From assembly GCF_000455365.1 (NCBI RefSeq), contig NZ_HG315685.1:717794-781793 (forward strand): a stretch of 64,000 nucleotides of DNA. Reading direction: 5' to 3'. Positions 1-64,000 of the stretch are shown one piece after another. The stretch is from Halopiger djelfimassiliensis. GTDB lineage: Archaea > Halobacteriota > Halobacteria > Halobacteriales > Natrialbaceae. The notes under the pieces are model-generated. The model saw nothing but the letters and a program-made list of their open reading frames with translations, had not been told where the DNA came from and did no database searches. A program made the translations under genes and the position numbers. How positions within the stretch are numbered: position 1 is the stretch's first letter; the number at the start of each line of letters is the position of its first letter.

Positions 1-179
1 CACACGTCGCGGAAAATCGCTTCCAGCGAGTCATCGATTGGTTCGAGAATCGCGTGGCGGTACTAAGCGGGATCGAAGATCCCGCGAGGTACGCAAAGCT
101 TCGCTTTGCTTGATTTCGGACACCACACGAAGTGGTAGTTGACGTTGTACACCGTGTGGTCCGACCGCTTCTCACCCAT
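1..179 (-). pseudogene. tnpA: TnpA (Y1 HUH transposase) 5' part, interrupted
   Basis: Reading leftward from the ATG at 179, the frame starts MGEKRSDHTVYNVNYHFVWCPK, cut here as the typical IS200 TnpA N-terminus with its beta strand ahead of the HUH motif. After 22 codons a 51-bp insert (63-113) adds 17 codons that end in TAG. The old frame then resumes as YRHAILEPIDDSLEAIF up to the window edge. Removing the insert restores one continuous reading frame, so the insertion is the inactivating lesion. The HUH residues and catalytic Tyr lie outside the window, so activity before the insertion cannot be judged. Confidence 0.8.
63..113. repeat. 51-bp twin-hairpin element (copy 1)
   Basis: Two perfect short hairpins lie in tandem: 67-85 with stem GCGGGATC/GATCCCGC around GAA, and 93-109 with stem GCAAAGC/GCTTTGC around TTC, separated by 7 bases. 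The unit is exactly 17 codons long and sits between tnpA codons that are contiguous once it is removed. A second unit of the same length and architecture lies at 60802-60852 inside a peptidase gene. The design resembles REP/BIME pairs and in-frame palindromic elements known from Rickettsia. That it is mobile is inferred. Confidence 0.75.
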
Positions 180-232
180 ATTGGAGACACGTGACCGACA
201 CAGTTAAGTATATACAAAGGATATACTTCAGT

Positions 233-388
233 ATGGCGAACCGCTTTGAAATCGACGGCGAAGAAGTCCTCGACGGTGAGGTCAAGCCGTTCGGGAACAG
301 CGCCCACGTCACCGTCCCAAAACGCTGGCGTGGCGCGGACGTGAAAGTCATCCGAACCTCGGAACCCACCGAACAAGACGAAGAATGA
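233..388 (+). CDS. DUF2080 family transposase-associated protein
   Basis: A 51-residue protein, MANRFEIDGEEVLDGEVKPF followed by GNSAHVTVPKRWRGADVKV, with the beta-rich pattern of AbrB/SpoVT-like small proteins. It is the DUF2080 companion commonly found directly upstream of haloarchaeal tnpB. Its stop overlaps the tnpB start (ATGA at 385-388), which indicates translational coupling. A longer frame begins at a GTG at 191, but the TATA-like stretch around 205-225 lies inside that extension, so the ATG at 233 is preferred. Its role is unknown; DNA binding or regulation of the element is plausible but unproven. Confidence 0.8.
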   Translation: MANRFEIDGEEVLDGEVKPFGNSAHVTVPKRWRGADVKVIRTSEPTEQDEE

Positions 389-1662
389 CCGACGCACAGG
401 CTCTCGTCAAGACGCTGGGTTTCCAACTCGACATCCAGAGTGACAACGAGAACCTGCTGTACAACGCCACCCTTGAAGCACGCTCGGTGTACAACGAAAC
501 CATCCGCCTCGCCAAACAAGGCGTGGACTGGGACGCCATCCCCGACCGCGTGGCTGACGACGCCGACCTCGTAAAAAACACGACTCAGCGCGTCGTCGCC
601 AAAGCACTCGGCGCGATGGAGAACTACTACGAGTACGACGACTTCGGCCAACCAAGCCACATCAAGGACGGCGCGTACCCGCTTCGTGCGAACTACGAGG
701 AAGGGTACAACCTGTCGCTCACCGACGACGGCGACGTGGCGTTCCGTATCAGCGCGAAACCGTACAAACACGTCACGGGCGTACTCGACGGCAACGACGC
801 CCACCTCGACATTCTCAAGACTGCCCTCGAAAGTGACGAGTGGAAGATCGGGACGGCAGAAGCCCTGTTCCACGACGGGAACGCCGAGTTGCACGTCAAT
901 GTCACCAACACCGAGCAGACCGTCCGAGACAAGCACGACTCACGAACGGTCATCGGCGTGGACGTGAACGAAGACAACGTAGCCCTGACCGCACTCTCCA
1001 AGGCTGGTGTCGAGGACACGCTGGTCATCGACTTCCCCGAAATCAAGTTCGAGCGCCACCGCTACTTCACGATGCGAAAGCGCGTCCAGAACGCGGGGAA
1101 AGACAGCATCCACGACACGCTCGAAGGGCGTGAGGAACGGTTCGTCCGCGATAGACTCCACAAGGTGTCTCGACACATCGTGGAGTGGAGCCGTCAGTTC
1201 GAGAAACCGTGTATCGTCTTTGAAGACCTCAAAGAGATGCGGGACAGTATCGACTACGGCACCCGGATGAACCGACGCTTGCACCACCTCCCGTTCCACG
1301 CCCTTCAGTTCTATACGTCGTACAAGGCGGCGTTCGAGGGCATCCCAACCGCGTGGATTAACCCCGAGTACACGAGCCAACGGTGTCCGATGTGTGGGCA
1401 TACGGAGCGTGCGAACCGCAACAAAAAGCGGTTCAAGTGTCGGGACTGTGGGCATCAAGACCACTCTGACCGTGGTGCAAGCGTCAATATCGCCGTGAAA
1501 GGCATCGAGAAGCATCAGGACTGGAATGTGCCTGCTCTCAACAGCCTTCCCCAAGTCAGGAAGGTGCGACGGCAGGCATCGGGGGCCGTGGACGCCCCGA
1601 CCGTGACCCACGACACCGTTCGAGGGTATCAGACCAATGGTGTCGCGGGAGTGTCCGACTAA
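385..1662 (+). CDS. tnpB: IS200/IS605 family RNA-guided endonuclease TnpB
   Basis: A 425-residue protein of normal TnpB length. The RuvC-like catalytic residues are present: D193 in GVDVNEDN, E280 in VFEDLKEM, and D362 in SDRGASVNIA. The zinc ribbon is intact with C334/C337 and C352/C355. TnpB is known to be the RNA-guided DNA nuclease of IS605-type elements, using a RNA from the 3' end of its own gene and the element right end; it cuts empty donor sites and so retains the element. It follows the DUF2080 gene with a 4-bp overlap and is divergent from the broken tnpA. Nothing suggests inactivation. The guide would be the flanking spo0M sequence. Confidence 0.93.
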   Translation: MTDAQALVKTLGFQLDIQSDNENLLYNATLEARSVYNETIRLAKQGVDWDAIPDRVADDADLVKNTTQRVVAKALGAMENYYEYDDFGQPSHIKDGAYPLRANYEEGYNLSLTDDGDVAFRISAKPYKHVTGVLDGNDAHLDILKTALESDEWKIGTAEALFHDGNAELHVNVTNTEQTVRDKHDSRTVIGVDVNEDNVALTALSKAGVEDTLVIDFPEIKFERHRYFTMRKRVQNAGKDSIHDTLEGREERFVRDRLHKVSRHIVEWSRQFEKPCIVFEDLKEMRDSIDYGTRMNRRLHHLPFHALQFYTSYKAAFEGIPTAWINPEYTSQRCPMCGHTERANRNKKRFKCRDCGHQDHSDRGASVNIAVKGIEKHQDWNVPALNSLPQVRKVRRQASGAVDAPTVTHDTVRGYQTNGVAGVSD

Positions 1663-1722
1663 TCCACGGGAAGCCTCGGGGTCAATCCCCGAGGCGGTTC
1701 ACTTCGCGCTCGAGACACGATA
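1530..1722 (+). ncRNA. Predicted omega RNA of TnpB copy 1 with guide
   Basis: By family precedent the reRNA/omega RNA covers the last part of tnpB and the right end, then runs about 16-20 nt into flanking DNA as the guide. Visible here are the terminal hairpin at 1673-1695 (stem GCCTCGGGG/CCCCGAGGC, loop TCAAT), the end motif TTCAC at 1698-1702, and a following segment 1703-1722 that is coding sequence of the interrupted spo0M gene. The 5' limit is arbitrary. Confidence 0.5.
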
Positions 1723-2287
1723 CGAGACCGACGAGAGCCGGCGAACGGCGACGATCGATTCGTTTCGCATCGCGGACTCGTTTACGATCGAGCCCGACGA
1801 GGATCGATCGTTTACCGTGTCGATCGACGTCCCGTATCACACGCCCGTCACGGCGGGGCGAACGGACGTCTGGATCGACACCGGCCTCGACATCGATTGG
1901 GCGGTCGACCCGGACGACCGCGACCCCGTCGAGATCGAACCCGATCCGCTCCGTCGGGAACTGTTCGACGCCCTCGAGTCGATCGGCTTTACCCTCCGAA
2001 CGGCGACCTGCGAGGCCACGGAGTCGCTGTTCGCGGACCGACGGTTCGTCCAGGAACTCGAGTTCGTCCCCCGGTCGGGTCCGTTCGCCGGCGAACTGGA
2101 CGAACTCGAGGTCGTGCCGCTGCCGGAGGGCGACGGCTTCGATCTGCTGCTCGAAGTGGATCGCCGCGGCGGCCTGCTGTCCGAACACTTCGACGCCGAC
2201 GAGCGACACGATCAGGTGTCGCTCCGGCACGACAACGGCGATTCGCTCGAGGAACGGCTGCGAGCGACGATCGAACGGCACTGTTGA
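1703..2287 (+). pseudogene. Spo0M family protein, 5'-truncated by IS insertion
   Basis: From 1703 the frame reads FALETRYETDE, then GLDIDWAVDPDD, and ends with LEVDRRGGLLSEHFDADE, all landmarks of the haloarchaeal sporulation-control protein Spo0M (arrestin-like fold). About 194 residues of the usual 250 or so remain; the N-terminal strands are missing, cut off exactly at the IS right end. A frame continues upstream into the IS, so a chimeric ORF from the ATG at 1637 is possible, but its first 20 or so residues are element sequence. The missing 5' part should lie left of the window, beyond the IS left end. Its function in archaea is not established. Confidence 0.85.
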
Positions 2288-2335
2288 TTCGATCGTCGCG
2301 GCCACCGCTTCACCGTACGATCGCGAGTCGAACCG

Positions 2336-3790
2336 CTAGTCGGTCGTCGGCTCGGCGTCGGCGGTCTCGGCCGCCCCTTCCGATATCCCGTCGGCGTCTT
2401 CGTCGACGATCGATTCCTTCCAGGTTCCGCGGGTAAACCACGATATGGCGGCGAGACAGCCGACGATATCGCCGACGATCACGCCGGTCCAGATCCCGGT
2501 CGTCCCCCACCCGGCGACGAAGATCAGATAGGAAGCAAGCGGGACGCGGACGACCCAGAGTCCGAGCACGGCGAACGCGAGCGCGGTTTTCGTGTTACCG
2601 GCTCCCCGGAACGCACCCTGAACGACCTGCAGGACGCCCATGAAGACGAACGCGACCGCGGCAAACCGGAGGTAGGTCACCCCGTAGTCGATCGTCGCCG
2701 CCCGGCCCGCCGTCTCCGCCGTGATGAACACCGAGACGAACGGCTCCGGAAAGAGGAACGCGAGTAGCCCGGCGACGAACATGATCGCCGCGATGGCCCC
2801 TGCCGCGATCCACACTGCCGTCGCTGCCCGGTCGGCCTTGCCGGCCCCGAGGTTCTGACCGACGATCGAGTCCGTCGCCTGTCCCATCCCCGCCGCCGGC
2901 AGGAACGCAAGCGAGATCAGGCGGTTCCCCAGCCCGTAGGCCGCGACGACTTCCCGGGGGAAGGTCACGACGATCGCCGTCATCGCGACCAGCGCAAGCG
3001 CCGTCATCGACTGCTCGAGGGCCGTCGGGACGCCCAGTCGCGTGATTTCGATGGCGTACTCGAGTCGCGGCCGGAGGTGTTCCGGACGGATCGCTGGACC
3101 GACGCCGGTGTAGTACAGCAGGTAGAAGCCGATCCCCGTCGCGATCCCACGGGAGATGACGGTCGCGACCGCAGCACCCGCGACCTCGAGTTGCGGCAGC
3201 GGGCCGACGCCGAAGATGAGCAAGGGATCGATGAGGAGGTTGATGACGACGCTGACGAACATCACCCGCATCGGCGCGCGGGTGTTGCCGTAGCCACGCA
3301 TCAGCGCGACGAAGACGAAAAAGCCGAACACGAACGGCAGCCCGAGGAAGAACACCCGCAGGTAGTCGGCGGCGAGCGGGATGATCGCGGCGTCGGTGTC
3401 CGGGTTTGCCGGTAACGCCGCCAGCATCGGTTCGGTCGCGAAATAGCCGAGGATGCCGAGCCCGATCGCGACCAGCGAGACGAACGACAGGGTCTGGCCG
3501 GCGATCAGTCCGTCGTCGCCGCTCTCGGCACCGGTGTGTTGGGCGATCAGGATCGCCCCAGCGGTGGTGAAGCCGCCCCCGACCGCGATCAACAAGAACA
3601 GCAGGGGAAACGCGATGCTCACGGCACCAACGGCGTCGGACGAGAGCGCGCCGAGCCAGAAGGTATCACCCACGTTGTAGGCGACCTGCAACAGTTGGAT
3701 GGCCACGAGCGGCCACGCCAACCTGAACATGGGCCGAACGAGCGATCCCTCCGTGAGATCACTCTCGTTCGACGCTCCGGCGGAGGACAT
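2336..3790 (-). CDS. MATE family multidrug/cation efflux transporter
   Basis: A 484-residue polytopic membrane protein with about 12 hydrophobic segments arranged as two homologous halves. The N-terminal half contains MFRLAWPLVAIQLLQVAYN and GAVSIAFPL; the second half has TRLGVPTALEQSMTALALV and the loop VGQNLGAGKADRA. These are characteristic of MATE (DinF/NorM-type) exporters, which expel organic cations and drugs in exchange for Na+ or H+. The C-terminus is a short acidic tail. It converges on the broken spo0M gene with a 48-bp gap and is transcribed alone. The substrate cannot be read from sequence. Confidence 0.92.
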   Translation of the reverse strand: MSSAGASNESDLTEGSLVRPMFRLAWPLVAIQLLQVAYNVGDTFWLGALSSDAVGAVSIAFPLLFLLIAVGGGFTTAGAILIAQHTGAESGDDGLIAGQTLSFVSLVAIGLGILGYFATEPMLAALPANPDTDAAIIPLAADYLRVFFLGLPFVFGFFVFVALMRGYGNTRAPMRVMFVSVVINLLIDPLLIFGVGPLPQLEVAGAAVATVISRGIATGIGFYLLYYTGVGPAIRPEHLRPRLEYAIEITRLGVPTALEQSMTALALVAMTAIVVTFPREVVAAYGLGNRLISLAFLPAAGMGQATDSIVGQNLGAGKADRAATAVWIAAGAIAAIMFVAGLLAFLFPEPFVSVFITAETAGRAATIDYGVTYLRFAAVAFVFMGVLQVVQGAFRGAGNTKTALAFAVLGLWVVRVPLASYLIFVAGWGTTGIWTGVIVGDIVGCLAAISWFTRGTWKESIVDEDADGISEGAAETADAEPTTD

Positions 3791-3912
3791 ACGCCCATAG
3801 TCTCACTCGGCCTACTTGATCGCTCGTGAGATGTGATATCGACAACCAATAATCCGGTCGCGGAACGGGACGAACCCGATCGTTTACGGTACTGCCTTCC
3901 CCACGTCCCCGC

Positions 3913-4773
3913 ATGACCATCGGCGTCATCGGCGGGAGCGGTATCTACGAGGCACTGCCACTCGAGAACACCCGGACGGAATCGATCTCGACGCCGTACG
4001 GCGACCCGAGCGAGGCGGTTACGCTCGGCGAACTCGGCGGGAACGACGTCGCGTTTCTCCCGCGACACGGCGAAGACCACCAGCACACGCCTACCGACGC
4101 CCAGTACCGTGCGAACATCTACGCGCTCAAGTCGGTCGGCGTCGACCGGGTCATCGCCACGAACGCGGTCGGCAGCCTGCGCGAGGACCTGCCGCCCCGG
4201 ACGCTCGTGGTCCCCGACCAGATCTTCGACCGCACCAAACACCGGTCGCCCACTTTCTTCGGCGACGGGATGGTCGTCCACATGGGCTTTGCAAACCCGT
4301 ACTGTCCCGCGATGGTCGATCACCTCGCGACCGCGGCCGCGGAAGCCACCGACGACGACACGAAGACCGAGAACGGTGGCACCTACGTCTGCATCGAAGG
4401 CCCTCAGTACTCCACCCGGGCCGAAAGCGAGTTCTACCGCGAGCAGGGCTGGGACGTCGTCGGCATGACGGCCATTCCGGAGGCCAAACTCGCCCGCGAG
4501 GCCGAACTGAGCTACGCCACCGTCGCCGGCGTCACCGACTACGACGTCTGGAAGGCGGACAACGAGGTCACCCTTCAGGAAGTGCTCGAGAACGCCGAAG
4601 CGAACCAGGAAGCGATCAATCGGGTCATCGAACGCGCCATCCGAACGATGCCCGAGGACTTCCACAGCGAGGCCTGGTCCGCCCTCGAGGGAACGATCAA
4701 CACGCCCCGGGAGGCGATCCCCGAGGAGACGCTCGAGCGCGTCGATCTGCTGGCTGGCGACTACCTCGACTAA
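3913..4773 (+). CDS. mtnP: S-methyl-5'-thioadenosine phosphorylase
   Basis: A 286-residue PNP/MTAP-fold enzyme. The N-terminal phosphate-binding loop GVIGGSGIY, the RANIYALKSVGVDRVIATNAVGS block and MTAIPEAKLARE match the MTAP family. VTDYDVW corresponds to the TDYDCW base-specificity segment of 6-aminopurine-specific MTAPs, which favours methylthioadenosine over inosine or guanosine. It cleaves MTA from polyamine or SAM metabolism to adenine and 5-methylthioribose-1-phosphate in the cytoplasm. It is monocistronic, divergent from the MATE gene across 122 bp. Some archaeal relatives act broadly on purine nucleosides, so specificity is inferred from the motif only. Confidence 0.92.
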   Translation: MTIGVIGGSGIYEALPLENTRTESISTPYGDPSEAVTLGELGGNDVAFLPRHGEDHQHTPTDAQYRANIYALKSVGVDRVIATNAVGSLREDLPPRTLVVPDQIFDRTKHRSPTFFGDGMVVHMGFANPYCPAMVDHLATAAAEATDDDTKTENGGTYVCIEGPQYSTRAESEFYREQGWDVVGMTAIPEAKLAREAELSYATVAGVTDYDVWKADNEVTLQEVLENAEANQEAINRVIERAIRTMPEDFHSEAWSALEGTINTPREAIPEETLERVDLLAGDYLD

Positions 4774-4857
4774 CGGATTCCGAAACACCGAAACGGGCCG
4801 CTCGGGTCGAAACGGCTCGACTGCTGCTTGCCGCATCCGTGACTCGTGGCGGGAGTG

Positions 4858-6177
4858 TTAGTCGAGAACGTCGTCGATGTCCCGCTCGAGGGCCTCGATA
4901 CTCGTTTCGATGTTTTCGACCATCGTCGCCTGTTGTTCGGTTGCGGCGGCGATATTCTGTATTGACCCCGCGACCGCTTCCCCGCGTTCGGCGACCGAAT
5001 CGACCATCGTCGCGATCTCTTCCGCGCTCGCGGCCTGTTCGTCGGTCGCAGTGGCGATCTCGGAGATTCCCTCGTCGGTATCCTCGATGGCAGCGAGGAT
5101 CGCCCGCTGATTCTCCACAACGGTTTCGATATCGGAGACGACGTTCCCGATCGCTTCGTTCGTCGTCTCCACGTTGTCGACCGTCTCGAGCGTGGTTTCG
5201 CGGACCTCCCTGATGATCCGCTCGATCTCGTCGGCGCGCTCTTTCGACTGTTCGGCGAGGCTTTTGATCTCGTTCGCGACGACCGCAAACCCGTCGCTTG
5301 ATGCATCGCTGTGGGCCGCCTCGATGTTGGCGTTGAGTGCCAGCAGGTTGGTTTGATCGGCGATATCGTCGATGACCTCGACGATGTCGTCGATCTCGTC
5401 GATTCGCTCGGCTAGCTCGGTCGCATCCGTCGCGACGCTGTCTGCCTCCGTTGCGACATCGTCCATCGCCTCGAGGGTCTCCTGTGCCGTCTCGACCGAC
5501 TCCTCGGAGAGGGATCGCGCCTGTTCGCTCTGACTGCTGACTTCCTCCGCGCTGGATGCGATCTCCTCGACGGTCGCGCTGAACGTCGACACTTCGTCCT
5601 GAACGTCAGCGAGACTCTCGGATTGTTCCTCCGCGAGGTCGCCGATTTCCCGTGAGCTCTCGGCGACCTCCGTCGTCGACTCGTGGAGTTCCCCGACCGC
5701 GCTTTCGACCTCGTCGCTCATCTGCTCTTGGAGGTGTTGGATCCGATGCCGCTGTTCGATGAGTTCCGTCACTCGCATCAGGACCTCGACGGCTCCGACG
5801 ACGTCGCCGTCCGGCGTCGTGATCGGAATCCCCAGTGCTCGAGCGTGGCTTAGTTCTCCCCCGGCCGTTTCCGCGGACCGGATTTCGTCCTCGCGGATGA
5901 CCCGTCCGGTCCGGATGACTTCCTCGGCGAGCGTTTCATCCTGACCCTCGGTTCCGAAGACATCGTACGCGTGTTGACCGACGACCTGCTCCGCCGGGTA
6001 GCCGGTGAGGCGTTCCGCACCGTCGTTCCAGTCCGTGATGTGACCTGACTCGTCGACGATGAACGCCGGCTCGGGGAACGTCTCGATGAGTGACGTGAAC
6101 GCGTGCCGCCAGAATGCCGTTGCGTCCGTCTCCGTCTCGGGTTCGATATCGTGTGTCGTTCGTGTCCCGGTCTCCAT
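4858..6177 (-). CDS. Soluble methyl-accepting transducer with PAS domain (Htr-type)
   Basis: A 439-residue protein with no transmembrane segment. A PAS domain occupies roughly residues 20-130 (AFIVDESGHITDWNDGAERLTGYPAEQVVG). A long coiled coil follows, with the conserved MCP hairpin tip in DQTNLLALNANIEAA and FAVVANEIKSLAEQS. This is a cytoplasmic transducer that should signal through CheW/CheA in response to an internal cue such as redox state, a flavin or a small ligand. The ATG at 6177 is chosen over longer upstream frames because a TATA box lies 31 bp before it at 6208-6214. No che genes are nearby. Confidence 0.9.
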   Translation of the reverse strand: METGTRTTHDIEPETETDATAFWRHAFTSLIETFPEPAFIVDESGHITDWNDGAERLTGYPAEQVVGQHAYDVFGTEGQDETLAEEVIRTGRVIREDEIRSAETAGGELSHARALGIPITTPDGDVVGAVEVLMRVTELIEQRHRIQHLQEQMSDEVESAVGELHESTTEVAESSREIGDLAEEQSESLADVQDEVSTFSATVEEIASSAEEVSSQSEQARSLSEESVETAQETLEAMDDVATEADSVATDATELAERIDEIDDIVEVIDDIADQTNLLALNANIEAAHSDASSDGFAVVANEIKSLAEQSKERADEIERIIREVRETTLETVDNVETTNEAIGNVVSDIETVVENQRAILAAIEDTDEGISEIATATDEQAASAEEIATMVDSVAERGEAVAGSIQNIAAATEQQATMVENIETSIEALERDIDDVLD

Positions 6178-6207
6178 GCTCTCCGTTACGGAATCCAACC
6201 CGGATCC

Positions 6208-6214
6208 CTTATAG
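6208..6214 (-). promoter_or_regulatory. TATA box of the transducer gene
   Basis: CTATAAG on the minus strand, about 31 bp upstream of the ATG at 6177. The spacing fits a haloarchaeal leaderless or near-leaderless transcript and decides the start codon. Confidence 0.6.
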
Positions 6215-6359
6215 CCGTTGGCGGAAACGAGCAGCTCACGGTCCCATCTCCGTCTCGAGGACGCAGCATATCGAGAACGCGACCGTCTCACACGTGCCGG
6301 TCCGCTTGCCGACGACTCGCTCCGCGGTGGGTGGTTTCACAGGCGGTACGAGGCGGATG

Positions 6360-6380
6360 CCCCGACCCTTGAGATCGGGG
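6360..6380. repeat. Left-end hairpin of the tnpB-only element
   Basis: CCCCGA (6360-6365) pairs with TCGGGG (6375-6380) around a 9-nt loop. It lies about 20 bases inside the presumed left boundary, the place where Y1 transposases bind subterminal hairpins. Confidence 0.55.
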
Positions 6381-6433
6381 AGGAAGCCGACACCAGATGA
6401 CACAAACCACGCTACGATGGCAGGCCGACTCCC

Positions 6434-6444
6434 AAATATATAAG
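6434..6444 (+). promoter_or_regulatory. TATA box of tnpB copy 2
   Basis: AAATATATAAG, a strong archaeal TATA box 28-38 bp upstream of the GTG start at 6472. It implies a nearly leaderless transcript initiated inside the element. Confidence 0.65.
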
Positions 6445-6471
6445 TAACGCTGACAGTATCTGTGAAAAAAG

Positions 6472-7689
6472 GTGGAATACCGTCGTACCGCCGTCATCAA
6501 ACTCAACACTCCCGAAGGAGCCGACGACTCCCTTCGAGAGACAGTCGAGCAGTTCAAACACTGTGCCAACACCGCGAGCGAATGGTGCTGGCACGGCGAC
6601 GACGGATACCACGTCACCTCGAAAGCCAAAGCCGAACGTGCCCTCTACGACCGACTCCGCGACGAAACCGACCTTACCGCGAATCTCGTCCAGAAAGGGA
6701 TTCGTAGGGCGGTCGAGGCCATCAAAAGCGGAGTCTCGCGTCTCGAACGTGGCGAGAACACGTCGCAACCACACTTTTCTGCCGACAGCGCAGTCTACGA
6801 CAAACGGAGTGCGACGTTCCACCGCGACCACGTTTCCCTTTCGACCGTAGACGGGCGCGTTGAGTGCGATTACATCCTTCCCGACGACTCGGAGACACCG
6901 CCGACCAAATACATCTCCGACGAGGACTTCGAGTTTCGGATGGCACACTTGCAGTACCGCGACGGTGACTGGTATCTCCACGCCTCGATGCGGAAGGGCG
7001 AAGCAGACGAGGAAACGTCTGAATCCGAATCCAAGTACAGAACAGTCCTTGGTGTGGATTTGGGCATGAACAACCTCGCCGTTGCTTCGACGGGGCGATT
7101 CTGGTCGGCTGACGAGTTCAACCATTGGCGACGAGAGTACGAGAAGCGTCGTGCCTCGCTTCAGCAATGTGGCTCTCGCCACGCCCACGAAAACATCGAG
7201 TCAGTCAGACAGAACGAGTATGGACGCTTCGAGATACACCTGCACACGGTGGCGAACGAACTCATCGAGGAGGCCGTCGAGAACGACTGTTCGCATATCG
7301 TGTTTGAGGACTTGACCCACATTCGGGAGAATATCCCCGAGGCGACGTGGCAACACGTCTGGACGTTCCGACGCCTCTACGAGTACGTTGAATACAAAGC
7401 CAAAGAACACGGTATCGAAGCCGTACAGATTGATCCCCGCAACACGTCGAAGCGTTGCTCGACGTGTGGGTTTACCCACGACGATAACCGTAACGGGGAG
7501 TCGTTCGAATGTCAGCAGTGTGGGTATGAGAACCACGCCGACTACAACGCCTCAAAAAACATCGGTTTGCAGTATCTCCGTCGTCGGCAAAACGCAGACG
7601 ATGGAGGCGCACCCGTAGATGTGCGCTTGAATCGCGGGACGCTGAACGTGAGTGGGGAGTACGTACCCCCTGCCTCTGTTGAGGCATAG
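6472..7689 (+). CDS. tnpB: IS1341-type RNA-guided endonuclease TnpB
   Basis: A 405-residue TnpB beginning with GTG (MEYRRTAVIKL). The catalytic set is complete: D196 in GVDLGMNN, E279 in VFEDLTHI, and D357 in ADYNASKNI. The zinc ribbon has C329/C332 and C347/C350. It differs clearly from the first TnpB in the N-terminal domain, so it is a separate lineage rather than a recent copy, although the right-end hairpin is shared. Known TnpBs use an RNA guide from the element's right end to cut matching DNA. The downstream guide here would read from base 7739. No tnpA accompanies it. Confidence 0.92.
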   Translation: MEYRRTAVIKLNTPEGADDSLRETVEQFKHCANTASEWCWHGDDGYHVTSKAKAERALYDRLRDETDLTANLVQKGIRRAVEAIKSGVSRLERGENTSQPHFSADSAVYDKRSATFHRDHVSLSTVDGRVECDYILPDDSETPPTKYISDEDFEFRMAHLQYRDGDWYLHASMRKGEADEETSESESKYRTVLGVDLGMNNLAVASTGRFWSADEFNHWRREYEKRRASLQQCGSRHAHENIESVRQNEYGRFEIHLHTVANELIEEAVENDCSHIVFEDLTHIRENIPEATWQHVWTFRRLYEYVEYKAKEHGIEAVQIDPRNTSKRCSTCGFTHDDNRNGESFECQQCGYENHADYNASKNIGLQYLRRRQNADDGGAPVDVRLNRGTLNVSGEYVPPASVEA

Positions 7690-7758
7690 AACGGGAGTCC
7701 ACGCGAAAGCCTCGGGGCTTGACCCCGAGGCGATTTACAGCGGATTCGAAAGTTACGA
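7560..7758 (+). ncRNA. Predicted omega RNA of TnpB copy 2 with guide
   Basis: Expected by family precedent from the 3' end of tnpB through the right-end hairpin (7709-7731) and TTTAC (7734-7738) into flanking DNA. The guide would be about 7739-7758, which overlaps the last codons of the leftward membrane-protein gene. The 5' limit is arbitrary. Confidence 0.45.
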
Positions 7759-8235
7759 TCGTTCCGACTCGAGGTCGAACCGGTCGTCTTCCGTCGATTC
7801 GGTGGCGTCGTCACTTCCGTTCATCCAGTCGCGCGGACTGACCGAACACTGTTCGCAGTAGACGTTCTCACCGGACTCGAGGACTGCGATCGTACTCCCG
7901 AACAGGACACGCCGGCGCTCGTAACGGCGGTACTCACCGCCGGCGGCCGAGCGCCCACACTCGTCGCAGTCGACGCCATCGGATTCGACGCGGCCGGTCC
8001 GAACCTCACGTTTGGTGCCGATCGTGTACACCGGGTCCGTCGCCGCGTTTGCCGCCTGCCAGCAGACGACGAATCCGAACACCAACAGGAGAACGCCGAC
8101 CCACCAGTAGCCCAGCCACACCGGCACGTAAAACAGCGAGACGAGGATCCAGCCCCAAAACAGCGTGAAACCGACGTGATCCGCGACCCGCCGAAGTCCG
8201 CGAGCGACGCTCGGGCGGGGGTTCGGTCGTGTCAT
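7753..8235 (-). CDS. Small membrane protein with C-terminal zinc-ribbon-like motif
   Basis: A 160-residue protein, not recognised as a named family. After a short basic N-terminus, residues about 20-65 form two transmembrane helices (FTLFWGWILVSLFYVPVWLG and YWWVGVLLLVFGFVVCWQAA). A soluble part follows with CDECG and later CEQC, spaced to form one zinc ribbon, and an acidic tail. The ATG at 8235 is chosen because a TATA-like GGTTATCC lies about 28 bp upstream; a longer frame to 8316 has no such support. The tnpB-only element ends 15 bp beyond its stop. Function unknown. Confidence 0.75.
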   Translation of the reverse strand: MTRPNPRPSVARGLRRVADHVGFTLFWGWILVSLFYVPVWLGYWWVGVLLLVFGFVVCWQAANAATDPVYTIGTKREVRTGRVESDGVDCDECGRSAAGGEYRRYERRRVLFGSTIAVLESGENVYCEQCSVSPRDWMNGSDDATESTEDDRFDLESERS

Positions 8236-8352
8236 TCGTTCGAGTACTCTTTCGAGCGGGGGATAACCTTTTCGTCCGGCCGTTTCCGCTCGGTACGACG
8301 ACTGGAACGGGGACAACAGTCACGATATTCCGGATATTACTGTAGAAACACT

Positions 8353-8360
8353 AACTATAC
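8353..8360 (+). promoter_or_regulatory. TATA box of the Tat lipoprotein gene
   Basis: AACTATAC, about 24 bp before the ATG at 8381, consistent with a leaderless transcript. Confidence 0.55.
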
Positions 8361-8380
8361 TCCTGCTCGAGTATCCGAGT

Positions 8381-8998
8381 ATGTCACAACGGACGACGCG
8401 ACCTCCGCGACAGCCCGACGACGATCGACCCAGTGTCGCCCCCGGCGTCGGCAGACGACGCGTCCTTCACGGCGGCGTCGCCGCGGTGGGGCTCGCTCTG
8501 GCCGGCTGTCTGGACCGCAGTTCCCCCGGCAGTGACGACGGCGACGACCCGGACCGAGAGCGGACCGCCGAGTCGGCCGACGGCAACGATCGTGACTCAC
8601 TCGAGTCCGAACTAACCGCGGTGATCGACGCCTATCTCGAGGCGGCCGCGGACGAGGATCTGGACGCGATCGACGACGTTACCCACAGCCTGAATCCCCT
8701 CAATCCGGCCGACTTGGTAGAAAACGGCTGGGAGTTTCGGGGCGGCGACGGTGACGCTGCCGGGGAGTACGACGCCACGGTCGTCACCGAAGACGGCTCG
8801 GTCGACGATATTCTCGAACTCGAGGGCGCGAAGGGCTGGTTTTCGGAGACGGATCTCGAAGCCGAAATCGGCGACGAGAAGATCGCGGTGGTCGAACTCG
8901 ACGGCGACGACGAAACGATCGTCCACCGCGAGCACTACCTCCCCGACTCCGACGACGAAACTAGCGCTGCCGCCGGCGCGAACTCCGACACCGAATAG
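8381..8998 (+). CDS. Tat-exported lipoprotein, hypothetical
   Basis: A 205-residue protein. The N-terminus has a twin-arginine stretch (GRRRVLHGG) followed by a hydrophobic run and a lipobox LAGC near residue 43, so it is predicted to be exported folded through Tat and lipid-anchored. A flexible acidic linker follows, then a compact domain (about 70-185) beginning LTAVIDAYLEAAADEDLDAI, which resembles NTF2-like helical starts in haloarchaeal lipoproteins. No catalytic motif was found. It is divergent from the small membrane-protein gene; the 145-bp gap holds promoters for both. Confidence 0.8.
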   Translation: MSQRTTRPPRQPDDDRPSVAPGVGRRRVLHGGVAAVGLALAGCLDRSSPGSDDGDDPDRERTAESADGNDRDSLESELTAVIDAYLEAAADEDLDAIDDVTHSLNPLNPADLVENGWEFRGGDGDAAGEYDATVVTEDGSVDDILELEGAKGWFSETDLEAEIGDEKIAVVELDGDDETIVHREHYLPDSDDETSAAAGANSDTE

Positions 8999-9037
8999 TT
9001 CCCGATAGCGGGCCCGAACGTCCCGAAAACGCGGCGA

Positions 9038-10171
9038 TCAATCCGCGATCGCCTCTTCCGGTTCCGCGTCGAGCGTCGCCCGCTGGACCCAGAGGTCGCC
9101 GAACAGTTCGTCCTGCTCGAGCGCGATCCGGCCGCGATGGGCGAGGAACAACAGCGCCAGATACGTCATCACGCGCGAGCCGCCGGCGTCGTCGATCTCG
9201 GCGTACAGCACCTCGTCGCGGCCGTTCTCGTAGTGCTCGTCTAGGACGGTTTCGACGTCGTCGATGACCGTCTCGATGTCCTCCTCGTGGGTCGTGTGCG
9301 TGACGTCGTCGCTGGTCGGTTCGTCGTCGACGCGGAACTGGTCCTCGGCGTGGTAGCTCAACTCCTGCACGCCCCGATCGTAGCCCCTCGGGGAGTCGCT
9401 CGTGTCGTAGCTGCGGGATTCCTTCCACCAGCTATCGCGCTCGGCGCTGCGGAGTTCGCGTACCAGTTCGTCCAGCGTCTCGGGCTTGCCGCGGGCGTGT
9501 TTGCGCTCGAGTCGGCGTTCCATCTCGGCCTCGAGGCTCTCGACGGGATCGAACCCCGGCGGATGGTCGCCGTCACCCTCGGCTCCCGCCCCGCCGTCAA
9601 CCGCTCCCTCGTCGGCAAACGGCGCTTCCCACGGCGGTAGTTCTTCCTCTTCGGGTTCGTCCACCGCGAACAGCTCGTCGCTTTTCATCCGCAACAGGAC
9701 GCTCGCGTAAAACAGCGCTCGACCCGACGTTCGCAGGTCCACGTCGTCGAGCGCCTCGAGGAACTTGTCGGTGACCCGGACGACGTCGATATCCCAGGGG
9801 TCGATCTCGCCGTCTTTCGCGAGCTGGACGAGGAGTTCGACGGGTTCGACCTCCTCGTCGCCGATTTCCTCCTCGTCACCGTCGCCCTCGCCCTCCGCGT
9901 CGGTCCCGGCGGCGGCCTCCGAGTCCGAAAACTCGAGGACCGTCTCCGCCTCCGTGCGGTCGGCTCCGTCGCTCGACCGCGAGTCGTCTCCGGGCCGTTC
10001 GCGGTCCTCGTGGCCGGCGATGTTCAGCGGGATGTCGTCGCCGCCGTCGGCTCGAACCTCGCGGTAGAAGTCGTCGCGATCCCGCGTATCGTCGTCACCG
10101 TCGGCTCGAGGGTCGTGTTCTTTGTCGCCCGACCGGCGGGGAACGCGTGACGGTCGCTCCTCGCTAGTCAT
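9038..10171 (-). CDS. scpA: Segregation and condensation protein A
   Basis: A 377-residue kleisin. The ScpA core starts near residue 110 with PVELLVQLAKDGEIDPWDID and KFLEALDDVDLRTSGRALFYASVLLRMKS, and the C-terminal winged helix includes VMTYLALLFLAHRGRIALEQ. It bridges the Smc heads in the chromosome-organising condensin complex. Its start overlaps the smc stop by 8 bp, so the two are co-translated. The first 110 residues are an acidic, low-complexity extension not found in bacterial ScpA, and a further acidic linker interrupts the middle; both are probably disordered. No scpB is adjacent. Confidence 0.92.
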   Translation of the reverse strand: MTSEERPSRVPRRSGDKEHDPRADGDDDTRDRDDFYREVRADGGDDIPLNIAGHEDRERPGDDSRSSDGADRTEAETVLEFSDSEAAAGTDAEGEGDGDEEEIGDEEVEPVELLVQLAKDGEIDPWDIDVVRVTDKFLEALDDVDLRTSGRALFYASVLLRMKSDELFAVDEPEEEELPPWEAPFADEGAVDGGAGAEGDGDHPPGFDPVESLEAEMERRLERKHARGKPETLDELVRELRSAERDSWWKESRSYDTSDSPRGYDRGVQELSYHAEDQFRVDDEPTSDDVTHTTHEEDIETVIDDVETVLDEHYENGRDEVLYAEIDDAGGSRVMTYLALLFLAHRGRIALEQDELFGDLWVQRATLDAEPEEAIAD

Positions 10172-13100
10172 CGGCCGGCACCTCCTCGCTGCTCAGGTCG
10201 ATCCCGGTCACCGCGCTCACGTTGTCCTGTTGCATCGTGACGCCGATCGCCCGCTGGGAGCGATCGAGCATCGCCGAGCGGTGCGAGACGACGACGAACT
10301 GGGCCTCCTCCGCGAGCTCTTCGACCATCTCGCCGATCCGTTCGGCGTTGACGGCGTCGAGGAAGGCGTCGACCTCGTCTAACGCGTAGAACGGGGCCGG
10401 ATTGTGTCGCTGGATCGCGAAGATAAACGCAAGCGCCGTCAACGACTTCTCGCCGCCGGACATCGCGTCCAGCCGCTGGATCGGCTTGTCTCCCGGCTGG
10501 GCTTTCATCGTCAGGCCGCCGTCGAACGGATCGTCTTCGTTCTCGAGATGGAGCGAGCCGGTCCCCTCCGAGAGCTGTTCGAAGATTTCGGTAAAGTGTG
10601 CGGAGATCGCCTCGTAGGCGTCCATGAACGTTTGCTTTTTCTGGGTTTCGTACTGCTCGATCCGGTCACGGATCCCCTCGGCTTCCTCCACGAGCGTCTC
10701 CTTGCCCGCCTCGAGTTCCTCGAGATCGCTCCGGACCTCGTCGTACTCGTCGATCGCGAGCATGTTCACGGGTTCCATCGCCTCCATATCGGCCTGCAGG
10801 AGGTCGATCATCTCGACGACAGTGTCGTGATCCGGCACGTCTTCGGGATCGTAGTCGCCGACCTCCGACTCGAGGCTCTCGATCTCCCACTCGAGATCGC
10901 TGATGCGCTCGCGTTTGTCCTCGAGTTTGCTCTCGACGGCGTTGACCCGATCCTGTTGCTGGTCGCGTTTCGTCCTGGCGTCGGCGAGTTCCGCTTTGAG
11001 GTCGCTGCGGTCGTCCTTGAGCGCCGCCAGCTCCTCTTCGAGTTCTTCGACGGCCTCGCGTTTCGACTCGAGTTCGGCCTCCTTCTCGTGGATCGTCGCC
11101 TCGCACTCCTCGATCTGCTCTTCGTGCTCGGCTTTGCGGTTTTGTGCGGCCTCGATCTCGTCGTGAAGGTCCTCGATGGCGTCTTCGGCGTACTCCTTCT
11201 CGAGTTCGAGTTCGTTGAGCGTGCCGTCGATCTCGTCGATCGCGTCCTCGCGTTCGTCGATTTCGGCCTCTAGCTCCTCGATCTGGGCGGTGAGTTCCGG
11301 GATCTTCGAGTCCTCGAGTTCGCCCTCGAGATCGTCGATGTCGGCTTCGATCTCCTCGATCGCGGCCGTCTGCTCGTCGATACGTTCGGCGATCTCGTTC
11401 ATCCGTTCGTCGACCGACTCGCGTTCCTCGCGCAGTTCCTCGAGTTCGCGCTCGAGGCGCTCGATCTCGTTTTCGATCGACTCGCGCTTTTCCGCGAGGC
11501 TCTCGATCTCGCTTTCGATCGAGCGGACCTCGTCGGCGGCGTCGGTCTTGCGGTCGCGGGCGTCGTCGAGCCGTTGCTCGACGTCCCGCAGATCCTCGCG
11601 CAGGGAGTCGCGCTCTTCCTGTAACTCGGTGATCTGTTTGGCGACGCGCTCGAGTTGGCCCTCGCCGCCGCCGGTAAAGGAGTACCGCGAGCCGCTGCCG
11701 GAGCCGCCGGTCATCGCGCCGCTTTTCTCGACGAGGTCGCCGTCCAGCGTGACCATCCGGTAGTCGCCCATGTACGAGCGGGCGGTCTCGATGTCCTCGA
11801 CGACGAGCGTATCGCCGAGGACGTAGGAGAAGACCCCGGCGTACTGGTCGTCGAAGTCGACGAGGTTGTACGCGAAGTCGACGACGCCGGGATCGCTGGG
11901 CGCGTTGGGGAGCCGCCGCCGGCTCATATCGGTAAGCGGCAGGAACGTCGCCCGGCCCGCGTTCCGGGATTTGAGGTGTTCGATACACTGCTGGCCGACC
12001 ACGTCGTCGTCGACGACCACGTTCGCGAGCCGGCCGCCCGCGGCGGTCTCACAGGCGACGGCGTACTCGCCCGCCACGGTACCCAGTTGGGCGACCGCGC
12101 CGTGGACGCCGTCGATCCCCGAGTTGAGGATGGTCGTCACCGCGCGACCGAACGAGGAGTCGCCGCTTTCGCCGGCGTTGGCCTCGAGTTCGGCGTACTC
12201 CTGCTGTTTCGCCTGGATCTCGTCGTCCAGCTCGTCGATATCGGACTGGACGCGTCGTTTCTCGGCTTTGAGGTCGTCGACGACGTCGGCGATGTTCTCG
12301 CGGTTTCGCCGTGCCTTCTCGAGTTCCCGCTCGAGGTCGCTGCGCCTGCGCTCGAGTTCGGGGAGTTCGTCGCGTTTCTCCTCGATCGTCGCCTCCGTCT
12401 CGCTGATCGCGTTCGAGCGCCGGCGGGCCTCATCGAGCAGCCGGTCCTGCTCGCGCTGGAGGTCGTTTTTCTCGGTTTTGGCCGCTTCGAGGTCGTCCTT
12501 TCGCTCGGCCAGCTCCTCCTTGAGTTCGTCGAACTCGGTGTCGACGGCCTCGATTTCGGCCTCGAGCGCTTCGCGCTCGGTCTCCCGTTCCTGAATTTCG
12601 CTTTTGAGCGAGGCCTTCTCGAGTTTGTGCTCGCGCATCTCGTCCTCGAGGTCCTCGATCTGTTCCTGCTTGCGGTCGATCTGAACGAAGGCCTCGCGTC
12701 GATCGGACTCGGCGTCTTCGATCTGCGTTTCGCTGGCCTCGATCCTGTCCTCGAGTCGCGAGATATCGCCTTTGATCTCCTCGATTTCGCTTTTGATCCG
12801 GAGCTGTTCGTCCTCGCCCTTGCGTTCGATCTCGGCGTTGATGTCCTCGAGATCCTCCTGCAGGCGGACGACTTTCCCCTGGCGCTCGTCGAGTTCCCGC
12901 TGGAGTTCCTGCAGTTCGGACTCGAGTTCGCCGGCCGTCGTTTCGGCCGCGGCTAACGCCTCGCGTTTCTCCTCGAGTTCGCTGGCCTTCTTGTAGCCCT
13001 CGTACTCCTCTTTTTCCCGGCGAAGCCGACGATAGCGGAGGGCCGTCTGTCGTTCGTCCTCGAGTTGGGCGAGTCGGTCGCGTTTCTCCTCGATGCGGAG

Positions 13101-13736
13101 TTCGGCCTCGTCGATCCGCTCCTCGACGACCTCGAGTTCCTCGAAGGCGTCTTCCTTCTTGGCGTCGAACTCCGCGACGCCCGCGATTTCGTCGATGATC
13201 TCCCGGCGGGCGTGGGGCGTCATGTTGATGATCTCGGTGACGTCGCCCTGCATGACGACGTTGTACCCCTCCGGGGTGACGCCGGCCTGGGCCAGCAGGT
13301 CCTGAATGTCCGAGAGGTTGACCGAGCGGTCGTTCAGATAGTAGTAGGAGTAGTAGTTGTCTTCGGTTTCCTTGACGCGCCGGCGGATCCGTATCTCGTC
13401 GATGTCCCCGACGTCCTCGCTGCCGGCGGCGTTGACGACCTGCGAGCGGTCGAGGGTTCGGTCGGCGTTGTCGAGAATGACCTCGACGGTAGCCTCCCGC
13501 GGCCCGCCGGAACTGGTGCCGTCCTCGTGACCGGGGTTGTAGATGAGATCGGTCAATTTCTCCGCGCGGATGCCGCGGGTTCGGGCGAGTCCGAGCGCGA
13601 AGAGAACGGCGTCGATGATGTTCGACTTGCCGGAGCCGTTCGGGCCGGTGACGACCGTAAAGTCCTCGTAGAACGGGATCTTCGTCTTCCGACCGAAGCT
13701 CTTGAAGTTATCCAGAACGACTGCCTTGATGTACAT
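10164..13736 (-). CDS. smc: Chromosome segregation protein SMC
   Basis: A 1190-residue SMC ATPase of full length. The N-terminal head has Walker A GPNGSGKSN near residue 33. Two long coiled-coil arms flank a hinge at about 520-680 that contains GVHGAVAQLG and the glycine-rich GAMTGGSGSGS. The C-terminal head carries the signature MSGGEKSLTALAFIFA and Walker B FYALDEVDAFLD. It forms ATP-dependent rings that organise and segregate chromosomal DNA. It is the middle gene of a leftward operon, after a coiled-coil protein (95-bp gap) and before scpA (8-bp overlap). Confidence 0.97.
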   Translation of the reverse strand: MYIKAVVLDNFKSFGRKTKIPFYEDFTVVTGPNGSGKSNIIDAVLFALGLARTRGIRAEKLTDLIYNPGHEDGTSSGGPREATVEVILDNADRTLDRSQVVNAAGSEDVGDIDEIRIRRRVKETEDNYYSYYYLNDRSVNLSDIQDLLAQAGVTPEGYNVVMQGDVTEIINMTPHARREIIDEIAGVAEFDAKKEDAFEELEVVEERIDEAELRIEEKRDRLAQLEDERQTALRYRRLRREKEEYEGYKKASELEEKREALAAAETTAGELESELQELQRELDERQGKVVRLQEDLEDINAEIERKGEDEQLRIKSEIEEIKGDISRLEDRIEASETQIEDAESDRREAFVQIDRKQEQIEDLEDEMREHKLEKASLKSEIQERETEREALEAEIEAVDTEFDELKEELAERKDDLEAAKTEKNDLQREQDRLLDEARRRSNAISETEATIEEKRDELPELERRRSDLERELEKARRNRENIADVVDDLKAEKRRVQSDIDELDDEIQAKQQEYAELEANAGESGDSSFGRAVTTILNSGIDGVHGAVAQLGTVAGEYAVACETAAGGRLANVVVDDDVVGQQCIEHLKSRNAGRATFLPLTDMSRRRLPNAPSDPGVVDFAYNLVDFDDQYAGVFSYVLGDTLVVEDIETARSYMGDYRMVTLDGDLVEKSGAMTGGSGSGSRYSFTGGGEGQLERVAKQITELQEERDSLREDLRDVEQRLDDARDRKTDAADEVRSIESEIESLAEKRESIENEIERLERELEELREERESVDERMNEIAERIDEQTAAIEEIEADIDDLEGELEDSKIPELTAQIEELEAEIDEREDAIDEIDGTLNELELEKEYAEDAIEDLHDEIEAAQNRKAEHEEQIEECEATIHEKEAELESKREAVEELEEELAALKDDRSDLKAELADARTKRDQQQDRVNAVESKLEDKRERISDLEWEIESLESEVGDYDPEDVPDHDTVVEMIDLLQADMEAMEPVNMLAIDEYDEVRSDLEELEAGKETLVEEAEGIRDRIEQYETQKKQTFMDAYEAISAHFTEIFEQLSEGTGSLHLENEDDPFDGGLTMKAQPGDKPIQRLDAMSGGEKSLTALAFIFAIQRHNPAPFYALDEVDAFLDAVNAERIGEMVEELAEEAQFVVVSHRSAMLDRSQRAIGVTMQQDNVSAVTGIDLSSEEVPADD

Positions 13737-13831
13737 TCTCTTCTCGAGGCCTCCGTACGTCCGTCGAATCGCCGACGCCGCGCCCGCGGGGCGAACGGTT
13801 CGCCGGTCGGGACCGCGGCGTCGCCGTGCGG

Positions 13832-14158
13832 TTATGCGACAATAATGTCGTCGCTACCTGAGTCTTCCGCTTCGTCGCCGGCCGCGGCGTCCTGCCCGTC
13901 GACCTCGACGTCGGCGTCGGCCGCGGCTTCCGCGACTTCGTCGGGTGCCGCTTCCGGTGGTTCGTTCTCGTCCGTCGTTTCCGTTCCGGCCTCTTCGTTT
14001 CGCCGATCCGGCACGCGCGTCGGCGTGTCGGCGTCGAGTTCGGCCTCGAGGACCCGGATTCGCTCCTTCGCTTCGATGAGCTCGCTCGTCAGTCCCTCTA
14101 CCGTCGACTCGAGTTCCGACACCGTCGATTCGAGCTGCTCGACGCGGTTGTTCGACAT
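13832..14158 (-). CDS. Small acidic coiled-coil protein upstream of smc
   Basis: A 108-residue protein. Residues 1-45 are a regular heptad coiled coil (VEQLESTVSELESTVEGLTS), and the rest is acidic and low-complexity, ending GSDDIIVA. I believe it belongs to the haloarchaeal DUF7518 family, but its role is not known. It is the first gene of the transcript that continues into smc and scpA, with a TATA box 24-32 bp upstream (14182-14190). Position suggests a link to the Smc complex; that is inference. Confidence 0.75.
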   Translation of the reverse strand: MSNNRVEQLESTVSELESTVEGLTSELIEAKERIRVLEAELDADTPTRVPDRRNEEAGTETTDENEPPEAAPDEVAEAAADADVEVDGQDAAAGDEAEDSGSDDIIVA

Positions 14159-14181
14159 ACGTCCTAGGGACCGTTCTGTCT

Positions 14182-14190
14182 ACATAAACG
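14182..14190 (-). promoter_or_regulatory. TATA box of the smc-scpA transcript
   Basis: CGTTTATGT on the minus strand, centred about 28 bp before the ATG at 14158. It is the only clear promoter for the coiled-coil, smc and scpA genes. Confidence 0.55.
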
Positions 14191-14340
14191 TACGTCAGAC
14201 ACAACTAATCGTTCTGGCAAGTAGCGCGGTCGCGTTGCCCCCGGAATTGCACGGCGTTAACATGTACACGTCCGGCTACTTTGTGTGCTACAGCATACCA
14301 CATGTGTGGCGAACAGGCCACTGGATGGTGCATTCGCGCT

Positions 14341-15669
14341 ATGAGTACCGACCCGACCGCAGGCACCGACTCAGGGGGATTGGATCGGCGAACACTGCTG
14401 GCGGCCACCGGTGGCTCGGCGGTCGCCGTCGCGCTCGCCGGCTGTGCGGAACTGTTACAGGACGAGGACGACGCGGCCGGCGACGCCGACGTTCCCGACG
14501 AACCGATCGACGCTGGCTTACAGACGTTTACCGAAGGAGCACCGGCGGTACTGGGCGTTCAGGCCCAGTACGGTGCCGAGACGGCGGTCCGTCGAATCAA
14601 CGAGAACGGCGGCGTCGCCGGCCGCGAGATCGATCTCGAGGTCGTCAACGAGGGCGAGGAACACCTCGACAACTACCGGCAGTTCGTCGACCGGGGCAAG
14701 GACGTTACGTTCGGGCCGATCTCCAGCGGCGGTCACGAGGAGATGGTCCCCGAAATCGAGGATCAGGGGGTCGTCAACGTCGCGACCGACGGCACGGTGA
14801 CGACGCTGTACGAGGAGGAGTTCACGGACGTGACCTACTCGTTTCGCTTCCAGAACCACGACGTGATGGAGGCGCTGGCGGCCGTCACGCAGGCGGTCGA
14901 GCTCCTCGGTGAAGACGAGATCAACACGTACGCCGGCATCAACCCGAACTACGCGTTCGGTCAGGACGAGATGGACCTCTTTTCGCTCGGGATCGAACGG
15001 ATGACCGGTGCCGACGAGGTCTACAGCGGTTTCCCCGAGCTCGGAACCGACGACATGTCCGCCCACATCACCGAAGTCAACAGCGAATCGCCCGACGTCG
15101 TCTTCTCGAGCGCGTGGGGCGGGGACGCGACGCTGTTGCTCGAGCAGGCACAGGCGAACAACCTGTTCGACAATACAGCGGCACTGGTCGGGACGGTCCT
15201 CTACGGGTCGGCAAACGACATGAGCGAGGACCTCGTTCAGGGGCCGATCTACTCCGGATCGCGAAACTTCTACTGGGACCAGCCACCCACCGATCGGTGG
15301 TCCCCCGCTGCGGAGTTACTCGAGGAAGTCCGGTCCGAGTACGGCGTCGTCCCGACGGCACACTTCATGAGCGGCTACGGTGCCGTTACGGCGTGGGCGA
15401 CGGCCGCCGAGCGGGCCGTCGGGCTTCTCGGCCGCTGGCCGGAACAGGACGAGATCGCGGCGACGCTCGAGAATCACGGCTTTTTCACGCCGGCCGGCTA
15501 CCACATGATCGGTCCGGATCATCAGGGCTATTCGAACGCCCACTTCGGCGAACTGTCCTGGTCGAACGAGTTCGACGCCGCGGTCCTCGAATCCGTCGAA
15601 GCGTTCGCCCCCCAACAGGTATCGCCGCCGCCGGCCGAAACATCCCGCGACTGGATCCGGGGGTGGTGA
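14341..15669 (+). CDS. Branched-chain-type ABC transporter substrate-binding lipoprotein
   Basis: A 442-residue periplasmic-binding-type protein (LivJ/LivK, type I fold). The N-terminus has a Tat motif DRRTLLAATGG and lipobox LAGC near residue 37. The mature part shows family landmarks: RRINENGGVAGREIDLEV, GPISSGGHEEMVPEIEDQGV and NAHFGELSW. It captures the solute outside the membrane for the four downstream genes. The ATG at 14341 gives a normal Tat signal; an ATG at 14302 would add 13 residues. The solute (amino acid, urea, short-chain amide or organic acid) cannot be named from sequence. Confidence 0.9.
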   Translation: MSTDPTAGTDSGGLDRRTLLAATGGSAVAVALAGCAELLQDEDDAAGDADVPDEPIDAGLQTFTEGAPAVLGVQAQYGAETAVRRINENGGVAGREIDLEVVNEGEEHLDNYRQFVDRGKDVTFGPISSGGHEEMVPEIEDQGVVNVATDGTVTTLYEEEFTDVTYSFRFQNHDVMEALAAVTQAVELLGEDEINTYAGINPNYAFGQDEMDLFSLGIERMTGADEVYSGFPELGTDDMSAHITEVNSESPDVVFSSAWGGDATLLLEQAQANNLFDNTAALVGTVLYGSANDMSEDLVQGPIYSGSRNFYWDQPPTDRWSPAAELLEEVRSEYGVVPTAHFMSGYGAVTAWATAAERAVGLLGRWPEQDEIAATLENHGFFTPAGYHMIGPDHQGYSNAHFGELSWSNEFDAAVLESVEAFAPQQVSPPPAETSRDWIRGW

Positions 15670-15772
15670 GCATCTCCGCCTCCAGACACGACACCACGTC
15701 GGTCGCCCGGCAGCGGCGTGACCGACACCCGAGTACAGCAGCCGACATCGAACCGCGGACGCCACCATAACC

Positions 15773-16708
15773 ATGCTCGATTCGCTATGGATTCACGTCC
15801 TCAACGGCCTCTACTACGGCTGTATCCTGTTTATGATCGCGTCGGGACTGACGATCATCTTCGGCGTGCTGGGCGTGCTCAACCTCGCCCACGGCGAACT
15901 GTACGCCCTTGGGGCGTTCGTCGTCTTCAGCGTCGTCGGCTACCTGTCCGGTCTCGTCGCCGAACCGACCGGGACGCTCACGGCGGTCCTTTTCGGACTC
16001 GTCGTGCTCGCCGGCGCGCTCGCGGCCGCCGCCGTCCTGGTTCCGGTCGGGGCCGCCATCGAGACGGCCTTCGTCAGGCGAATTTACGACCGCGACGAGG
16101 TCTACCAGCTCCTGTTGACCTACGCGTTGTTGTTGCTGTTCGTCGACGTCATGAAGTTCGTCTGGGGGGACCACGAGCCGGCCCGAACTGGCGTCTTTCG
16201 CGAACTCAACGCGATTCCGACGACGGAACTCGTCGGGATCGACTACCCCTCGTACAACGTCATCGTAATCGTCGTCGGACTGGCGGTATTCGGCTGGCTC
16301 GTCTGGTTCTTCGACCGGACGAAGACCGGCCGTATCGTGCGCGCAACCGCCATCAACCGCGAGATGGCGACCGCGATCGGCGTCAGCACCGACCGCCTGT
16401 TTACGCTCGTGTTCGCGCTGGGGGCGTTTTTCGCCGGCTTCGGCGGTGCGATGGTCAGCATCGGCCCCAGCTCGGCCTACCTCGAGATGGGGCTGGATCC
16501 GCTGGTGCTCTCGTTCGTCGTGATCGTCATCGGCGGCCTCGGCAGTCTGAAAGGGGCGTTCGTGGGTGCGCTTCTGGTCGGCGTTACCAGCCGGGTCGTG
16601 ACGCCGTACTACCCGCAACTCGAGCTGGCGGCCCCGTTTATCCTGATGGTGCTCGTCTTGCTGGTCAACCCCGAAGGGCTCTACGGGACGTGGGGTGAGA
16701 TCGAATGA
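15773..16708 (+). CDS. Branched-chain-type ABC transporter permease, LivH-like
   Basis: A 311-residue integral membrane protein with about 8 helices. The N-terminal HVLNGLYYGCILFMIASGLTI and GVLGVLNLAHGELYALGAF are typical of LivH permeases; the EAA-like loop is around ATAINREMATAIGVSTDRLF. It forms half of the transmembrane pore of the importer. Its stop overlaps the next permease start by 4 bp (ATGA). It lies 103 bp after the binding-protein gene and is probably in the same transcript. Confidence 0.93.
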   Translation: MLDSLWIHVLNGLYYGCILFMIASGLTIIFGVLGVLNLAHGELYALGAFVVFSVVGYLSGLVAEPTGTLTAVLFGLVVLAGALAAAAVLVPVGAAIETAFVRRIYDRDEVYQLLLTYALLLLFVDVMKFVWGDHEPARTGVFRELNAIPTTELVGIDYPSYNVIVIVVGLAVFGWLVWFFDRTKTGRIVRATAINREMATAIGVSTDRLFTLVFALGAFFAGFGGAMVSIGPSSAYLEMGLDPLVLSFVVIVIGGLGSLKGAFVGALLVGVTSRVVTPYYPQLELAAPFILMVLVLLVNPEGLYGTWGEIE

Positions 16709-17847
16709 GCCGGTTCTTCGTCGAACGCGACGGCGAAACCCACGTTCGGCTGATGGACGGGATGGTCCTCTCCCGGAATCGAGCGGTCCTTGCGGCCGTC
16801 GGACTCGTCGCTCTCCTTGCGGTGCCCGACATCGCTCGAGTGACGCCGCTTTCGTTTGCGACGTTCCATCAGGGGATCCTGTTCGGGCTCGCCGCGGTCG
16901 GACTGAACCTGCTGTTGCGCCACACCCAACTCGTCTCGTTCGGCCACGCGGCGTTTTTCGGTGCCGGTGCCTATGCGACCGCGGTGCTTGCCTCCCACTA
17001 CGACGTCTCGAGCGGCTTCGTGTTGCTTCTCGGGGCCGTCGTCGTGGCGACGGCGATCGCGCTTTTGGTCGGCTACTTCGTCGCGGGCTATCTCGACATC
17101 TACTTCGCGCTGTTGACGCTCGCGTTCAACCAGGTTCTGTTCGCGTTCGTCATACAGAGCGCCTACTTCAACTACAGCGACGGGCTTCGCGTCCGTCCCG
17201 ACGGCCTGAACCCGCCGACGCTGTTCGGGCTCGAGTTGGGGACGACGGCGTACGATATCGTCCTGTACTACGTCACGGTCGGGCTCGTGATCGTCTCCCT
17301 GCTGGCGATGTGGCGGCTCGTCAACTCGCCGTTCGGCCGGGCGCTGGACGCGATCGGTCAGAACCGAACGCGGGCCAGGTTCATCGGGATTCCCGTCGAG
17401 AAGTACGTCTGGATCGCGGTGACGATCTCGGGACTGTACGGCGGCCTCGCCGGCGGCCTGTTCGGATTGCTTCAGCTTCACGTGCGGCCGGAGCCGACGC
17501 TGTACGTCTTCGTCTCCGGCGAGATCCTGTTCATGGCGATCCTCGGCGGCGTCAACACCCTCGTCGGTCCGATCGTGGGCGGGATCGTCCTCGTGTACCT
17601 GCTGAACCTCTCGCGGTTCTACGTCGAGTACGACCACGCGCTCACCGGGATCGTGTTGCTCGCCGTCGTCGTCTTCCTGCCACAGGGAATCCTCGGATCG
17701 GTGCCGAAGATCGGGGCCGGACTCGAGCGACGCCGGAACGATCCCAGCCTCGTCCGACGGGACGTCAGCGCCGTCGTCTCGTCGATCCGACGGGGAGCGT
17801 CTCGCGCGATAACCACCGCTCGAATCATCCTCTTCGGAGTGAACTGA
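16705..17847 (+). CDS. Branched-chain-type ABC transporter permease, LivM-like
   Basis: A 380-residue integral membrane protein with 9-10 helices. The segments GLAAVGLNLLLRHTQLVSFGHAAFFGAGAY and ALDAIGQNRTRARFIGIPVEKYVWIAVTISGLYGGLAGGL identify LivM. It pairs with the upstream LivH-like permease. The last 40 residues are a basic, arginine-rich cytoplasmic tail. The ATP-binding gene follows after a single base, so the block is tightly co-translated. Confidence 0.93.
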   Translation: MSRFFVERDGETHVRLMDGMVLSRNRAVLAAVGLVALLAVPDIARVTPLSFATFHQGILFGLAAVGLNLLLRHTQLVSFGHAAFFGAGAYATAVLASHYDVSSGFVLLLGAVVVATAIALLVGYFVAGYLDIYFALLTLAFNQVLFAFVIQSAYFNYSDGLRVRPDGLNPPTLFGLELGTTAYDIVLYYVTVGLVIVSLLAMWRLVNSPFGRALDAIGQNRTRARFIGIPVEKYVWIAVTISGLYGGLAGGLFGLLQLHVRPEPTLYVFVSGEILFMAILGGVNTLVGPIVGGIVLVYLLNLSRFYVEYDHALTGIVLLAVVVFLPQGILGSVPKIGAGLERRRNDPSLVRRDVSAVVSSIRRGASRAITTARIILFGVN

Positions 17848-17848
17848 G

Positions 17849-18622
17849 ATGCTCGAAGCACGCAACCTTCGCAAGGAGTTCGGCGAACTCCGCGCCACGG
17901 ACGACGTATCGCTGCAGTTCGGAACCACCGAGGGAGAGACGGTATTCATCGTGGGGCCGAACGGCGCTGGAAAGACCACGCTCGTCGATCTGTTGACCGG
18001 CCTGCTCACGCCCGACCGAGGATCGGTCGTCGTCCACCGGCAAGCCGACGGCGGGATCGTCGAGGAGGACATCACCGACATGGCTCCCGCAGACCGCGTC
18101 AGGGCCGGCCTCGTCAGGAGCTTTCAGATCGTCCACGTCTTCGAGGAGATGACCGTCCGGGAGAACGTCCGCATCGCCGTTCTCTCTCGGTACGACAGGA
18201 CGCTACACATGCGGTCCGTCGACGACGGCCACGAAGACGTCGAACGAACGGTCGACGAACTTCTCGAGCAGTTCCGTCTCGAGGACATCGAGGACGAGGT
18301 CGCCGAGACGTTACCCCATGGCGATCGAAAACTGCTCGACGTCGCGATGTCGTTCGGGCTGGCTCCCGAGTACCTGCTGCTCGACGAACCCACGTCGGGC
18401 GTCGCCACCCGCGAGAAGGAGTACGTCATCGAGACGATCGCCGAGGCCAGCGAGGCCGACTCGGTAACCACGGTGACGATCGAACACGACATGGATCTGG
18501 TCAGGGAGTACGCCGATCGGCTCGTCGTCCTGCACGAAGGGCGAGTCTTCCGGGAGGGCGACCCCGACCTGCTCGAGACCGATGCGGAACTGCGGCGGGT
18601 CCTGCTGGGGGTCGACGAATGA
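17849..18622 (+). CDS. Branched-chain-type ABC transporter ATP-binding protein, LivG-like
   Basis: A 257-residue ATPase with Walker A GPNGAGKTT at about residue 35 and Walker B YLLLDEP. The signature position reads LPHGDRKLLDVAMSF instead of the textbook LSGGQ, and the D-loop is SGVATREKEY; haloarchaeal LivG-type proteins commonly deviate here, so this is not taken as inactivation. The H-loop histidine is present in VTIEHDMDLV. Its stop overlaps the LivF-like start by 4 bp. It powers import with LivF. Confidence 0.9.
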   Translation: MLEARNLRKEFGELRATDDVSLQFGTTEGETVFIVGPNGAGKTTLVDLLTGLLTPDRGSVVVHRQADGGIVEEDITDMAPADRVRAGLVRSFQIVHVFEEMTVRENVRIAVLSRYDRTLHMRSVDDGHEDVERTVDELLEQFRLEDIEDEVAETLPHGDRKLLDVAMSFGLAPEYLLLDEPTSGVATREKEYVIETIAEASEADSVTTVTIEHDMDLVREYADRLVVLHEGRVFREGDPDLLETDAELRRVLLGVDE

Positions 18623-19359
18623 GCGCGAGCGATCCCCTGCTCGCGGTTTCGGACCTGTCGGCGGTCGTCGAGGGATTCGAGGTCACACACGGTCTCGACC
18701 TCGAGGTCGGACACGGCGAGGCGGTCGCGCTGGTCGGACGCAACGGCGCGGGCAAGACGTCGACGTTCCGCGCGATCATGGGGCTGACACCCGTTACCAG
18801 CGGTTCGATCCGGTTCAAGGGGGAGGAACTGCTCGAGATACGGCCCGAACTGATCCCCAGACAGGGAATCGGCTACCAGCCGGAGAACCGGGACCTCTTT
18901 ACGGGCATGACCGTCGAGGAGAACTTTCGGCTTCCGATCTGGACGGCCGGCGACTCCCGCGGGATCGAGGACGAGGACGCCGTCGTCGCGGACATCTTCG
19001 ATCTCTTTACCGAACTCGAGGATCGCCGCGACGCCGAGGTCCAGAACCTGAGCGGCGGACAAGGGAAGATGACCGCGATCGGTCGCGCGCTCGCCCTTCG
19101 TCCGGAGCTGCTCATCCTCGACGAACCGCTCGAGGGGCTCGCTCCGGTCGTCGTCGAGAACCTCAAACGGTACATCCGCGAGATCATCGACCGGGATATC
19201 TCGGTGCTGGTCGCGGAGTCGAACGCGAGTCACGTGCCGGAGCTGGTCGATCGGATGTACGTGATCGAACGCGGCGAGATCGTCGACAGCGGCGATCCCG
19301 AGTCGCTCGCGGAAAACGAGGAGATCCAGCTGCTCATGCAGGGTGGTGGAGGTGGGTAA
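18619..19359 (+). CDS. Branched-chain-type ABC transporter ATP-binding protein, LivF-like
   Basis: A 246-residue ATPase. Walker A is GRNGAGKTS near residue 36, the Q-loop region reads GIGYQPENRDLF, the signature is LSGGQGKMTAIGRAL, and Walker B is LILDEPLEGLAP. The usual H-loop histidine is replaced: the segment reads VLVAESNASHVPEL, where LivF proteins also often lack the canonical residue. It is the last gene of the five-gene importer. A short glycine tail ends the protein. No terminator was obvious in the following 170 bp. Confidence 0.92.
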   Translation: MSASDPLLAVSDLSAVVEGFEVTHGLDLEVGHGEAVALVGRNGAGKTSTFRAIMGLTPVTSGSIRFKGEELLEIRPELIPRQGIGYQPENRDLFTGMTVEENFRLPIWTAGDSRGIEDEDAVVADIFDLFTELEDRRDAEVQNLSGGQGKMTAIGRALALRPELLILDEPLEGLAPVVVENLKRYIREIIDRDISVLVAESNASHVPELVDRMYVIERGEIVDSGDPESLAENEEIQLLMQGGGGG

Positions 19360-19532
19360 CGGTCGGTCCCGAGGCGACCTGCGCGGAGAATCCTATCGAT
19401 CGGCCGATATTTCTCCGCGCGACACGACAGCCGCTCGAGGGGCCGTCACTCGGTTAATCAAAACAACGGCTGATCGTGAAAATGTGACGTTGTTAAGTAA
19501 TCGGACCGACTAACTAGATCAACTGGTACCAA

Positions 19533-19820
19533 ATGATTGACAACATATTTGACGCGTTGTCGGACGTCCATCGTCGGCGGTTGTTGATCGACCTGCTCGA
19601 GCACAACCCGCAGGACGTCACGGCCCGAGCGAGCGGTTCGCGGGCGGACCGGACGGCGATCCGGATGCAACACGTTCACCTCCCAAAACTGGCCGATTAC
19701 GGGTATATCGAGTGGGGCGCAGGGAGCGGGACGGTAACGAAAGGTCCCCGATTCGACGAGATCAGACCGGTTCTCGAGTATCTCGATCAGCACCGGGAGA
19801 AGTTGCCGGAGCTCGTGTAA
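19533..19820 (+). CDS. Small winged-helix (ArsR-like) protein
   Basis: A 95-residue protein starting MIDNIFDALSDVHRRRLLID LLEHNP as a helix-turn-helix opening, then MQHVHLPKLADYGYIEW, the recognition helix and wing typical of haloarchaeal ArsR-like domains (I believe DUF7344). It should bind DNA. It follows the importer by 173 bp with its own TATA-like TTGTTAAGTAA about 36 bp upstream, so it is probably transcribed separately. Its target is unknown. Confidence 0.8.
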   Translation: MIDNIFDALSDVHRRRLLIDLLEHNPQDVTARASGSRADRTAIRMQHVHLPKLADYGYIEWGAGSGTVTKGPRFDEIRPVLEYLDQHREKLPELV

Positions 19821-20133
19821 CGGTACTCGCAGTCGGCCACGTCCGCTGGGACGACATCGTATTCTGGCGACCCAGTCAGCCAGTGGCTTCGCTTGGCTCA
19901 GGAAGTGGTAAAGCGGCGTGTCCCGTCGTGGTTGGGCCGTAACGGGACGCGCCACTCCGGCTTTCTTCCCACGGACTCAAATAGTTTGTGTGATTATCTG
20001 AGTGAATGCGTTTCGGACGAACGAACGGTTCGCACTGCCAGACGACCCGTCTCATCGATTCGGACGAGACACGAATCCTTTTCCCGCTTCACGTCCGACT
20101 AGGCGTGTTCGGATACCGGACTAGTGGTTGGGC
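19821..20133 (+). other. Gene-free stretch with a strong hairpin
   Basis: No convincing gene was found in 313 bp. It contains a long hairpin: 19915-19926 pairs with 19942-19953 (11 of 12 positions Watson-Crick, one G-T) around a 15-nt loop. A weaker AGCCA/TGGCT pairing lies around 19877-19898. The hairpin could be a terminator for the small regulator, a decayed mobile-element end or an RNA. An open frame through it gives no recognisable protein. Confidence 0.4.
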
Positions 20134-20949
20134 ATGTCACAAGACGAAACTACCGCGGAAGCGATCAGTCTGCTGCAGGATCTCGGCCTTCAAGAGTACG
20201 AAGCCCGATGTTTTATTGCACTTACAAAAATCCACGAAGGAACGGCCAAAGACATTCACGAACTCTCGGACGTTCCGCGAACCCGAGTCTACGATGCCGT
20301 TCGCGTCTTGGAATCGCAGGGGCTGGTGGAAGTACAACATTCGACCCCGCAGACGTTTCGGTCCGTCGGAATCGAGGAGGCGACGCAGACGCTCCACCAG
20401 AAGTACGACAACCGGATCGAGACGCTTCAGACCTACCTCGAGAACACCGACTACCGCGATTCCGGTGCGGACGACGAGCAACTTCAGGAAGTGTGGTCGC
20501 TGAACGGCCACGAGGCGATCGAGTCCCGGACGCTCCAGCTCGTCGACGAGGCGGAGTTCGAGATCGGATTGCTGGTCGTCGACGAGGGGATTCTCTCCGA
20601 CGCGCTGTTCGACGGTCTTCACGAGGCACAGGAGCGTGAGGTTTCGATCCTCCTCGGCGGACAGTCCGAGACGATCACCGCGCGGCTCGAGGCGGAACTC
20701 CCGATGTCTCGGGTCTTCGAGACCGAACTCGACTGGCTCACCGGGCAGTCGTCCGACACCGAGGTTGCGATCAGCCGGATCGTGCTCGTCGATCGTGAAG
20801 CGCTCCTGATCGGCTCCTACTATCCCGACGCCGACGGGACCCAGAACGAACAGGCGATCTTCGCCAGCGGACTCAGGAACGGCGTCGTCGTCCTTCTCCG
20901 CCGGCTGCTGTCGACGGGGCTCGCTGCCGATCGGGATCCACAGGCGTAA
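20134..20949 (+). CDS. TrmB family transcriptional regulator
   Basis: A 271-residue regulator. The N-terminal TrmB winged helix covers about 5-75 (AISLLQDLGLQEYEARCFIA and RTRVYDAVRVLESQGLVEV). A coiled linker (HQKYDNRIETLQTYLEN) and a C-terminal effector/dimer domain with LQLVDEAEFEIGLLVVDEGIL follow. TrmB proteins in haloarchaea sense sugars or other metabolites and control catabolic or gluconeogenic genes. It starts at the ATG at 20134; an upstream TTG at 20128 adds only two residues. It ends 18 bp before the stop of the converging HTH_10 gene. Its target is unknown. Confidence 0.88.
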   Translation: MSQDETTAEAISLLQDLGLQEYEARCFIALTKIHEGTAKDIHELSDVPRTRVYDAVRVLESQGLVEVQHSTPQTFRSVGIEEATQTLHQKYDNRIETLQTYLENTDYRDSGADDEQLQEVWSLNGHEAIESRTLQLVDEAEFEIGLLVVDEGILSDALFDGLHEAQEREVSILLGGQSETITARLEAELPMSRVFETELDWLTGQSSDTEVAISRIVLVDREALLIGSYYPDADGTQNEQAIFASGLRNGVVVLLRRLLSTGLAADRDPQA

Positions 20950-20967
20950 TCGGAGGCTGTTGCGGCC

Positions 20968-21684
20968 CTAGATCGCGTCACCCTCGTTTAACCCCTTCAG
21001 CGCCGTCAGCGCTGCCTTCAGGACCTTTCGCTCGCTCCGACGCAGGGTCATCGAGACGGCCGTTTTGGAGACGTCGAAGTGGTCGGCCAGTTCCTCGAGC
21101 GTCGTCTCGCGGGGCGTTTCGTAGTACCCCTTGTGGGAGGCGACCTCGAACGTCTCCCGTTCGGTTTCGGTCAGGGAGCGACAGCCCTCGAGCAGTGACA
21201 TCGCGCTCCCGGAGTTTTCGAGGAGATCGAACAACGCCGTCGGACCGAACTGGTCGCGTCCGTCGACGTTGTAGTCGTTGTGCCGCTCGAGTTCGGCGAG
21301 CGCGCGGTCCTCGTCGTCGTCGTCGTCGAATCCGACGTGCCACCGTTCCCGGCCGTCCTCGATCCGGAACGGGCCGGTGATGTAGCCGTCGTTTCCCTGA
21401 ATCGTCTGCATCGCGTTCGTCTGCTCGATCGTCGTGCCGATCTGGGCGACGTTCTCCCGCTTGGAGAGGATGTAACACTCGTTCATGTTCGGATGGTCCC
21501 GAAGCGCGTGGAGTCCGTCCTCCAGCGCGCCGATCGACTCTCCGTTCGCGATGAGACGCGTCTCGAGTTGCTCGTCGCCGGTATCGAGTTGCCACTGGAC
21601 GGCCGAGAACGCGATATCGACGTCGTCGGTCGTATCGATAAACGGGCAGTCGTACTGCCGCATGTCGATATCGAGGTCGATCAT
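20968..21684 (-). CDS. HTH_10 (bacterio-opsin activator type) transcriptional regulator
   Basis: A 238-residue protein. Residues 1-150 form an unassigned sensor domain beginning MIDLDIDMRQYDCPFIDTTD. The C-terminal HTH_10 domain is clear: LTETERETFEVASHKGYYET, then TTLEELADHFDVSKTAVSMTLRR. Divergent orientation to the SDR/ligase pair and operator-like repeats in the shared 183-bp region suggest that it controls them and itself. The ATG at 21684 lies about 27 bp below a TATA-like CAATTAATA (minus strand, 21708-21718). Confidence 0.88.
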   Translation of the reverse strand: MIDLDIDMRQYDCPFIDTTDDVDIAFSAVQWQLDTGDEQLETRLIANGESIGALEDGLHALRDHPNMNECYILSKRENVAQIGTTIEQTNAMQTIQGNDGYITGPFRIEDGRERWHVGFDDDDDEDRALAELERHNDYNVDGRDQFGPTALFDLLENSGSAMSLLEGCRSLTETERETFEVASHKGYYETPRETTLEELADHFDVSKTAVSMTLRRSERKVLKAALTALKGLNEGDAI

Positions 21685-21718
21685 TGCCTGTTAGGTGGGG
21701 ACACACACGGTATTAATT

Positions 21719-21768
21719 GTTCACATTATACGACCGACGTGAATGTTCACCGAAGTCCACTGTGAATC
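21719..21768. promoter_or_regulatory. Candidate operator cluster between HTH_10 gene and SDR gene
   Basis: A perfect palindrome GTGAATGTTCAC lies at 21740-21751. A further GTTCAC half-site at 21719-21724 abuts the TATA region of the HTH_10 gene, and a GTGAAT half-site lies at 21763-21768. Four copies of the same half-site in alternating orientation within 50 bp of a divergent promoter region suggest a regulator-binding array. The regulator is not known; the adjacent HTH_10 protein is the first candidate. Confidence 0.45.
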
Positions 21769-21867
21769 CGTTCTGGCCGCTCTACCGGCAGTTTCGAGAC
21801 AGCCACCCGCGCCGAGCTTGATATGTTAACGTCCGTGTTTTAGCGTGTTCTCCCGGATGCTGTGAGT

Positions 21868-22725
21868 ATGTCCGAGGAACACGTAACACCACCGTCGGTA
21901 ACGCGTGACGAAATCCACACGTTCGACGACGATTCCTTTACCGGCCGGAACGTCTGTCTCGTGACGGGTGCCGGATCCGGTATCGGCCGGGCGACGGCGC
22001 TTGCCGCCGCTGGCAACGGGCTTACCGTCGCGGCAACTGACATCGACGAGGACGGACTTACGGGGACGGTCGACCGCGGCGAGGACCTCGACCTCGAGGG
22101 GGAGATCGAGTCGGTTCCCGGCGATCTCACGGCCGACGACGATCTCGAGCGGATCGTCGACGAGGCCGCGGAGCTGGGGGATGTCAAGTACCTCGCGAAC
22201 ATCGCGGGGATGCAACACATCGACTCGATCGAGGACTTTCCGATGGACACGTACGATACCATGCATCGGATCATGCTCCGCGCGCCGCTGTACCTCTCGA
22301 AGCTGTGCATTCCACACTTCCGCGAGACCGAGGACGGGGAGGGCTGTGTCGGCAACATGGGCTCGGTTCACGGCCACTACGTCACGAGCGACAAAGTCGC
22401 CTACAACGTCTCGAAGTTCGGTCTGCGCGGACTCACTCAGTCGATCGCGGCGGAGGGTGAGGGAAAGATCCGCTCGTTCTCAGTCAGCACCGGCTACGTG
22501 AAGACGCCGCTGGTGACCGATCAACTCGAGGACACCGCCGAGCAACGCGGCATCAGCGTCGACGAGGTGATCGAGGACGTCATGCTCGGCCAGTCCCGCG
22601 TCAAAGAGATGATGGAACCGGTCGACGTCGCCAACCTCTTCCTGCTCGGGTTCTCGGATCTGGGTCGGCACCTCGACGGCGGCGACCTGTTGTTTGATGG
22701 TGGTATGACTCTTACCTACGAGTGA
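21868..22725 (+). CDS. Short-chain dehydrogenase, 3-hydroxybutyrate dehydrogenase-like
   Basis: A 285-residue SDR. After a 25-residue N-terminal extension, the NAD(P) motif is TGAGSGIGRA and an acidic residue follows strand 2 (ATDIDEDG), favouring NAD. NIAG and the catalytic Y179-K183 (YNVSK) are present, preceded by GSVHGHY, which matches the SVHG segment of D-3-hydroxybutyrate dehydrogenases. Its stop is two bases before the start of the ligase gene, so the two are one operon. Predicted reaction: 3-hydroxybutyrate to acetoacetate with NAD. Substrate is inferred from motif and partner. Confidence 0.75.
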   Translation: MSEEHVTPPSVTRDEIHTFDDDSFTGRNVCLVTGAGSGIGRATALAAAGNGLTVAATDIDEDGLTGTVDRGEDLDLEGEIESVPGDLTADDDLERIVDEAAELGDVKYLANIAGMQHIDSIEDFPMDTYDTMHRIMLRAPLYLSKLCIPHFRETEDGEGCVGNMGSVHGHYVTSDKVAYNVSKFGLRGLTQSIAAEGEGKIRSFSVSTGYVKTPLVTDQLEDTAEQRGISVDEVIEDVMLGQSRVKEMMEPVDVANLFLLGFSDLGRHLDGGDLLFDGGMTLTYE

Positions 22726-22727
22726 CT

Positions 22728-24755
22728 ATGTCCGAGAACACGACCGAGCCGAGCCTCGAGGACGTCGACGAGATCGTCCACGAACCGGACTCGGAGTTCG
22801 TCGAATCGACGAACGTCGCCGCGTTCATGCGGGAGTACGGCATCGACGACTACGATGACCTCATCGAGCGAACGACGACCGACCTCGAGGGCGTCGAGCA
22901 GTCAGGCGTCGACTGGTTCTGGGACGAACTCGTCGACTACCTCGACATCGAGTTCTACGAGGAGTACGACGAGATCCGAGACGACAGCGAGGGACCGCAG
23001 TTCACCGACTGGTATCCCGGCGGCGAACTCAACGTCGCCCACAACGTCGTCGACCGCCACGCCGCCGTCGACGACGAGCGCCGGAACAAGGTCGCGACCA
23101 TCTGGGAGGGTGAAGACGGCGAGATCCGCGAGGTAACCTATCACGAACTCCGCCGGCAGTCGAACAAGGTCGCCAACGCCCTCGAGCAACGCGGTATCGG
23201 GACGGGCGATACGGTCGGGCTCTACATGCCGATGGTGCCCGAGGTCGTCTCGATCCTCTATGGCTGTTTCAAGGTCGGCGCGATCGCCGTGCCGATCTTC
23301 TCGGGGTTCGGCGTCGACGCGGCCGCGACCCGGATCGCGGATTCGGAGTGTTCGGTGCTGTTCACGGGCGACGGGTTCTACCGCCGCGGCGATCCGGTCT
23401 TTCTCAAGTCCGCGGCCGACGAGGCGATCGAGGAAGCGGGGTACGTCGAGCACACGATCGTCTTCGACCGACTCGGAGCCAGCGATCCGAAAAACGAACA
23501 CGAGATCCCCTGGACCGACGATCGCGACGAGTGGTGGGCCGAAGCCGTCGGAACGCGTGACGACGAGTACGAGACGAAATCCCTGCCGAGCGATCAGGAG
23601 TCGATGTTGCTGTACTCGTCGGGGACGACGGGCAAACCGAAGGGGATCGTCCACACCCACGCGGGCGTGCAAGTCCAGTGTGCAAAGGAGGTCCACTTCG
23701 GGATGGATCTCAAACCCGCGGACCGGTTTTTCTGGGTCAGCGACATCGGCTGGATGATGGGGCCGTGGACGCTCATCGGGACCCACACGTTCGGCGGGAC
23801 GGTCTTCATGTACGAGGGCGCGCCCGACCACCCCGAACCCGACCGGTTCTGGGAGATGATCGACCGCCACAAACTCACCCAGTTCGGCATCTCGCCGACC
23901 GCGATTCGCGCCCTGCGAAAACACGGCGACGAGTGGCTCGAGGGTCACGACCTCTCCTCGCTGCGCATCCTCGGCTCGACGGGCGAACCGTGGGACCCCG
24001 AAAGCTGGCGGTGGTTCTACGAGCACGTCGGCAACGGCGAGTGCCCGATCATCAACATCTCCGGCGGGACCGAGATCTGTGGCTGTTTCCTGATGCCGAT
24101 GCCGACCGAACCGCTGAAACCCTGTACGCTCGGCGGCCCCGGGCTCGGGATGGACATCGACGTCGTCGACCACGAGGGTAACTCCGTCAAAGCGGACAAC
24201 GAGCGTGGGTTCCTCGTCGCGCGTGACTCCTGTCCGTCGATGACGAAGTCGCTGTGGTCCGGCGACGAGCGGTACCTCGAGGAGTACTGGTCGACCTTCG
24301 ACGACATGTGGAACCACGGCGACTGGGCACAGAAGGACGCGGACGGCTTCTGGTTCCTCCATGGCCGGGCCGACGACGCGCTCAACGTCGCCGGGCGAAA
24401 GGTCGGCCCGGCCGAAGTCGAAGGGGCGCTCATCGACCACGAGGCGGTCAATCAGGCCGCCGCCGTCGGCGCGCCCGACGAAACCACCGGCACGGCCGTC
24501 GTCACCTACGTCATCCTCGAGGACGAGTACGAGGAATCCGACGAGTTGCGCGAGGAGTTGCGCGCACAGGTCGGCGAGGAACTGGGCAAGCCGTTCCGCC
24601 CGCGCGAAGTCCTGTTCGTCGACGAGTTCCCCAAAACCCAGTCGGGCAAGATCATCCGGCGAGCCATCGAGGCCGCCTACACCGGCGAGGACCTCGGGGA
24701 CATGAGCAGCATCGAGAACCCCGAGGCGCTCGAGGAACTCGAAGCGGCAAGATAA
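22728..24755 (+). CDS. AMP-forming acyl-CoA ligase, acetoacetyl-CoA synthetase-like
   Basis: A 675-residue ANL enzyme with an ACAS-type N-terminal domain. The P-loop is YSSGTTGKPKG (about 294-304), the A5 region reads ISGGTEICGCF (445-449 SGGTE), the hinge lies near HGRADDALNVAGRKVGPAEVE, and the C-terminal catalytic lysine is in KTQSGKIIRRA. Acetate-specific enzymes have WWQTE where this protein has SGGTE; loss of that tryptophan opens the acyl pocket, and the sequence here resembles acetoacetyl-CoA synthetases. Coupled to the SDR, it could activate acetoacetate. Propionate or other short acids remain possible. Confidence 0.8.
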   Translation: MSENTTEPSLEDVDEIVHEPDSEFVESTNVAAFMREYGIDDYDDLIERTTTDLEGVEQSGVDWFWDELVDYLDIEFYEEYDEIRDDSEGPQFTDWYPGGELNVAHNVVDRHAAVDDERRNKVATIWEGEDGEIREVTYHELRRQSNKVANALEQRGIGTGDTVGLYMPMVPEVVSILYGCFKVGAIAVPIFSGFGVDAAATRIADSECSVLFTGDGFYRRGDPVFLKSAADEAIEEAGYVEHTIVFDRLGASDPKNEHEIPWTDDRDEWWAEAVGTRDDEYETKSLPSDQESMLLYSSGTTGKPKGIVHTHAGVQVQCAKEVHFGMDLKPADRFFWVSDIGWMMGPWTLIGTHTFGGTVFMYEGAPDHPEPDRFWEMIDRHKLTQFGISPTAIRALRKHGDEWLEGHDLSSLRILGSTGEPWDPESWRWFYEHVGNGECPIINISGGTEICGCFLMPMPTEPLKPCTLGGPGLGMDIDVVDHEGNSVKADNERGFLVARDSCPSMTKSLWSGDERYLEEYWSTFDDMWNHGDWAQKDADGFWFLHGRADDALNVAGRKVGPAEVEGALIDHEAVNQAAAVGAPDETTGTAVVTYVILEDEYEESDELREELRAQVGEELGKPFRPREVLFVDEFPKTQSGKIIRRAIEAAYTGEDLGDMSSIENPEALEELEAAR

Positions 24756-24859
24756 CGCCACTGACGGGACGATGCTCCCGGTTTCGGGAGCCCAAGCCAT
24801 TCCCTCTCATGCTGCGATCGATCTCGATTCATTCAAAGCGTTGATCGAGTAGTACGGGT

Positions 24860-25831
24860 ATGACCGACGACGAGTCCCGCGAGCACGTCGTACCGGGCAG
24901 CGAGGAAGAGCTATCGACGGCGGACGTCCGCGGCTACGATTTCCGCGGCGAGTTCGACTTTCGGGACCTGCTCGAGTCCTACGAGACGACCGGCTTCCAG
25001 GCGACCCAGCTTGCGGAGGCGATCGACATCGCAGAGCGGATGCAAGCGGAAGACGCGACGATCTATCTGACCTGCACCTCGAACATTATCTCCTCGGGGC
25101 TGCGCGAGGTCGTCGCCGCGCTCGTCCGCGAGGGGTACGTCGACGTGTTGATCACCACCTCCGGGTCGCTCACCGAGGACGTCATCAAGACGGCCAAGCC
25201 GTTCAAAATGGGCGAGTGGGACGCCGACGAAGCCGCCCTCCGCGAGCGCGGAATCAATCGTCTCGGCAACATCTTCGTTCCCTCCGATCGCTACGTCTGG
25301 CTCGAGGAGTACCTCTATGACTTCTTCGATGACTTCTTCGCCGAAGAGAAAATCAGGACGCCGACGGCCTTCGCTCGCGAACTCGGCGAGACGCTCGACG
25401 ACGAGGATTCGGTCCTGAAACAGGCCGCGGACAACGACGTTCCCGTCTACTGTCCGGCGTTGACCGACGCCGAAGTCGGGAACTTCCTGTACTACTACCG
25501 GCAGGGGTACGACTCGGAGGTCGGCATCGAGATCTTAGACGACTACGATTCGCTGATCGAAGACGGCATGCTGGCCGAGACGACTGGCCTCATTGCGCTC
25601 GGCGGCGGCGTGCCGAAACACCACGCGATCATGACGAACCTGTTCCGCGGCGGGGCCGACTACGTCGTCTACATCTCGACGGGCATGGAGGGTGACGGCT
25701 CGCTGTCGGGTGCACCGCCGAACGAGGCCGTCTCGTGGGGGAAGATCAAGGACGCCGAGAAGAATTACACCCAGATCGAAGCCGAAGCGACGCTCGTCTT
25801 CCCGCTGCTCGTCGCTGCTGCGTTCGACTAG
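24860..25831 (+). CDS. dys: Deoxyhypusine synthase
   Basis: A 323-residue enzyme of the DHS family. Landmarks are GYDFRG, ATIYLTCTSNIISSGLREVV, VLITTSGSLTEDVIK, HHAIMTNLFRGGADYVVYI and the active-site loop AVSWGKIK, whose K295 corresponds to the lysine that carries the aminobutyl intermediate. It modifies the lysine of aIF5A; some haloarchaea are reported to use agmatine as donor. It is separated from the ligase operon by 104 bp and seems monocistronic. Length is slightly short of eukaryotic DHS, normal for archaea. Confidence 0.93.
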   Translation: MTDDESREHVVPGSEEELSTADVRGYDFRGEFDFRDLLESYETTGFQATQLAEAIDIAERMQAEDATIYLTCTSNIISSGLREVVAALVREGYVDVLITTSGSLTEDVIKTAKPFKMGEWDADEAALRERGINRLGNIFVPSDRYVWLEEYLYDFFDDFFAEEKIRTPTAFARELGETLDDEDSVLKQAADNDVPVYCPALTDAEVGNFLYYYRQGYDSEVGIEILDDYDSLIEDGMLAETTGLIALGGGVPKHHAIMTNLFRGGADYVVYISTGMEGDGSLSGAPPNEAVSWGKIKDAEKNYTQIEAEATLVFPLLVAAAFD

Positions 25832-25944
25832 GACTCGAGCCCACGGAAGATCGTCCCGGGAACGTGTCTCTCTCGACCTGCCAGCAACGGGTCGACGGGC
25901 AGCGTCACGGTCGACTGGATCTTCGACCGACGATCGCCGGCGGG

Positions 25945-27267
25945 TCAGTCATCGCCCGTTGCGGTGTCACCCATCTCGAGCCCTCGGGTCGGATCGACCC
26001 ACGAGCCACCACCGAAGTCGATCGCATCGTTCCAGTGGGCGACGACCGTGGTGACGGCCAGATCGCCGGTCACGTTCGTCATCGTCCGGAGCCGGTCGAG
26101 GATCGGATCGACGCCCGCGACGAACCCGACCACTTCCAGCGGGAGGCCGAGCTGGGTCAACACCAGCGTCAGCATGATCAGGCCGGTCCCGGGAACCCCG
26201 CCGGCCCCGATGCTCGCGAGCACGGCGATGAGGACGACCGTCACCTGCTCGACGATGGTTAGCTGTACGCCGACGAGGTTCGCGGCGAAGACGGCCACGA
26301 CGCCCTGATACATCGCCGTCCCGTCCATGTTGATCGTCGCGCCAAGCGGGAGGGAAAAGCCGTAGACGCTCTCGTCGATCCGGAGGTTCTCCTCGGCGTT
26401 GGCCATCGTCACCGGGAGCGTTCCGCTCGAGGAGCGGATCGAAAGGGCAGTTACGATCGCGTCCTTCGAACCCGCGAGGAACGCGACCGGGGACTGCCGT
26501 GTGAGCGCGATGATCAGCCCGCCGAGGTAGACGATCCCGATGTGGAGCAGGATGGCGGCGAGCAGGGTCGCGATCAACAGCGCGAACGGGACGATCGCGT
26601 CGATACCCGCTTCGCCGAAGACGGCGGCCATGAGCGCGAAGACGCCGATGACGCCGTACTCCATGATCCCCCAGACGAGTTTGAACAGCGCCTCGGTGCC
26701 CGCCTCGACGATGTTGAAGATCGACTCGACGCCCGAACGGACCGCCTCGTCGTCGGTGGTCTCCTCGAGCATCAGGAGCGCGAGTCCGAAGACGATGACG
26801 AAGAAGATCGTCGCGAGGACGTCGCCCTCGGCCATCGCACCGATCGGGTTCTCCGGGACGATCCCGACGATGACCTCCACGAAGTCGGGCGTATCGGCCG
26901 GATCGAACTCTACGTCCTCGGCCAGGGTCAGGCCCGTCCCCGGGTTCACGAGGTTTGCGACCGCCAGCCCGATGAACACCGCGATCGCGGACATCACGGC
27001 GTACAGCGCGATCACCTCGCCGCCGATCCGCCCCAGCTGCGCCGGCGAGATCCGCCTGATCCCCATCAACAGCGTGAAGACGACGATCGGAATGACGATC
27101 ATGCTCAGCAGCCGGACGAAGATGTCGCCCAGCGGCTCGAGTACCGTAACGGGTTCGCCGACGACCAGCCCGACGACGGAGCCGAGGATAAACGCCGCAC
27201 CGATCCGGTACACGATCGGGACCGACCGATATTGCTTCCAGTACGACTTTGCGTTGGATGGTAACAT
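25945..27267 (-). CDS. Dicarboxylate/amino acid:cation symporter (DAACS, GltP/GltPh type)
   Basis: A 440-residue transporter with 8 helices and two re-entrant hairpins. Family motifs are SSSGTLPVTMANAEE in HP1, NMDGTAMYQ in TM7, GAGGVPGTGLIML in HP2 and DRLRTMTNVTGDLAVTTVVA in TM8, where the arginine, aspartate and asparagine bind the substrate's acidic groups in GltPh. It imports glutamate, aspartate or C4-dicarboxylates with Na+ or H+. The start at 27267 (MLPSNAKS) is preferred over a TTG at 27279. Confidence 0.93.
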   Translation of the reverse strand: MLPSNAKSYWKQYRSVPIVYRIGAAFILGSVVGLVVGEPVTVLEPLGDIFVRLLSMIVIPIVVFTLLMGIRRISPAQLGRIGGEVIALYAVMSAIAVFIGLAVANLVNPGTGLTLAEDVEFDPADTPDFVEVIVGIVPENPIGAMAEGDVLATIFFVIVFGLALLMLEETTDDEAVRSGVESIFNIVEAGTEALFKLVWGIMEYGVIGVFALMAAVFGEAGIDAIVPFALLIATLLAAILLHIGIVYLGGLIIALTRQSPVAFLAGSKDAIVTALSIRSSSGTLPVTMANAEENLRIDESVYGFSLPLGATINMDGTAMYQGVVAVFAANLVGVQLTIVEQVTVVLIAVLASIGAGGVPGTGLIMLTLVLTQLGLPLEVVGFVAGVDPILDRLRTMTNVTGDLAVTTVVAHWNDAIDFGGGSWVDPTRGLEMGDTATGDD

Positions 27268-27660
27268 ACACCGAATCAACTATGCGTTCGACAGCGGCGG
27301 TCAAAAAGCCGGGAGACCGTTGACGAAATGCCGCCGGCTCGCCGCGTCGTAACGGTATACTTCGGCGCATAATGCCGTTCTTCTCGGTCGTAACGTCGTC
27401 GTACCGTGTTGTGGACCGAACCGGACCCTCGAGTGTGTCGATCTCACTCGAGCCGGCCCTCGAGTTCGTCGACCGCCGCCTCGTCCCGGCCGACAACGGG
27501 CGCTCCCGCGTTCGAACGCGAAGGGCGGCGATACGTCGAAGACGATCCCATCGAAGGTTCTCGAAGGCGAGTCGGGAGCCAACTGACGATTTCTCGAGGG
27601 GAACGGAGCGCCGAATCAACACCGACTTATCACAACGTCATCGAACAGAATTGTACATAA
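27268..27660. other. Gene-free stretch between two divergent transporters
   Basis: In 393 bp no gene was recognised; open frames through it lack haloarchaeal composition and family motifs. It contains a perfect hairpin (CTCGAGTG at 27428-27435 with CACTCGAG at 27445-27452) and should carry the promoters of both transporters, for example the TATA-like CTTATCACAA near 27628 before the rightward gene. A decayed gene is possible but cannot be shown. Confidence 0.4.
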
Positions 27661-29058
27661 ATGACTACTCGTGAAACATGGGTATCGAACGTCGGGTTCG
27701 TTCTCGCCGCGATCGGTAGTGCAGCCGGTCTCGGGAACATCTGGCGGTTCCCGTGGCTGACCGCCGGCAACGGTGGCAGCGCGTTCCTCCTCGTGTACTC
27801 GCTCATCGTCATCGGCGTCGGCGTTCCGGGACTGCTCGCCGAGTTCGTCCTCGGCCGCCGCGGCCGCCAGACCCCCATCGGGACGTTTCGCTCGCTTCTC
27901 ACCTCTCGCTGGGGATCGGCCCTTGGCACGTTCAACGTCATCACGGCGCTCGTGATCCTCTCGTTTTACTCGGTGGTCGGCGGATGGATCCTCCGCTACA
28001 TGCTGGCCTCGCCGACCGGAGCGTACTTCGGGCAGCCACAGCAGTACTTCGGAACGATCAGCTACGGCCTTCAGGCAGTGGCCTTTCACCTGCTCTTTCT
28101 CGGTATCGTCGCCACGATCGTCGGCTTCGGCGTCAGCCGTGGCATCGAGCGCGCCTCGAAAGTAATGCTTCCGGCGGTCGTGATCCTTCTGGGCTGTCTC
28201 GCGGTGTGGACGGCCACACAGCCGAACACCGCCGCCGGCTACGCGTTCTATCTCAGCTTCGACGCCGACTACCTCGCTGCCAACTTCTCGAGCGTTCTCG
28301 GACCGGCGGCGGGGCAGGCGCTGTTTACCCTCTCGCTGGGTACCGGAGCGATGCTGACCTACGCCTCCTATCTCGACGAGGACGTCTCGCTCCCGCGGGA
28401 CACGCTCGTCATCGCGGTCTCGAACGTGTTTATCGGCGTCCTCGCCGGACTGGTCGTCATCCCGCTGTTGTTCTCTCAGGGTATCGACCCCGGTCAGGGC
28501 GGCCCGGGTGCGCTGTTCGTCTCGCTCGCGCCGGCGTTCGCGTCGCTGCCGGGGGGAACCGCCGTCGCCACGGCCTTCTTCGCCACCGTCCTGATGGCCG
28601 CGGTGACCAGCGGGATCAATCTGCTCGAAACGCTGGTCGCGACGCTCATCGACCGGTTCGACGTCCCACGACGCAGGGCGACGGTGCTGGTCTCGGTTCT
28701 GCTCGCGGTGACCGGGAGCGGGCTGGCGCTTGCGGGGCCGATCTTCGAGTTCGTCTCCGGCACGCTCGCGGATCTGCTGTTGACGGTCGGCCTCTTCGCG
28801 TTCGTCGCGATCGTCGGCTGGCTGCTACGTGGGGAGGCACTCGCTGAGTTTCGCGCTGGCACCGGCCGGTTCGCCGCGCTGGCCGAGCCGTGGCTGCTGA
28901 CGGTCAGTTGGGTGTTGCCCGTCGTCGTCCTGTTTACGCTGGCGACCACGCTCGTATCGCTTGCCGGCGTGTCACTGGGGATCGGCGGCCGAGCGGTCGT
29001 CGCCGTCGTCGCCGCCGTCGGGTGTCGGCTGGCCGTCGCAGCCGGGACCGGCGAGTGA
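27661..29058 (+). CDS. Sodium-dependent transporter, SNF (NSS) family
   Basis: A 465-residue LeuT-fold protein with about 11-12 helices. TM1 carries the family hallmark SNVGFVLAAIGSAAGLGNIWRFPW, and the GNGGSAFLLVYSL and ASYLDEDVSLPRDTLVIAV segments follow. NSS transporters import amino acids or related solutes driven by Na+. It is divergent from the DAACS gene, so two amino-acid-type sodium symporters share one intergenic region. It is not near biosynthetic genes that would reveal its substrate. Confidence 0.92.
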   Translation: MTTRETWVSNVGFVLAAIGSAAGLGNIWRFPWLTAGNGGSAFLLVYSLIVIGVGVPGLLAEFVLGRRGRQTPIGTFRSLLTSRWGSALGTFNVITALVILSFYSVVGGWILRYMLASPTGAYFGQPQQYFGTISYGLQAVAFHLLFLGIVATIVGFGVSRGIERASKVMLPAVVILLGCLAVWTATQPNTAAGYAFYLSFDADYLAANFSSVLGPAAGQALFTLSLGTGAMLTYASYLDEDVSLPRDTLVIAVSNVFIGVLAGLVVIPLLFSQGIDPGQGGPGALFVSLAPAFASLPGGTAVATAFFATVLMAAVTSGINLLETLVATLIDRFDVPRRRATVLVSVLLAVTGSGLALAGPIFEFVSGTLADLLLTVGLFAFVAIVGWLLRGEALAEFRAGTGRFAALAEPWLLTVSWVLPVVVLFTLATTLVSLAGVSLGIGGRAVVAVVAAVGCRLAVAAGTGE

Positions 29059-29260
29059 GGACAACGGGGCCGTCTCCGACGCATCCGCTCCGTCGCAGTT
29101 CGGATTCCCGCCACCTCGCCGTCCTCGTCGCGGCCCAGCGTCCGACGGCCACGCGGGAGGGTCCGCTCCGTTGCCCTCCACCGAGGGAAACGATCGTTCG
29201 ACTGCGACCGACGGCTCCGTCCCGTTACGTTTTACCCCACCCAGCCCGAATCGAGGTCCA

Positions 29261-30754
29261 ATGACTGCCCAGACCGTCCAGCAGGGCGACCTCGTGACCG
29301 TCATCGGCCTCGAGGTCCACGTCCAGCTGGAGACCGACACGAAGATCTTCTGTGGCTGTTCGACCGCGCCGACCGACGAGCCAAACGACCACGTCTGCCC
29401 GGTCTGTCTCGGCCTCCCGGGGGCGCTGCCGATCCTCAACGAGGCCGCCGTCGAGGCCGCGGTCAAGATCGGCAAGGCCATCGACGCCGACATCCCCGAG
29501 GAAACCCGGTTCCACCGCAAGAACTACTACTACCCCGACCTGCCCAAGAACTTCCAGATCACCCAGTACGACGAGCCGATCTGTCAGGACGGCGACCTCG
29601 AGATCTCCGTCGAGGGCGAGCGCCGAACGGTGACGATCGAGCGCGCCCATCTCGAGGAAGACCCCGGCAGCCTCCAGCACGTCGGCGGCGGTGGCGGCAT
29701 CGATTCTGCCGAATACACCCTCGTCGACTACAACCGCGCCGGCACGCCGCTGATGGAGATCGTCACGGCTCCGGACTTCCGCAGCCCCGACGAGGTCCGG
29801 GCGTTCCTCGCCGAACTCGAGGAAGTGCTCGAGTATCTGGGCGTCTTCGACGCCGAACGCGACGGCAGCCTGCGGATCGACGCCAACCTCTCGATCATTC
29901 CCGAGGCGGAGATCGACGGCGACACCGACGAGATCGGCCAATCGGCGCTCGAGGCCGCGAACCGAACGGAGGTCAAGAACATCTCGAGTCACAAGGGCGC
30001 ACAGAAGGCGCTGGCCTACGAGGAGACTCGCCAGAAAAACGCCATCCAGCGCGGCCGCGCGGTCGAACAGGAGACCCGCCACTGGGACGAGTCCCGCGGG
30101 ATCACCGTCTCGATGCGCTCGAAGGAGGAAGAAAAGGATTACCGGTACTTCGAGGAAGCCGACCTGCCGCCGCTACGGGTCTCCGGCTGGAAGGAGGAGA
30201 TCTCGATTCCGGAGCTTCCGGCCGCCCGCCGCGAGCGGTTCGAGTCGGAGTACGGGCTGAGCGAGGAGGCCGCCTCCAAGCTCACCTCGACCAAACAGGT
30301 CGCCGACTTCTACGAGGACGTCGCCGGCGAATTCGATCCGGACCTCGCGGCGACGTGGGTCGCGGACAACCTGCTGGGCGAACTCAACTACCGCGACATC
30401 GACATCACGGAGATCGAAGGCCGTCTCGAGGAAGTGACGCGGCTCGTCGAGCTCGTCGCCGAGGACGAGATCACGGCCAAGAACGCCCGCGAGACCGTCC
30501 TGCGATCGATGCTCGACGACGGCCGGACGCCGGACGAGGTCGTCGCCGAGGAAGGCCTCGGCAAGACCGGCGAGGACGAGGTCCAGCAGGCCGTCGTCGA
30601 GGCGATCGACGAGAACCCCGGCGCGGTCGAGGACTACCAGTCCGGCGACGACGGCGCGATCAACTTCCTCGTCGGACAGGTCATGCAAAAGACCGGCGGC
30701 AGCGCCGACCCCGGCGACGTCAACCAGTTGCTGCGGGCCGAACTCGAGGGGTGA
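29261..30754 (+). CDS. gatB: Aspartyl/glutamyl-tRNA amidotransferase subunit B
   Basis: A 497-residue protein. The N-terminal GatB cradle begins VTVIGLEVHVQLETDTKIFC, with zinc-type cysteines in CGCSTA and CPVCLGLPGALPILN. LPKNFQITQYDEPIC, the YNRAGTPLMEIVT block, and a C-terminal YqeY-like helical tail follow. It transamidates Glu-tRNA(Gln) and Asp-tRNA(Asn) with GatA and GatC. Those subunits are not in the window, as is usual for haloarchaea. The ATG at 29261 is chosen because a TATA-like GTTACGTTTTACC lies about 30 bp upstream; the frame is open further back without support. Confidence 0.95.
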   Translation: MTAQTVQQGDLVTVIGLEVHVQLETDTKIFCGCSTAPTDEPNDHVCPVCLGLPGALPILNEAAVEAAVKIGKAIDADIPEETRFHRKNYYYPDLPKNFQITQYDEPICQDGDLEISVEGERRTVTIERAHLEEDPGSLQHVGGGGGIDSAEYTLVDYNRAGTPLMEIVTAPDFRSPDEVRAFLAELEEVLEYLGVFDAERDGSLRIDANLSIIPEAEIDGDTDEIGQSALEAANRTEVKNISSHKGAQKALAYEETRQKNAIQRGRAVEQETRHWDESRGITVSMRSKEEEKDYRYFEEADLPPLRVSGWKEEISIPELPAARRERFESEYGLSEEAASKLTSTKQVADFYEDVAGEFDPDLAATWVADNLLGELNYRDIDITEIEGRLEEVTRLVELVAEDEITAKNARETVLRSMLDDGRTPDEVVAEEGLGKTGEDEVQQAVVEAIDENPGAVEDYQSGDDGAINFLVGQVMQKTGGSADPGDVNQLLRAELEG

Positions 30755-30845
30755 TCGCTCCCGCGGGTTCGGGTCCTCGAACGCCTCGAGTCGTCCCGTT
30801 CCGCTACCCGGCGAGTTAATAGCGGCCGCCGACTGGGTACCCGAT

Positions 30846-31835
30846 ATGGACCGGATCACGCTGGGAAACGACGAGTTCGAGGGGCGAAACAACGCGTACG
30901 TGCTCGCCGACGGCGACGACCTCGCGCTCGTCGATACCGGAATCGCGACCGCCGACGTTCGCGACGAGCTTCGAGAGGGGTTGACCGAGCGCGGCTACGA
31001 GTTCGCGGACGTCGACGACATCGTTCTCACGCACTTTCACGTCGACCATTCGGGACTCGCGGGCGAGATTCAGGCGGCAAGCGACGCGACTGTCTACGTC
31101 CACGGAGCCGACGCGCCGCTCGTCGAGCAGGATGCCGACGCGGTCGACGCCCTCGAGCAGCGCCGCCGCGAGTATCTCGACTCGTGGGGGGTCCCCGACG
31201 ACGCACAGGCGGAACTGCTGTCGTTTCTCGACGCGACGGCCCACATCGAGGGCGACCCCGCCGACGTGACGCCGATCGAGGACGGGACGACCCTCGAGGT
31301 CGGCGGCCGCCGACTCGAGACCGTCCATGCGCCCGGCCACGCGGCGGGGCTGTGCTGTTTCGAGATCGACGGCGGCGACGAAGCGTTCGTCGGTGACGCC
31401 ATCCTCCCGGTCTACACGCCGAACGTCGGCGGTGCCGACGTCCGGGTCGAGCGCCCGCTCGAGAAGTACCTCACGACGCTCGAGACGATCGCCGAGCGCG
31501 ACTACGACCGCGTCTGGCCCGGGCACCGCGATCCGATCGACGATCCGACCGGCCGCGCACGAACGATCGCCGACCACCATCGCGACCGCACCGCGAACGT
31601 GCTGGCGGTTCTCCGGAACCACGGCCCCGCCGATCCGTGGACGGTCAGCGCGCACCTGTTCGGGGACCTCGAGGGAATCCACATCGTCCACGGGCCGGGC
31701 GAGGCCTACGCCCATCTCGATCACCTTCGACACGAGGGAATCGTCGAACGCGAGGGCGACGAGTATCGGCTGCTCGAACCCGAGGCCGACCTCGACGGAC
31801 TCGCGCCGACGATCGACGCCGGGTGCCGCGGATAA
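30846..31835 (+). CDS. Metallo-beta-lactamase-fold hydrolase with C-terminal winged helix
   Basis: A 329-residue protein. The MBL core (about 1-235) has the metal motif HFHVDHSG, then APGHAAGLCCF, and VGDAI for the bridging aspartate; WPGHRDP gives the last histidine. Residues about 245-320 (HHRDRTANVLAVLRNHGPAD PWTV) form a winged-helix-like tail, the arrangement of LACTB2-like hydrolases. Reaction unknown; endoribonuclease or thioesterase activities are known in relatives. It converges on another MBL gene with 4 bp between the stops. Confidence 0.82.
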   Translation: MDRITLGNDEFEGRNNAYVLADGDDLALVDTGIATADVRDELREGLTERGYEFADVDDIVLTHFHVDHSGLAGEIQAASDATVYVHGADAPLVEQDADAVDALEQRRREYLDSWGVPDDAQAELLSFLDATAHIEGDPADVTPIEDGTTLEVGGRRLETVHAPGHAAGLCCFEIDGGDEAFVGDAILPVYTPNVGGADVRVERPLEKYLTTLETIAERDYDRVWPGHRDPIDDPTGRARTIADHHRDRTANVLAVLRNHGPADPWTVSAHLFGDLEGIHIVHGPGEAYAHLDHLRHEGIVEREGDEYRLLEPEADLDGLAPTIDAGCRG

Positions 31836-31839
31836 CCCC

Positions 31840-32637
31840 TCAGTCGTGGAGGTACCGCAGTCGCTCGAGGTCCGTCGCGTCGTGGCCGCAGATGACGGTG
31901 GCGTCGTGGCGGCGCTCGAGGTCAGCGACCGAGCGCACGCTGTCGATCCACGCCCGCTTGCTCCAGAGCAACCCGCCGCCCATCGGGCGCTCGTTTTCGT
32001 AGTTCGCTCGCGTGTACGCCAGATCGCCGACGATGACGACGGTTCCGGCGTCGTCGAGATCGAGTCGCACGCCGAGGAGGCCGGGCGTATGCCCCGGCAG
32101 GTGCAGGAGTTCGAGGCCCTCGAACGCGTACTCGCGGTCGCCGTGGACGAGCCGCCAGTTGAGGTCGTGGTCGAAGTCGCCGGCCAGATAGGCGACATCG
32201 CCCGCGTCGGTTTTCGCGCTGTAGTAGGCGTGTTTGAGCTCGCGCTCGTGGACGAACACGGGGACGTCGGTGCCCGCGAAGGCGGCGAGTCCGCCGGCGT
32301 GGTCGAGGTGGAGGTGGCTCTGGATCACGTAGTCGACGTTCTCGAGGGCGTACCCGGCCGCCTCGAGATCGTCCGCGAGCGGTCGCAGGCCGGTGTGTTC
32401 GAAGGCGGCGTACAGCTCCCCGGGCCAGTGGCCCGCGTCGGCCTCGGGGTGGGAGCCGGTATCCCAGAGGATGGTCCCCTCGGGGTGCTCGATGACGAGA
32501 TTGTAGACCGGGCTGTCGTCCATGACGGTATCCGGGTTCGGCTCGTCCGCCGTCCCGAGAACCGCCCCCTCGAGAACGTTGTTGACGTCGGCGGTGATCG
32601 TCCCGCGTTCGATCGGCGTAACGGTCGCGTCGACCAT
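31840..32637 (-). CDS. N-acyl homoserine lactonase family MBL-fold protein
   Basis: A 265-residue protein of the AiiA-like branch. The metal-binding motif is SHLHLDHAGG, followed by LPGHTPGLLGVRL, VIVGDLAYTRANYENERP and CGHDATDL, giving the full dinuclear zinc set. The N-terminal MVDATVTPIERGTITADVNN and YNLVIEHPEGTILWDTG are typical of this family. Bacterial members open acyl-homoserine-lactone rings; whether haloarchaeal ones quench signals or serve another lactone is not established. It converges on the other MBL gene. Confidence 0.85.
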   Translation of the reverse strand: MVDATVTPIERGTITADVNNVLEGAVLGTADEPNPDTVMDDSPVYNLVIEHPEGTILWDTGSHPEADAGHWPGELYAAFEHTGLRPLADDLEAAGYALENVDYVIQSHLHLDHAGGLAAFAGTDVPVFVHERELKHAYYSAKTDAGDVAYLAGDFDHDLNWRLVHGDREYAFEGLELLHLPGHTPGLLGVRLDLDDAGTVVIVGDLAYTRANYENERPMGGGLLWSKRAWIDSVRSVADLERRHDATVICGHDATDLERLRYLHD

Positions 32638-32768
32638 GGCGTGACGTCGCCGAGCCCGCGCTTATAACTACCGTCTGACGTGTTCGTCGTTCGGGGAGCC
32701 GTGGGGACCCCCATATCGGCTGGCAATGCCGGCGGTAGCGATACCTATCACCCGGTCGATTCGATAAC

Positions 32769-32903
32769 ATGGTCAGGATTTCGACGATCCTCATTCTCGT
32801 CGGCATCGGCTTGCTGTTCGTTCCGATTCCGCCGATCGCGACCGCGATCGGGGTACTCGTCATCCTCGCCGGGATCGCCCTCAGGGTGATTGCGGACAGG
32901 TGA
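32769..32903 (+). CDS. 44-residue membrane protein
   Basis: A very short gene: MVRISTILILVGIGLLFVPI PPIATAIGVLVILAGIALRVIADR, two hydrophobic helices separated by a PIPP turn. Similar tiny proteins with a VPIPP turn are common in haloarchaea, usually called hypothetical or transporter fragments. The start ATG lies about 30 bp below an AT-containing ATACCTATC stretch. The next gene begins 47 bp after its stop. Function unknown. Confidence 0.65.
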   Translation: MVRISTILILVGIGLLFVPIPPIATAIGVLVILAGIALRVIADR

Positions 32904-32950
32904 TCACTGTTAGGGCTACCGCTTTCCCCGCACCCACCGAACGAACCCGT

Positions 32951-34225
32951 ATGTCATCGACGCCACGGGTCATCGTCGTCGGCGGCGGACTGGCCGGCCT
33001 CGTCGCGACGCGACACCTCGCCGTCGGCGGTGTCGACGCGACGCTCCTCGAGCGCCGCGACACCGTCGGCGGCCGCGTCCGGACGGAAGAGCGGGACGGC
33101 TATCGATTCGATCGGGGGTTTCAGGTCCTGTTTACTGCCTACCCCGCGGTGCGGCGGGAACTCGATCTCGAGTCGCTCGAGTTGCGGCGGTTCGCGCCGG
33201 GGGCCGTCGTCGCCCGCGAGGGTCGTCGATCGGTACTCGCGGATCCGCGCCGGAACCCGCGTGCGCTGCCGGCGACCCTCTCGAGTCCCGACGTTTCGAT
33301 CGGCGACGCCGTCCGGCTTGGTCGCCGCTGGCTGGCACTTCGTCGGACCGACCCCGAGACCCTCTTTTCGGGGCCGGACGAGTCGATCGAGCGCTTCCTT
33401 CTGGATCGCGGGTTCTCGGAGACGTTCGTCGAGACCGTCGTCGCGCCGTTCTACGGCGGGATCACCCTCGATCGGTCGCTGTCGACCTCCAAGCGGATCT
33501 TCGAGTACACCTTCCGGACGCTCGCGGCGGGCGAGACGGCCGTTCCGGCCGCGGGCATGGGTGCGATACCGGCCCACCTCGAAACGCGGGCGCGCGAAGC
33601 CGGCGGGACCATCGAAACCGGCGTCGACGTTACCGCCGTCTCGAGCGATGGTCCGGTCGTTACGGCAGACGACGAAGCAATCGAAGCGGACGCGGTCGTC
33701 GTCGCGACCGATCCCCCGGCCGCCCGCGAACTGACCGCCGTCGAGTCGATCCCGACCGACGGACGGGCGTGTGTCACGCAGTATTACGAACTGCCGGCGA
33801 GGGCGTCCCTCGGGACCGGCCGGCGGCTCCTGCTCAACGCGGTCGACGACGCGGGACCGAACCACGTCGTCCCCCACAGCGCGGTCGCTCCCGAGTACGC
33901 TCCCGACGGAACGACGCTGCTCAGCGCGACCTACCTCGGCGATCTCGACGCGAGCGACGCCGAGCTTGCGGCGCGGACGCGACGCTCGCTCGAGTCGTGG
34001 TATCCCGAGCGACGGTTCGACGCCCTCGAGGCGGTCCACACCGACCGAATCCCGTTCGCGCAGTTCGACCAGCCGCCGGGAATCCACGAGCGGCTGCCCG
34101 ACACACGGGAGCCGTCTGGGGCGGTCTATCTCGCCGGCGACTACACCCGGTGGTCGTCGATTCAGGGGGCGATGGCCAGCGGCCGGGACGCGGCGAAAGC
34201 GGTGCTCGAGGACCTGTCGGGGTGA
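32951..34225 (+). CDS. FAD-dependent amine-oxidase/protoporphyrinogen-oxidase-like protein
   Basis: A 424-residue flavoprotein. The N-terminal dinucleotide motif is VIVVGGGLAGLVATRHLA with GGRVRTEERDGYRFDRGFQV, and the C-terminal FAD motif is YLAGDYTRWSSIQGAMASGR. The middle region resembles phytoene-desaturase and protoporphyrinogen-oxidase relatives, but carotenoid or heme genes are not nearby. The substrate is therefore left open. The start at 32951 fits the Rossmann fold; an upstream GTG at 32900 adds 17 residues without function. Confidence 0.87.
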   Translation: MSSTPRVIVVGGGLAGLVATRHLAVGGVDATLLERRDTVGGRVRTEERDGYRFDRGFQVLFTAYPAVRRELDLESLELRRFAPGAVVAREGRRSVLADPRRNPRALPATLSSPDVSIGDAVRLGRRWLALRRTDPETLFSGPDESIERFLLDRGFSETFVETVVAPFYGGITLDRSLSTSKRIFEYTFRTLAAGETAVPAAGMGAIPAHLETRAREAGGTIETGVDVTAVSSDGPVVTADDEAIEADAVVVATDPPAARELTAVESIPTDGRACVTQYYELPARASLGTGRRLLLNAVDDAGPNHVVPHSAVAPEYAPDGTTLLSATYLGDLDASDAELAARTRRSLESWYPERRFDALEAVHTDRIPFAQFDQPPGIHERLPDTREPSGAVYLAGDYTRWSSIQGAMASGRDAAKAVLEDLSG

Positions 34226-34317
34226 CTCAGACGGCGACCCGAGATCACTGGACGGATACAAGAAAACGCAGGGACGTCGGCCGTCCTCGAGCAGGTCGAG
34301 CGTCGTGTCGGGACCGA

Positions 34318-35049
34318 TCACAACAGTCGCCGACACTCCCCCAGCGGCGGAAACCACAGCGTCTCGCCGCTCGAGTCGTCCCACACCGCCGGGTGGAACG
34401 CGTCCGCGTCCTCGACGAGCGGCGACTGGAAATCGCGGGCGCGCATGCCGTTGACCGTCGCGCCGCCCGCGAGTTGCGTAAACGCCGGGAGCATCACCAC
34501 GTCCGCGCCGTCGTACGCGTTCGGTCCGTAGAGAAAACAGGGGAGTTTGCGCCCCTCGACCGACAGCGCGGGGTGGTCGTGCCCGACGAGGTACCGCGTT
34601 GCGTCCGTCGTCGGCGGCTCGTGACCGTGGCAGACGACCGTCTCGCCGTCGGCGAGGCGGTACTCGGCGGCCGTCTCGCCGTCGAACACCGACGACAACA
34701 TCGTATCGTGGTTCCCCGGAGTAACGACAAGCGACGCGCCGGCCTCGGCGACGACCGACTCCAGCGCGGACAGGTCGTCCTCCAGTCCCCGGGGAACCCG
34801 CTGGAACGAGTGTAACAGGTCCCCGGCAACGACGACCGTTTGCGGGTCGGTCTCCCCGAGCAGGGGCTCGAGTCGTCGGCGAACGGCGTCCCCGTCGTCG
34901 AGCGGTGCATCGACGTTCGAGGCCGCGGCACGGCCGAGGTGGACGTCGGCGACGACCAGCGCGTCCGCGCCCGGGACGAAGACGGCGCGGTTCCGCGGTG
35001 TCACCGGGAGATCGACGGGTGTGGTTTCGTCGTCGGAATCGGCGGTCAC
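34318..35049 (-). CDS. ICC-like metallophosphoesterase
   Basis: A 243-residue calcineurin-type phosphoesterase. Metal ligands are visible as VVADVHLGR (D and H), VVAGDLLHS, VTPGNHD, CHGHEPP and YLVGHDHPAL, a complete dimetal site. It resembles the COG1407 ICC-like group. It begins with GTG at 35049 and overlaps the archaeosortase stop by 4 bp (GTGA), so it is co-translated with artA. The overlap suggests a link to surface-protein processing, but none is established; it may just be a housekeeping nuclease or phosphatase. Confidence 0.85.
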   Translation of the reverse strand: MTADSDDETTPVDLPVTPRNRAVFVPGADALVVADVHLGRAAASNVDAPLDDGDAVRRRLEPLLGETDPQTVVVAGDLLHSFQRVPRGLEDDLSALESVVAEAGASLVVTPGNHDTMLSSVFDGETAAEYRLADGETVVCHGHEPPTTDATRYLVGHDHPALSVEGRKLPCFLYGPNAYDGADVVMLPAFTQLAGGATVNGMRARDFQSPLVEDADAFHPAVWDDSSGETLWFPPLGECRRLL

Positions 35050-36053
35050 TGTTCGCTAGAGCCACCATCCGCCCGCACTTCTTCCTTTCCGAGGGCTTCG
35101 AAGAGGTCGTACTCGGTGCCGGTCAGGATAAAGAGGACGTCCTCGAGGGGGGCGAGCACTTCGGGGAGGATTTTGACGACGAGGTAGGTGATCCCGACGA
35201 GCGCGACGATCGACAGCGACTGGGCGACGTAGTTGTGCGCGACGAGGAAGGAGACCCGGTTGGCTTCGGCACCCATGTAGGTCGTCATGAACCAGACGAG
35301 CCGATCCTGCTGGAACCAGCCCCACGGCGAGGCCAGCCCGATGAAGACGTTGCGCACGAGGTTGAGAAACCAGATGATACCGATCGACAGGGCAAACGCG
35401 GTCAGTTTGCGCCGGATCGGGGCCTTCACCGCGGCGATCAGTCCGCCGAAGATGGCCATGCTGCCGATGCCGGTACAGGCGAGGACGATGTAGGTCGTCC
35501 GGCCGGTCACTGTTTCGTTCGGATCGAAGGCGAACTTGCTCTCGTAGCCGTTCGAGCCGACCTCGAGTCCGGGGCTGTAGCCCAGCAGCTCCATTCCGTA
35601 GTGGGTCTGGGCCGCGGTCGTCTCGATCAGCCACGTGCGGACGAAGGGAATCGTCTCCGCGGGCAGGTAGATCAGCCCCATACAGGCGACGGCTTTCGAG
35701 AGCAAAAGCAGCGACTCCCGGCCCCGGTACAGGAGATAGCCGGTGTAAGTACAGAGCGGCAGGGCCGCAAGCGCGAGAAGCGTCTCGATAGGGCTCTGAA
35801 CGTCGTAGTAGTAGTACGGAACCATCGTCAGCCAGAAGACGCCGAAGACGACCCAGGCGGCCGCGGCGAGATAGCGGGCGGGATCGATAGCGCCCCGCCA
35901 CTGGAGGACGAGCGCGAGGAAGAACGCCCCGATCGCGATCCACGCCAGCGCGTCCGTCGACCGCATACCGAGGACCGTAGGGGCGAGCAACGCGTCTGCG
36001 GACTCGAGGCCGACGGCGGAACCGACCCCGGCCGTGGCGAGTGCGGACGGCAT
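35046..36053 (-). CDS. artA: Archaeosortase A
   Basis: A 335-residue polytopic protein with about 8-9 helices. The exosortase/archaeosortase catalytic residues are all present: C193 in VLACTGIGS, R234 in LNLVRNVF and H273 in VAHNYVAQS. ArtA cleaves the PGF-CTERM tail of S-layer and other surface proteins and directs their prenyl-lipid attachment in the membrane. No PGF-CTERM substrate is encoded in this window, so it acts in trans. The C-terminal acidic tail is cytoplasmic. First gene of a two-gene leftward operon. Confidence 0.95.
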   Translation of the reverse strand: MPSALATAGVGSAVGLESADALLAPTVLGMRSTDALAWIAIGAFFLALVLQWRGAIDPARYLAAAAWVVFGVFWLTMVPYYYYDVQSPIETLLALAALPLCTYTGYLLYRGRESLLLLSKAVACMGLIYLPAETIPFVRTWLIETTAAQTHYGMELLGYSPGLEVGSNGYESKFAFDPNETVTGRTTYIVLACTGIGSMAIFGGLIAAVKAPIRRKLTAFALSIGIIWFLNLVRNVFIGLASPWGWFQQDRLVWFMTTYMGAEANRVSFLVAHNYVAQSLSIVALVGITYLVVKILPEVLAPLEDVLFILTGTEYDLFEALGKEEVRADGGSSEQ

Positions 36054-36237
36054 AGTCAGGCTAAGCCGAAGGACTCTCGCGCTATCAACTTGACGCCTCG
36101 GCCGCGCTCGTGTTTGGTCCGGAAAACCGGGCCAACACGTGGCTCCACACCGCCGGAAAACGACGGCTCCTCCGTCCGTCGCCGCGAGCGACCGACGAAA
36201 CGTTTAAGTAAATATGTGGCTAGTGATACCAACACAC

Positions 36238-36474
36238 ATGGGTTCCAGTGAACTGTCCGCAAACGAGGGACTGAGACAGCCGCTGACGCTGCGACGCGTC
36301 GAGTCGGTCGAGCCGACCGCGAGCGTTCGTCACGTCGATCAACTCGAGACGGACACACTGGAGGAGTTTTACGCCGTCGTCGAAGCGGAGCGATCGGTCC
36401 TGTCCCCCGGAACCGACCTCGAGGCGGGGGACGTGATCGTCTTCACCGAGTACTACCGGGTCGATCGCGTCTAG
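36238..36474 (+). CDS. Small acidic haloarchaeal protein
   Basis: A 78-residue soluble protein: MGSSELSANEGLRQPLTLRR leads into LEEFYAVVEAERSVLSPGTDLEAGDVIVFTEYYRVD, a compact alpha/beta pattern. No family is recognised with confidence. The start is set at 36238, about 27-35 bp after a strong TATA (TTTAAGTAAATA, 36203-36214), implying a leaderless transcript; the frame is open a further 24 bp upstream. It is divergent from artA. Confidence 0.7.
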   Translation: MGSSELSANEGLRQPLTLRRVESVEPTASVRHVDQLETDTLEEFYAVVEAERSVLSPGTDLEAGDVIVFTEYYRVDRV

Positions 36475-36538
36475 GCCGGGTTCCCGCCGTGTCGGATGTA
36501 TCGAAGCCGTTTTCCCCGGTGCACGTCTTCGATGCAGT

Positions 36539-36949
36539 ATGAACGGCGGTAGCGACATGACCCTGGCGTTCGAACTCGAGGCGCTGAAAGAACTCGCCTC
36601 CCCAGAGAGCGTCTTCGAAGACGCCAGAGGATGGTCCGAGTACATCGGCGTCATCTCCGAGAAACCGACCTACGTCGTAACGAACTTCACGCGCAAGAAC
36701 CGCATTCGGCAGGACTTCTTCTCGGGTCCGCGGGGCAAAGCCGAGAGCCTCGAAGGCGTCAAAGACCAGTTCGATACCGAACGGTACGTCTTCATCGGCG
36801 CCGACGACGAGGACGAACAGCTCGCCGACGAGGTCGACTGGGAGTACCTCCCGGTCGAGGAGGCCGCCGACGCGGCCGACTGGGTGCTGGCGACCACCGT
36901 CGAGTCCGAGGACGACGACGCCGAACCGGTCCGCGACGACTGGCCCTGA
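36539..36949 (+). CDS. Conserved haloarchaeal protein (DUF7124-like)
   Basis: A 136-residue soluble acidic protein. The block DMTLAFELEALKELASPESV and WSEYIGVISEKPTYVVTNFTRKNRIRQDFFSGPRG is strongly conserved in haloarchaea as I recall it; I believe the family is DUF7124. The second half (YVFIGADDEDEQLADEVDWEYLPVEEAADAADW) is acidic. No enzymatic motif. An internal ATG (36557, MTLAFEL) is an alternative start. Function unknown. Confidence 0.75.
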   Translation: MNGGSDMTLAFELEALKELASPESVFEDARGWSEYIGVISEKPTYVVTNFTRKNRIRQDFFSGPRGKAESLEGVKDQFDTERYVFIGADDEDEQLADEVDWEYLPVEEAADAADWVLATTVESEDDDAEPVRDDWP

Positions 36950-37074
36950 GCCGACAGCCGACGGTTTTGCGGTCGGGCACGGGGCGCTCGTGTCTCCGTC
37001 CCGAGCGTTGATCGAGAGCGACGACGAGCCCGCAAGTCGTCGCCCTTATGCCCGCGCCGACCGAACCCCGACCA

Positions 37075-37611
37075 ATGGCAGCGCCCCGCGTGCCGGGTTC
37101 CGGCGACGAACGGCGTCTCGAGCTCCCCTGTGGGGAGACGCTCGATCCTCACGAGATCGATCTGGGGATGCGCGAGTACACCTGTGCCTGTGGCACACGC
37201 CACGCCGTCGTCACCGACGTCCACCCGCCGTCGCGGTTTTTCCCCGAATCGCTCGTGGCGGTGCTCCGGGAGACCATCGATACCGACGACGAGTTCGAGG
37301 AGTTCGGTACGCCACACCTCATGGGCGTCGTCCTCGAGGAGTTCCCCGACCGGGTCGTCGCCTTCGACGCGAGCGACGACGGGGCGGTCGGCTACACGCT
37401 GGTGTGGGTCACCGACTTCGACGCCCGACGGCTCCACGAAATCGTCGTCGAACTCGTCGTCGAACTGATGGAACACGCGATCAGCCACGCCGACGACGAC
37501 GATGCCGTAAGCGAGTTCGAGACACAGATGCTCGAGTTCGACGTCTCCGAGTTCGTCGAGCAGTACCGGCGCCAGCGGGACTTCGAGAGCGAGCACGACC
37601 GCCCAGTATAG
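37075..37611 (+). CDS. Conserved haloarchaeal protein with CxC motif (DUF5815-like)
   Basis: A 178-residue soluble protein. An N-terminal ELPCGETLDPHEIDLGMREYTCACGTRHAVVTDVHPP carries three or four cysteines suited to a zinc site; the rest is helical and acidic (RRLHEIVVELVVELMEHAIS). I believe it belongs to DUF5815. The start at 37075 is preferred to the ATG at 37048 because the TATA-like CTTATG at 37045-37050 overlaps the latter and lies about 28 bp before the former. Function unknown. Confidence 0.75.
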   Translation: MAAPRVPGSGDERRLELPCGETLDPHEIDLGMREYTCACGTRHAVVTDVHPPSRFFPESLVAVLRETIDTDDEFEEFGTPHLMGVVLEEFPDRVVAFDASDDGAVGYTLVWVTDFDARRLHEIVVELVVELMEHAISHADDDDAVSEFETQMLEFDVSEFVEQYRRQRDFESEHDRPV

Positions 37612-37895
37612 CTCTCCACGGCGGCTTTTCCGCGGCTTTCACGGCTGCTACTCTCGCTCGAGAGCGGTCCCGGCACCGAGCGGAGAACACACGGTAACGG
37701 GAGATACCGGGGGTCCGTGCCATGAGAGCGTCCTCGGTGAGAGTCCTCGGGTCGTCGTTCCTAGACATACGTACGGGCGCGAGCCGTCGGCTTCGACCGG
37801 TCCAGCAGCGGATGCGGTGTGGCGATTTGATCAGGGCGTGAGTGTCAACGCCGTACGAACAGCCGTCGGTCGCCCGTCGCTTGCCGGCCGAGGTT

Positions 37896-37924
37896 CGAAA
37901 TTCGAAATGGGATTTCGAGATTCG
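37896..37924. promoter_or_regulatory. Inverted repeat upstream of carB promoter
   Basis: CGAAATTCGAAAT (37896-37908) faces ATTTCGAGATTCG (37912-37924) across a GGG spacer, matching at 11 of 13 positions. It ends 16 bp before the carB TATA box, a usual place for an activator or repressor site in archaea. The rest of the 365-bp gap (37612-37976) holds no recognisable gene. Confidence 0.5.
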
Positions 37925-37939
37925 TATTGCATCGTGGGG

Positions 37940-37948
37940 CTTATTACG
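37940..37948 (+). promoter_or_regulatory. TATA box of carB
   Basis: CTTATTACG, centred about 33 bp before the ATG at 37977; spacing fits a leaderless or very short leader transcript. Confidence 0.5.
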
Positions 37949-37976
37949 ATGTGCGAACTCCGGATGAACAAGACCA

Positions 37977-40900
37977 ATGAGCACGAACTACGATACCGAC
38001 GACGCCGCCACAGGGGACGGGCGCACGATCTTGCTCATCGGGAGCGGACCGATCCAGATCGGGCAGGCCGCCGAGTTCGACTATTCGGGGGCCCAGGCCT
38101 GTCGTGCGCTTCGGGAGGAAGGCGCACGCGTCGTCCTCGTCAACTCGAACCCCGCGACGATCATGACCGATCCGGAGATGGCCGACGAGGTCTACATCGA
38201 GCCGATCACGACCGACGCCATCGCCGAAATCATCCGCAAGGAAAACCCCGACGGCGTTATCGCCGGCCTCGGCGGCCAGACCGGGCTGAACGTCACCGCC
38301 GAACTCGCCGAGGAGGGCATCCTCGACGAGTACGACGTCGACATCATGGGAACGCCGCTCGATACGATCTACGCGACCGAGGACCGTGATCTCTTCCGCC
38401 AGCGCATGGAAAAGATCGGCCAGCCGGTCCCCGGGTCGACGACCATCTCGCTCGAGGAGGGCGAGTCGGTCACCGAGCTAACGGAGGCAGACCTGAAAGA
38501 CCGCGTCCAGGAGGCCGTCGACGAGGTCGGCGGACTCCCCGTCATCGCCCGCACGACCTACACGCTCGGCGGCTCGGGATCGGGCGTCGTCCACGAGTTC
38601 GACGAGCTCGTCGAACGCGTCCGCAAGGGACTGCGTCTCTCCCGGAACAACGAGGTGCTCATCACCGAGTCCATCGCGGGCTGGGTCGAGTACGAGTACG
38701 AGGTCATGCGCGACGCCGACGACTCCTGTATCATCATCTGTAACATGGAGAACATCGACCCGATGGGCATCCACACCGGGGAGTCGACGGTCGTCACGCC
38801 CTCCCAGATCGTCCCCGACGAGGGCCACCAGGAGATGCGTACCGCCGCGCTCGATGTCATCCGCGAACTCGGCATTCAGGGCGGCTGTAACATCCAGTTC
38901 GCTTGGCACGACGACGGGACTCCCGGCGGCGAGTACCGCGTCGTCGAGGTCAACCCGCGTGTCTCCCGTTCGTCGGCGCTGGCCTCGAAGGCGACCGGCT
39001 ATCCGATCGCCCGCGTGACCGCGAAGGTCGCGCTGGGCAAGCGCCTTCACGAGATCGAAAACGAGATCACGGGCGAGACCACGGCGGCGTTCGAGCCCGC
39101 GATCGACTACGTGGTGACGAAGGTGCCCCGCTGGCCCAAGGACAAGTTCGACGACGTCGATTTCGAACTGACGACGGCGATGAAGTCGACCGGCGAAGCG
39201 ATGGCCATCGGCCGCACCTTCGAGGAGTCGCTGTTGAAGGCCCTGCGCTCGAGCGAGTACGACCCCGACGTCGACTGGGACGAGGTCAGCGACGCGGAAC
39301 TCGAGACGCAGTATCTCCAACGGCCGTCGCCGGACCGTCCCTACGCCATGTTCGAGGCCTTCGAGCGCGGCTATAGCGTGGCGGAGGTCGTCGAACTGAC
39401 GGGCATCTTCGAGTGGTACACCGAGCGGTACAAACGCATCGCCGAGTCGACCCGTGCCGCACAGGAGGACGATTTCACCGAGGCCGCCATCGCCGGCCGT
39501 ACCAACGCGTCGATCGCGGCGACTGCCGGAACGGACGTCGAGACGGTCGAACAGGAGGTCCCCGGGCGGTCGTACAAACAGGTCGACACCTGTGCCGGCG
39601 AGTTCGAGGCCGAAACGCCGTACTACTACTCCGCCCGCCAGTCCGAATTCGAGGCCGGCCGGTTCGACGAGCCCGCGGCCGCGGGCGAACTCGAGATCGA
39701 TCCCGACGTCGAGAGCGTGATCGTCGTCGGCGGCGGCCCGATCCGCATCGGACAGGGCGTCGAGTTCGACTACTGTTCGGTCCACGCGGTCCGTGCGCTG
39801 CGCGAACTCGGCATCGACGCCCACGTCGTCAACAACAACCCCGAAACGGTCTCGACGGACTACGACACCTCCGACGGGCTGTTCTTCGAGCCGATCACGG
39901 CCGAGGAGGTCGCCGACGTCGCCGAGGCGACCGGTGCCGACGGCGTGATGGTCCAGTTCGGCGGTCAGACGTCGGTCAACATCGGCGACCCGCTCGAGGC
40001 GGAACTCGACCGTCGTGGTCTCGACTGTGAGATCATGGGCACGTCCGTCGAGGCGATGGACCTCGCGGAGGATCGCGACCGCTTTAACGCGCTCATGGAC
40101 GAGCTTGGCATCGCCCAGCCCGACGGCGGTGCCGCCCACAGCAAGGCCGAAGCCATGGAACTCGCCCACGAGATCGGCTACCCGGTCCTCGTGCGTCCGT
40201 CCTACGTGCTCGGCGGCCGCGCGATGGACGTCGTCTACGACGACGCGGAACTCGAGCGCTACATCGAGGAAGCCGTTCGCGTCAGCCCGGACAAGCCCAT
40301 TCTGATCGACGACTTCCTCGAGGACGCCGTGGAACTGGACGTCGACGCCGTGGCGGACGGCGAGGACGTCCTCATCGGCGGCGTGATGGAGCACGTCGAG
40401 GCCGCCGGCGTCCACTCCGGCGACTCTGCCTGTATGATCCCGCCGCGCTCGCTCGACGACGACGTCCTCGAGCGCGTTCGCGAGGTGACCGAGGACATCG
40501 CGACGGCGCTCGACACCGTCGGACTGCTCAACGTCCAGCTCGCAGTGCGCGACGGCGAGGTCTACGTCCTCGAGGCGAACCCGCGCTCCTCGCGTACCGT
40601 CCCGTTCATCTCGAAGGCCACGGGCGTCCCGATCGCCAAGATTGCCGCGAAGGTCATGGCCGGCAACACGCTTTCCGATCTCGACGTCGAAGAGCAGATC
40701 CCCGAGCAGACGTCGATCAAGGAGGTCGTCCTGCCGTTCGACCGCCTGCCGGGTTCGGACCCGCGTCTCGGCCCGGAGATGAAGTCCACCGGCGAGGTCA
40801 TGGGAAGCGCCGACAGCTTCGGCAAAGCCTACGACAAGGCACAGGACGCGACGGGCAAGCCGATCCCCGACTCCGGCACCGCCATCGTCGACCTCTCGGC

Positions 40901-41204
40901 CGACGAGTTCCCCGATCCGGGAACCCCCGAGGCCGACGAACTGGTCGAGGGCTACACCGAGTACTTCGACCTCTGCGAGGCGGTCGACCTCGTCCAGGCC
41001 GTCCGTGAAGGAACCGTCGACCTCATCGTCTCGCGGGACCGCGACCTGCTCGAGGTCGCCGTCGAGGAGGACGTCACCTACTTCTCGACGCTCGCCAGCG
41101 CGTCGGCCGCCCTCGAGGCGCTCGAGGCGAAAGACGAACCGATCGACGTCCGGTCGATTACCGACCGCCCCAAGCGTGCCGCCGAGTGGGGCCGTTCGGA
41201 CTGA
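37977..41204 (+). CDS. carB: Carbamoyl-phosphate synthase large subunit
   Basis: A 1075-residue enzyme of full length with two homologous ATP-grasp halves. The first starts ILLIGSGPIQIGQAAEFDYSG and the second near residue 580 with VIVVGGGPIRIGQGVEFDYCS. Each half has its glycine-rich and EVNPR/EANPRSSRT metal-binding segments. The C-terminal MGS-type allosteric domain begins near 960. It makes carbamoyl phosphate for arginine and pyrimidines with the CarA glutaminase. carA is not adjacent, unlike in many genomes, so the subunit genes are split. An inverted repeat and TATA box precede it. Confidence 0.97.
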   Translation: MSTNYDTDDAATGDGRTILLIGSGPIQIGQAAEFDYSGAQACRALREEGARVVLVNSNPATIMTDPEMADEVYIEPITTDAIAEIIRKENPDGVIAGLGGQTGLNVTAELAEEGILDEYDVDIMGTPLDTIYATEDRDLFRQRMEKIGQPVPGSTTISLEEGESVTELTEADLKDRVQEAVDEVGGLPVIARTTYTLGGSGSGVVHEFDELVERVRKGLRLSRNNEVLITESIAGWVEYEYEVMRDADDSCIIICNMENIDPMGIHTGESTVVTPSQIVPDEGHQEMRTAALDVIRELGIQGGCNIQFAWHDDGTPGGEYRVVEVNPRVSRSSALASKATGYPIARVTAKVALGKRLHEIENEITGETTAAFEPAIDYVVTKVPRWPKDKFDDVDFELTTAMKSTGEAMAIGRTFEESLLKALRSSEYDPDVDWDEVSDAELETQYLQRPSPDRPYAMFEAFERGYSVAEVVELTGIFEWYTERYKRIAESTRAAQEDDFTEAAIAGRTNASIAATAGTDVETVEQEVPGRSYKQVDTCAGEFEAETPYYYSARQSEFEAGRFDEPAAAGELEIDPDVESVIVVGGGPIRIGQGVEFDYCSVHAVRALRELGIDAHVVNNNPETVSTDYDTSDGLFFEPITAEEVADVAEATGADGVMVQFGGQTSVNIGDPLEAELDRRGLDCEIMGTSVEAMDLAEDRDRFNALMDELGIAQPDGGAAHSKAEAMELAHEIGYPVLVRPSYVLGGRAMDVVYDDAELERYIEEAVRVSPDKPILIDDFLEDAVELDVDAVADGEDVLIGGVMEHVEAAGVHSGDSACMIPPRSLDDDVLERVREVTEDIATALDTVGLLNVQLAVRDGEVYVLEANPRSSRTVPFISKATGVPIAKIAAKVMAGNTLSDLDVEEQIPEQTSIKEVVLPFDRLPGSDPRLGPEMKSTGEVMGSADSFGKAYDKAQDATGKPIPDSGTAIVDLSADEFPDPGTPEADELVEGYTEYFDLCEAVDLVQAVREGTVDLIVSRDRDLLEVAVEEDVTYFSTLASASAALEALEAKDEPIDVRSITDRPKRAAEWGRSD

Positions 41205-41315
41205 GTGCCGGCGGTCGATCTGATCGGATAGCTCGCTTCGAGTTCGTTCTCTCGATCGATTGCATCGCTTTACAGTGGTCCCCGTACAGAACGCAATGGA
41301 GCGCTGGCGTCGCTG

Positions 41316-42983
41316 TCAGTCGAGCGTGTACCAGTCGAACCGTTCGACGGCGTAGCGGTAGGAAACCGGCGGTGCGAGGAGGCCGAGCACCAGAACGGTC
41401 CAGGCCACGATAGCGATCGCATCGGGGGAGACGGCGACCTCGGCTCCCAGCGCCCACGCCGATGCGGCTGCGACCGCCCCGGCGATCAGTTCGGGAGCGT
41501 CGAGGGACACCACGACGGCGGCCGCCGCCGGGAACGCGATAGCGAGGGTGTACACGAGGAACGCGGTTTTACTCGGCATCACCGCCTCGCGGTTGTTGGT
41601 GACGCTGACGCTGCCAAACCGGGGGAACGCGGACCCGATGCCGGTTGCAAGTGCCGGCGTCGCGACCGCTCCCACGGTCGTTCCGACGACCAACAGGCCA
41701 GTTCGCTCGAGCGAGAGCGGACTGAGAACCCCCACGGCCAGCGAGACGACGATCGCGAGCGGAACGCCGACGAGCGCACCGGCGAGTATTCGACCCCGGA
41801 CGGCCTGCCGGCCGGTGATCGAGGAGGTGACGACCGCGGGCAGGGCCGGCCCGAAGTCGCCGAGCGGGTTGAGCGTGAACGTGGCTCCGGCGGCCCAGAC
41901 GACGTACAGACAGATCAGAACGGCGAGAGCCGACGGTACGGTTCCGGTTTCCACGATTTCTTTGCCGAACCAGAGCGTTCCGAGTATCGGATAGCCGACG
42001 TACGCCAGCCGTATGGGGGCGCGTTTCGTTCGGCGGATCGCGGTCACCGTCATCGTTCGAACCGGCCGCGAGACCGTTCCCGAAAGGAGCCCGCCCAGCC
42101 GATCGGACGCTGCCTCCTCCTCGGGATCGTGTTCCTCGTCGTCGACTCGGGCTGGATCGGCGAACCAGTGATGGCGGGCCGACGGAACGGCAATGGCGAA
42201 CGCGGCCCCGAAGACGAGTACCGACCCGACGACGCCGCCCACGATTCCGGCGGGCAGGGGATCGATCCCGGGGACGCCGAGCAACAGCAGGTGACCGGGC
42301 CAGCCGAGCGGACTGGACTGTAACCGGGTGTACAACGTCTCCATGGCCGCGTCGAACCCGCCGGTGATGATCGCGCCGAAGTAGACGATCCAGAACGCGG
42401 CGAAAAGCAGCGTCCGAAATCGGGCGATCGGTTCGTAGACGGTAAGCAGGTGTCGAACCCAGACGCCGACGACGAACCCGACGGGGATGGCGGTAGCCAA
42501 AACGAGGGCGACCGTCACGGGGACGATGACGACCGGGAGGACCGTTCCCGCGCCGTACGCGAACGCGGCCGCAAAGACCGTCGTGAGCGGGATCAGGAAG
42601 AGTCCGAATGACAGGATTTCGGCTGCGACGACGCCGACGACGGCGTTTCGGACGGACGTCGACACCAACAGGAAGTCGGGTTCGTCGATGTCCGCAACCG
42701 TCGTAACCGTTCGCATGAGCGTCATAAAGACCAGAAACACCCACACGAGCGCCGTCCCGCCGGTGACGGCGGCGGTGACCGTCTCGGCAACGTCGGTGGG
42801 GATCGGTCCGGCAGCGGCCTCCGCTCCCATCCGCGGGAGGAAAAACAGCCCGAGGAGCGTCATCGGTCCCAGCGTAAAGACGGCGACCGACGCCAGCATA
42901 ACAAGTTTCGTCGAATCCCCGGCGATCGCTCGAGCGGTCCGCCGGAACTCCGTTTCGGCGACGACCATGGGAGTCCAGGTCAT
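41316..42983 (-). CDS. ABC-2 type permease-like membrane protein
   Basis: A 555-residue protein with about 12 hydrophobic segments and a central acidic hydrophilic loop near residues 285-305 (DDEEHDPEEEAASDR). The N-terminal VAETEFRRTARAI preceding the first helix is typical of haloarchaeal ABC exporter permeases. It is divergent from an ABC ATPase gene across 223 bp, and the pair most likely forms one exporter. A TATA-like TTACTATAAG (minus strand, about 43050) would give a leader of roughly 40-50 nt. Substrate unknown. Confidence 0.78.
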   Translation of the reverse strand: MTWTPMVVAETEFRRTARAIAGDSTKLVMLASVAVFTLGPMTLLGLFFLPRMGAEAAAGPIPTDVAETVTAAVTGGTALVWVFLVFMTLMRTVTTVADIDEPDFLLVSTSVRNAVVGVVAAEILSFGLFLIPLTTVFAAAFAYGAGTVLPVVIVPVTVALVLATAIPVGFVVGVWVRHLLTVYEPIARFRTLLFAAFWIVYFGAIITGGFDAAMETLYTRLQSSPLGWPGHLLLLGVPGIDPLPAGIVGGVVGSVLVFGAAFAIAVPSARHHWFADPARVDDEEHDPEEEAASDRLGGLLSGTVSRPVRTMTVTAIRRTKRAPIRLAYVGYPILGTLWFGKEIVETGTVPSALAVLICLYVVWAAGATFTLNPLGDFGPALPAVVTSSITGRQAVRGRILAGALVGVPLAIVVSLAVGVLSPLSLERTGLLVVGTTVGAVATPALATGIGSAFPRFGSVSVTNNREAVMPSKTAFLVYTLAIAFPAAAAVVVSLDAPELIAGAVAAASAWALGAEVAVSPDAIAIVAWTVLVLGLLAPPVSYRYAVERFDWYTLD

Positions 42984-43206
42984 CGATACTCACCTCGGCT
43001 CGGCTGCCGAGTGCGGGGGGAGACAGGGCTCATACTCCGATTCGGGAGGGCCTTATAGTAAGTCGTTTGGATTCTGTCATGCTCTCCCGGGCGGCTGTCG
43101 ACAGCGGAACGCGGACCCTGTAGCAAAGATCGGTGCGAGACCGTCCGCTTCGTCGGCATCGGAACACATGACACAGACTTAATTATACCCGCGCGGAAGA
43201 ACGCGT

Positions 43207-43995
43207 ATGACCTCCGCCGACGTCCCCGCTATCGAAACCGACGGCCTGACGAAACGATACGGCGAGACGACCGCCGTCTCGTCGCTGACGATGACGGTCG
43301 ATCGCGGCACGGTGTACGGGTTTCTCGGCCCGAACGGCGCGGGAAAGACGACCACGATGCGAATGCTGACGACGCTGACGAACCCGACCGCCGGCACGGC
43401 CCGCGTCGCCGGCCACCCGATCACCGATCGGGAGGCGGTCACCCCCAACATCGGCTACCTGCCGGAGGAACCGCCGGTCTACGACGAACTCACCGGTCGG
43501 GAACAGCTCGAGTACGCCGCCGGCCTCCGGGAACTGCCGGAGGACGCGGCGGCCGAACGCATCGAGTCGCTGCTCGAGCGGTTCGATCTGCTCGAGGACG
43601 CCGACAGGCGGATCGAGGACTACTCGAAGGGGATGCGACAGAAGGTCGGCGTCATTCAGGCGGTGTTGCACGAACCGGCCGTCGCCTTCCTCGACGAGCC
43701 GACGAGCGGCCTCGATCCCCGCGCCGCCCGGACGATGCGGGAAACCATCGCCGACCTCGCGGACCGGGAGATGACGGTCTTCCTCTCGACGCACATCCTG
43801 CCTGTCGTCGACGAACTGGCCGACGAGATCGGCGTCCTCCACCGGGGCGAACTCGTCGCGGAGGGCGATCCCGAGACGCTGAAATCCCGGGCCGAGACGG
43901 GCGACGCCCGGAGCCTCGAGGACGCGTTCCTCGAGGTTACGCGCGACGCGTCCGACGCCGATGCGGCCGGGCTGGCTGAGCCACGCCCGGAGTAA
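43207..43995 (+). CDS. ABC transporter ATP-binding protein
   Basis: A 262-residue ATPase with Walker A GPNGAGKTT near residue 42, the signature YSKGMRQKVGVIQAVL and Walker B VAFLDEPTSGLDPRAA, then STHILPVVDELAD as H-loop. The YSKGM form of the signature is typical of ABC-2 exporters. A C-terminal stretch with SLEDAFLEVT resembles the family extension. It probably partners the divergent 555-residue permease and the membrane protein that follows 13 bp later. A TATA box CTTAATTATACC lies at 43178-43189. Confidence 0.9.
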   Translation: MTSADVPAIETDGLTKRYGETTAVSSLTMTVDRGTVYGFLGPNGAGKTTTMRMLTTLTNPTAGTARVAGHPITDREAVTPNIGYLPEEPPVYDELTGREQLEYAAGLRELPEDAAAERIESLLERFDLLEDADRRIEDYSKGMRQKVGVIQAVLHEPAVAFLDEPTSGLDPRAARTMRETIADLADREMTVFLSTHILPVVDELADEIGVLHRGELVAEGDPETLKSRAETGDARSLEDAFLEVTRDASDADAAGLAEPRPE

Positions 43996-44008
43996 CCTCC
44001 GAACGGCC

Positions 44009-44815
44009 ATGCGACGCTCATCTACAGCGCTCGGAATCGCGGCGCTCGGCGGTCTCGTGAACGCCGGCACCGTCCTCGCGCTGTACGCACGCGGCGACTA
44101 TCCGGCCCTCGAATCGACCGGCTGGATCGCCGTGCTCGTGACGATGACGGTCGTCCTCGGATTCCTCCCGGTGTTCGTCTCGGCGTACACGCGGTTGCTG
44201 ACGCCCGCGGTCGGCTGGATCGCCGTGTTCGCTGGAACGGTCGTGCTCGAGGTGCGGTCCCCGATGCCGGAGTGGGGCCGGTTGGGCGAGTACGTCGTCG
44301 TCGACGGTCCGACGTACGTCTCGAGCTACGCGACCGCGTGGTACGTTTGGCTGGCCCTGCTGTCGTTCGTGGGCGTCGTCGAGTTCGCCGTCCGACGGGG
44401 GTATGGTATCGGCGACGGGCGGCTCCGGAACCTCCCGACGCTGCCCCTCTCGCGTCGGTCCCGGAGACTGATCGGCGGCGGAGCCGCCTGTCTCGTCGGC
44501 CTCGCGACGACGCTGCTGGTGGTTCGAACCGGCATCGATCCCACCGTCACCGCAGTCGTCGTCTTCCTGTTTACCGTCGCCGTCACCGCGGTTCCGCTCG
44601 CGGCGGTGCTCGGTGAGGGGATCGTGACGCCGACGGTCCTGTTTACCCCCGTTCTGTACGCGCTGGTCTACGAGGTCTTCCTGACGACCGGCAGCCCCGT
44701 TTACCTCCTCCTGTTCGGCCCCTACGCCCTCGTGCTCGTCGCCGTCTGGAAACTCGAGGCGGGGCTGCGCGCTCGCCTCGGCGGGTGGAACGGCGGTCGG
44801 TTTACGGGCCGGTAG
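44009..44815 (+). CDS. Integral membrane protein next to an ABC ATPase
   Basis: A 268-residue protein with about 7-8 hydrophobic helices, no family recognised. The helices include GIAALGGLVNAGTVLALYA, WIAVLVTMTVVLGFLPVFV and LIGGGAACLVGLATTLLVV. It starts 13 bp after the ATPase gene (ATG at 44009), so the two are co-transcribed and it may be part of the exporter. Its last 14 bp overlap the 3' end of the converging cupin gene. Function unknown. Confidence 0.72.
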   Translation: MRRSSTALGIAALGGLVNAGTVLALYARGDYPALESTGWIAVLVTMTVVLGFLPVFVSAYTRLLTPAVGWIAVFAGTVVLEVRSPMPEWGRLGEYVVVDGPTYVSSYATAWYVWLALLSFVGVVEFAVRRGYGIGDGRLRNLPTLPLSRRSRRLIGGGAACLVGLATTLLVVRTGIDPTVTAVVVFLFTVAVTAVPLAAVLGEGIVTPTVLFTPVLYALVYEVFLTTGSPVYLLLFGPYALVLVAVWKLEAGLRARLGGWNGGRFTGR

Positions 44816-45182
44816 GATCGAAGACCCCCCGTTTCAATCCCTCGCGGACGGGGTCGTGTTCGGCGTCAGTCGGCGGCGGGCTGGTGACCAGCAGGGCTTC
44901 GAGCCGTTCGTCGTCGTCGGCCCGCACGCCGCGGTCGACGTCGGCTTCGACGACGACGACATCTCCGGGCGAGACGGCGTGCTCGTCGTCGCCGTCTCGA
45001 ACGCTGCCGGAACCGGACTGGACGCAGATCGCGACGTCGCTTCCCGGCGCGTGGACCGGGATGAACTGCCCCGGCTCGAAGTACCCGCAGACGACCTTCA
45101 TCCGGTCGGTCTCGAGGACGGTTCGTGCGGTAAATCGGTCGTCGTCGTACGTTCGTTCGGTATCGAAGTCAGTGTATGGCAT
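44802..45182 (-). CDS. Cupin domain protein
   Basis: A 126-residue single-domain cupin. The conserved barrel motifs are recognisable as GYFEPGQFIPVHAPGSDVAI and GDVVVVEADVDRGVRA. The metal-binding pattern is partial: only one or two of the usual histidines are present, so catalysis is not assured. The C-terminus ends RGVFDPTGP. It overlaps the converging membrane-protein gene by 14 bp. A perfect palindrome overlaps its promoter (45199-45220). It may bind a small ligand; substrate unknown. Confidence 0.85.
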   Translation of the reverse strand: MPYTDFDTERTYDDDRFTARTVLETDRMKVVCGYFEPGQFIPVHAPGSDVAICVQSGSGSVRDGDDEHAVSPGDVVVVEADVDRGVRADDDERLEALLVTSPPPTDAEHDPVREGLKRGVFDPTGP

Positions 45183-45198
45183 CCGTGACCTCCGTTCC

Positions 45199-45220
45199 GG
45201 ATTTAGGTGGCCCTAAATCC
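45199..45220. promoter_or_regulatory. Perfect palindrome at the cupin promoter
   Basis: GGATTTAGG (45199-45207) pairs with CCTAAATCC (45212-45220) around a TGGC core. The repeat starts 17 bp before the cupin ATG and overlaps where its TATA box should be (CCTAAATCC on the minus strand), which suggests a repressor operator or autoregulation. Confidence 0.5.
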
Positions 45221-45355
45221 CGTGAACGAACGGTGGCGCTCCGTCCGGGTCGGTCTTTTCCCGAAGGTGTTAGCACCGCCAGCCGGCGGTTCGTGCCGGC
45301 GGTGAGAGAACGCCGAGTCCGACACCCTAAAGCGGTCGGACTCGTTGGTTCGGGT

Positions 45356-47857
45356 ATGAAGTATCACGAGGCGGCGGATTTTCTCCTCGGGCTCCGGCGC
45401 TTTCGCCCGAAACCGGGGACGGAGTCGACGGCGCGGCTCCTCGCCCACCTCGAGAACCCACACGAGGGTGTCGATTTCGTTCAGGTGGCTGGCTCGAACG
45501 GCAAGGGAAGCACGGCGCGGATGCTCGAACGAACGCTTCGGGAAGCCGGCCTTTCGGTCGGACTCTACACCTCGCCACATCTCGAAGATCTCCGCGAGCG
45601 GGTCCGTGTCGACGGACGAAAGATCCCCCGTTCGGCCGTCCGCGAGTACGCCGAGACGGTCCACGGCTACCTCACGGAACGGGGGGCCGACGGGGAGTCA
45701 CCCACGTTTTTCGAGACGATGACGGGGATGGCGTTGTGGCACTTCGGCCGCGAGGATGTCGACGTCGCCGTCCTCGAGGTCGGCATCGGCGGGAAGTACG
45801 ACGCCACGAGCGTCGTCGACCCGGTCGCCAGCGCGGTCACGAGCGTCACGCTCGAGCACACGGGCATCCTCGGCGACACCGTGGCCGAAATCGCCCGCGA
45901 CAAGGCACACGTCGCCCCCGACGATGCGGCGCTCGTGACCGGCGTCACCGGTCCCGCGCTCGAGGCGGTTCGCGAGGTAGCTGGCGATGTCGTTACGGTC
46001 GGGACGGCTGACGGGACTGCCTCCGGCGACGACGGACCGGACGTCCGCGTCGCGTACCGGGGGCGAACGAACCACACCGAGGCCGCCGTCGAAATCGACG
46101 CGCCGGAATGGCACCTCGAGACGCGGATTCCGTTACCCGGTGCTCATCAGGCCGAGAACGCGGGGATCGCTGCAGTACTCGCACGACAGGTCGCCGACGT
46201 CTCCGACGAGGACCTGACCCGCGGGCTGCGAAGCGCCCACTGGCCGGGTCGGTTCGAGGTGATCGACACCGATCCGCTGGTCGTGTTGGACGGCGCGCAC
46301 AACCCCGGCGCTTGCGAGCGCCTCGCGGAGACGCTCGGTTCCTACGAGTACGACCGCCTCCGGGTCGTCTTCGGGGCGATGCACGACAAGAACCACCGCG
46401 AGATGGCCGCGGCGCTGCCGACGCCCGATTCGGTGCTCGCGGCCGAGCCGTCCCTCGACCGTGCCGAGGATCCGGCCGTCCTCGCCGACGTCTTCGCCGA
46501 TTCCGGCGTCGGCGACGTTCGAACGGCCGATGCCGTTCAGGACGCGCTCGCGATCGCGCTCGAGGACGCCGCGCCGGACGACTGCGTGCTCGTGACCGGC
46601 TCGCTGTTTGCCGTCGCCGAAGCGCGGTCGCGCTGGACCACCGACGGGATTCCGAAACGGATCCGCGACCGCGACGACGCGCGCGAGACCCTCGAGGACG
46701 CCAACGTCGCGGACGACGGCGTTTCGCGGCTTCGGAACGACGCCGTCCACCGCGTCGTCAAGACGAACCTGCAACGCCGTCGGGCGACCGCCCTGAAGGA
46801 AGAACTGCTGCGGCTCGGCGGCGAGTGTGCGATCTCGGGAGCGGATCGACACCGCGACGACGAGACGGTCGACGTCGTGGTAATGGGGACGCTCGCCCAG
46901 TTCGACGACCTCGCGGCGGCGCTCGAGACCTCGACCGACGGACTGGCCGCCGTCGCCCGGGAGCTGCGAGAGACGCTCTCGCTCGAGACGTCACCGGCCG
47001 ATTCGGATGTCCAACCCGGCCCTCGGTACCCGTGGGACGATCGCACGGCGGTGATGGGGATCCTGAACGTCACCCCCGACAGCTTCCACGACGGCGGCGA
47101 GTACGACGCCGTCGAGGACGCCGTCGCCCGCGCGGAGGCGATGGTTTCGGCCGGCGTCGACGTACTCGATATCGGCGGCGAATCGACTCGCCCCGGTGCG
47201 GATCCCGTCCCGGTCGAGGCGGAGATCGACCGCGTCGTCCCCGTGATCGAACGGATCGAGTCCCTCGACGTTCCCATCTCGATCGACACGCGAAAAGCCG
47301 CCGTCGCAGAGGCCGCGCTCGAGGCCGGCGCTGACATCATCAACGACGTCTCGGGGCTCGAGGACCCGGAGATGCGGTTCGTCGCGGCCGAACACGACGC
47401 GGGACTGATCGTGATGCACAGCATCGACGCGCCCGTCGTTCCCGGCCGGTCGGTCACGTACGACGACGTCGTCGAGGACGTGATCGATCAGCTCTCGGAA
47501 CGGATTCTGCTCGCCGAGAAGGCGGGTCTCGACCGCGACCGGATCGTCGTCGACCCCGGTCTCGGGTTCGGCAAGTCGGCCCGGGAGAGCTTCGAACTGC
47601 TCGACCGGATCGACGAGTTCCGGGCGCTCGGCTGTCCCGTCCTCGTCGGCCACTCCCACAAATCGATGTTCGAACACGTCGGCCGCGAGGCCGGCGAACG
47701 GCTCGAAGCGACCGTCGCCGCGAGCGCGCTCGCGGCCGACCGCGGTGCCGACATCGTTCGGGTCCACGACGTGCCGGAAAACGTCGCGGCGGTCCGGACC
47801 GCGCTGGCGACGCAGGATCCGGACCGATTCGAGTGGGACCCCGATAGTACCGCCTGA
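45356..47857 (+). CDS. folCP: Bifunctional folylpolyglutamate synthase / dihydropteroate synthase
   Basis: An 833-residue fusion. Residues 1-420 are a Mur-ligase-type FolC with the P-loop AGSNGKGSTARML and YTSPHLEDLRERV. A linker with a HVVKTN-like helical part (420-555) follows. The dihydropteroate synthase begins about 560 with VMGILNVTPDSFHDGGEY, GGESTRPGA, DTRKAAVAEAAL, and ends near GFGKSARES and GHSHKSMFE. The two steps make and extend folate. The fusion is known in haloarchaea. The ATG at 45356 lies about 28 bp after a TATA-like CCTAAAG (45326-45332); the upstream open frame is not used. Confidence 0.93.
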   Translation: MKYHEAADFLLGLRRFRPKPGTESTARLLAHLENPHEGVDFVQVAGSNGKGSTARMLERTLREAGLSVGLYTSPHLEDLRERVRVDGRKIPRSAVREYAETVHGYLTERGADGESPTFFETMTGMALWHFGREDVDVAVLEVGIGGKYDATSVVDPVASAVTSVTLEHTGILGDTVAEIARDKAHVAPDDAALVTGVTGPALEAVREVAGDVVTVGTADGTASGDDGPDVRVAYRGRTNHTEAAVEIDAPEWHLETRIPLPGAHQAENAGIAAVLARQVADVSDEDLTRGLRSAHWPGRFEVIDTDPLVVLDGAHNPGACERLAETLGSYEYDRLRVVFGAMHDKNHREMAAALPTPDSVLAAEPSLDRAEDPAVLADVFADSGVGDVRTADAVQDALAIALEDAAPDDCVLVTGSLFAVAEARSRWTTDGIPKRIRDRDDARETLEDANVADDGVSRLRNDAVHRVVKTNLQRRRATALKEELLRLGGECAISGADRHRDDETVDVVVMGTLAQFDDLAAALETSTDGLAAVARELRETLSLETSPADSDVQPGPRYPWDDRTAVMGILNVTPDSFHDGGEYDAVEDAVARAEAMVSAGVDVLDIGGESTRPGADPVPVEAEIDRVVPVIERIESLDVPISIDTRKAAVAEAALEAGADIINDVSGLEDPEMRFVAAEHDAGLIVMHSIDAPVVPGRSVTYDDVVEDVIDQLSERILLAEKAGLDRDRIVVDPGLGFGKSARESFELLDRIDEFRALGCPVLVGHSHKSMFEHVGREAGERLEATVAASALAADRGADIVRVHDVPENVAAVRTALATQDPDRFEWDPDSTA

Positions 47858-47964
47858 AACGAGCCCCTATCGGTCGGCCGCACTCGCGGGTAGTCACCTG
47901 CCGGTCCAAGCTTCAACCGTCCGGCTGCCCTACGAGTCACGAGTGTAATCGCTCGGTACCACTG

Positions 47965-48726
47965 ATGACGGACCAACATAACCACGACCGCGTTCCGATC
48001 GACGAGTCGCTCGACGAACTCGAGGAGCGGACGCCGGCGGAGGCCGTCTCGCCCCTCTCGAACGGCGCGAAAGGCGGGATGCTCCCGCTCGTGGGCGGCG
48101 GCGTCTTGCTCCTGTCCGCGCTGCGATCGATGCTGAACGGACGGCTTCGATCGATCCCCGTCGGGATCGCCGGAGCCGGGTTGCTCCGGTACGGCCTCCG
48201 CAAACGCCGCTCGAGCGACGACGAGTCCGGGGCGTTCGAGCCGAGTACCGAGGGGATCGAGGGCGGAACCGACGACAAAGCGGCGTCCGACGAGGCCGTG
48301 ACCGCGACCGGGCGTCCGGACGCCGTCGACATCGACGAAACGGGCGACGTTCCGGACGACGCGGACCTCGGCGACGAAGAGGGTTCGGGGTCCCGGGTCG
48401 AGTTCGTCGCGGACGACGAACCCGACGTCCCCGAGGAGCCGCGTTCGAAGCCCGGCCTCGACGCGGACGTGGAAGATCCCCGACGAAACGCCGACGACGA
48501 AACCGACATCAACCTTTCTGATGCGGCCATGGCCGAAGAAGCGAGCGAAGCCGCCGGGCCGAGCCCGAAACAGGCCCAGCCGACCCAGACCGACGCGACC
48601 GAACCCGAGGAGACGCCCGACGAGGACGCTTCGGAGATGAAGGTCGACCCCGACGAGGACAGCGACGCCGCGTCCCGTTCCGATGACGAGTCCGATACCG
48701 ACGACGCCGACGAGGGAGCGTCGTAG
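47965..48726 (+). CDS. Membrane-anchored acidic protein
   Basis: A 253-residue protein. A short hydrophilic start with VPIDESLDELEERTPAEAVS leads to a hydrophobic hairpin at about 38-70 (GGMLPLVGGGVLLLSALRSM and SIPVGIAGAGLLRYGL). The remaining 180 residues are acidic, low in hydrophobics and probably disordered. No domain recognised. It is 107 bp after folCP and 189 bp before nuoCD and may be independent. Anchoring and charge fit a haloarchaeal envelope protein of unknown role. Confidence 0.7.
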   Translation: MTDQHNHDRVPIDESLDELEERTPAEAVSPLSNGAKGGMLPLVGGGVLLLSALRSMLNGRLRSIPVGIAGAGLLRYGLRKRRSSDDESGAFEPSTEGIEGGTDDKAASDEAVTATGRPDAVDIDETGDVPDDADLGDEEGSGSRVEFVADDEPDVPEEPRSKPGLDADVEDPRRNADDETDINLSDAAMAEEASEAAGPSPKQAQPTQTDATEPEETPDEDASEMKVDPDEDSDAASRSDDESDTDDADEGAS

Positions 48727-48915
48727 TTCGACGCCACCATCGCGATCGTGCGCTCGAGGTCGGCCGTGGCGACGGCCGGACTATCACGATCCGGTGACAC
48801 CCGATCGTTCCGGCCACGCAGACAGTCACTGGAACCCGGCAAAACCCTCATTTCCACGACAGTTGTACGGCCACCGAAACGCGTCCACCGTCGTTCGACG
48901 CGACGAGGCACTCCA

Positions 48916-50601
48916 ATGAGTGAGACACCACAGCGCGAACGGCCAAGCATCGAGCCCGAATACGACCACCTCCGGGAGGACGGCGTCGACGAGGCCGAAC
49001 TCGAGTCGCTCCTGTCGGAGTATATCCTCCGTCGCGACGAGCACGAGAACGCGCCGGCGTTCGTGATCCGGCCGGACGACGTACAGGAGGTACTGACGCT
49101 GCTTCGGGACGAGGCGGGGTTCGATCACCTCTCGTGTATCACCCCACAGGAGTACGAGGACCGCTACGAGTCGATCCTCCACGTGACGAAGTACGACCGG
49201 CGAACGCACGAACTGTCGCTGGTCGTGCAACTCCCGACGAACGACCCAGTCTGTCAAACGGCCGAACCGGTCTTCAGGACGGCCGATTGGCACGAACGCG
49301 AGGCCTACGATCTCGTCGGCATCGAGTACGAGGGCCATCCCGACCTTCGACGGATCCTCCTGCCCGAATCGTGGCAGGGCCATCCGCTCGCGCTGGATTA
49401 CGATCCGGACAAGCCACAGGTCGTCCGGTACGCCGAACACGCGAACCCGCTGCAGCCGGATCACCGCGAGTCGGAGTCGGATACGATGCTGTTGAACATC
49501 GGCCCCCACCACCCGGCGACCCACGGCGTGTTACACCTCCGGACGATCCTCGACGGGGAGACCGTCGCCGACGTCGATCCCGACGTCGGCTACCTGCACC
49601 GCTGTGAGGAACAGATGTGCCAGCAGGGAACCTACCGCTACCAGATCATCCCCTACTCGAACCGGTGGGACTACACCGCGAACCTGCCAAACGAGTGGGC
49701 GGTCGCCCGGGCCATCGAGGACCTCGCGGATCTGGAAGTCCCCGAGTACGCGCAGGTCCTGCGGACGATGGCGACCGAATTCGGTCGAATGCTCGGTCAC
49801 TTCCTCGCGCTCGGCACCTTCGCGCTCGACGTCTACGGCGAGTTCACGGCGATCTTCCAGTACGCCTTCCGCGACCGCGAGGTCGTGCAGGACATCCTCG
49901 AGGACCTGACCGGCCAGCGGATGATGTTCTACTACTTCCGGCTGGGCGGTGTCGCCTGGGACCTGCCCGCGCCCCGCGAGGAGTTCTTCGAGAAGTGTCG
50001 GGACTTTCTCGACGAACTCCCGGCGAAGATGGACGAGTACCACGACCTCATCGTCGGCAACGAAATCTTTCAGGTTCGAACGGTCGAAACCGGCATCTTA
50101 GAGCCCGACGTGGCCAAATCCTACGGCTGTACGGGTCCGGTCGCCCGCGGTTCGGGGATCGACTACGACCTCCGGCGCGACGATCCCTACGGCTACTACG
50201 AACAGCTGGACTGGGACGTCGTCACGGAAGACGGCTGTGACAACCACGCGCGGGTGCTCGTCCGACTGCAGGAAGTCGAGGAATCCGCGAAGATCATCGA
50301 GCAATGTCTGGACTTGCTCGAGGACTGGCCCGAGGACGAACGCACGGTCCAGAGCAACGTTCCGCGGACGTTAAAGCCCGACGCCGACACCGAAACCTAC
50401 CGCGCCGTCGAGTCCGCGAAGGGGGAACTGGGGATCTACGTCCGCTCGGACGGGACGAACACGCCGGCCCGGTTCAAGATCCGCAGCCCGTGTTATCACA
50501 ACCTCTCGGCGCTGCCGGAGATGGCAGAAGGGGAATACATCCCCGACCTGATCGCGTCGCTTGGAAGCCTCGACATCGTGCTCGGGAGCGTCGATCGCTG
50601 A
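48916..50601 (+). CDS. nuoCD: NADH-quinone oxidoreductase subunit CD, solitary copy
   Basis: A 561-residue fusion of the 30-kDa (NuoC, about 20-175) and 49-kDa (NuoD, about 190-561) subunits. NuoD landmarks are GPHHPATHGVLHLRTIL, GYLHRCEEQMCQQGTYRYQI, DVYGEFTAIFQYAFRDREVVQDILEDLTGQRMMF and CYHNLSALPEM-GEY-like ending IASLGSLDIVLGSVDR. Quinone-site His and Tyr positions look conserved. Haloarchaeal nuoCD normally sits inside a nuo operon with A, B, H, I, J-N; none of those genes flank this one. It may be a paralogue or a relocated gene. Confidence 0.9.
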   Translation: MSETPQRERPSIEPEYDHLREDGVDEAELESLLSEYILRRDEHENAPAFVIRPDDVQEVLTLLRDEAGFDHLSCITPQEYEDRYESILHVTKYDRRTHELSLVVQLPTNDPVCQTAEPVFRTADWHEREAYDLVGIEYEGHPDLRRILLPESWQGHPLALDYDPDKPQVVRYAEHANPLQPDHRESESDTMLLNIGPHHPATHGVLHLRTILDGETVADVDPDVGYLHRCEEQMCQQGTYRYQIIPYSNRWDYTANLPNEWAVARAIEDLADLEVPEYAQVLRTMATEFGRMLGHFLALGTFALDVYGEFTAIFQYAFRDREVVQDILEDLTGQRMMFYYFRLGGVAWDLPAPREEFFEKCRDFLDELPAKMDEYHDLIVGNEIFQVRTVETGILEPDVAKSYGCTGPVARGSGIDYDLRRDDPYGYYEQLDWDVVTEDGCDNHARVLVRLQEVEESAKIIEQCLDLLEDWPEDERTVQSNVPRTLKPDADTETYRAVESAKGELGIYVRSDGTNTPARFKIRSPCYHNLSALPEMAEGEYIPDLIASLGSLDIVLGSVDR

Positions 50602-50615
50602 GCCGGACCGTCTCC

Positions 50616-50963
50616 TCATTCGCCGTCCCGATCCTCGGCACCGCCTTCCTCGAGAAACTCGAGACACCGATCCCGAGCGGCGACGATGTGCTCGGTCGCG
50701 ATCGCCGACGACGTCTCGGCAGCCAGTCCGTCGAGCTTTTCCGCGACTTCCCCGATCCGATCGGCCTTCGGTCCCGGCTCGTCGTCCGTTCGGTGACCGT
50801 CCTGCTCTTCGAACAGCCCCTCGGTGAGCGAGTCGACCTGCGTCTGGATCGGCCGGTCGGCCGCGTCGCTCGCCCGCTGGAGGTGGTCGCGCGCTCGCTC
50901 GAGGTGGATGCCGGGATCGTTCCCCCGGTCGTCCTCGCCGGAGTCGTTCGTTTCGTCGACCAT
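50616..50963 (-). CDS. Small acidic helical haloarchaeal protein (DUF7553-like)
   Basis: A 115-residue acidic protein with the helical repeat HLERARDHLQRASDAADRPI and AATEHIVAARDRCLEFL-like pattern seen in a haloarchaeal family I believe to be DUF7553. No motif for catalysis. It converges on nuoCD with a 14-bp gap. Function unknown. Confidence 0.72.
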   Translation of the reverse strand: MVDETNDSGEDDRGNDPGIHLERARDHLQRASDAADRPIQTQVDSLTEGLFEEQDGHRTDDEPGPKADRIGEVAEKLDGLAAETSSAIATEHIVAARDRCLEFLEEGGAEDRDGE

Positions 50964-51026
50964 ACGCAGCGTATCACGTCGAGGCGGGTAGGTGTCGGGC
51001 TTGCCGGTGACGGAACGGGTGCCCCC

Positions 51027-51268
51027 TCAGCCGCGGTCCCACTCGATGGCGTTCCGGTCGGCAACGTCGGCCGCGATCGAATCGAACCGGTCGAACACCA
51101 TCGACGGCGGTGCGGATACCGGGTATCGATCTCGGCGAGGAGAACCATCCGTTGCTCGAGGACGGACCGGACGGCGGAATCCGCAATCGATAACGCGGCT
51201 CCGACTGCGTCCCACCGACGGGTGGATACTACCGTACTCGGCGTTGCCCGCCCACCCCCGCGGAACAT
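51027..51268 (-). pseudogene. Possible frameshifted small gene upstream of trpB
   Basis: Two frames on the minus strand each look protein-like and abut with a one-base shift: MFRGGGRATPSTVVSTRRWD continuing through LEQRMVLLAEIDTRYP, then SAPPSMVFDRFDSIAADVADRNAIEWDRG to a stop. Joined, they give about 80 residues with normal haloarchaeal composition. Neither frame is convincing alone. The break lies around 51115-51125. It could instead be chance; the rest of the gap (50964-51300) shows nothing else but a TATA-like ATACTTTACA before trpB. Confidence 0.3.
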
Positions 51269-51300
51269 ACTTTACAGTGAACGCGCTACAGCCCGGACGT

Positions 51301-52452
51301 ATGTCCAACGGAGAGTTCGAGGGGTACGGCGGGAGACACGTTCCGGAACCACTGCACGAACCACTCGAGCAACTCGCGACCGCCTACGACGAGGTCGCTG
51401 ACACCGACGCGTTTCGCGACGAGTTACGCGACCTGCGCGAGGAGTTCGCCGGCCGCCCGACGCCGCTGTACTACGCGAGCAACCTGAGCGAGCGGTACGA
51501 CACCGACATCTACCTCAAGCGCGAGGACCTGCTCCACGGCGGCGCACACAAGATCAACAACTGTCTCGGGCAGGCGCTGCTTGCAAAACGATCCGGACGC
51601 GACCGGCTTATCGCCGAAACCGGAGCCGGCCAGCACGGCGTCGCAACCGCGATGGTCGGGGCTCTGCTCGGCCTCGAGACGGAGATCTACATGGGGAAGA
51701 AAGACGCCGAACGGCAGGCGATGAACGTCTTCCGGATGCGGCTGCTGGGGGCCGAGGTCAACGAGGTAACCCGCGGCGGCAAGGGGCTGGCCGACGCCGT
51801 CGACGCCGCGCTCGAGGACTTCGCCGAGAACGTCGAGAAGACGCACTATCTGGTCGGCAGCGTGGTCGGCCCGGACCCGTTCCCGCGAATGGTCCGGGAC
51901 TTCCAGAGCGTCATCGGCGCGGAAGCACGCGAGCAGTTCCGGGACCGGACCGACGACCTGCCCGATGCGGCGGTCGCCTGCGTCGGCGGCGGCTCGAACG
52001 CGATCGGGCTTTTTCACGCGTTCCGGGACGACGACGTGGCCTTCTACGGCGCGGAGGGCGGCGGCGAGGGGACGGACTCGAGCCGACACGCCGCGCCGCT
52101 TTCGACGGGCAAAGACGAGGTCATCCACGGGATGAAAACGCGCGTGATCGACGACGACGTGGACGTCCACTCGGTTTCGGCGGGACTCGACTACCCCGGT
52201 GTCGGTCCCGAACACGCCATGTTCCGTGCCGTCGGCCGCTGTGAGTACACCGGCATCACCGACGACGAAGCGCTCGCGGCCTTCCGAGAACTGAGCGAGA
52301 CCGAAGGGATCATCCCGGCGCTCGAATCCAGTCACGCCGTCGCCCGCGCGATACAACTCGCGGAAACTGACGAGCACGAGACGATCCTCGTGAACCTCTC
52401 GGGACGCGGCGACAAGGACATGGAAACCGCCGCGTCGAAGTTCGATCTCTGA
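51301..52452 (+). CDS. trpB: Tryptophan synthase beta chain, solitary
   Basis: A 383-residue PLP enzyme. The PLP lysine is K84 in GAHKINNCLGQALLAK; IAETGAGQHGVATAM has the catalytic glutamate; the phosphate loop is CVGGGSNAIGLF; and NLSGRGDKDM closes the active site. It joins indole and serine to tryptophan. Haloarchaeal trpB is usually in a trpCBA cluster; here neither trpC nor trpA is near, so it may be a second copy that acts alone on indole. Sequence EDLLHGGAHK, not EDLNHTGAHK, is the haloarchaeal form. Confidence 0.93.
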   Translation: MSNGEFEGYGGRHVPEPLHEPLEQLATAYDEVADTDAFRDELRDLREEFAGRPTPLYYASNLSERYDTDIYLKREDLLHGGAHKINNCLGQALLAKRSGRDRLIAETGAGQHGVATAMVGALLGLETEIYMGKKDAERQAMNVFRMRLLGAEVNEVTRGGKGLADAVDAALEDFAENVEKTHYLVGSVVGPDPFPRMVRDFQSVIGAEAREQFRDRTDDLPDAAVACVGGGSNAIGLFHAFRDDDVAFYGAEGGGEGTDSSRHAAPLSTGKDEVIHGMKTRVIDDDVDVHSVSAGLDYPGVGPEHAMFRAVGRCEYTGITDDEALAAFRELSETEGIIPALESSHAVARAIQLAETDEHETILVNLSGRGDKDMETAASKFDL

Positions 52453-52480
52453 CCGCCGCGGACGACGGAACGTAGCCGGG

Positions 52481-52891
52481 TCACAGCGCGTCCCGAACGC
52501 GAGCCGTCAGCTCCGCCGCGTCGTCGGGGTCGAGCCGGTCTCGCGAAAGCGACAGCGTCACGTCGTCGTCGGCAAACCGCGGCACGAGGTGGACGTGGGC
52601 GTGCTCGACCGTTCCGACCAGCGGCCCGCTCGTGTGAAAGACGCTGAAGCCGTCCGGATCGAGCGCGGTCTCCAAGGCGTCCGCGACGCATCGGAGCGTC
52701 TCGAAGACGGCCGTCGTCGTCGCCTCGTCGATCGTCAGCACCTCCTCTTCGTGACTGCGCGGGACGACGAGACTGTGGCCGGTCACGGCCGGATGCTGGT
52801 CGAGAACGGCGACGGTCCGTTCGTCCTCGTACAGGACGTGAGCGGATTTCTCGCCGGCGACGATCCGACAGAAGTCACACTCGTCGTTCAT
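52481..52891 (-). CDS. HIT family protein
   Basis: A 136-residue histidine-triad protein. CDFCRIVAGEKSAHVLYEDE gives the N-terminal zinc-type cysteines and the nucleotide site; the triad is HAHVHLVPRF. Such proteins hydrolyse or transfer nucleotide conjugates (diadenosine polyphosphates, aminoacyl-AMP). The start at 52891 is chosen over a GTG at 52903 because a strong TATA box lies about 28 bp upstream (52914-52924). It converges on trpB with 28 bp between the stops. Confidence 0.92.
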   Translation of the reverse strand: MNDECDFCRIVAGEKSAHVLYEDERTVAVLDQHPAVTGHSLVVPRSHEEEVLTIDEATTTAVFETLRCVADALETALDPDGFSVFHTSGPLVGTVEHAHVHLVPRFADDDVTLSLSRDRLDPDDAAELTARVRDAL

Positions 52892-52913
52892 GAGTGATGA
52901 CACTCGCGAACGC

Positions 52914-52924
52914 TTATATATGTA
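52914..52924 (-). promoter_or_regulatory. TATA box of the HIT gene
   Basis: TACATATATAA on the minus strand, 23-33 bp before the ATG at 52891; among the strongest TATA matches in the window, giving a leaderless transcript. Confidence 0.65.
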
Positions 52925-52941
52925 TCCGCGGGGTCCGACCG

Positions 52942-53027
52942 CTATAGTAACAACTGCAACGATTTACACACCGATCGCACAGCCGTCGTGCGATCGGGTG
53001 TGCAGTGACTTGCAGTGCCTACTATAG
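52942..53027. repeat. 86-bp palindromic MITE-like element
   Basis: The ends are CTATAGTAACAACTGCAA and TTGCAGTGCCTACTATAG, matching as inverted repeats at 14 of 18 positions. A second, inner pair ACACCGATCGCAC/GTGCGATCGGGTGT matches except for one extra base. The whole unit folds on itself around AGCCGTC. It sits between the HIT promoter and the glycosyltransferase; the stop codon of the latter follows directly. No open frame lies inside. The nested symmetry and defined ends fit a miniature inverted-repeat transposable element; no target duplication is obvious. Confidence 0.6.
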
Positions 53028-54089
53028 TCAAAACAGCCCCGACGACTCCCGAAGCGTCCGATACGTCTCGAGATACCGGTCCCGGACATCCGTGAGGTCG
53101 TACTCGGCAAACCGATCGTCGTACTCGCGGTGCTCGAGTTCGCCGGCTTCCAGGATAGCGTCGGCGAGTTCCGCCTCGCTCGTGGTCCGGAACCCGCGGT
53201 CCCAGCCCTCGACGAGCTCGTGGGCGCTCGAGTCGGCGTGATACTCGACGACGCCGACACAGCCCGCGGCCAGCGCCCACAGCATCTCGGTGGGGAACAC
53301 GCAGTGTTCTGCCGTCTGGGCGAAGACGTGTGCGCCGCGGTAGGCGGCGATCCGTTCCTCGAGCGGGAGTTCGCCGGCGAAGGTGATCCGGTCGTCGATC
53401 CGGAGATCGCTCGCCAGTTGCTCGTACTCGTCGCGTTCGGGTCCGTCGCCGATCACGGTCGCGCTCCAGTCGCGATCTCGGTGTTCGGCCAGCGCCAGTA
53501 ACAGACTCTCGAGGTTCGCCCCCTCGTCGAGCTGTCGGGCGTAGATTACGTCGACGGAGTCGCCGGGCGGAACGTCCCGGACCCGCTCGATATCGATCGG
53601 GTTCGGCACGACGTCGACGGCGTCGGTTCCGACGCCGAGTTCGCACACCCACGTGGCGACCAGTTCCGAGGGGCTGATGATCCGGTCGGGACGCTTTGCC
53701 GCCCAACTGGTCCACCGGTCGTTGGTGATCCCCTCGTCGCCGTACCACTCGAGCACCATCGGGACGCGGGCGAGCGTCGCCCCCCAACTCGCCGCGATCA
53801 CCTCCGCCGGCGGACTCTCGCCGACGTGGACGACGTCGGGTCTCGCGGCCGCGAGCACGAACGGAAGCCGTACCAGAAACGACGGCCGGGCCTCGGCCCC
53901 GACGGAGACGCCGTGGTAGGTGATGCCGTTTCGCTCGAGTATCGACCGCTCGCCGTCCCAGAACTGGGGACAGAACACGTGAACGTCGTGATCCTGATCC
54001 CGAAGGAGTTCGACGATGGTCCGGAGTCGCCGGTTCGTCTCGGTGTCGCGGTGGTGGACCGTTTCGGACGAGACGAACGCGACGCGCAT
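53028..54089 (-). CDS. Glycosyltransferase family 4 protein
   Basis: A 353-residue GT-B enzyme. The N-terminal domain starts MRVAFVSSETVHHRDTETNR and includes ARPDVVHVGESPPAEVIAAS; the C-terminal donor-binding domain has VIGDGPERDEYEQL, the ITFAGELPLEERIAAYRGAHVF block and an E-x7-type end. It should transfer a sugar from a nucleotide or lipid donor to an unknown acceptor, possibly for glycolipid or surface glycan. Start at 54089 with a TATA-like ATTTTTTATCC about 27 bp upstream. A MITE-like palindrome abuts its stop. Confidence 0.88.
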   Translation of the reverse strand: MRVAFVSSETVHHRDTETNRRLRTIVELLRDQDHDVHVFCPQFWDGERSILERNGITYHGVSVGAEARPSFLVRLPFVLAAARPDVVHVGESPPAEVIAASWGATLARVPMVLEWYGDEGITNDRWTSWAAKRPDRIISPSELVATWVCELGVGTDAVDVVPNPIDIERVRDVPPGDSVDVIYARQLDEGANLESLLLALAEHRDRDWSATVIGDGPERDEYEQLASDLRIDDRITFAGELPLEERIAAYRGAHVFAQTAEHCVFPTEMLWALAAGCVGVVEYHADSSAHELVEGWDRGFRTTSEAELADAILEAGELEHREYDDRFAEYDLTDVRDRYLETYRTLRESSGLF

Positions 54090-54231
54090 ATGCCGTCGGG
54101 ACGCAGCGGTGGGATAAAAAATCACTTCTTTCGGTTAGCGACAGCCGATTCCGCGGTCCCGGAATGCGGCTGTGGCAACAGCGAGTCCGCCGCCCGTCGG
54201 AAATCCGAGGAGACGACGAACGAGGACGGCG

Positions 54232-54651
54232 TTAGTCCTCGAGAAGACCGAGCTGATCGAAGAAGTCGTGTCGATCGAAAACGACACGCTCTTCCTGTAT
54301 CTTGTCGTCTTCGACGACGAACCTCGCCATATCCCGGATCTCGAAGGTCTCGTTGGTCGGTGGAATGCCGTCGAACTCCCCCTCGTGGGTCCCCGCAAGC
54401 GTGCTTTCCGCTATGACCACGTTCTCGCCGGCGACCATTTCGTTGACGGTTATCCGAAAGTCCGAAAACGCGTCTTCGACCTCTTCGGCGTACGCCCGGA
54501 CGTTCTCACGCCCCGCTATCGTGCCACTGGTCGGGGACGTAAACGTGAACGATTCGTCGACGACGTCGGACAGCCTCGAGAAGTCCTTCGTGTTCCAGAT
54601 CTCTACGTACTCGTTGACGAGCCGTTTCGGGTCGACTGTGGTTTCTGCCAT
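54232..54651 (-). CDS. NTF2-like / SnoaL-like ester-cyclase-type protein
   Basis: A 139-residue cone-fold protein. LVNEYVEIWNTKDFSRLSDV VDESF at the start and GRENVRAYAEEVEDAFSDFRITVNEMVAGENVVIAESTLAGTH mark the SnoaL-like family; the end VVFDRHDFFDQLGLLE is typical. The start ATG at 54651 has a good Shine-Dalgarno GAGGTG nine bases before it, which decides against the ATG at 54675. Members include polyketide cyclases and unassigned small-molecule binders; role here unknown. Confidence 0.85.
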   Translation of the reverse strand: MAETTVDPKRLVNEYVEIWNTKDFSRLSDVVDESFTFTSPTSGTIAGRENVRAYAEEVEDAFSDFRITVNEMVAGENVVIAESTLAGTHEGEFDGIPPTNETFEIRDMARFVVEDDKIQEERVVFDRHDFFDQLGLLED

Positions 54652-54769
54652 CGGTCCCACCTCAGCATCAATCATGGTGTATGGCAACATAACACAATAC
54701 CTTGAGAATCCAGACACCGCGAGTCACCGAACACGGCCCCGAAGCGTGAGGCTGTCGCCCCGTCGTCAC

Positions 54770-54790
54770 ACGGCGTTCGAATTACGCCGT
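54770..54790. terminator. Small hairpin downstream of the anchored protein gene
   Basis: ACGGCGT (54770-54776) pairs perfectly with ACGCCGT (54784-54790) around TCGAATT. It lies 47 bp past the stop of the leftward gene that ends at 54838 and could terminate it or act as an operator for the next gene. No T-run follows. Confidence 0.3.
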
Positions 54791-54837
54791 ATACCCCATC
54801 GGCTGGGGGTCACCGGTTTCGACGCCGGTCTCGCGTC

Positions 54838-55413
54838 CTACCCGTCGTCAACCCCGTCGGCCGTCCGAACAGTGATCGTCGTCGGCTCCGCGTCGGCCCC
54901 GGAACCTTCGCACTCGAGGGTCAGTTCGGAGCGCTCGAGCGGCGTCTCCGTCCCGTCTGCGGTCGCCGAAAGCTCGTAGGTTCCGTCCGCGAGTCCGACG
55001 ATAGTCACGCGTTCGGTCGCGTCGAGTTCGGTCGTGAGCGTGTGGTTCGTGACCTGTTCCGTCTCTCCGTCGGTCGTCGTCGTCGTGCTTTCAGTCCGGA
55101 GCGAGATGTCGCTCGAGTCCTCGCTCTGGAGTCGGATCGACGGCTGTTCGTCGGTCCACGCTACCGACAGGGTGACCGGTTCGTCGGTCGGATTCCCGAC
55201 GGTGACGGCGTTCGTCTCGTTCTCACACGTGGTCGTTACGGGCAGCGTCTCGCGGTCGTGCTGATCGTTCGGGCTTGTCATTTCTGTCACCGTTCCGCCG
55301 AGTCCCCCCGCGGCCGTGACCGTCGCAGCGACGGCAACGGCGAGCAATAGCAGGATTGCCGCGCCCGCTCGCGCCGACGGAGCCGACGCCAGCGGGAGTG
55401 TGCTGTCTCTCAT
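54838..55413 (-). CDS. Membrane-anchored extracellular protein, hypothetical
   Basis: A 191-residue protein. An N-terminal hydrophobic segment (AGAAILLLLAVAVAATVTAA, about 17-36) probably serves as an uncleaved signal anchor. The outside part is threonine-rich and shows a beta-type pattern (VTVGNPTDEPVTLSVAWTDE, ERVTIVGLADGTYELSAT) suggestive of an immunoglobulin-like domain. No family recognised. A TATA-like CTTTGTTATGG lies about 32 bp before the ATG at 55413 on the coding strand. It follows another anchored acidic gene by 280 bp in the same orientation. Confidence 0.7.
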   Translation of the reverse strand: MRDSTLPLASAPSARAGAAILLLLAVAVAATVTAAGGLGGTVTEMTSPNDQHDRETLPVTTTCENETNAVTVGNPTDEPVTLSVAWTDEQPSIRLQSEDSSDISLRTESTTTTTDGETEQVTNHTLTTELDATERVTIVGLADGTYELSATADGTETPLERSELTLECEGSGADAEPTTITVRTADGVDDG

Positions 55414-55692
55414 TCGGATCCACCGAACGCGGTCCGTCCCCTTTGTTATGGTCGTCGGACACCGGTCGAACACGCAGCGGATGGTGATCGCTCAGCATCG
55501 ACACCACACAGCCGAACGCGACCGGTCTTCCGCGTCGCAAGTCGGTATTGGGATCGATGCAACGATCCGGGCCGCGTTCGACGACCGTTTCGCCCCGCCG
55601 TCGGTCCGGGAAACGAGGGAGTATGGCTGTGAATCGATCGGCACTCCGGCCCCGCTCGAGCCCCGATTCGACGATCGGCGACGGTCACGGTC

Positions 55693-56265
55693 TCACGCAT
55701 CGCGCTCGTCGTCTTCGAGGAGCGATCCGACCCGCTCGAGGAGAGCCGTCTCGTCGTCCGCTTCCTGTTCGTCGTCGGCACCGTCACTGTCGTCCTCGTC
55801 CTCGCCGTCCGCTTCGGGTTCGTCAGCGTCGTCTTCTGCACCCTCGCTGTTCTCCGCTTCCGTCTCCTCGTCTTCGCTATCGTCCGTCTCTTCCGTCTCC
55901 TCGTTGCCAGCCCCGTTTTCATCGCCGTCGTCCTCATCGCTGCGTTCGTCCGTCCCCTCAGCGTCTTCGGCGTCCTCGGTACCGCTCTGGTCACCGTCGG
56001 AGTCGCTCTCTTCTTCGAGGTCGGACCGGGTCGGTTCGGTGTCCGCATCGCTCGAGGACCCCGCGTTCGAGTCGTCGCCCGCCGAGTCGGGGACGGTCCC
56101 GTCGCCCTCGCCGCTCGTCTCGAGCGGATCGTCGGTCGCGTCGGTCACGAACTCGGGAGCGACGGCGGCGAGCGTGAGCCCGACCGCCATGATCACGACC
56201 AGAATCGTCGCAAGGAGAAGGCCAACGGAACCCCGTCGGTCGCGTGTCGCCGCCTCGTCTGGCAT
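55693..56265 (-). CDS. Highly acidic membrane-anchored low-complexity protein
   Basis: A 190-residue protein. Residues about 14-38 are a single transmembrane helix (VGLLLATILVVIMAVGLTLAAVAPEF). The remaining 150 are almost only D, E, S, G, T and A, ending with a short helix (ALLERVGSLLEDDE). This is a charged, disordered tail on the inside or outside of the membrane. No domain is recognised. A TATA-like GTTAACAAAG lies about 26 bp upstream of the start. Function unknown; low complexity makes homology searches unreliable. Confidence 0.7.
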   Translation of the reverse strand: MPDEAATRDRRGSVGLLLATILVVIMAVGLTLAAVAPEFVTDATDDPLETSGEGDGTVPDSAGDDSNAGSSSDADTEPTRSDLEEESDSDGDQSGTEDAEDAEGTDERSDEDDGDENGAGNEETEETDDSEDEETEAENSEGAEDDADEPEADGEDEDDSDGADDEQEADDETALLERVGSLLEDDERDA

Positions 56266-56566
56266 CGTCGGGGAGTTGTGGTCCGTTCGGCTTTGTTAAC
56301 GGCCCACTGTGGCGCGACACTGCGTACGATCGACCACGAGAAGCGACGCCGCACGATCGCTGCACGAAGCGCCCACGGGTTCCGGCACCGGTGTAGGGTG
56401 CGGTTAGCCCGATATGCGTCGATTACAGCGGGAGTGTGGCGGGCGTCCCGGTATCGAACGCGGCTCGTTCCTCGGGGTCGTTTCCGGCAGGTCACCGGCG
56501 ACACCGCCGTTTTTACTCCGGTTCTCGAGACTGCGTTCAGCCCGGCCCGACAGGCCGGAACGTGCG
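56266..56566. other. Intergenic stretch without recognised gene
   Basis: 301 bp between the acidic-protein promoter and the 3' end of the hydrolase gene. Open frames in it are shadows without family motifs. Apart from the promoter-like GTTAACAAAG on the minus strand next to 56290, nothing was seen. Confidence 0.4.
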
Positions 56567-57337
56567 CTATCGCGTCTCGTTCCGGCGACAGAACGCCCGA
56601 ACCGCGGCAGCGACCTCGTCGGGTGCCGACTGAATGCCAACGTGACCGACATCATCGAGTTCGACGAGTTCGCTCCGTGGGAGTCGTGCGTGAAGCGACC
56701 GAACGGCATCCCGCAGCTCCTCGGGACCGCGTTCGCCCGTCAGGAGACGCGTCGGGGTGTCGATGGCGTGGTCCTCGGGAAGCTCGTACGTCTCGACGGC
56801 GCGGTTTTCCCGGATGACGGTTTCGACCAGATCGAAGTGGACGCGGTCGGGCCAGATCGGTAACTCCTCGGGGGCTGGAATGCCGGCACCCTCCCGGTAG
56901 AACAGTTTCATGGCGGCTTCCCGCCGCCCGGCGTCGAGTCGGGCCTGCATCCGATCGGCGAGGTCACCCTCGCCGTCGCTGGTCAGGACCGGCGGCTCGT
57001 AGAGGACGAGACGATCGACGGCCCGCCGGTCGGCGGCTGCCAGCGCAACGAGCCCGCCGAACGAGTGTCCGAACACCGTCGGATCGCCGTCGATCTCGTC
57101 GAGGAGCGCACACAGGTCCTCGACCTCCCGCTCGAGGGCGTAGGCGTCGGCATCGCCGCTCCCACCCCGGCCTCGTCGGTCGGGAACGACGAGCGTGAAC
57201 GCGTCTGCGAGGTGGCTCCGGAGCGGCTGCCACGTGTGCCGCGTTGCCGATGCGCCGTGTAACAGAACGAGCGGCGGGCCGTCGCCGTGCCGTTGGAAGG
57301 CGATACTGGTGCCATCGGGTGACGTAGCTGTCTGCAT
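56567..57337 (-). CDS. Alpha/beta hydrolase
   Basis: A 256-residue single-domain hydrolase. The oxyanion strand is PPLVLLHGASATRHTW, the nucleophile elbow is VFGHSFGGLVAL, and DDVGHVGIQSAPDEV gives the terminal histidine; an aspartate lies in the LLTGERGPEELRDAV region. Esterase or lactonase-type activity is likely, substrate unknown. The ATG at 57337 (MQTATSPDGTSIAFQ) matches family starts; MGP at 57349 is possible, as the TATA-like ACTTAAAG near 57400 leaves 25-50 nt. Confidence 0.85.
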   Translation of the reverse strand: MQTATSPDGTSIAFQRHGDGPPLVLLHGASATRHTWQPLRSHLADAFTLVVPDRRGRGGSGDADAYALEREVEDLCALLDEIDGDPTVFGHSFGGLVALAAADRRAVDRLVLYEPPVLTSDGEGDLADRMQARLDAGRREAAMKLFYREGAGIPAPEELPIWPDRVHFDLVETVIRENRAVETYELPEDHAIDTPTRLLTGERGPEELRDAVRSLHARLPRSELVELDDVGHVGIQSAPDEVAAAVRAFCRRNETR

Positions 57338-57422
57338 CGTTGGACCCATCGATTGGCACCAGCCCGGGGTATTGCTGTCTCTCAATCGTCCGGCGCTTTA
57401 AGTCGGCGGCCGAAGTGGCCCA

Positions 57423-58109
57423 TCAGTCCGGCAGTGACGGCCACGTCGTTGCGACCGTCTCTTCGATGAGTTGGGTCTGGGCGCGCCGCAGTCGCTCCGA
57501 GACGGACGACGCGGAAATGTCTAACTCCGCCGCAATCTCCTCGAGGGAGGCCTGTCGGGGGATATCGAAGTAGCCGAGTTCGTAGGCCGTCCGGAGCGCC
57601 TCCCGCTGGCAGTCCGTCAGCCCGTCACCGGGCGGTTTCGGCTCCCCCTCTCTCGTGAGCCGGCGTAGTCGAAACCCACCGTTTCGCTGCCAGAACTCGC
57701 GGAACGCATCGAACGCAGTTCGCGTGGCGAACCAACCGGTCTGTCGCCACCCGGTTGGAAGCACTTCGATCCGATCGATGATCGAGTCGGTCGTGGCGAG
57801 CGCTTTCAATCCCGACAGCTCGTCGAGGTGCGGGCCGAGGTGTTCCTCCAGACTCCGGCCGGGTCGAACCTGATACCGGCGGGTGTCACCGGCCTTGCCG
57901 ACCACGGTGTACTCGCCGACCTCACCGGCATCCGCGAACGCTTGCTCGATCAGGTCCCGGTCCCCGTCGGTTACGGAGAGGATGAAAAGCGGGAGTTCGC
58001 CGTGGTTGAACTGCAGGTCGAGAAGCAGCGTCGCCTCCGGAACCGTTCCGGCAACCCCGACGAACGGGAGATGCTCACAACTGATATCGAACTCCGCGAT
58101 GAGTGGCAT
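57423..58109 (-). CDS. HTH_10 (bacterio-opsin activator type) transcriptional regulator
   Basis: A 228-residue protein. The N-terminal part (MPLIAEFDISCEHLPFVGV) is a haloarchaeal sensor domain typical of Bat-like regulators. The C-terminal HTH_10 reads LTDCQREALRTAYELGYFDIPRQASLEEIAAELDISASSVSERLRRAQ. Start at 58109 is chosen because the frame upstream (to 58259) is not family sequence and a TATA-like AACGATACACC lies about 28 bp before it. It is divergent from doxX and may regulate it. It ends 85 bp before the hydrolase gene begins. Confidence 0.88.
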   Translation of the reverse strand: MPLIAEFDISCEHLPFVGVAGTVPEATLLLDLQFNHGELPLFILSVTDGDRDLIEQAFADAGEVGEYTVVGKAGDTRRYQVRPGRSLEEHLGPHLDELSGLKALATTDSIIDRIEVLPTGWRQTGWFATRTAFDAFREFWQRNGGFRLRRLTREGEPKPPGDGLTDCQREALRTAYELGYFDIPRQASLEEIAAELDISASSVSERLRRAQTQLIEETVATTWPSLPD

Positions 58110-58281
58110 GGCTGCTTGCTGTCGATCCCAGCGGTGTATCGTTTGCTGTTCCGTTCGGTGGACCTCCCCCGGCCCTCGTGTGCTCCGTTCTATCGTGCGC
58201 CCGAGTGCACACGCGACCAGTGACCGCCACCTATATTCCGATAACGTATCGAGATCCATGCTATCACCTGTTCAAATAGCG

Positions 58282-58290
58282 CTATATACT
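58282..58290 (+). promoter_or_regulatory. TATA box of the DoxX gene
   Basis: CTATATACT, about 45 bp before the ATG at 58331, leaving a leader of roughly 15-20 nt that includes GAGGAG-like sequence. CTCTAGAG just after it is a short palindrome that could bind a regulator. Confidence 0.5.
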
Positions 58291-58330
58291 CGCTCGTCCT
58301 CTAGAGGAGTAGGAAGTTCTTTCCTTCACC

Positions 58331-58906
58331 ATGACTGCATCCACACTCTCCCACGACGCTCGCAACACGTTCGAAAGCACGATCGGCGGCTACACGGTCG
58401 GCGGCCGCGCACACAGCCTCTCCGTCTGGTTCGTCCTCGCTCTTAGACTCATGATGGGATGGGCGTTCGCCTATTCCGGGTTCACGAAACTCGTCGCGGC
58501 CGAACCGTTCAGTTCGGGCGGCTACCTCGCTAACGTCGCGGCGACCAACGGCAACCCGCTTGCGGACGCGTTCGCCTGGATGGCCGCGACGCCGTGGTTC
58601 GTCGAGTTCGCGAACGTCGCCGTCCCGTGGGGCGAACTGTTCATCGGTCTCGGACTGCTCGTCGGCGCGTTCGTCCGCCTCGCGGCGTTCTTCGGCGCGT
58701 TCATGATGGCCCTGTTCTACTTCGGGAACTGGGACGTCGCCCACGGCGTGATCAACGGCGACTTCGCGTACATGCTCGTGTTCCTCGCCGTCGCCGCCTT
58801 CGGTGCCGGCCGCATCCTCGGCCTTGATGCCTACATCGAACGGTACGAGATCGGCGGCCAGCAACTCATCGAGCGCTACCCCGCCCTCGAGTACGTCCTC
58901 GGCTGA
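58331..58906 (+). CDS. DoxX family membrane protein
   Basis: A 191-residue protein with four helices. VWFVLALRLMMGWAFAYSGFTKL and the FANVAVPWGELFIGLGLLVGAFVRLAAFFGAFMM block are the DoxX/thiosulfate:quinone oxidoreductase small-subunit pattern. Members act in quinone-linked thiosulfate oxidation or redox homeostasis; haloarchaeal copies are usually of unknown function. Divergently transcribed from an HTH_10 regulator with a 221-bp shared region, suggesting regulated expression. Confidence 0.88.
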   Translation: MTASTLSHDARNTFESTIGGYTVGGRAHSLSVWFVLALRLMMGWAFAYSGFTKLVAAEPFSSGGYLANVAATNGNPLADAFAWMAATPWFVEFANVAVPWGELFIGLGLLVGAFVRLAAFFGAFMMALFYFGNWDVAHGVINGDFAYMLVFLAVAAFGAGRILGLDAYIERYEIGGQQLIERYPALEYVLG

Positions 58907-59071
58907 CTCTTTTCGGCCCTCTCCAGTCCGTTTCGTGGCGGCTCTCTCGAGAACACGACCTTCGAATTCGAGCCAGTCCGCGGCCGGAACGGCCGTCGCC
59001 GATCGACCGCTCCCGCTCGTTCCACGCGGTAGTAGTTAGTTATAAGCCATCTCGCGGCGACAATTAGTGAT

Positions 59072-59170
59072 GGAAGCGACGCCTCCGATCCGACGCAGGG
59101 GGCTGCGCCGAAATGCCCCGGGTGCCCAAACACCCGAGGCGTGGCTTCCAAGCCATCCCGGCTTGAAGCC
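59072..59170 (+). ncRNA. Structured RNA candidate or palindromic element
   Basis: A long closing stem pairs 59072-59085 with 59136-59149 (13 of 14). Two hairpins lie inside: 59094-59107 (CGCAG/CTGCG) and 59120-59135 (GGGTG/CACCC), so it forms a three-way junction. A 3' hairpin AAGCC/GGCTT (59150-59164) follows. A TTATAAG-type TATA box at 59039-59046 is 25-30 bp upstream. The 3' strand of the closing stem can instead pair with GGCTTGAAGCC (59160-59170), giving two exclusive folds. On the minus strand, part resembles the tnpB right-end hairpin, so an insertion-element relic is the main alternative. The rest of 58907-59286 shows no gene. Confidence 0.45.
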
Positions 59171-59286
59171 ATGATTGCGTACATTCTACCGGGATATAAA
59201 CGTCCCGCACGGCAGTCGTATCGCCTTCCTCGAGCAGCCACGCCGCCGGAGTCCGGCCGAATCAGCGCCGCCACACGGGTGATCCG

Positions 59287-59559
59287 ATGAGCGACGATCC
59301 CGAGTCCGGCGAGGGCGAATCGCCGACGTTGCCGGCGTGTCCCAGATGCGGCCAGCCCGTGGCGAACGTCTCGGTCATCGGTCCGATCGACGCCGTCGCC
59401 GGTCCCTGCGGCTGTCGGGTCGCCCCCGGATCGGTCGTAAGCGAGACTGACGACGGGAACGACGACGAACCCGACGACGGACGCGACGAACCCGGCGTGA
59501 ACGACGCCGATCGAAACTGGAACGGCGACGAGAGCAGCTTGAACGGTAATCGCGAGTAA
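59287..59559 (+). CDS. Small CPxCG zinc-finger-like protein
   Basis: A 90-residue protein. CPRCGQPVANVSVIGPIDAVAG and then PCGC give four cysteines suited to a zinc site, within residues 18-44; the remainder is an acidic, disordered tail rich in D, N and G. Haloarchaea encode many such small CPxCG proteins, mostly of unknown role. A TATA-like GATATAAAC (59193-59201) about 90 bp upstream is rather far for a leaderless start. Followed 165 bp later by the S9 peptidase. Confidence 0.7.
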   Translation: MSDDPESGEGESPTLPACPRCGQPVANVSVIGPIDAVAGPCGCRVAPGSVVSETDDGNDDEPDDGRDEPGVNDADRNWNGDESSLNGNRE

Positions 59560-59724
59560 CCCCACGCTCCCGCCACGATCCCGCGGCCCGATGGTCGGCC
59601 CACGCCGGCCCGGCGGGCGGATTCGGGACTCGAGGCAGGGACCGTGCCATCGCTGTTGTCTCCGCGACGCCCGTCGTTCTCCGGAACCCAAACGACTACC
59701 GGCTCGAGCCGAGACGCTGCTGGT

Positions 59725-61587
59725 ATGGGTAGCTACGATATCGAACGCTATCTCAACATTCGAAGCGCCTACGGCGCGTCGTTCGGCCCCGACGGCGAGC
59801 GCCTCTCGTTTCTGATGAACACGACCGGAACGGCACAGGTCTGGACGCTCGCGGGGCCGCGCGAGTGGCCGGAACAGCGGACCTTCTACGACGAGCGGGT
59901 GACCTTCGCCTCGTGGTCGCCGGAACGGCCGGAGCTGATCTTCGGCATGGACGAGGGCGGCAACGAGCGGGCGCAACTCCACCGTCTCGACGCCGAGACC
60001 GGCGTGATCGAGAACCTGACGGCGATGCCCGACGCCAAACACCGCTGGGGCGGCTGGAGCCACGACGGCGACCGGTTCGCGTTCACCTCGAACCGACGCG
60101 ACGAGGCGGTGTTCGACATCTACGTTCAGGGCCGCGAGGAAACCGGCGACGACGCTCGGCTCGTCTACGAGGGCGACGGCTGGCTCACGCTGTCGGGCTG
60201 GAGCCCCGACGACTCCCGGCTGCTGGTCTCGCAGGCCTACTCGAACTTCGATCAGGACCTGTACGTGCTCGACCTCGAGACCGAATCGCTCGAGCACCTC
60301 ACGCCCCACGATGGCGACGTTCGCTACCAAAGCGCAAACTGGGCACCCGACGGCGACGGGATCTATCTCGTCACCGACGAGGGCGAGGCGGACACGCTCT
60401 ATCTCGCCTATCTCGACCTCGAGACGGGCGACCTCGAGCCCGTCGTCGACGGCGAGTGGAACGTCGACGGCATCGCGCTGGACGACGAGACCGGCCGGTT
60501 CGTCTACTCGGAAAACGTCGAGGGGTACACCGAGGTGACCGTCGGGGAGTTCGACGCGGCCGATCCGACCGCGTTCGAGACGTTCCCCGAACCCGACCTG
60601 CCGGGCGGCGTCTCCGGCGGCGTGAGTTTCGGCCCCGACGCCGAGCGGTTCGCGCTGTCGACGACCGGCGACGCGGTGAACACGAACGTCTTCGTCGTCG
60701 ACGTCGAAACCGGCGAGGCCGAACGGTGGACCGACGCGCCGACGGCCGGCATTCCGCCGGAATCGTTCGACGAATCGGAACTGGTCCACGTCGAGAGCTT
60801 CGGCGTTGACGGGCGTAGCCCGTCCGCTCGTGGGACTCCCGAGGAGTCCCACGCTGGCCTTTCGGTGCCCGGCTTCTTCACCCTCCCCGACGATCACGAG
60901 CCCGGAAACACGCCCGTGATCGTCGACATCCACGGCGGCCCCGAGAGCCAGCGCCGCCCGTCGTTCTCGAGCGTCAAGCAGTACTTCCTCGATCGGGGCT
61001 ACGCCTACTTCGAACCGAACGTGCGGGGATCGTCGGGGTACGGGGCCGAATACGCGTCGCTCGACGACGTCGAGAAGCGGATGGACTCGGTCGCCGACGT
61101 CAGGGCTTGCGTCGAGTGGCTGCAGGACCACCCCGCGGTCGACCCCGACCGGATCGCCGCTAAGGGCGGCTCCTACGGCGGGTTCATGGTGCTCGCCGCG
61201 CTGACCGAGTATCCGGACCTCTGGGCGGCCGGGATCGACGTCGTCGGCATCGCCAACTTCGTCACCTTCCTCGAGAACACCGGCGACTGGCGGCGCGAAC
61301 TCCGCGAGGCCGAGTACGGCTCGCTCGCCGAGGACCGCGAGTTCCTCGAGGAGGTTTCGCCGATCAACAACATCGAAAACATCGACGCGCCGCTGTTCGT
61401 TCTCCACGGCGAGAACGACCCCCGCGTGCCGGTCGGCGAGGCCGAGCAGATCGCCGAGAAGGCCGAACGGCAGGGCGTCCCCGTCCGGAAACTGATTTTC
61501 GAGGACGAGGGCCACGGCTTCTCGAAGCTCGAGAATCGCATCGAGGCCTACTCGGCGATCGCCGATTTCCTCGACGAACACGTTTGA
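59725..61587 (+). CDS. S9 family (acylaminoacyl-type) peptidase with internal hairpin insert
   Basis: A 620-residue serine peptidase. Residues 1-350 form a beta-propeller of the TolB type (SWSPERPELIFGMDEGGNERAQ and repeats). The C-terminal hydrolase has S483 in GGSYGGFM, D565 in ENDPRVP and H597 in EGHGFS. Residues 360-376 (GVDGRSPSARGTPEESH) come from a 51-bp twin hairpin (60802-60852) inserted at the domain junction, in frame and without stop, so the enzyme may stay active. Such peptidases trim peptides in the cytosol. Start ATG at 59725. Confidence 0.92.
   Translation: MGSYDIERYLNIRSAYGASFGPDGERLSFLMNTTGTAQVWTLAGPREWPEQRTFYDERVTFASWSPERPELIFGMDEGGNERAQLHRLDAETGVIENLTAMPDAKHRWGGWSHDGDRFAFTSNRRDEAVFDIYVQGREETGDDARLVYEGDGWLTLSGWSPDDSRLLVSQAYSNFDQDLYVLDLETESLEHLTPHDGDVRYQSANWAPDGDGIYLVTDEGEADTLYLAYLDLETGDLEPVVDGEWNVDGIALDDETGRFVYSENVEGYTEVTVGEFDAADPTAFETFPEPDLPGGVSGGVSFGPDAERFALSTTGDAVNTNVFVVDVETGEAERWTDAPTAGIPPESFDESELVHVESFGVDGRSPSARGTPEESHAGLSVPGFFTLPDDHEPGNTPVIVDIHGGPESQRRPSFSSVKQYFLDRGYAYFEPNVRGSSGYGAEYASLDDVEKRMDSVADVRACVEWLQDHPAVDPDRIAAKGGSYGGFMVLAALTEYPDLWAAGIDVVGIANFVTFLENTGDWRRELREAEYGSLAEDREFLEEVSPINNIENIDAPLFVLHGENDPRVPVGEAEQIAEKAERQGVPVRKLIFEDEGHGFSKLENRIEAYSAIADFLDEHV
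60802..60852 (+). repeat. 51-bp twin-hairpin element (copy 2), in frame in a peptidase gene
   Basis: Two perfect hairpins: 60808-60824 (GACGGGC/GCCCGTC, loop GTA) and 60830-60852 (GTGGGACTCC with GGAGTCCCAC, loop CGA), separated by 5 bases. Length of 17 codons, a short stem then a longer one, three-base loops, and a shared CTCG-Y-GGGA around the second stem match copy 1 at 63-113. Left and right of it the peptidase frame reads as family sequence (HVESF and GLSVPGFFTLPDD), so it is an insertion. Exact ends are uncertain by 1-2 codons. Confidence 0.75.
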
Positions 61588-61653
61588 TCGGTCCGGACCG
61601 CCGTCGACATCCTTTCAATCTACAAGTATTTTTATGATTTAATTTCAGCAGGA

Positions 61654-61662
61654 CTTATATTT
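61654..61662 (+). promoter_or_regulatory. TATA box of the ABC-2 exporter genes
   Basis: CTTATATTT, about 28 bp before the ATG at 61686. The preceding 61625-61640 is T-rich and may terminate the peptidase transcript. Confidence 0.6.
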
Positions 61663-61685
61663 GCCGCGGCAGGGCTATCTCACGT

Positions 61686-62657
61686 ATGCCCGCTATCGAA
61701 ACGACTGCCCTGACCAAACGATACGGCGAGGACGTCATCGCCGTCGACGACCTTGACCTGACCGTCGAAGAGGGAGAGGTGTTCGGGTTCCTCGGTCCCA
61801 ACGGGGCCGGGAAGTCGACGACGATCAACCTGTTGCTCGATTTCGTCCGCCCGACCGAGGGTTCCGCGACGGTGCTCGGTCACGACGTCCAGCGAGAGCC
61901 GCAAACGATCCGCTCTCGCATCGGCGTCCTCCCCGAAGGCGCGACGTTGTACGAACGGCTGACCGGCCGCGAACACCTCGAATGGTTCATCGACAACAAA
62001 GACAGCGACGACGATCCGGACGAACTCCTCGAACGGGTCGGCCTCGAACCCGAGGCCGCGGCGCGATCGGCCGGCGGCTACTCGAAGGGGATGGCCCAGC
62101 GGCTCGGGTTCGCGATGGCGCTGGTCGGGGATCCCGACCTCTTGATCCTCGACGAACCGTCGTCGGGGCTCGACCCCACGGGGATGCAGGAAATGCGCGA
62201 GATCATCACCGCCGAAGCCGACCGCGGCACGTCCGTGTTCTTCTCGAGCCACATCCTCGGCGAGGTCGAGGCAGTCTGCGACCGCGTCGGGATCATGAAC
62301 GACGGCCGACTCGTCGCGACCGGGACCCTCGACGCGCTGCGGGAGAACCTCGACTTCGACGCCTCGATCTCGCTGGACGTCGAGCGCGTCCCCGACGCGC
62401 TCGTGGCCGACCTCGAGAACCACGAGGGCGTCCACTCGGTGACCGTCGACGGATCGACGATCACGGTCTCCTGTGCCACGACGCCCGTAAAGTACGACGT
62501 CGTGACCCAGGTCGGTGCGGCGACGACCGTCCTCGACATCGTTTCCGAGGACACCTCCCTCGAACGGCTGTTCAACACCTACACGAACGGCGAGCAGTCG
62601 GGCGAGGGTGACGTCGACGCCGGTCTCGCCGACGTCGAGACGGGGGTGTCGGCATGA
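61686..62657 (+). CDS. ABC-2 type transporter ATP-binding protein
   Basis: A 323-residue ATPase. Walker A is GPNGAGKST near residue 42, the signature is YSKGMAQRLGFAMAL, and Walker B is LLILDEPSSGLDPTGM, with SSHILGEVEAVCD as H-loop. A C-terminal extension of about 90 residues (LRENLDFDASISLDVERVPD) is usual for ABC-2 ATPases. Its stop overlaps the permease start by 4 bp. It is similar in class to the ATPase at 43207 but not a close copy. Exported substrate unknown. Confidence 0.92.
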   Translation: MPAIETTALTKRYGEDVIAVDDLDLTVEEGEVFGFLGPNGAGKSTTINLLLDFVRPTEGSATVLGHDVQREPQTIRSRIGVLPEGATLYERLTGREHLEWFIDNKDSDDDPDELLERVGLEPEAAARSAGGYSKGMAQRLGFAMALVGDPDLLILDEPSSGLDPTGMQEMREIITAEADRGTSVFFSSHILGEVEAVCDRVGIMNDGRLVATGTLDALRENLDFDASISLDVERVPDALVADLENHEGVHSVTVDGSTITVSCATTPVKYDVVTQVGAATTVLDIVSEDTSLERLFNTYTNGEQSGEGDVDAGLADVETGVSA

Positions 62658-63490
62658 GCGTCCTCTCCGTGGCGAAAAAGGACTTCCTCGACGTCCGACG
62701 GTCGAAGAGCGTCTGGATCGTCAGCGTGCTGTACGCGCTGCTCGTGGTGTTTGTCTTCTACCTCGGACGGGGCGGAACGTCGGAACCGAACGTCGTCTAT
62801 CAGTTGTCGAACCTCTCCACCATCGGACTGCCGTTTATTCCGATCATCGCGCTCATGATGGTGTATCTCGCGATCGCCGGCGAACGGGAGTCTGGAAGTA
62901 TCAGGTACCTGCTTTCGCTTCCGAACACGCGACGGGACGTCGTCCTCGGGAAGTACCTCTCCCGGGGGGCCGTCGGTGCCAGTGTGATCCTCGTTGCGTT
63001 CGGCGTGGGCGCGGTGACGGCGGTTCTCTGGTACCCGTCGCTCGAACCGACCGTCTTCGCCGGCGTCGCCGGTCTGACCGTCCTCTTGACGCTAGCGCAC
63101 GTCTCGGTCGCGATCAGCATCTCCGCGGCGACGGGGTCGCGGTCGCGGGCGATGGCCGGCTCGATCGGATTCTACATCGTCAGTAATATCATGATGCTCC
63201 TTCCGACCCTTTCGATCGTCACCGCGCTCGAGTACGTGCTGAACAATCGGCTCGAGCTAGGGCTCTCCGATCACCTGTTCGAGTTTCTCCGCATGCTCAG
63301 TCCGACGATCGCCTTCAGAAAAGCCTTCCCGCTCGTCGTGCCGAGCGACATCGGGACGTTCATGGCGAACGTGGACCCCTCGGCCCCGGCCTACCTCGCG
63401 CCCGAAGTCGCCCTCGCCATCCTCGTCGCCTGGCTCGTCGTGCCGGCCGTGCTCGGTCTGTGGCGGTTCAACCGGGCCGATCTGGGCTGA
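62654..63490 (+). CDS. ABC-2 type transporter permease
   Basis: A 278-residue protein with six helices. VAKKDFLDVRRSKSVWIVSVLYALLV at the start and EREGSIRYLLSLPNTRRDVVLGKYLSR (written as ERESGSIRYLLSLP in the protein) are the ABC-2 permease hallmarks. The C-terminal helices end LGLWRFNRADLG. It forms the membrane part of the exporter with the ATPase gene it overlaps. Similar NosY-like proteins move lipids, drugs or copper-site cofactors; substrate unknown. Confidence 0.9.
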   Translation: MSVLSVAKKDFLDVRRSKSVWIVSVLYALLVVFVFYLGRGGTSEPNVVYQLSNLSTIGLPFIPIIALMMVYLAIAGERESGSIRYLLSLPNTRRDVVLGKYLSRGAVGASVILVAFGVGAVTAVLWYPSLEPTVFAGVAGLTVLLTLAHVSVAISISAATGSRSRAMAGSIGFYIVSNIMMLLPTLSIVTALEYVLNNRLELGLSDHLFEFLRMLSPTIAFRKAFPLVVPSDIGTFMANVDPSAPAYLAPEVALAILVAWLVVPAVLGLWRFNRADLG

Positions 63491-63507
63491 CGGATCGGCG
63501 GTCGCTC

Positions 63508-64000
63508 TCAGCCGATCACGCCCGTTTTCGTCGCCACGTCTCGAGCGGCCCGTTCGTTCATCCCGTTGCCCAGGATCGTGTATCGATCGCGGATCTCGTG
63601 ACAGGTCGTTAGCGCCTCGATCACGGTCTCGTCGTCGAGACCCAGTTCCGCCGCGGTCGTCGGCGCGTCGATGCTCGCCAGCGCGTCGCGGATGTCACGC
63701 CAGATGCCCCGGTCGCCGCCGTGGAGGTAGGCGGTCATGATCGAGCCGACGCCGACCTGGTGGCCGTGCAGGGCCGCGCCGGGCGCTAAGCGATCGAGTT
63801 GGTGTGAGAAGAGGTGTTCGGCTCCGCTGGCCGGTCGGGAGGATCCGGCGATGCTCATCGCGACGCCGGAGGACATCAGCGCCTTGGTGACGACCCAGGC
63901 CGACTCCTGCAGCCCGGGTCGGATCACGTCGGCGTTGTCGACGAGGATCTCGGCGGTCATCTCCGAGAGCGCGGCGGCGTACTCGGAGTATTCGACGTCT
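63508..64000 (-). CDS. egsA: Glycerol-1-phosphate dehydrogenase, C-terminal part
   Basis: The 3' end of a leftward gene that runs off the window edge. The frame reads [83 protein letters not shown], and ends [18 protein letters not shown]. The conserved zinc-ligand region GAEHLFSHQ and LHGHQVG are diagnostic of the NAD(P)-dependent G1P dehydrogenase, which makes the glycerol backbone of archaeal ether lipids. About 164 residues are visible out of some 350. The start is outside the window. Confidence 0.92.

Follow-up and report, generated by a model that had tools for sequence, protein, structure and literature searches.

In haloarchaeal genes, in-frame twin-hairpin inserts point to very small mobile elements that form a family not described before and, in addition, make proteins longer. 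We favor, with a probability of roughly 0.8, the existence of mobile palindromic elements of very small size that form one family throughout the haloarchaeal class, are gained as units, obey a frame rule, and reuse one site in tnpA; a step performed by a Y1 transposase is not covered by this estimate. As far as sequence comparison can establish them, the family itself, the gain of DNA, the frame rule, and the reuse of one site in divergent tnpA genes are supported directly. The family is present in most sampled haloarchaea and offers many presence/absence pairs. Rickettsia provides the best-documented cases of palindromic DNA inserted in frame within protein genes, and no archaeal report was found in the literature searched. 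The elements open to testing the movement of a very short DNA hairpin, the tolerance of proteins for inserted loops, and the question of whether stem pairing is kept by DNA structure, peptide composition, or both.

The insert in tnpA

The window (the whole stretch of 64,000 nucleotides of Halopiger djelfimassiliensis DNA that was analyzed) begins with an interrupted transposase gene. The insertion point is marked ^ here and below.

1–179, minus strand: 5' part of an IS200/IS605-type tnpA, interrupted by the element; the 3' part is lost in an N assembly gap before the window
63–113 (64–114 equally possible), minus strand: 51-bp twin-hairpin element inserted in tnpA; empty homologs read CCGAA^GTACCG, and sister copies occupy the same tnpA codon at other loci
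93–109, minus strand: hairpin 1 (tnpA orientation), GCAAAGC GAA GCTTTGC, perfect, 7-bp stem, 3-nt loop
86–92, minus strand: 7-nt spacer, GTACCTC on the minus strand, GTACCTCG in the wider alignment; sister copies have it (mismatch-tolerant pattern)
67–85, minus strand: hairpin 2, GCGGGATC TTC GATCCCGC, perfect, 8-bp stem, 3-nt loop

Two perfect hairpins with stems of 8 and 7 bp and three-base loops had been proposed in the initial annotation, together with a 51-bp in-frame interruption of tnpA between otherwise adjacent codons. The hairpins were found at 67–85 and 93–109, and the empty homologs agree with the interruption; the tnpA orientation was corrected to the minus strand. Removal of the 51 bp fuses TGTCCGAA with GTACCGCC, the insert splitting WCPK from YR. 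The insert-free protein (HTVYNVNYHFVWCPKYRHAILEPIDDSLEAIFRDVC) matched 24 plasmid records; the best match was gapless over all 36 residues, and identities reached 94%. At the DNA level, empty homologs read CCGAAGTACCG or close variants, and the window reads CCGAA-ATCAAG...GCTTA-GTACCG. Because the insert-free protein aligns to its best match without gaps and homologous DNA lacks the segment, tnpA in the window has gained 51 bp, with a border uncertain by 1 nt.

Across copies, the stem of hairpin 2 is constant and its loop reads TTC, TCC, GAA, TTT, GGA, or TCT. In sister copies, both arms of hairpin 1 have changed, giving GCAAATC/GATTTGC (AAAGC/GCTTT to AAATC/GATTT). The terminal TAG that had been ascribed to the element does end the window copy, but it is not a feature of the element, as sister copies read CAG and stay open. 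A second, identical copy of the tnpA type lies at G000:C2:25055, within a shortened derivative of the window's IS. N runs adjoin both IS copies of this genome (at window position 1 and at G000:C2:25055), so that part of tnpA is absent from the assembly.

The insert in the S9 peptidase gene

A search for perfect stems of 7 bp or more, with 3-nt loops and no more than 12 nt between the hairpins, returned exactly two twin hairpins in the window, at 67–109 and 60808–60853. The second lies in a peptidase gene.

59725–61584, plus strand: S9 family peptidase gene with the second element (Pfam PF00326, 1e-48)
60802–60855, plus strand: main-family twin hairpin in the S9 peptidase, net +51 bp, GVDGRSPSARGTPEESHA replacing D (R1 87.1 bits, R2 65.2 bits; insert-free ortholog L079)
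60808–60824, plus strand: hairpin 1 of the peptidase unit, GACGGGC GTA GCCCGTC (hairpin search)
60829–60853, plus strand: hairpin 2 of the peptidase unit, 11-bp stem, loop CGA (hairpin search)

As compared with L079 (ESFD-GLEIPGF), the peptidase unit puts 54 nt in place of one Asp codon. This ortholog is free of the insert seen in the window and carries one elsewhere in the S9 gene; L025 has both. The S9 insert is common to many genera at one position. In a predicted model of the window's peptidase, with a moderate mean pLDDT of 71.5, the insert lies between two strands and residues 362–373 have pLDDT values below 50, as expected for a flexible loop. A unit of the same size as that in tnpA had been noted at 60802. 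The second insert and its net gain of 51 bp stand, but the equal size is partly a coincidence; 45 bp is the most frequent gain, and the second hairpin of the peptidase copy is longer.

Under R2, the second of the two covariance models described below, the tnpA unit scores only 9.4 bits, with hairpin 2 alone covered, and the main-family model does not recover the tnpA branch. The units in tnpA and in the peptidase gene represent two branches.

Distribution and covariation of the family

The core of the peptidase unit, sought in 125 Natrialbaceae genomes, yielded relatives with altered arms and no control matches. A covariance model made from ten relatives of the peptidase unit (R1) matches 119 of the 125 genomes. 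R2 matches about 69 of the 81 genomes sampled within the order; elsewhere in the phylum it gives one weak match in about 312 genomes. No more than 14 candidates were scored for each genome in this survey, so that copy numbers are lower bounds. A strict pattern recovered few copies in the genome of the window, since stems vary, and covariance models were required. The four standout matches in this genome are the S9 peptidase, PurD, NrdJ, and a SufB/D protein, those in NrdJ and SufB/D being weaker (E-values of 1e-5 to 4e-5). Named carriers include Natrinema, Halorubrum, Haloarcula vallismortis, Halobaculum, Halobellus, and Haloplanus. Among 72,556 plasmids, the main-family consensus matched haloarchaeal records only, with some matches inside annotated merA, aconitase, CobN, and other genes. 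Viral contigs gave no match to the patterns of either branch, and phage records none to the main-family consensus. The initial annotation had suggested a haloarchaeal twin-palindrome family inserting in coding regions, to be refuted if all tnpA homologs carried the segment or if haloarchaea held no further copies. The suggestion was borne out and withstood both: tnpA homologs without the segment exist, and copies are found in most haloarchaeal genomes.

The common form adds 45 bp and consists of two hairpins separated by a TGCTCG-like spacer; the first has a 7-bp stem with a 3-nt loop and adjoins a GTC end, and the second adjoins a CGCT end. The spacer TGCTCG, the tail CGCTG, and the unit length are common to unrelated loci and genera. 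The tnpA form is a 51-bp branch with the spacer GTACCTCG and the tail CGCT(C/T)A. In 58 aligned copies, 99.0% of the stem cells were paired, as compared with 82.4% after shuffling and 33–49% with the partners slid. Cells changed on both sides numbered 135, against 38.6 expected from the shuffles (0/500 shuffles). The alignment was fitted to the structure of the model; this biases it toward pairing but does not account for how large the excess of double changes is. In genomes of a single genus, perhaps Halorubrum, intergenic clusters (L137–L150) contain several hairpins chained by alternating CTGTC/TGCC linkers in longer shared repeats.

Gains in host genes and the frame rule

Copies lie in frame in about 20 unrelated genes, including those of core enzymes (PurD, SufB/D, ribonucleotide reductase, LeuC, an aCPSF1-type ribonuclease, and ATP synthase subunit E). 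The host proteins were named via Pfam and NCBIfam.

S9 peptidase, GARS (PurD), Cys/Met metabolism PLP enzyme (MetY-like), aminotransferase I/II, CobB/CbiA
Thioredoxin-reductase-like protein (TrxR), CNNM-CBS, Lhr helicase, SufB/D, quinolinate/nicotinate phosphoribosyltransferase
Aldehyde ferredoxin oxidoreductase (AOR), aldehyde dehydrogenase, NrdJ, MerA, ATP synthase E
aCPSF1-type ribonuclease, CobN, formate dehydrogenase, LeuC, histidine kinases

Insert-free orthologs give empty sites in at least eight genes, and the clean gains are 45, 48, or 51 bp.

MetY: GLEG^GYEAG, +45 bp
TrxR: VVD^GGESI, +45 bp
CNNM-CBS: IED^GDVVG, +45 bp
Lhr: DD^GLEN, +45 bp
CobB: G-D-V/L-C, +45 bp
AOR: VG^GLEW, +45 bp
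PncB: EI^DGEP, +48 bp
PurD: +45 bp, by eye, from an insert-bearing copy and empty relatives

In four histidine kinase genes (L154, L123, L132, and L059), tandem 45-bp units occur at the NAVEHGG motif of the ATPase domain (SVEHGSTSSR...) and resemble a protein-coding minisatellite.

Copies scored as coding made up 87 of the 139 sampled. Their length was a multiple of three in 85 of 87 cases, as compared with 34 of 52 for the rest (p = 2e-7); the latter class includes some coding copies, and the contrast is understated for this reason. All six frames of the consensus are open, as checked by hand. The coding copies use two of the six in 64 of 65 cases, namely phase 0 in the forward orientation (23/23) and phase 1 in the reverse orientation (41/42). 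The second base of the hairpin-1 arm differs with orientation, being A in 21 of 23 forward copies and T or C in all 42 reverse copies (p = 4e-15). The p-values for frame, orientation, and length assume independent copies; some copies are orthologous, which makes these values too small. Because gene copies are kept as multiples of three and in two of the six frames, the added peptide is most likely translated within the host protein, as 15–18 mostly hydrophilic residues. The frame rule is most simply read as the result of selection for an acceptable peptide, the two arms changing in concert.

A copy in a PDH E1-alpha-like gene (identified by eye) contains TAG in two genomes (L034:1501-1554 and L036:1501-1554). 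These copies have T at the second arm base in the forward orientation and are probably the two arm-base exceptions.

The tnpA branch across genomes

A search of 392 genomes of the order for the second half of the 51-bp unit located it at 27 places in 24 genomes, with zero matches in the controls. One tnpA codon accounted for 23 of the 27 places, in three tnpA lineages (the window type, an ISHhu3-like type, and an ISH34-like type), and the remaining four have different first hairpins. Protein identity between the three lineages is 39–45%, and the inserts are 88–100% identical; outside the insert, the flanking DNA is mostly 32–50% identical between lineages. The 51 bp are identical in G646 (window type) and G597 (ISHhu3 type). 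Insert-free forms of these lineages occur in plasmids. About half of the copies are open (SSKAKLCVPRGI.DPAQ), and the others carry TAG at the end, like the window copy, or in loop 1. The loops of the hairpins vary freely.

One 51-bp insert at one codon of divergent tnpA lineages is the best evidence for mobility, and the same comparison shows that the branch has spread across tnpA lineages and genera. Since its inserts are nearly identical while the transposases carrying them share about 40% identity, this branch would rank among the shortest site-specific mobile elements. The joining of the two branches rests on their shared architecture and on one intergenic composite array, L273, in which main-family hairpins are strung with a tnpA-type second hairpin. 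L273 is the main link because R2 sees only hairpin 2 of the tnpA unit.

Similar twin hairpins occupy the loops of IS ends (L260 and L270). In L294, the hairpin 1 loop of a tnpA copy contains a nested twin hairpin that belongs to a third type, with the spacer TGATGAC and the tail GAACCA. A further twin-hairpin insert precedes the HUH motif (EILS^LHISPDHVHLF) in some tnpA genes; it is open in L292 and contains TGA in L263 and L266. The dN/dS of stop-bearing tnpA genes was tried as a read-through test and proved uninformative, the inserts being younger than their hosts and some pairs being spoilt by frameshifts or a second insert.

Mechanism and alternative explanations

Under the favored reading, copies would insert as units, and those in genes would survive if their length is a multiple of three and they are read in one of two frames. 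The tnpA branch would be site-specific at CC(G/A)AA^GTA(C/T)CG (WCPK^YR) in distantly related IS200/IS605 tnpA genes and would spread horizontally. Movement as folded single-stranded hairpin DNA is inferred. The insertion targets include hairpin loops of IS ends and of another element. Because insertions fall in IS200/IS605 genes and in hairpin loops, a Y1 (HUH) transposase would be the natural candidate by analogy with REP/RAYT (PMC3733652). Its moving the single-stranded hairpin in trans, binding and cutting included, is an inference to which we give somewhat less than even odds. Y1/RAYT mobilization had been suggested at the outset and remains unproven, as the presence of Y1_Tnp genes does not follow element richness: they occur in 12 of the 16 genomes rich in the element and in 9 of the 17 that are negative for it (p = 0.28), and none was detectable in four element-rich genomes (G175, G206, G304, and G226). 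No transposition event was observed, and one genome per species was sampled. No consistent target-site duplication could be told apart from the conserved GTC/GAC ends. The GTC and CGCT ends are conserved, but no guide or cleavage pair like those of IS200/IS605 ends could be identified. We advance only tentatively the picture of a minimal mobile element, in which a 45–51-bp hairpin pair contains every signal needed for its recognition, inserts at a specific site of transposase genes in different genera, elsewhere extends core proteins in a fixed frame, and is moved by an enzyme other than a resident Y1.

The tnpA insert could instead have spread by homologous recombination (gene conversion), with the genic copies being old and vertical and nothing transposing today. 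That the S9 insert occupies one position in many genera means that some copies are old, and a short block around the tnpA site (TGGTGTCC(G/A)AAG, TA(C/T)CG) is kept between the lineages. However, flanks of about 32–50% identity beside inserts of up to 100% leave only about 16 bp of homology, and the main-family copies in about 20 unrelated genes have no flank homology. Gene conversion could help the tnpA branch; as an account of the whole we consider it unlikely. Intrastrand template switching perfects quasi-palindromes, and hairpins made in place by such inverted duplication with a 3-nt loop would need no element to move. Arm sequences that differ freely between copies and change in concert would suit this, as would the empty PurD sites of relatives, which already read GACAGCGAGGCC, like the end of the element. 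Template switching may maintain the stems, but it leaves the shared unit unexplained, given one TGCTCG spacer, one CGCTG tail, and one unit length across unrelated loci and genera, and near-identical tnpA inserts in divergent hosts. We regard it as very unlikely to be the source of the inserts.

Removal or skipping of the element at the RNA level, by a minimal intron or ribosomal bypass, would allow the tnpA stops to be tolerated. Several TAG-containing tnpA copies keep an intact downstream frame, and in TrxR and CBS the GAC triplets at the two junctions match. Most genic copies, however, lack a stop and stand in frame in only two frames, as expected if they are translated; the TAG-bearing tnpA inserts are identical in diverged hosts and too young to show tolerance, and no bulge-helix-bulge motif was recognized by eye. 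The genic copies can be explained without an intron or bypass, and we rate such models as highly improbable. Many single hairpins occur in GC-rich haloarchaeal DNA, and chance palindromes in GC-rich coding DNA, or assembly artifacts, might be invoked. Yet 200 Markov resamplings of the window's dinucleotide content gave a mean of 0.01 twin hairpins per window and never the observed two, reversed-pattern controls were zero in the multi-genome pattern searches, and like structures occur in complete named plasmids. Chance or artifact can be dismissed for practical purposes.

Comparison with known systems

The closest known kind is that of the palindromic elements of Rickettsia (RPE; Ogata 2000, 2002, via PMC10969869). 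They are multicopy palindromes of more than one family, lie in frame in unrelated metabolic genes, and are predicted to add peptide to the host protein (PMC10969869). The haloarchaeal units are likewise palindromic and in frame in unrelated protein genes. However, RPE are about 150 bp long and bacterial, whereas the gains reported here are 45–54 bp and occur in Halobacteria; the haloarchaeal units are also two separate hairpins with 3-nt loops, found in either orientation with one fixed frame for each, and their family has a site-specific tnpA branch. Because size, structure, and host differ, the family is not classed as RPE.

REP/BIME sequences with RAYT Y1 transposases (PMC3733652) have paired hairpins, a conserved short linker, tandem arrays, and links to IS200/IS605. 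The haloarchaeal units share these features and also have intergenic copies. REP lie mostly outside genes and bear a GTAG (or CGTC) tag (PMC3733652), whereas haloarchaeal copies are common in genes, and their spacer is TGCTCG or GTACCTCG, without a GTAG/CGTC foot tag; some main-family copies do have CGTC, but within the hairpin-1 arms rather than as a tag of its own. As to an associated Y1 transposase, haloarchaeal copies are located in tnpA genes and IS ends, but Y1_Tnp genes did not follow the elements in the genomes compared. Archaeal MITEs are similarly short non-autonomous repeats, but no terminal inverted repeat of a known IS was recognized around the 45-bp unit, which consists only of two hairpins and short linkers. 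No prior description of palindromic inserts in haloarchaea or archaea was found, most subscription papers and all preprints being outside the scope of the search, and none was found in the literature on IS605 and archaeal palindromes. RepRanger (PMC12306157) makes no mention of haloarchaea.

Twin hairpins near tnpB genes and IS ends

On the strand opposite tnpA, the IS in the window has further parts.

233–388, plus strand: small gene matching annotated DUF2080 family transposase-associated proteins (ORF; annotation of homologous loci)
385–1662, plus strand: tnpB of the IS carrying the tnpA unit (ORF; annotation of homologous loci)
1673–1695, plus strand: right-end hairpin of the IS (GCCTCGGGG..CCCCGAGGC), without a twin hairpin here; a similar loop in L260 carries one

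A search of the IS-associated loci against Rfam returned no known RNA family. The conserved-flank loci L111 and L125 were considered as lying in RNase P RNA; this assignment was dropped. Both lie after tnpB, and they may be part of its guide RNA region. At L111, L125, L161, and L066–L070, twin hairpins lie downstream of tnpB, or in an IS200/IS605-type right-end hairpin or solo ends, and are possibly within the TnpB guide RNA region.

Follow-up and report, generated by a model that had tools for sequence, protein, structure and literature searches.

The window analysed in the current work, a stretch of 64,000 nucleotides from Halopiger djelfimassiliensis, carries a gene for a peptidase of the S9 family, within which lies a short unit composed of two consecutive perfect hairpins. 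The reading frame of the gene stays open across this unit, without any stop, and the features of the locus are as follows:

59725..61587, + strand: host gene, S9-family acylaminoacyl/prolyl-oligopeptidase-like peptidase of 620 aa, propeller followed by alpha/beta-hydrolase (PF00326 match at residues 412-619, 1e-48)
60790..60804, + strand: left flank, GTCGAGAGCTTCGGC; homologues with an empty site have TTC GAC/GAT at this place
60805..60855, + strand: twin-hairpin insertion of 51 nt (GTT + hairpin 1 + CGCT + hairpin 2 + CT), coding for residues 361-377, VDGRSPSARGTPEESHA
60808..60824, + strand: hairpin 1, perfect 7-bp stem with GTA loop (GACGGGC GTA GCCCGTC), with covariation
60825..60828, + strand: linker CGCT, conserved in alignment A4 (family version TGCT/TGCC)
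60829..60853, + strand: hairpin 2, perfect 11-bp stem with CGA loop (CGTGGGACTCC CGA GGAGTCCCACG), with covariation

The boundary of the insert is ambiguous by a few nucleotides, and its cleanest placing, being TTC GGC followed by the 51 nt and then by GGC (60805-60855), was chosen by homology; the covariance models described below match the window copy. Folding of the insert region as RNA gave z = -3.8, with 0 of 200 shuffles being as good. The pattern of hairpin 2 with up to 3 mismatches had 0.00 expected occurrences in shuffles of the window, and an exact pattern search of the H. djelfimassiliensis genome returned the window copy alone.

The window protein was aligned with 80 S9 homologues (81 proteins in total), of which 69 lack the segment, 10 are filled at the same place and one (L039) holds a shorter remnant. 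The empty homologues read V-E-S-F-D-G-L-E-V-P-G-F, or near variants thereof, at the insertion site, where 17 additional residues are present in L002, L003, L004, L006 and L050 (as in the window protein) and 15 in L005, L016, L047, L052 and L071. This empty-site comparison establishes the 51-nt unit as a clean in-frame insertion. The codon to its left is GGC in most filled copies, GAT/GAC being retained in L050, L052 and L071, and this GGC is probably derived, given that empty homologues have GAC/GAT. In an AlphaFold model (38 alignment rows; mean pLDDT 81.7) confidence drops below 50 exactly at residues 361-377, which fall between strands 352-357 and 380-386, at the junction of the propeller and the catalytic domain; the low pLDDT is partly expected because the segment is present in few alignment rows. 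The inserted peptide is inferred to be mostly neutral for the enzyme, and its translation into the mature protein is likewise an inference, drawn from open frames and coding composition only; the peptides spanning the insert would be VESF...VDGRSPSAR and GTPEESHAGLSVPGFF.

The original prediction, made from the sequence alone, had placed a translated twin hairpin without a stop at 60802-60852, adding residues 360-376 in a tolerant linker between the propeller and the catalytic domain. The open frame held, with the coordinates shifted 3 nt to the right; the domain location was borne out by the AlphaFold model and insertion into a tolerant linker by the homologue alignment and pLDDT. An alignment of S9 homologues had been named in advance as a check, to be failed if most homologues had an equal-length unrelated loop or if the segment were a conserved part of the family, and neither was the case. 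The claim that the window contains a second 51-bp copy failed, the covariance model detecting no second copy of the family there. Only one further perfect twin hairpin in the window is of comparable strength, a 43-nt intergenic one at 67-109 (GCGGGATCGAAGATCCCGC gaggtac GCAAAGCTTCGCTTTGC), which does not match the family model and lies upstream of two ORFs, one small and one TnpB-like; it is possible that this was the ‘first copy’ to which the prediction alluded.

The window unit probably belongs to a family of non-autonomous palindromic elements, very short in length, that extends across the haloarchaea. The plan of the family comprises GTC, a 7-bp hairpin, a TGCT-type linker, an 8- or 11-bp hairpin and CT (consensus GTCGnCGG..., tail CTG, in alignment A4), with a length of mostly 45 or 51 bp, so that each in-frame copy adds 15-17 residues; the stem of hairpin 2 has 8 bp in the commoner 45-nt form, versus 11 bp in the window copy. 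The flank consensus is CGNC / CGACG, with the insertion point between a GNC-type trinucleotide and G. Perfect GNA triloops are enriched (19 and 21 of 46 copies), and were dropped as an argument for a family hallmark since they are not universal.

A first covariance model (R1) detected the unit in 39 of 61 Natrialbaceae genomes, and also elsewhere in S9 genes, at residues ~142 and ~325; a further S9 copy lies at residue ~243 in locus L213 of genome G258. A second model (R2; E<=1e-7, only 25 candidates scored per genome) scored 160 of 242 haloarchaeal genomes as positive, in 55 of 74 genera. In a phylum-wide draw at E<=1e-5, 18 of 24 haloarchaeal genomes were positive and 0 of 124 non-haloarchaeal genomes of the same phylum matched the family model; as base composition differs between haloarchaea and the others, this draw represents a specificity check and not proof of absence. 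The family is dispersed across many unrelated genes and genera, and most copies sit in ordinary protein genes without other transposon sequence. Genome G258 gave 87 matches when both strands are counted, corresponding to roughly 50 distinct places. In the H. djelfimassiliensis genome no more than three copies score E below 1e-3, namely the window copy, L230 and L231, the latter two in what we take to be a ribonucleotide-reductase-like gene and purD, respectively (read from sequence, no family search). A structure-only twin-hairpin scan of 680 kb yielded 11 matches, including 5 site-C copies, where controls averaged 2; it was too blunt, and covariance models were used instead. Viral contigs gave no exact match to one canonical form of the unit, which is a narrow test, and Rfam gave no relevant match to the unit at E up to 1 and none above the gathering score.

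The behaviour of the unit within genes was assessed by scoring left and right flanks separately for reading frame by GC3-GC2. Among 103 copies examined, 71 have clear coding flanks and all 71 preserve the frame across the unit, with the qualification that the sample is biased to copies similar to the coding ones found first; among the copies without clear coding flanks are match lengths of 49 and 51 nt. The unit is found in both orientations relative to its host genes, reading V-D-G-x-x-P-S-A-R in phase 0 when forward and D-S-E-x-x-S-S-x-S-R-T-Q-S-G-D in one single phase when reverse. Relative to own-genome homologues, clean gaps of about 14-17 residues were seen in about 10 unrelated proteins, namely aminotransferases, an ABC transporter, a cobyrinate-synthase-like protein, a Cys/Met metabolism enzyme, an SSP411-like protein, an aldehyde dehydrogenase, TrpE, a nicotinate-phosphoribosyltransferase-like protein and an aconitase-family protein, and most orthologues tested are without the segment. 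These names are what we take the proteins to be, with Pfam support for several of them; by Pfam, 9 of 10 host fragments each match a different family. For an AOR-family enzyme, the own-genome homologue L235 has a short ADGQG remnant where L143 has the full unit, which may reflect decay of the unit by partial deletion.

Both stems of the S9 unit vary on their two sides together across 11 site-C copies. In alignment A4, which comprises 46 diverse copies, double changes occur in 13 of 15 pairs and 98.3% of cells are paired, as compared to at most 42% in all slid controls, and about 4 of 690 cells are G-U. The stems thus show Watson-Crick covariation. Selection acting on an RNA is generally expected to go by way of G-U intermediates. 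When templates are switched during DNA replication, Watson-Crick compensations arise instantaneously (PMC8794818). Because there is hardly any G-U and template switching gives the same compensations, the covariation is taken as evidence for a DNA palindrome and not as proof of RNA selection, and upkeep of a DNA hairpin by template switching appears at least as well supported as RNA selection for explaining the perfect stems. The prediction had read compensatory pairing as an argument for selection on structure: the pairing held but does not suffice by itself for that inference, near-pure Watson-Crick pairing also being expected from template-switch homogenisation. Its proposal that the element is generally a source of new protein segments held on the family census and on in-frame copies in unrelated proteins (translation itself being inferred), and the GRSP...GTPEES-like inserts that it expected at different sites of other haloarchaeal proteins were found.

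In a quick tree of S9 proteins, of which 28 inner branches are weakly supported, the 11 filled rows require 11 changes. The window row is sister to two unfilled Natrinema (support 99), and L004 (99) and L003/L050 with L023 (97) also stand beside close unfilled relatives. The insert is 96-98% identical among the window copy, L002 and L006, whose upstream flanks are 84-88% identical, and exchange of the insert cannot be separated from constraint here because 51 nt is short. Similarly, the derived GGC codon and a close sequence are common to many of the filled copies in Natrialbaceae, so that repeated insertion cannot be told from exchange of filled alleles or from repeated loss. Each species is represented in the collections by a single genome, and no movement was observed.

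The unit also undergoes tandem amplification: arrays of 45-nt units exist, and histidine kinases of genomes G064 and G067 carry 3-4 in-frame units at the N-box (L250 1420-1700 and L258 1480-1700; units SVEHGSTSSRTESGD...), the stems of which differ by compensated paired changes. Copies at N-box-like sites of different histidine-kinase genes (L171 1587-1633, L223 1510-1556, L225 1532-1578) have one hairpin arm that repeats the target. Over all copies, left flanks agree with the 3’ arm of hairpin 2 at 6.14 of 12 positions, versus 5.74 in shuffled pairings (p about 0.001); a long target-site duplication, seen in a subset only, was rejected as a general rule. Between genes, chains in which 3-6 hairpins are separated by TGCC/CTGT spacers were observed at L201, L224, L227, L228, L251, L253 and L254, representing modular arrays beyond the twin unit. 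Separately, six identical twin-hairpin copies lie beside IS-like ends in G072 (L262-L267).

Taken as a whole, the data are probably best explained by a family of non-autonomous mobile palindromic elements. According to this model, copies would move as single-stranded hairpins, probably via replication forks (lagging strand), the moving being done by an enzyme supplied in trans, or by replication/repair itself; the mover has not been identified. The stems would stay perfect through intra-hairpin template switching, and genic copies would survive if the frame is kept and a tolerant loop is hit, each adding a hydrophilic segment of 15-17 residues. On gene presence alone, a Y1 transposase (IS200-type TnpA) as simple mover is unsupported, its occurrence not following copy number. 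The only Y1 transposase match of the H. djelfimassiliensis genome (C5:161833-162189) lies ~1 kb from the unit of L230 (C5:161500-165000).

Among the alternatives, the inserts could be ends of IS200/IS605 (TnpB, IS1341-type) transposons, that is, ultra-short PATE-like relics moved by TnpA. Several non-coding copies do lie just downstream of TnpB-like ORFs or in the loop of a transposon right-end hairpin, CCTCGCC^...TTTACGGCGAGG (L151, L154, L168, L179, L183, L184), G072 has identical copies beside IS-like ends, and in Haloquadratum PATEs trimmed to 52 bp are presumed to be mobilised (PMC3119063). Against this, copy number does not follow the presence of Y1_Tnp genes: at least 14 copies occur in each of G064, G069 and G158 without any Y1_Tnp match, whereas G072 has 10 Y1_Tnp matches (most with stops) and no unit at E<=1e-7, only 8 weaker IS-end copies. 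Nor do the copies in ordinary protein genes, which are the majority, have transposon sequence around them, and in the IS cases, among them the units in right-end hairpin loops of IS1341-type (TnpB) transposons (L168 1599-1647, L179 1527-1575, L183 1598-1646, L184 1565-1613), the unit interrupts the standard hairpin, so that the IS looks like a target. We consider this alternative unlikely; TnpB transposons are more plausibly targets of the unit, although an origin from them is not excluded. It is also improbable that no mobile element is involved and that palindromes are born locally by template switching, resembling each other through haloarchaeal base/codon composition. The near-perfect Watson-Crick stems, the documented template-switch mechanism (PMC8794818), the copies of histidine-kinase type in which one arm duplicates or mirrors the target (L171, L223, L225) and the similarity of left flanks to hairpin 2 favour local birth, but that similarity is small overall, TGCT linkers, the 45/51 length and loop/stem sequences are common to non-homologous genes and genera, and the phylum sample gave no match beyond haloarchaea.

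Two further explanations were considered. An S9 segment of ancient origin, never inserted but precisely deleted on many occasions, would account for the one site common to filled copies of Natrialbaceae, Halalkalicoccus, Halorubrum and QS_9 and for the partial remnants in L039 and the L143 homologue. This is improbable given that empty homologues have GAC/GAT and not the GGC of most filled copies, that units of the same kind are present in other genes and at other positions in S9, and that the unit at this site lacks long flanking direct repeats by which a precise deletion could be guided. Selection in S9 and other transcripts for a functional RNA element, be it an mRNA structure or a processing site, has in its favour the strong predicted fold and conserved pairing, yet it is very unlikely in view of the occurrence in both orientations relative to host genes, the near absence of G-U pairs, the failure of Rfam to give any relevant match (E up to 1) and the erratic presence among close relatives. 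Finally, a bolder reading, also unlikely, is that a twin-hairpin single strand is inserted class-wide and its stems rewritten from the target or by template switching; if true, new covarying in-frame peptide segments would arise without a dedicated transposase, recurring independently at the same codons across lineages.

Coding palindromic elements were previously known mainly from Rickettsia and Wolbachia, with one report from a methanogen, and no earlier description of the present elements in haloarchaea was found in the literature searched (most subscription journals being outside the search). The present family is a much shorter twin-hairpin version distributed through an entire class of archaea, one genome holding roughly 50 copies, by which genes of core enzymes gain peptides (S9 peptidase, TrpE, a valyl-tRNA synthetase-like protein, an aconitase-family enzyme, histidine kinases, ribonucleotide reductase and PurD). 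It becomes directly testable how short indels in haloarchaeal proteins originate, and the family lends itself, as a natural system, to studying the maintenance of perfect palindromes.

Several known systems resemble the mobile palindromic family favoured here. The Haloquadratum PATEs and SMRs are likewise short haloarchaeal elements that lack a transposase and make no target duplication, SMR-A inserting into IS605 end palindromes (PMC3119063). PATEs, however, are near-terminal IS605-type palindromes with the core deleted, whereas some of our units lie within IS ends and most have no IS sequence around them; SMRs measure ~80-110 bp and have terminal inverted repeats (SMR-A ~110 bp), as opposed to 45-51 nt with two internal hairpins, so that the unit does not qualify as SMR-A. 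In-frame peptide inserts are not described for either in the relevant passages of PMC3119063. CGTC/GTAG REPs and REP dimers, of which the CGTC type is without a dedicated transposase (PMC3733652), are also small palindromes that form dimers and are in some cases intragenic, but they are bacterial, and the CGTC type is defined by a CGTC end tag, an 8-9 bp stem starting A-T and a CCA tail, a combination not seen in the haloarchaeal family.

Rickettsia palindromic elements (RPE) and Wolbachia palindromic elements are short palindromic repeats in frame in many unrelated protein genes (PMC2229807, PMC3733652), the likeness being an in-frame palindromic insert that is tolerated by the host protein. 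The haloarchaeal unit is RPE-like in kind, since it is a repeated palindromic unit in frame in several unrelated protein genes. It is not an RPE proper, understood as a single long stem-loop of 100-150 bp in Rickettsia (RPEs measuring 105-146 bp), for it spans 45-51 bp, has two hairpins with freely covarying stems and occurs class-wide in haloarchaea. The palindromic repetitive elements with coding potential of Methanocaldococcus jannaschii (Suyama et al. 2005, cited in PMC2229807) are archaeal palindromic repeats fused into protein genes as well; they belong to another lineage, and the likeness is one of kind only, without sequence comparison. Fungal mitochondrial double-hairpin elements, which consist of two consecutive GC-rich hairpins of tens of bp, are potentially mobile and occur in intergenic regions and the rnl gene (PMC10085805), share the two consecutive hairpins and the variable stems with pairing kept, homology not being claimed; they differ in being organellar and mostly intergenic, the host of our unit being an archaeon. 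By analogy, RPEs and the M. jannaschii coding palindromes are the closest known systems in kind, and the mitochondrial double-hairpin elements the closest in anatomy.
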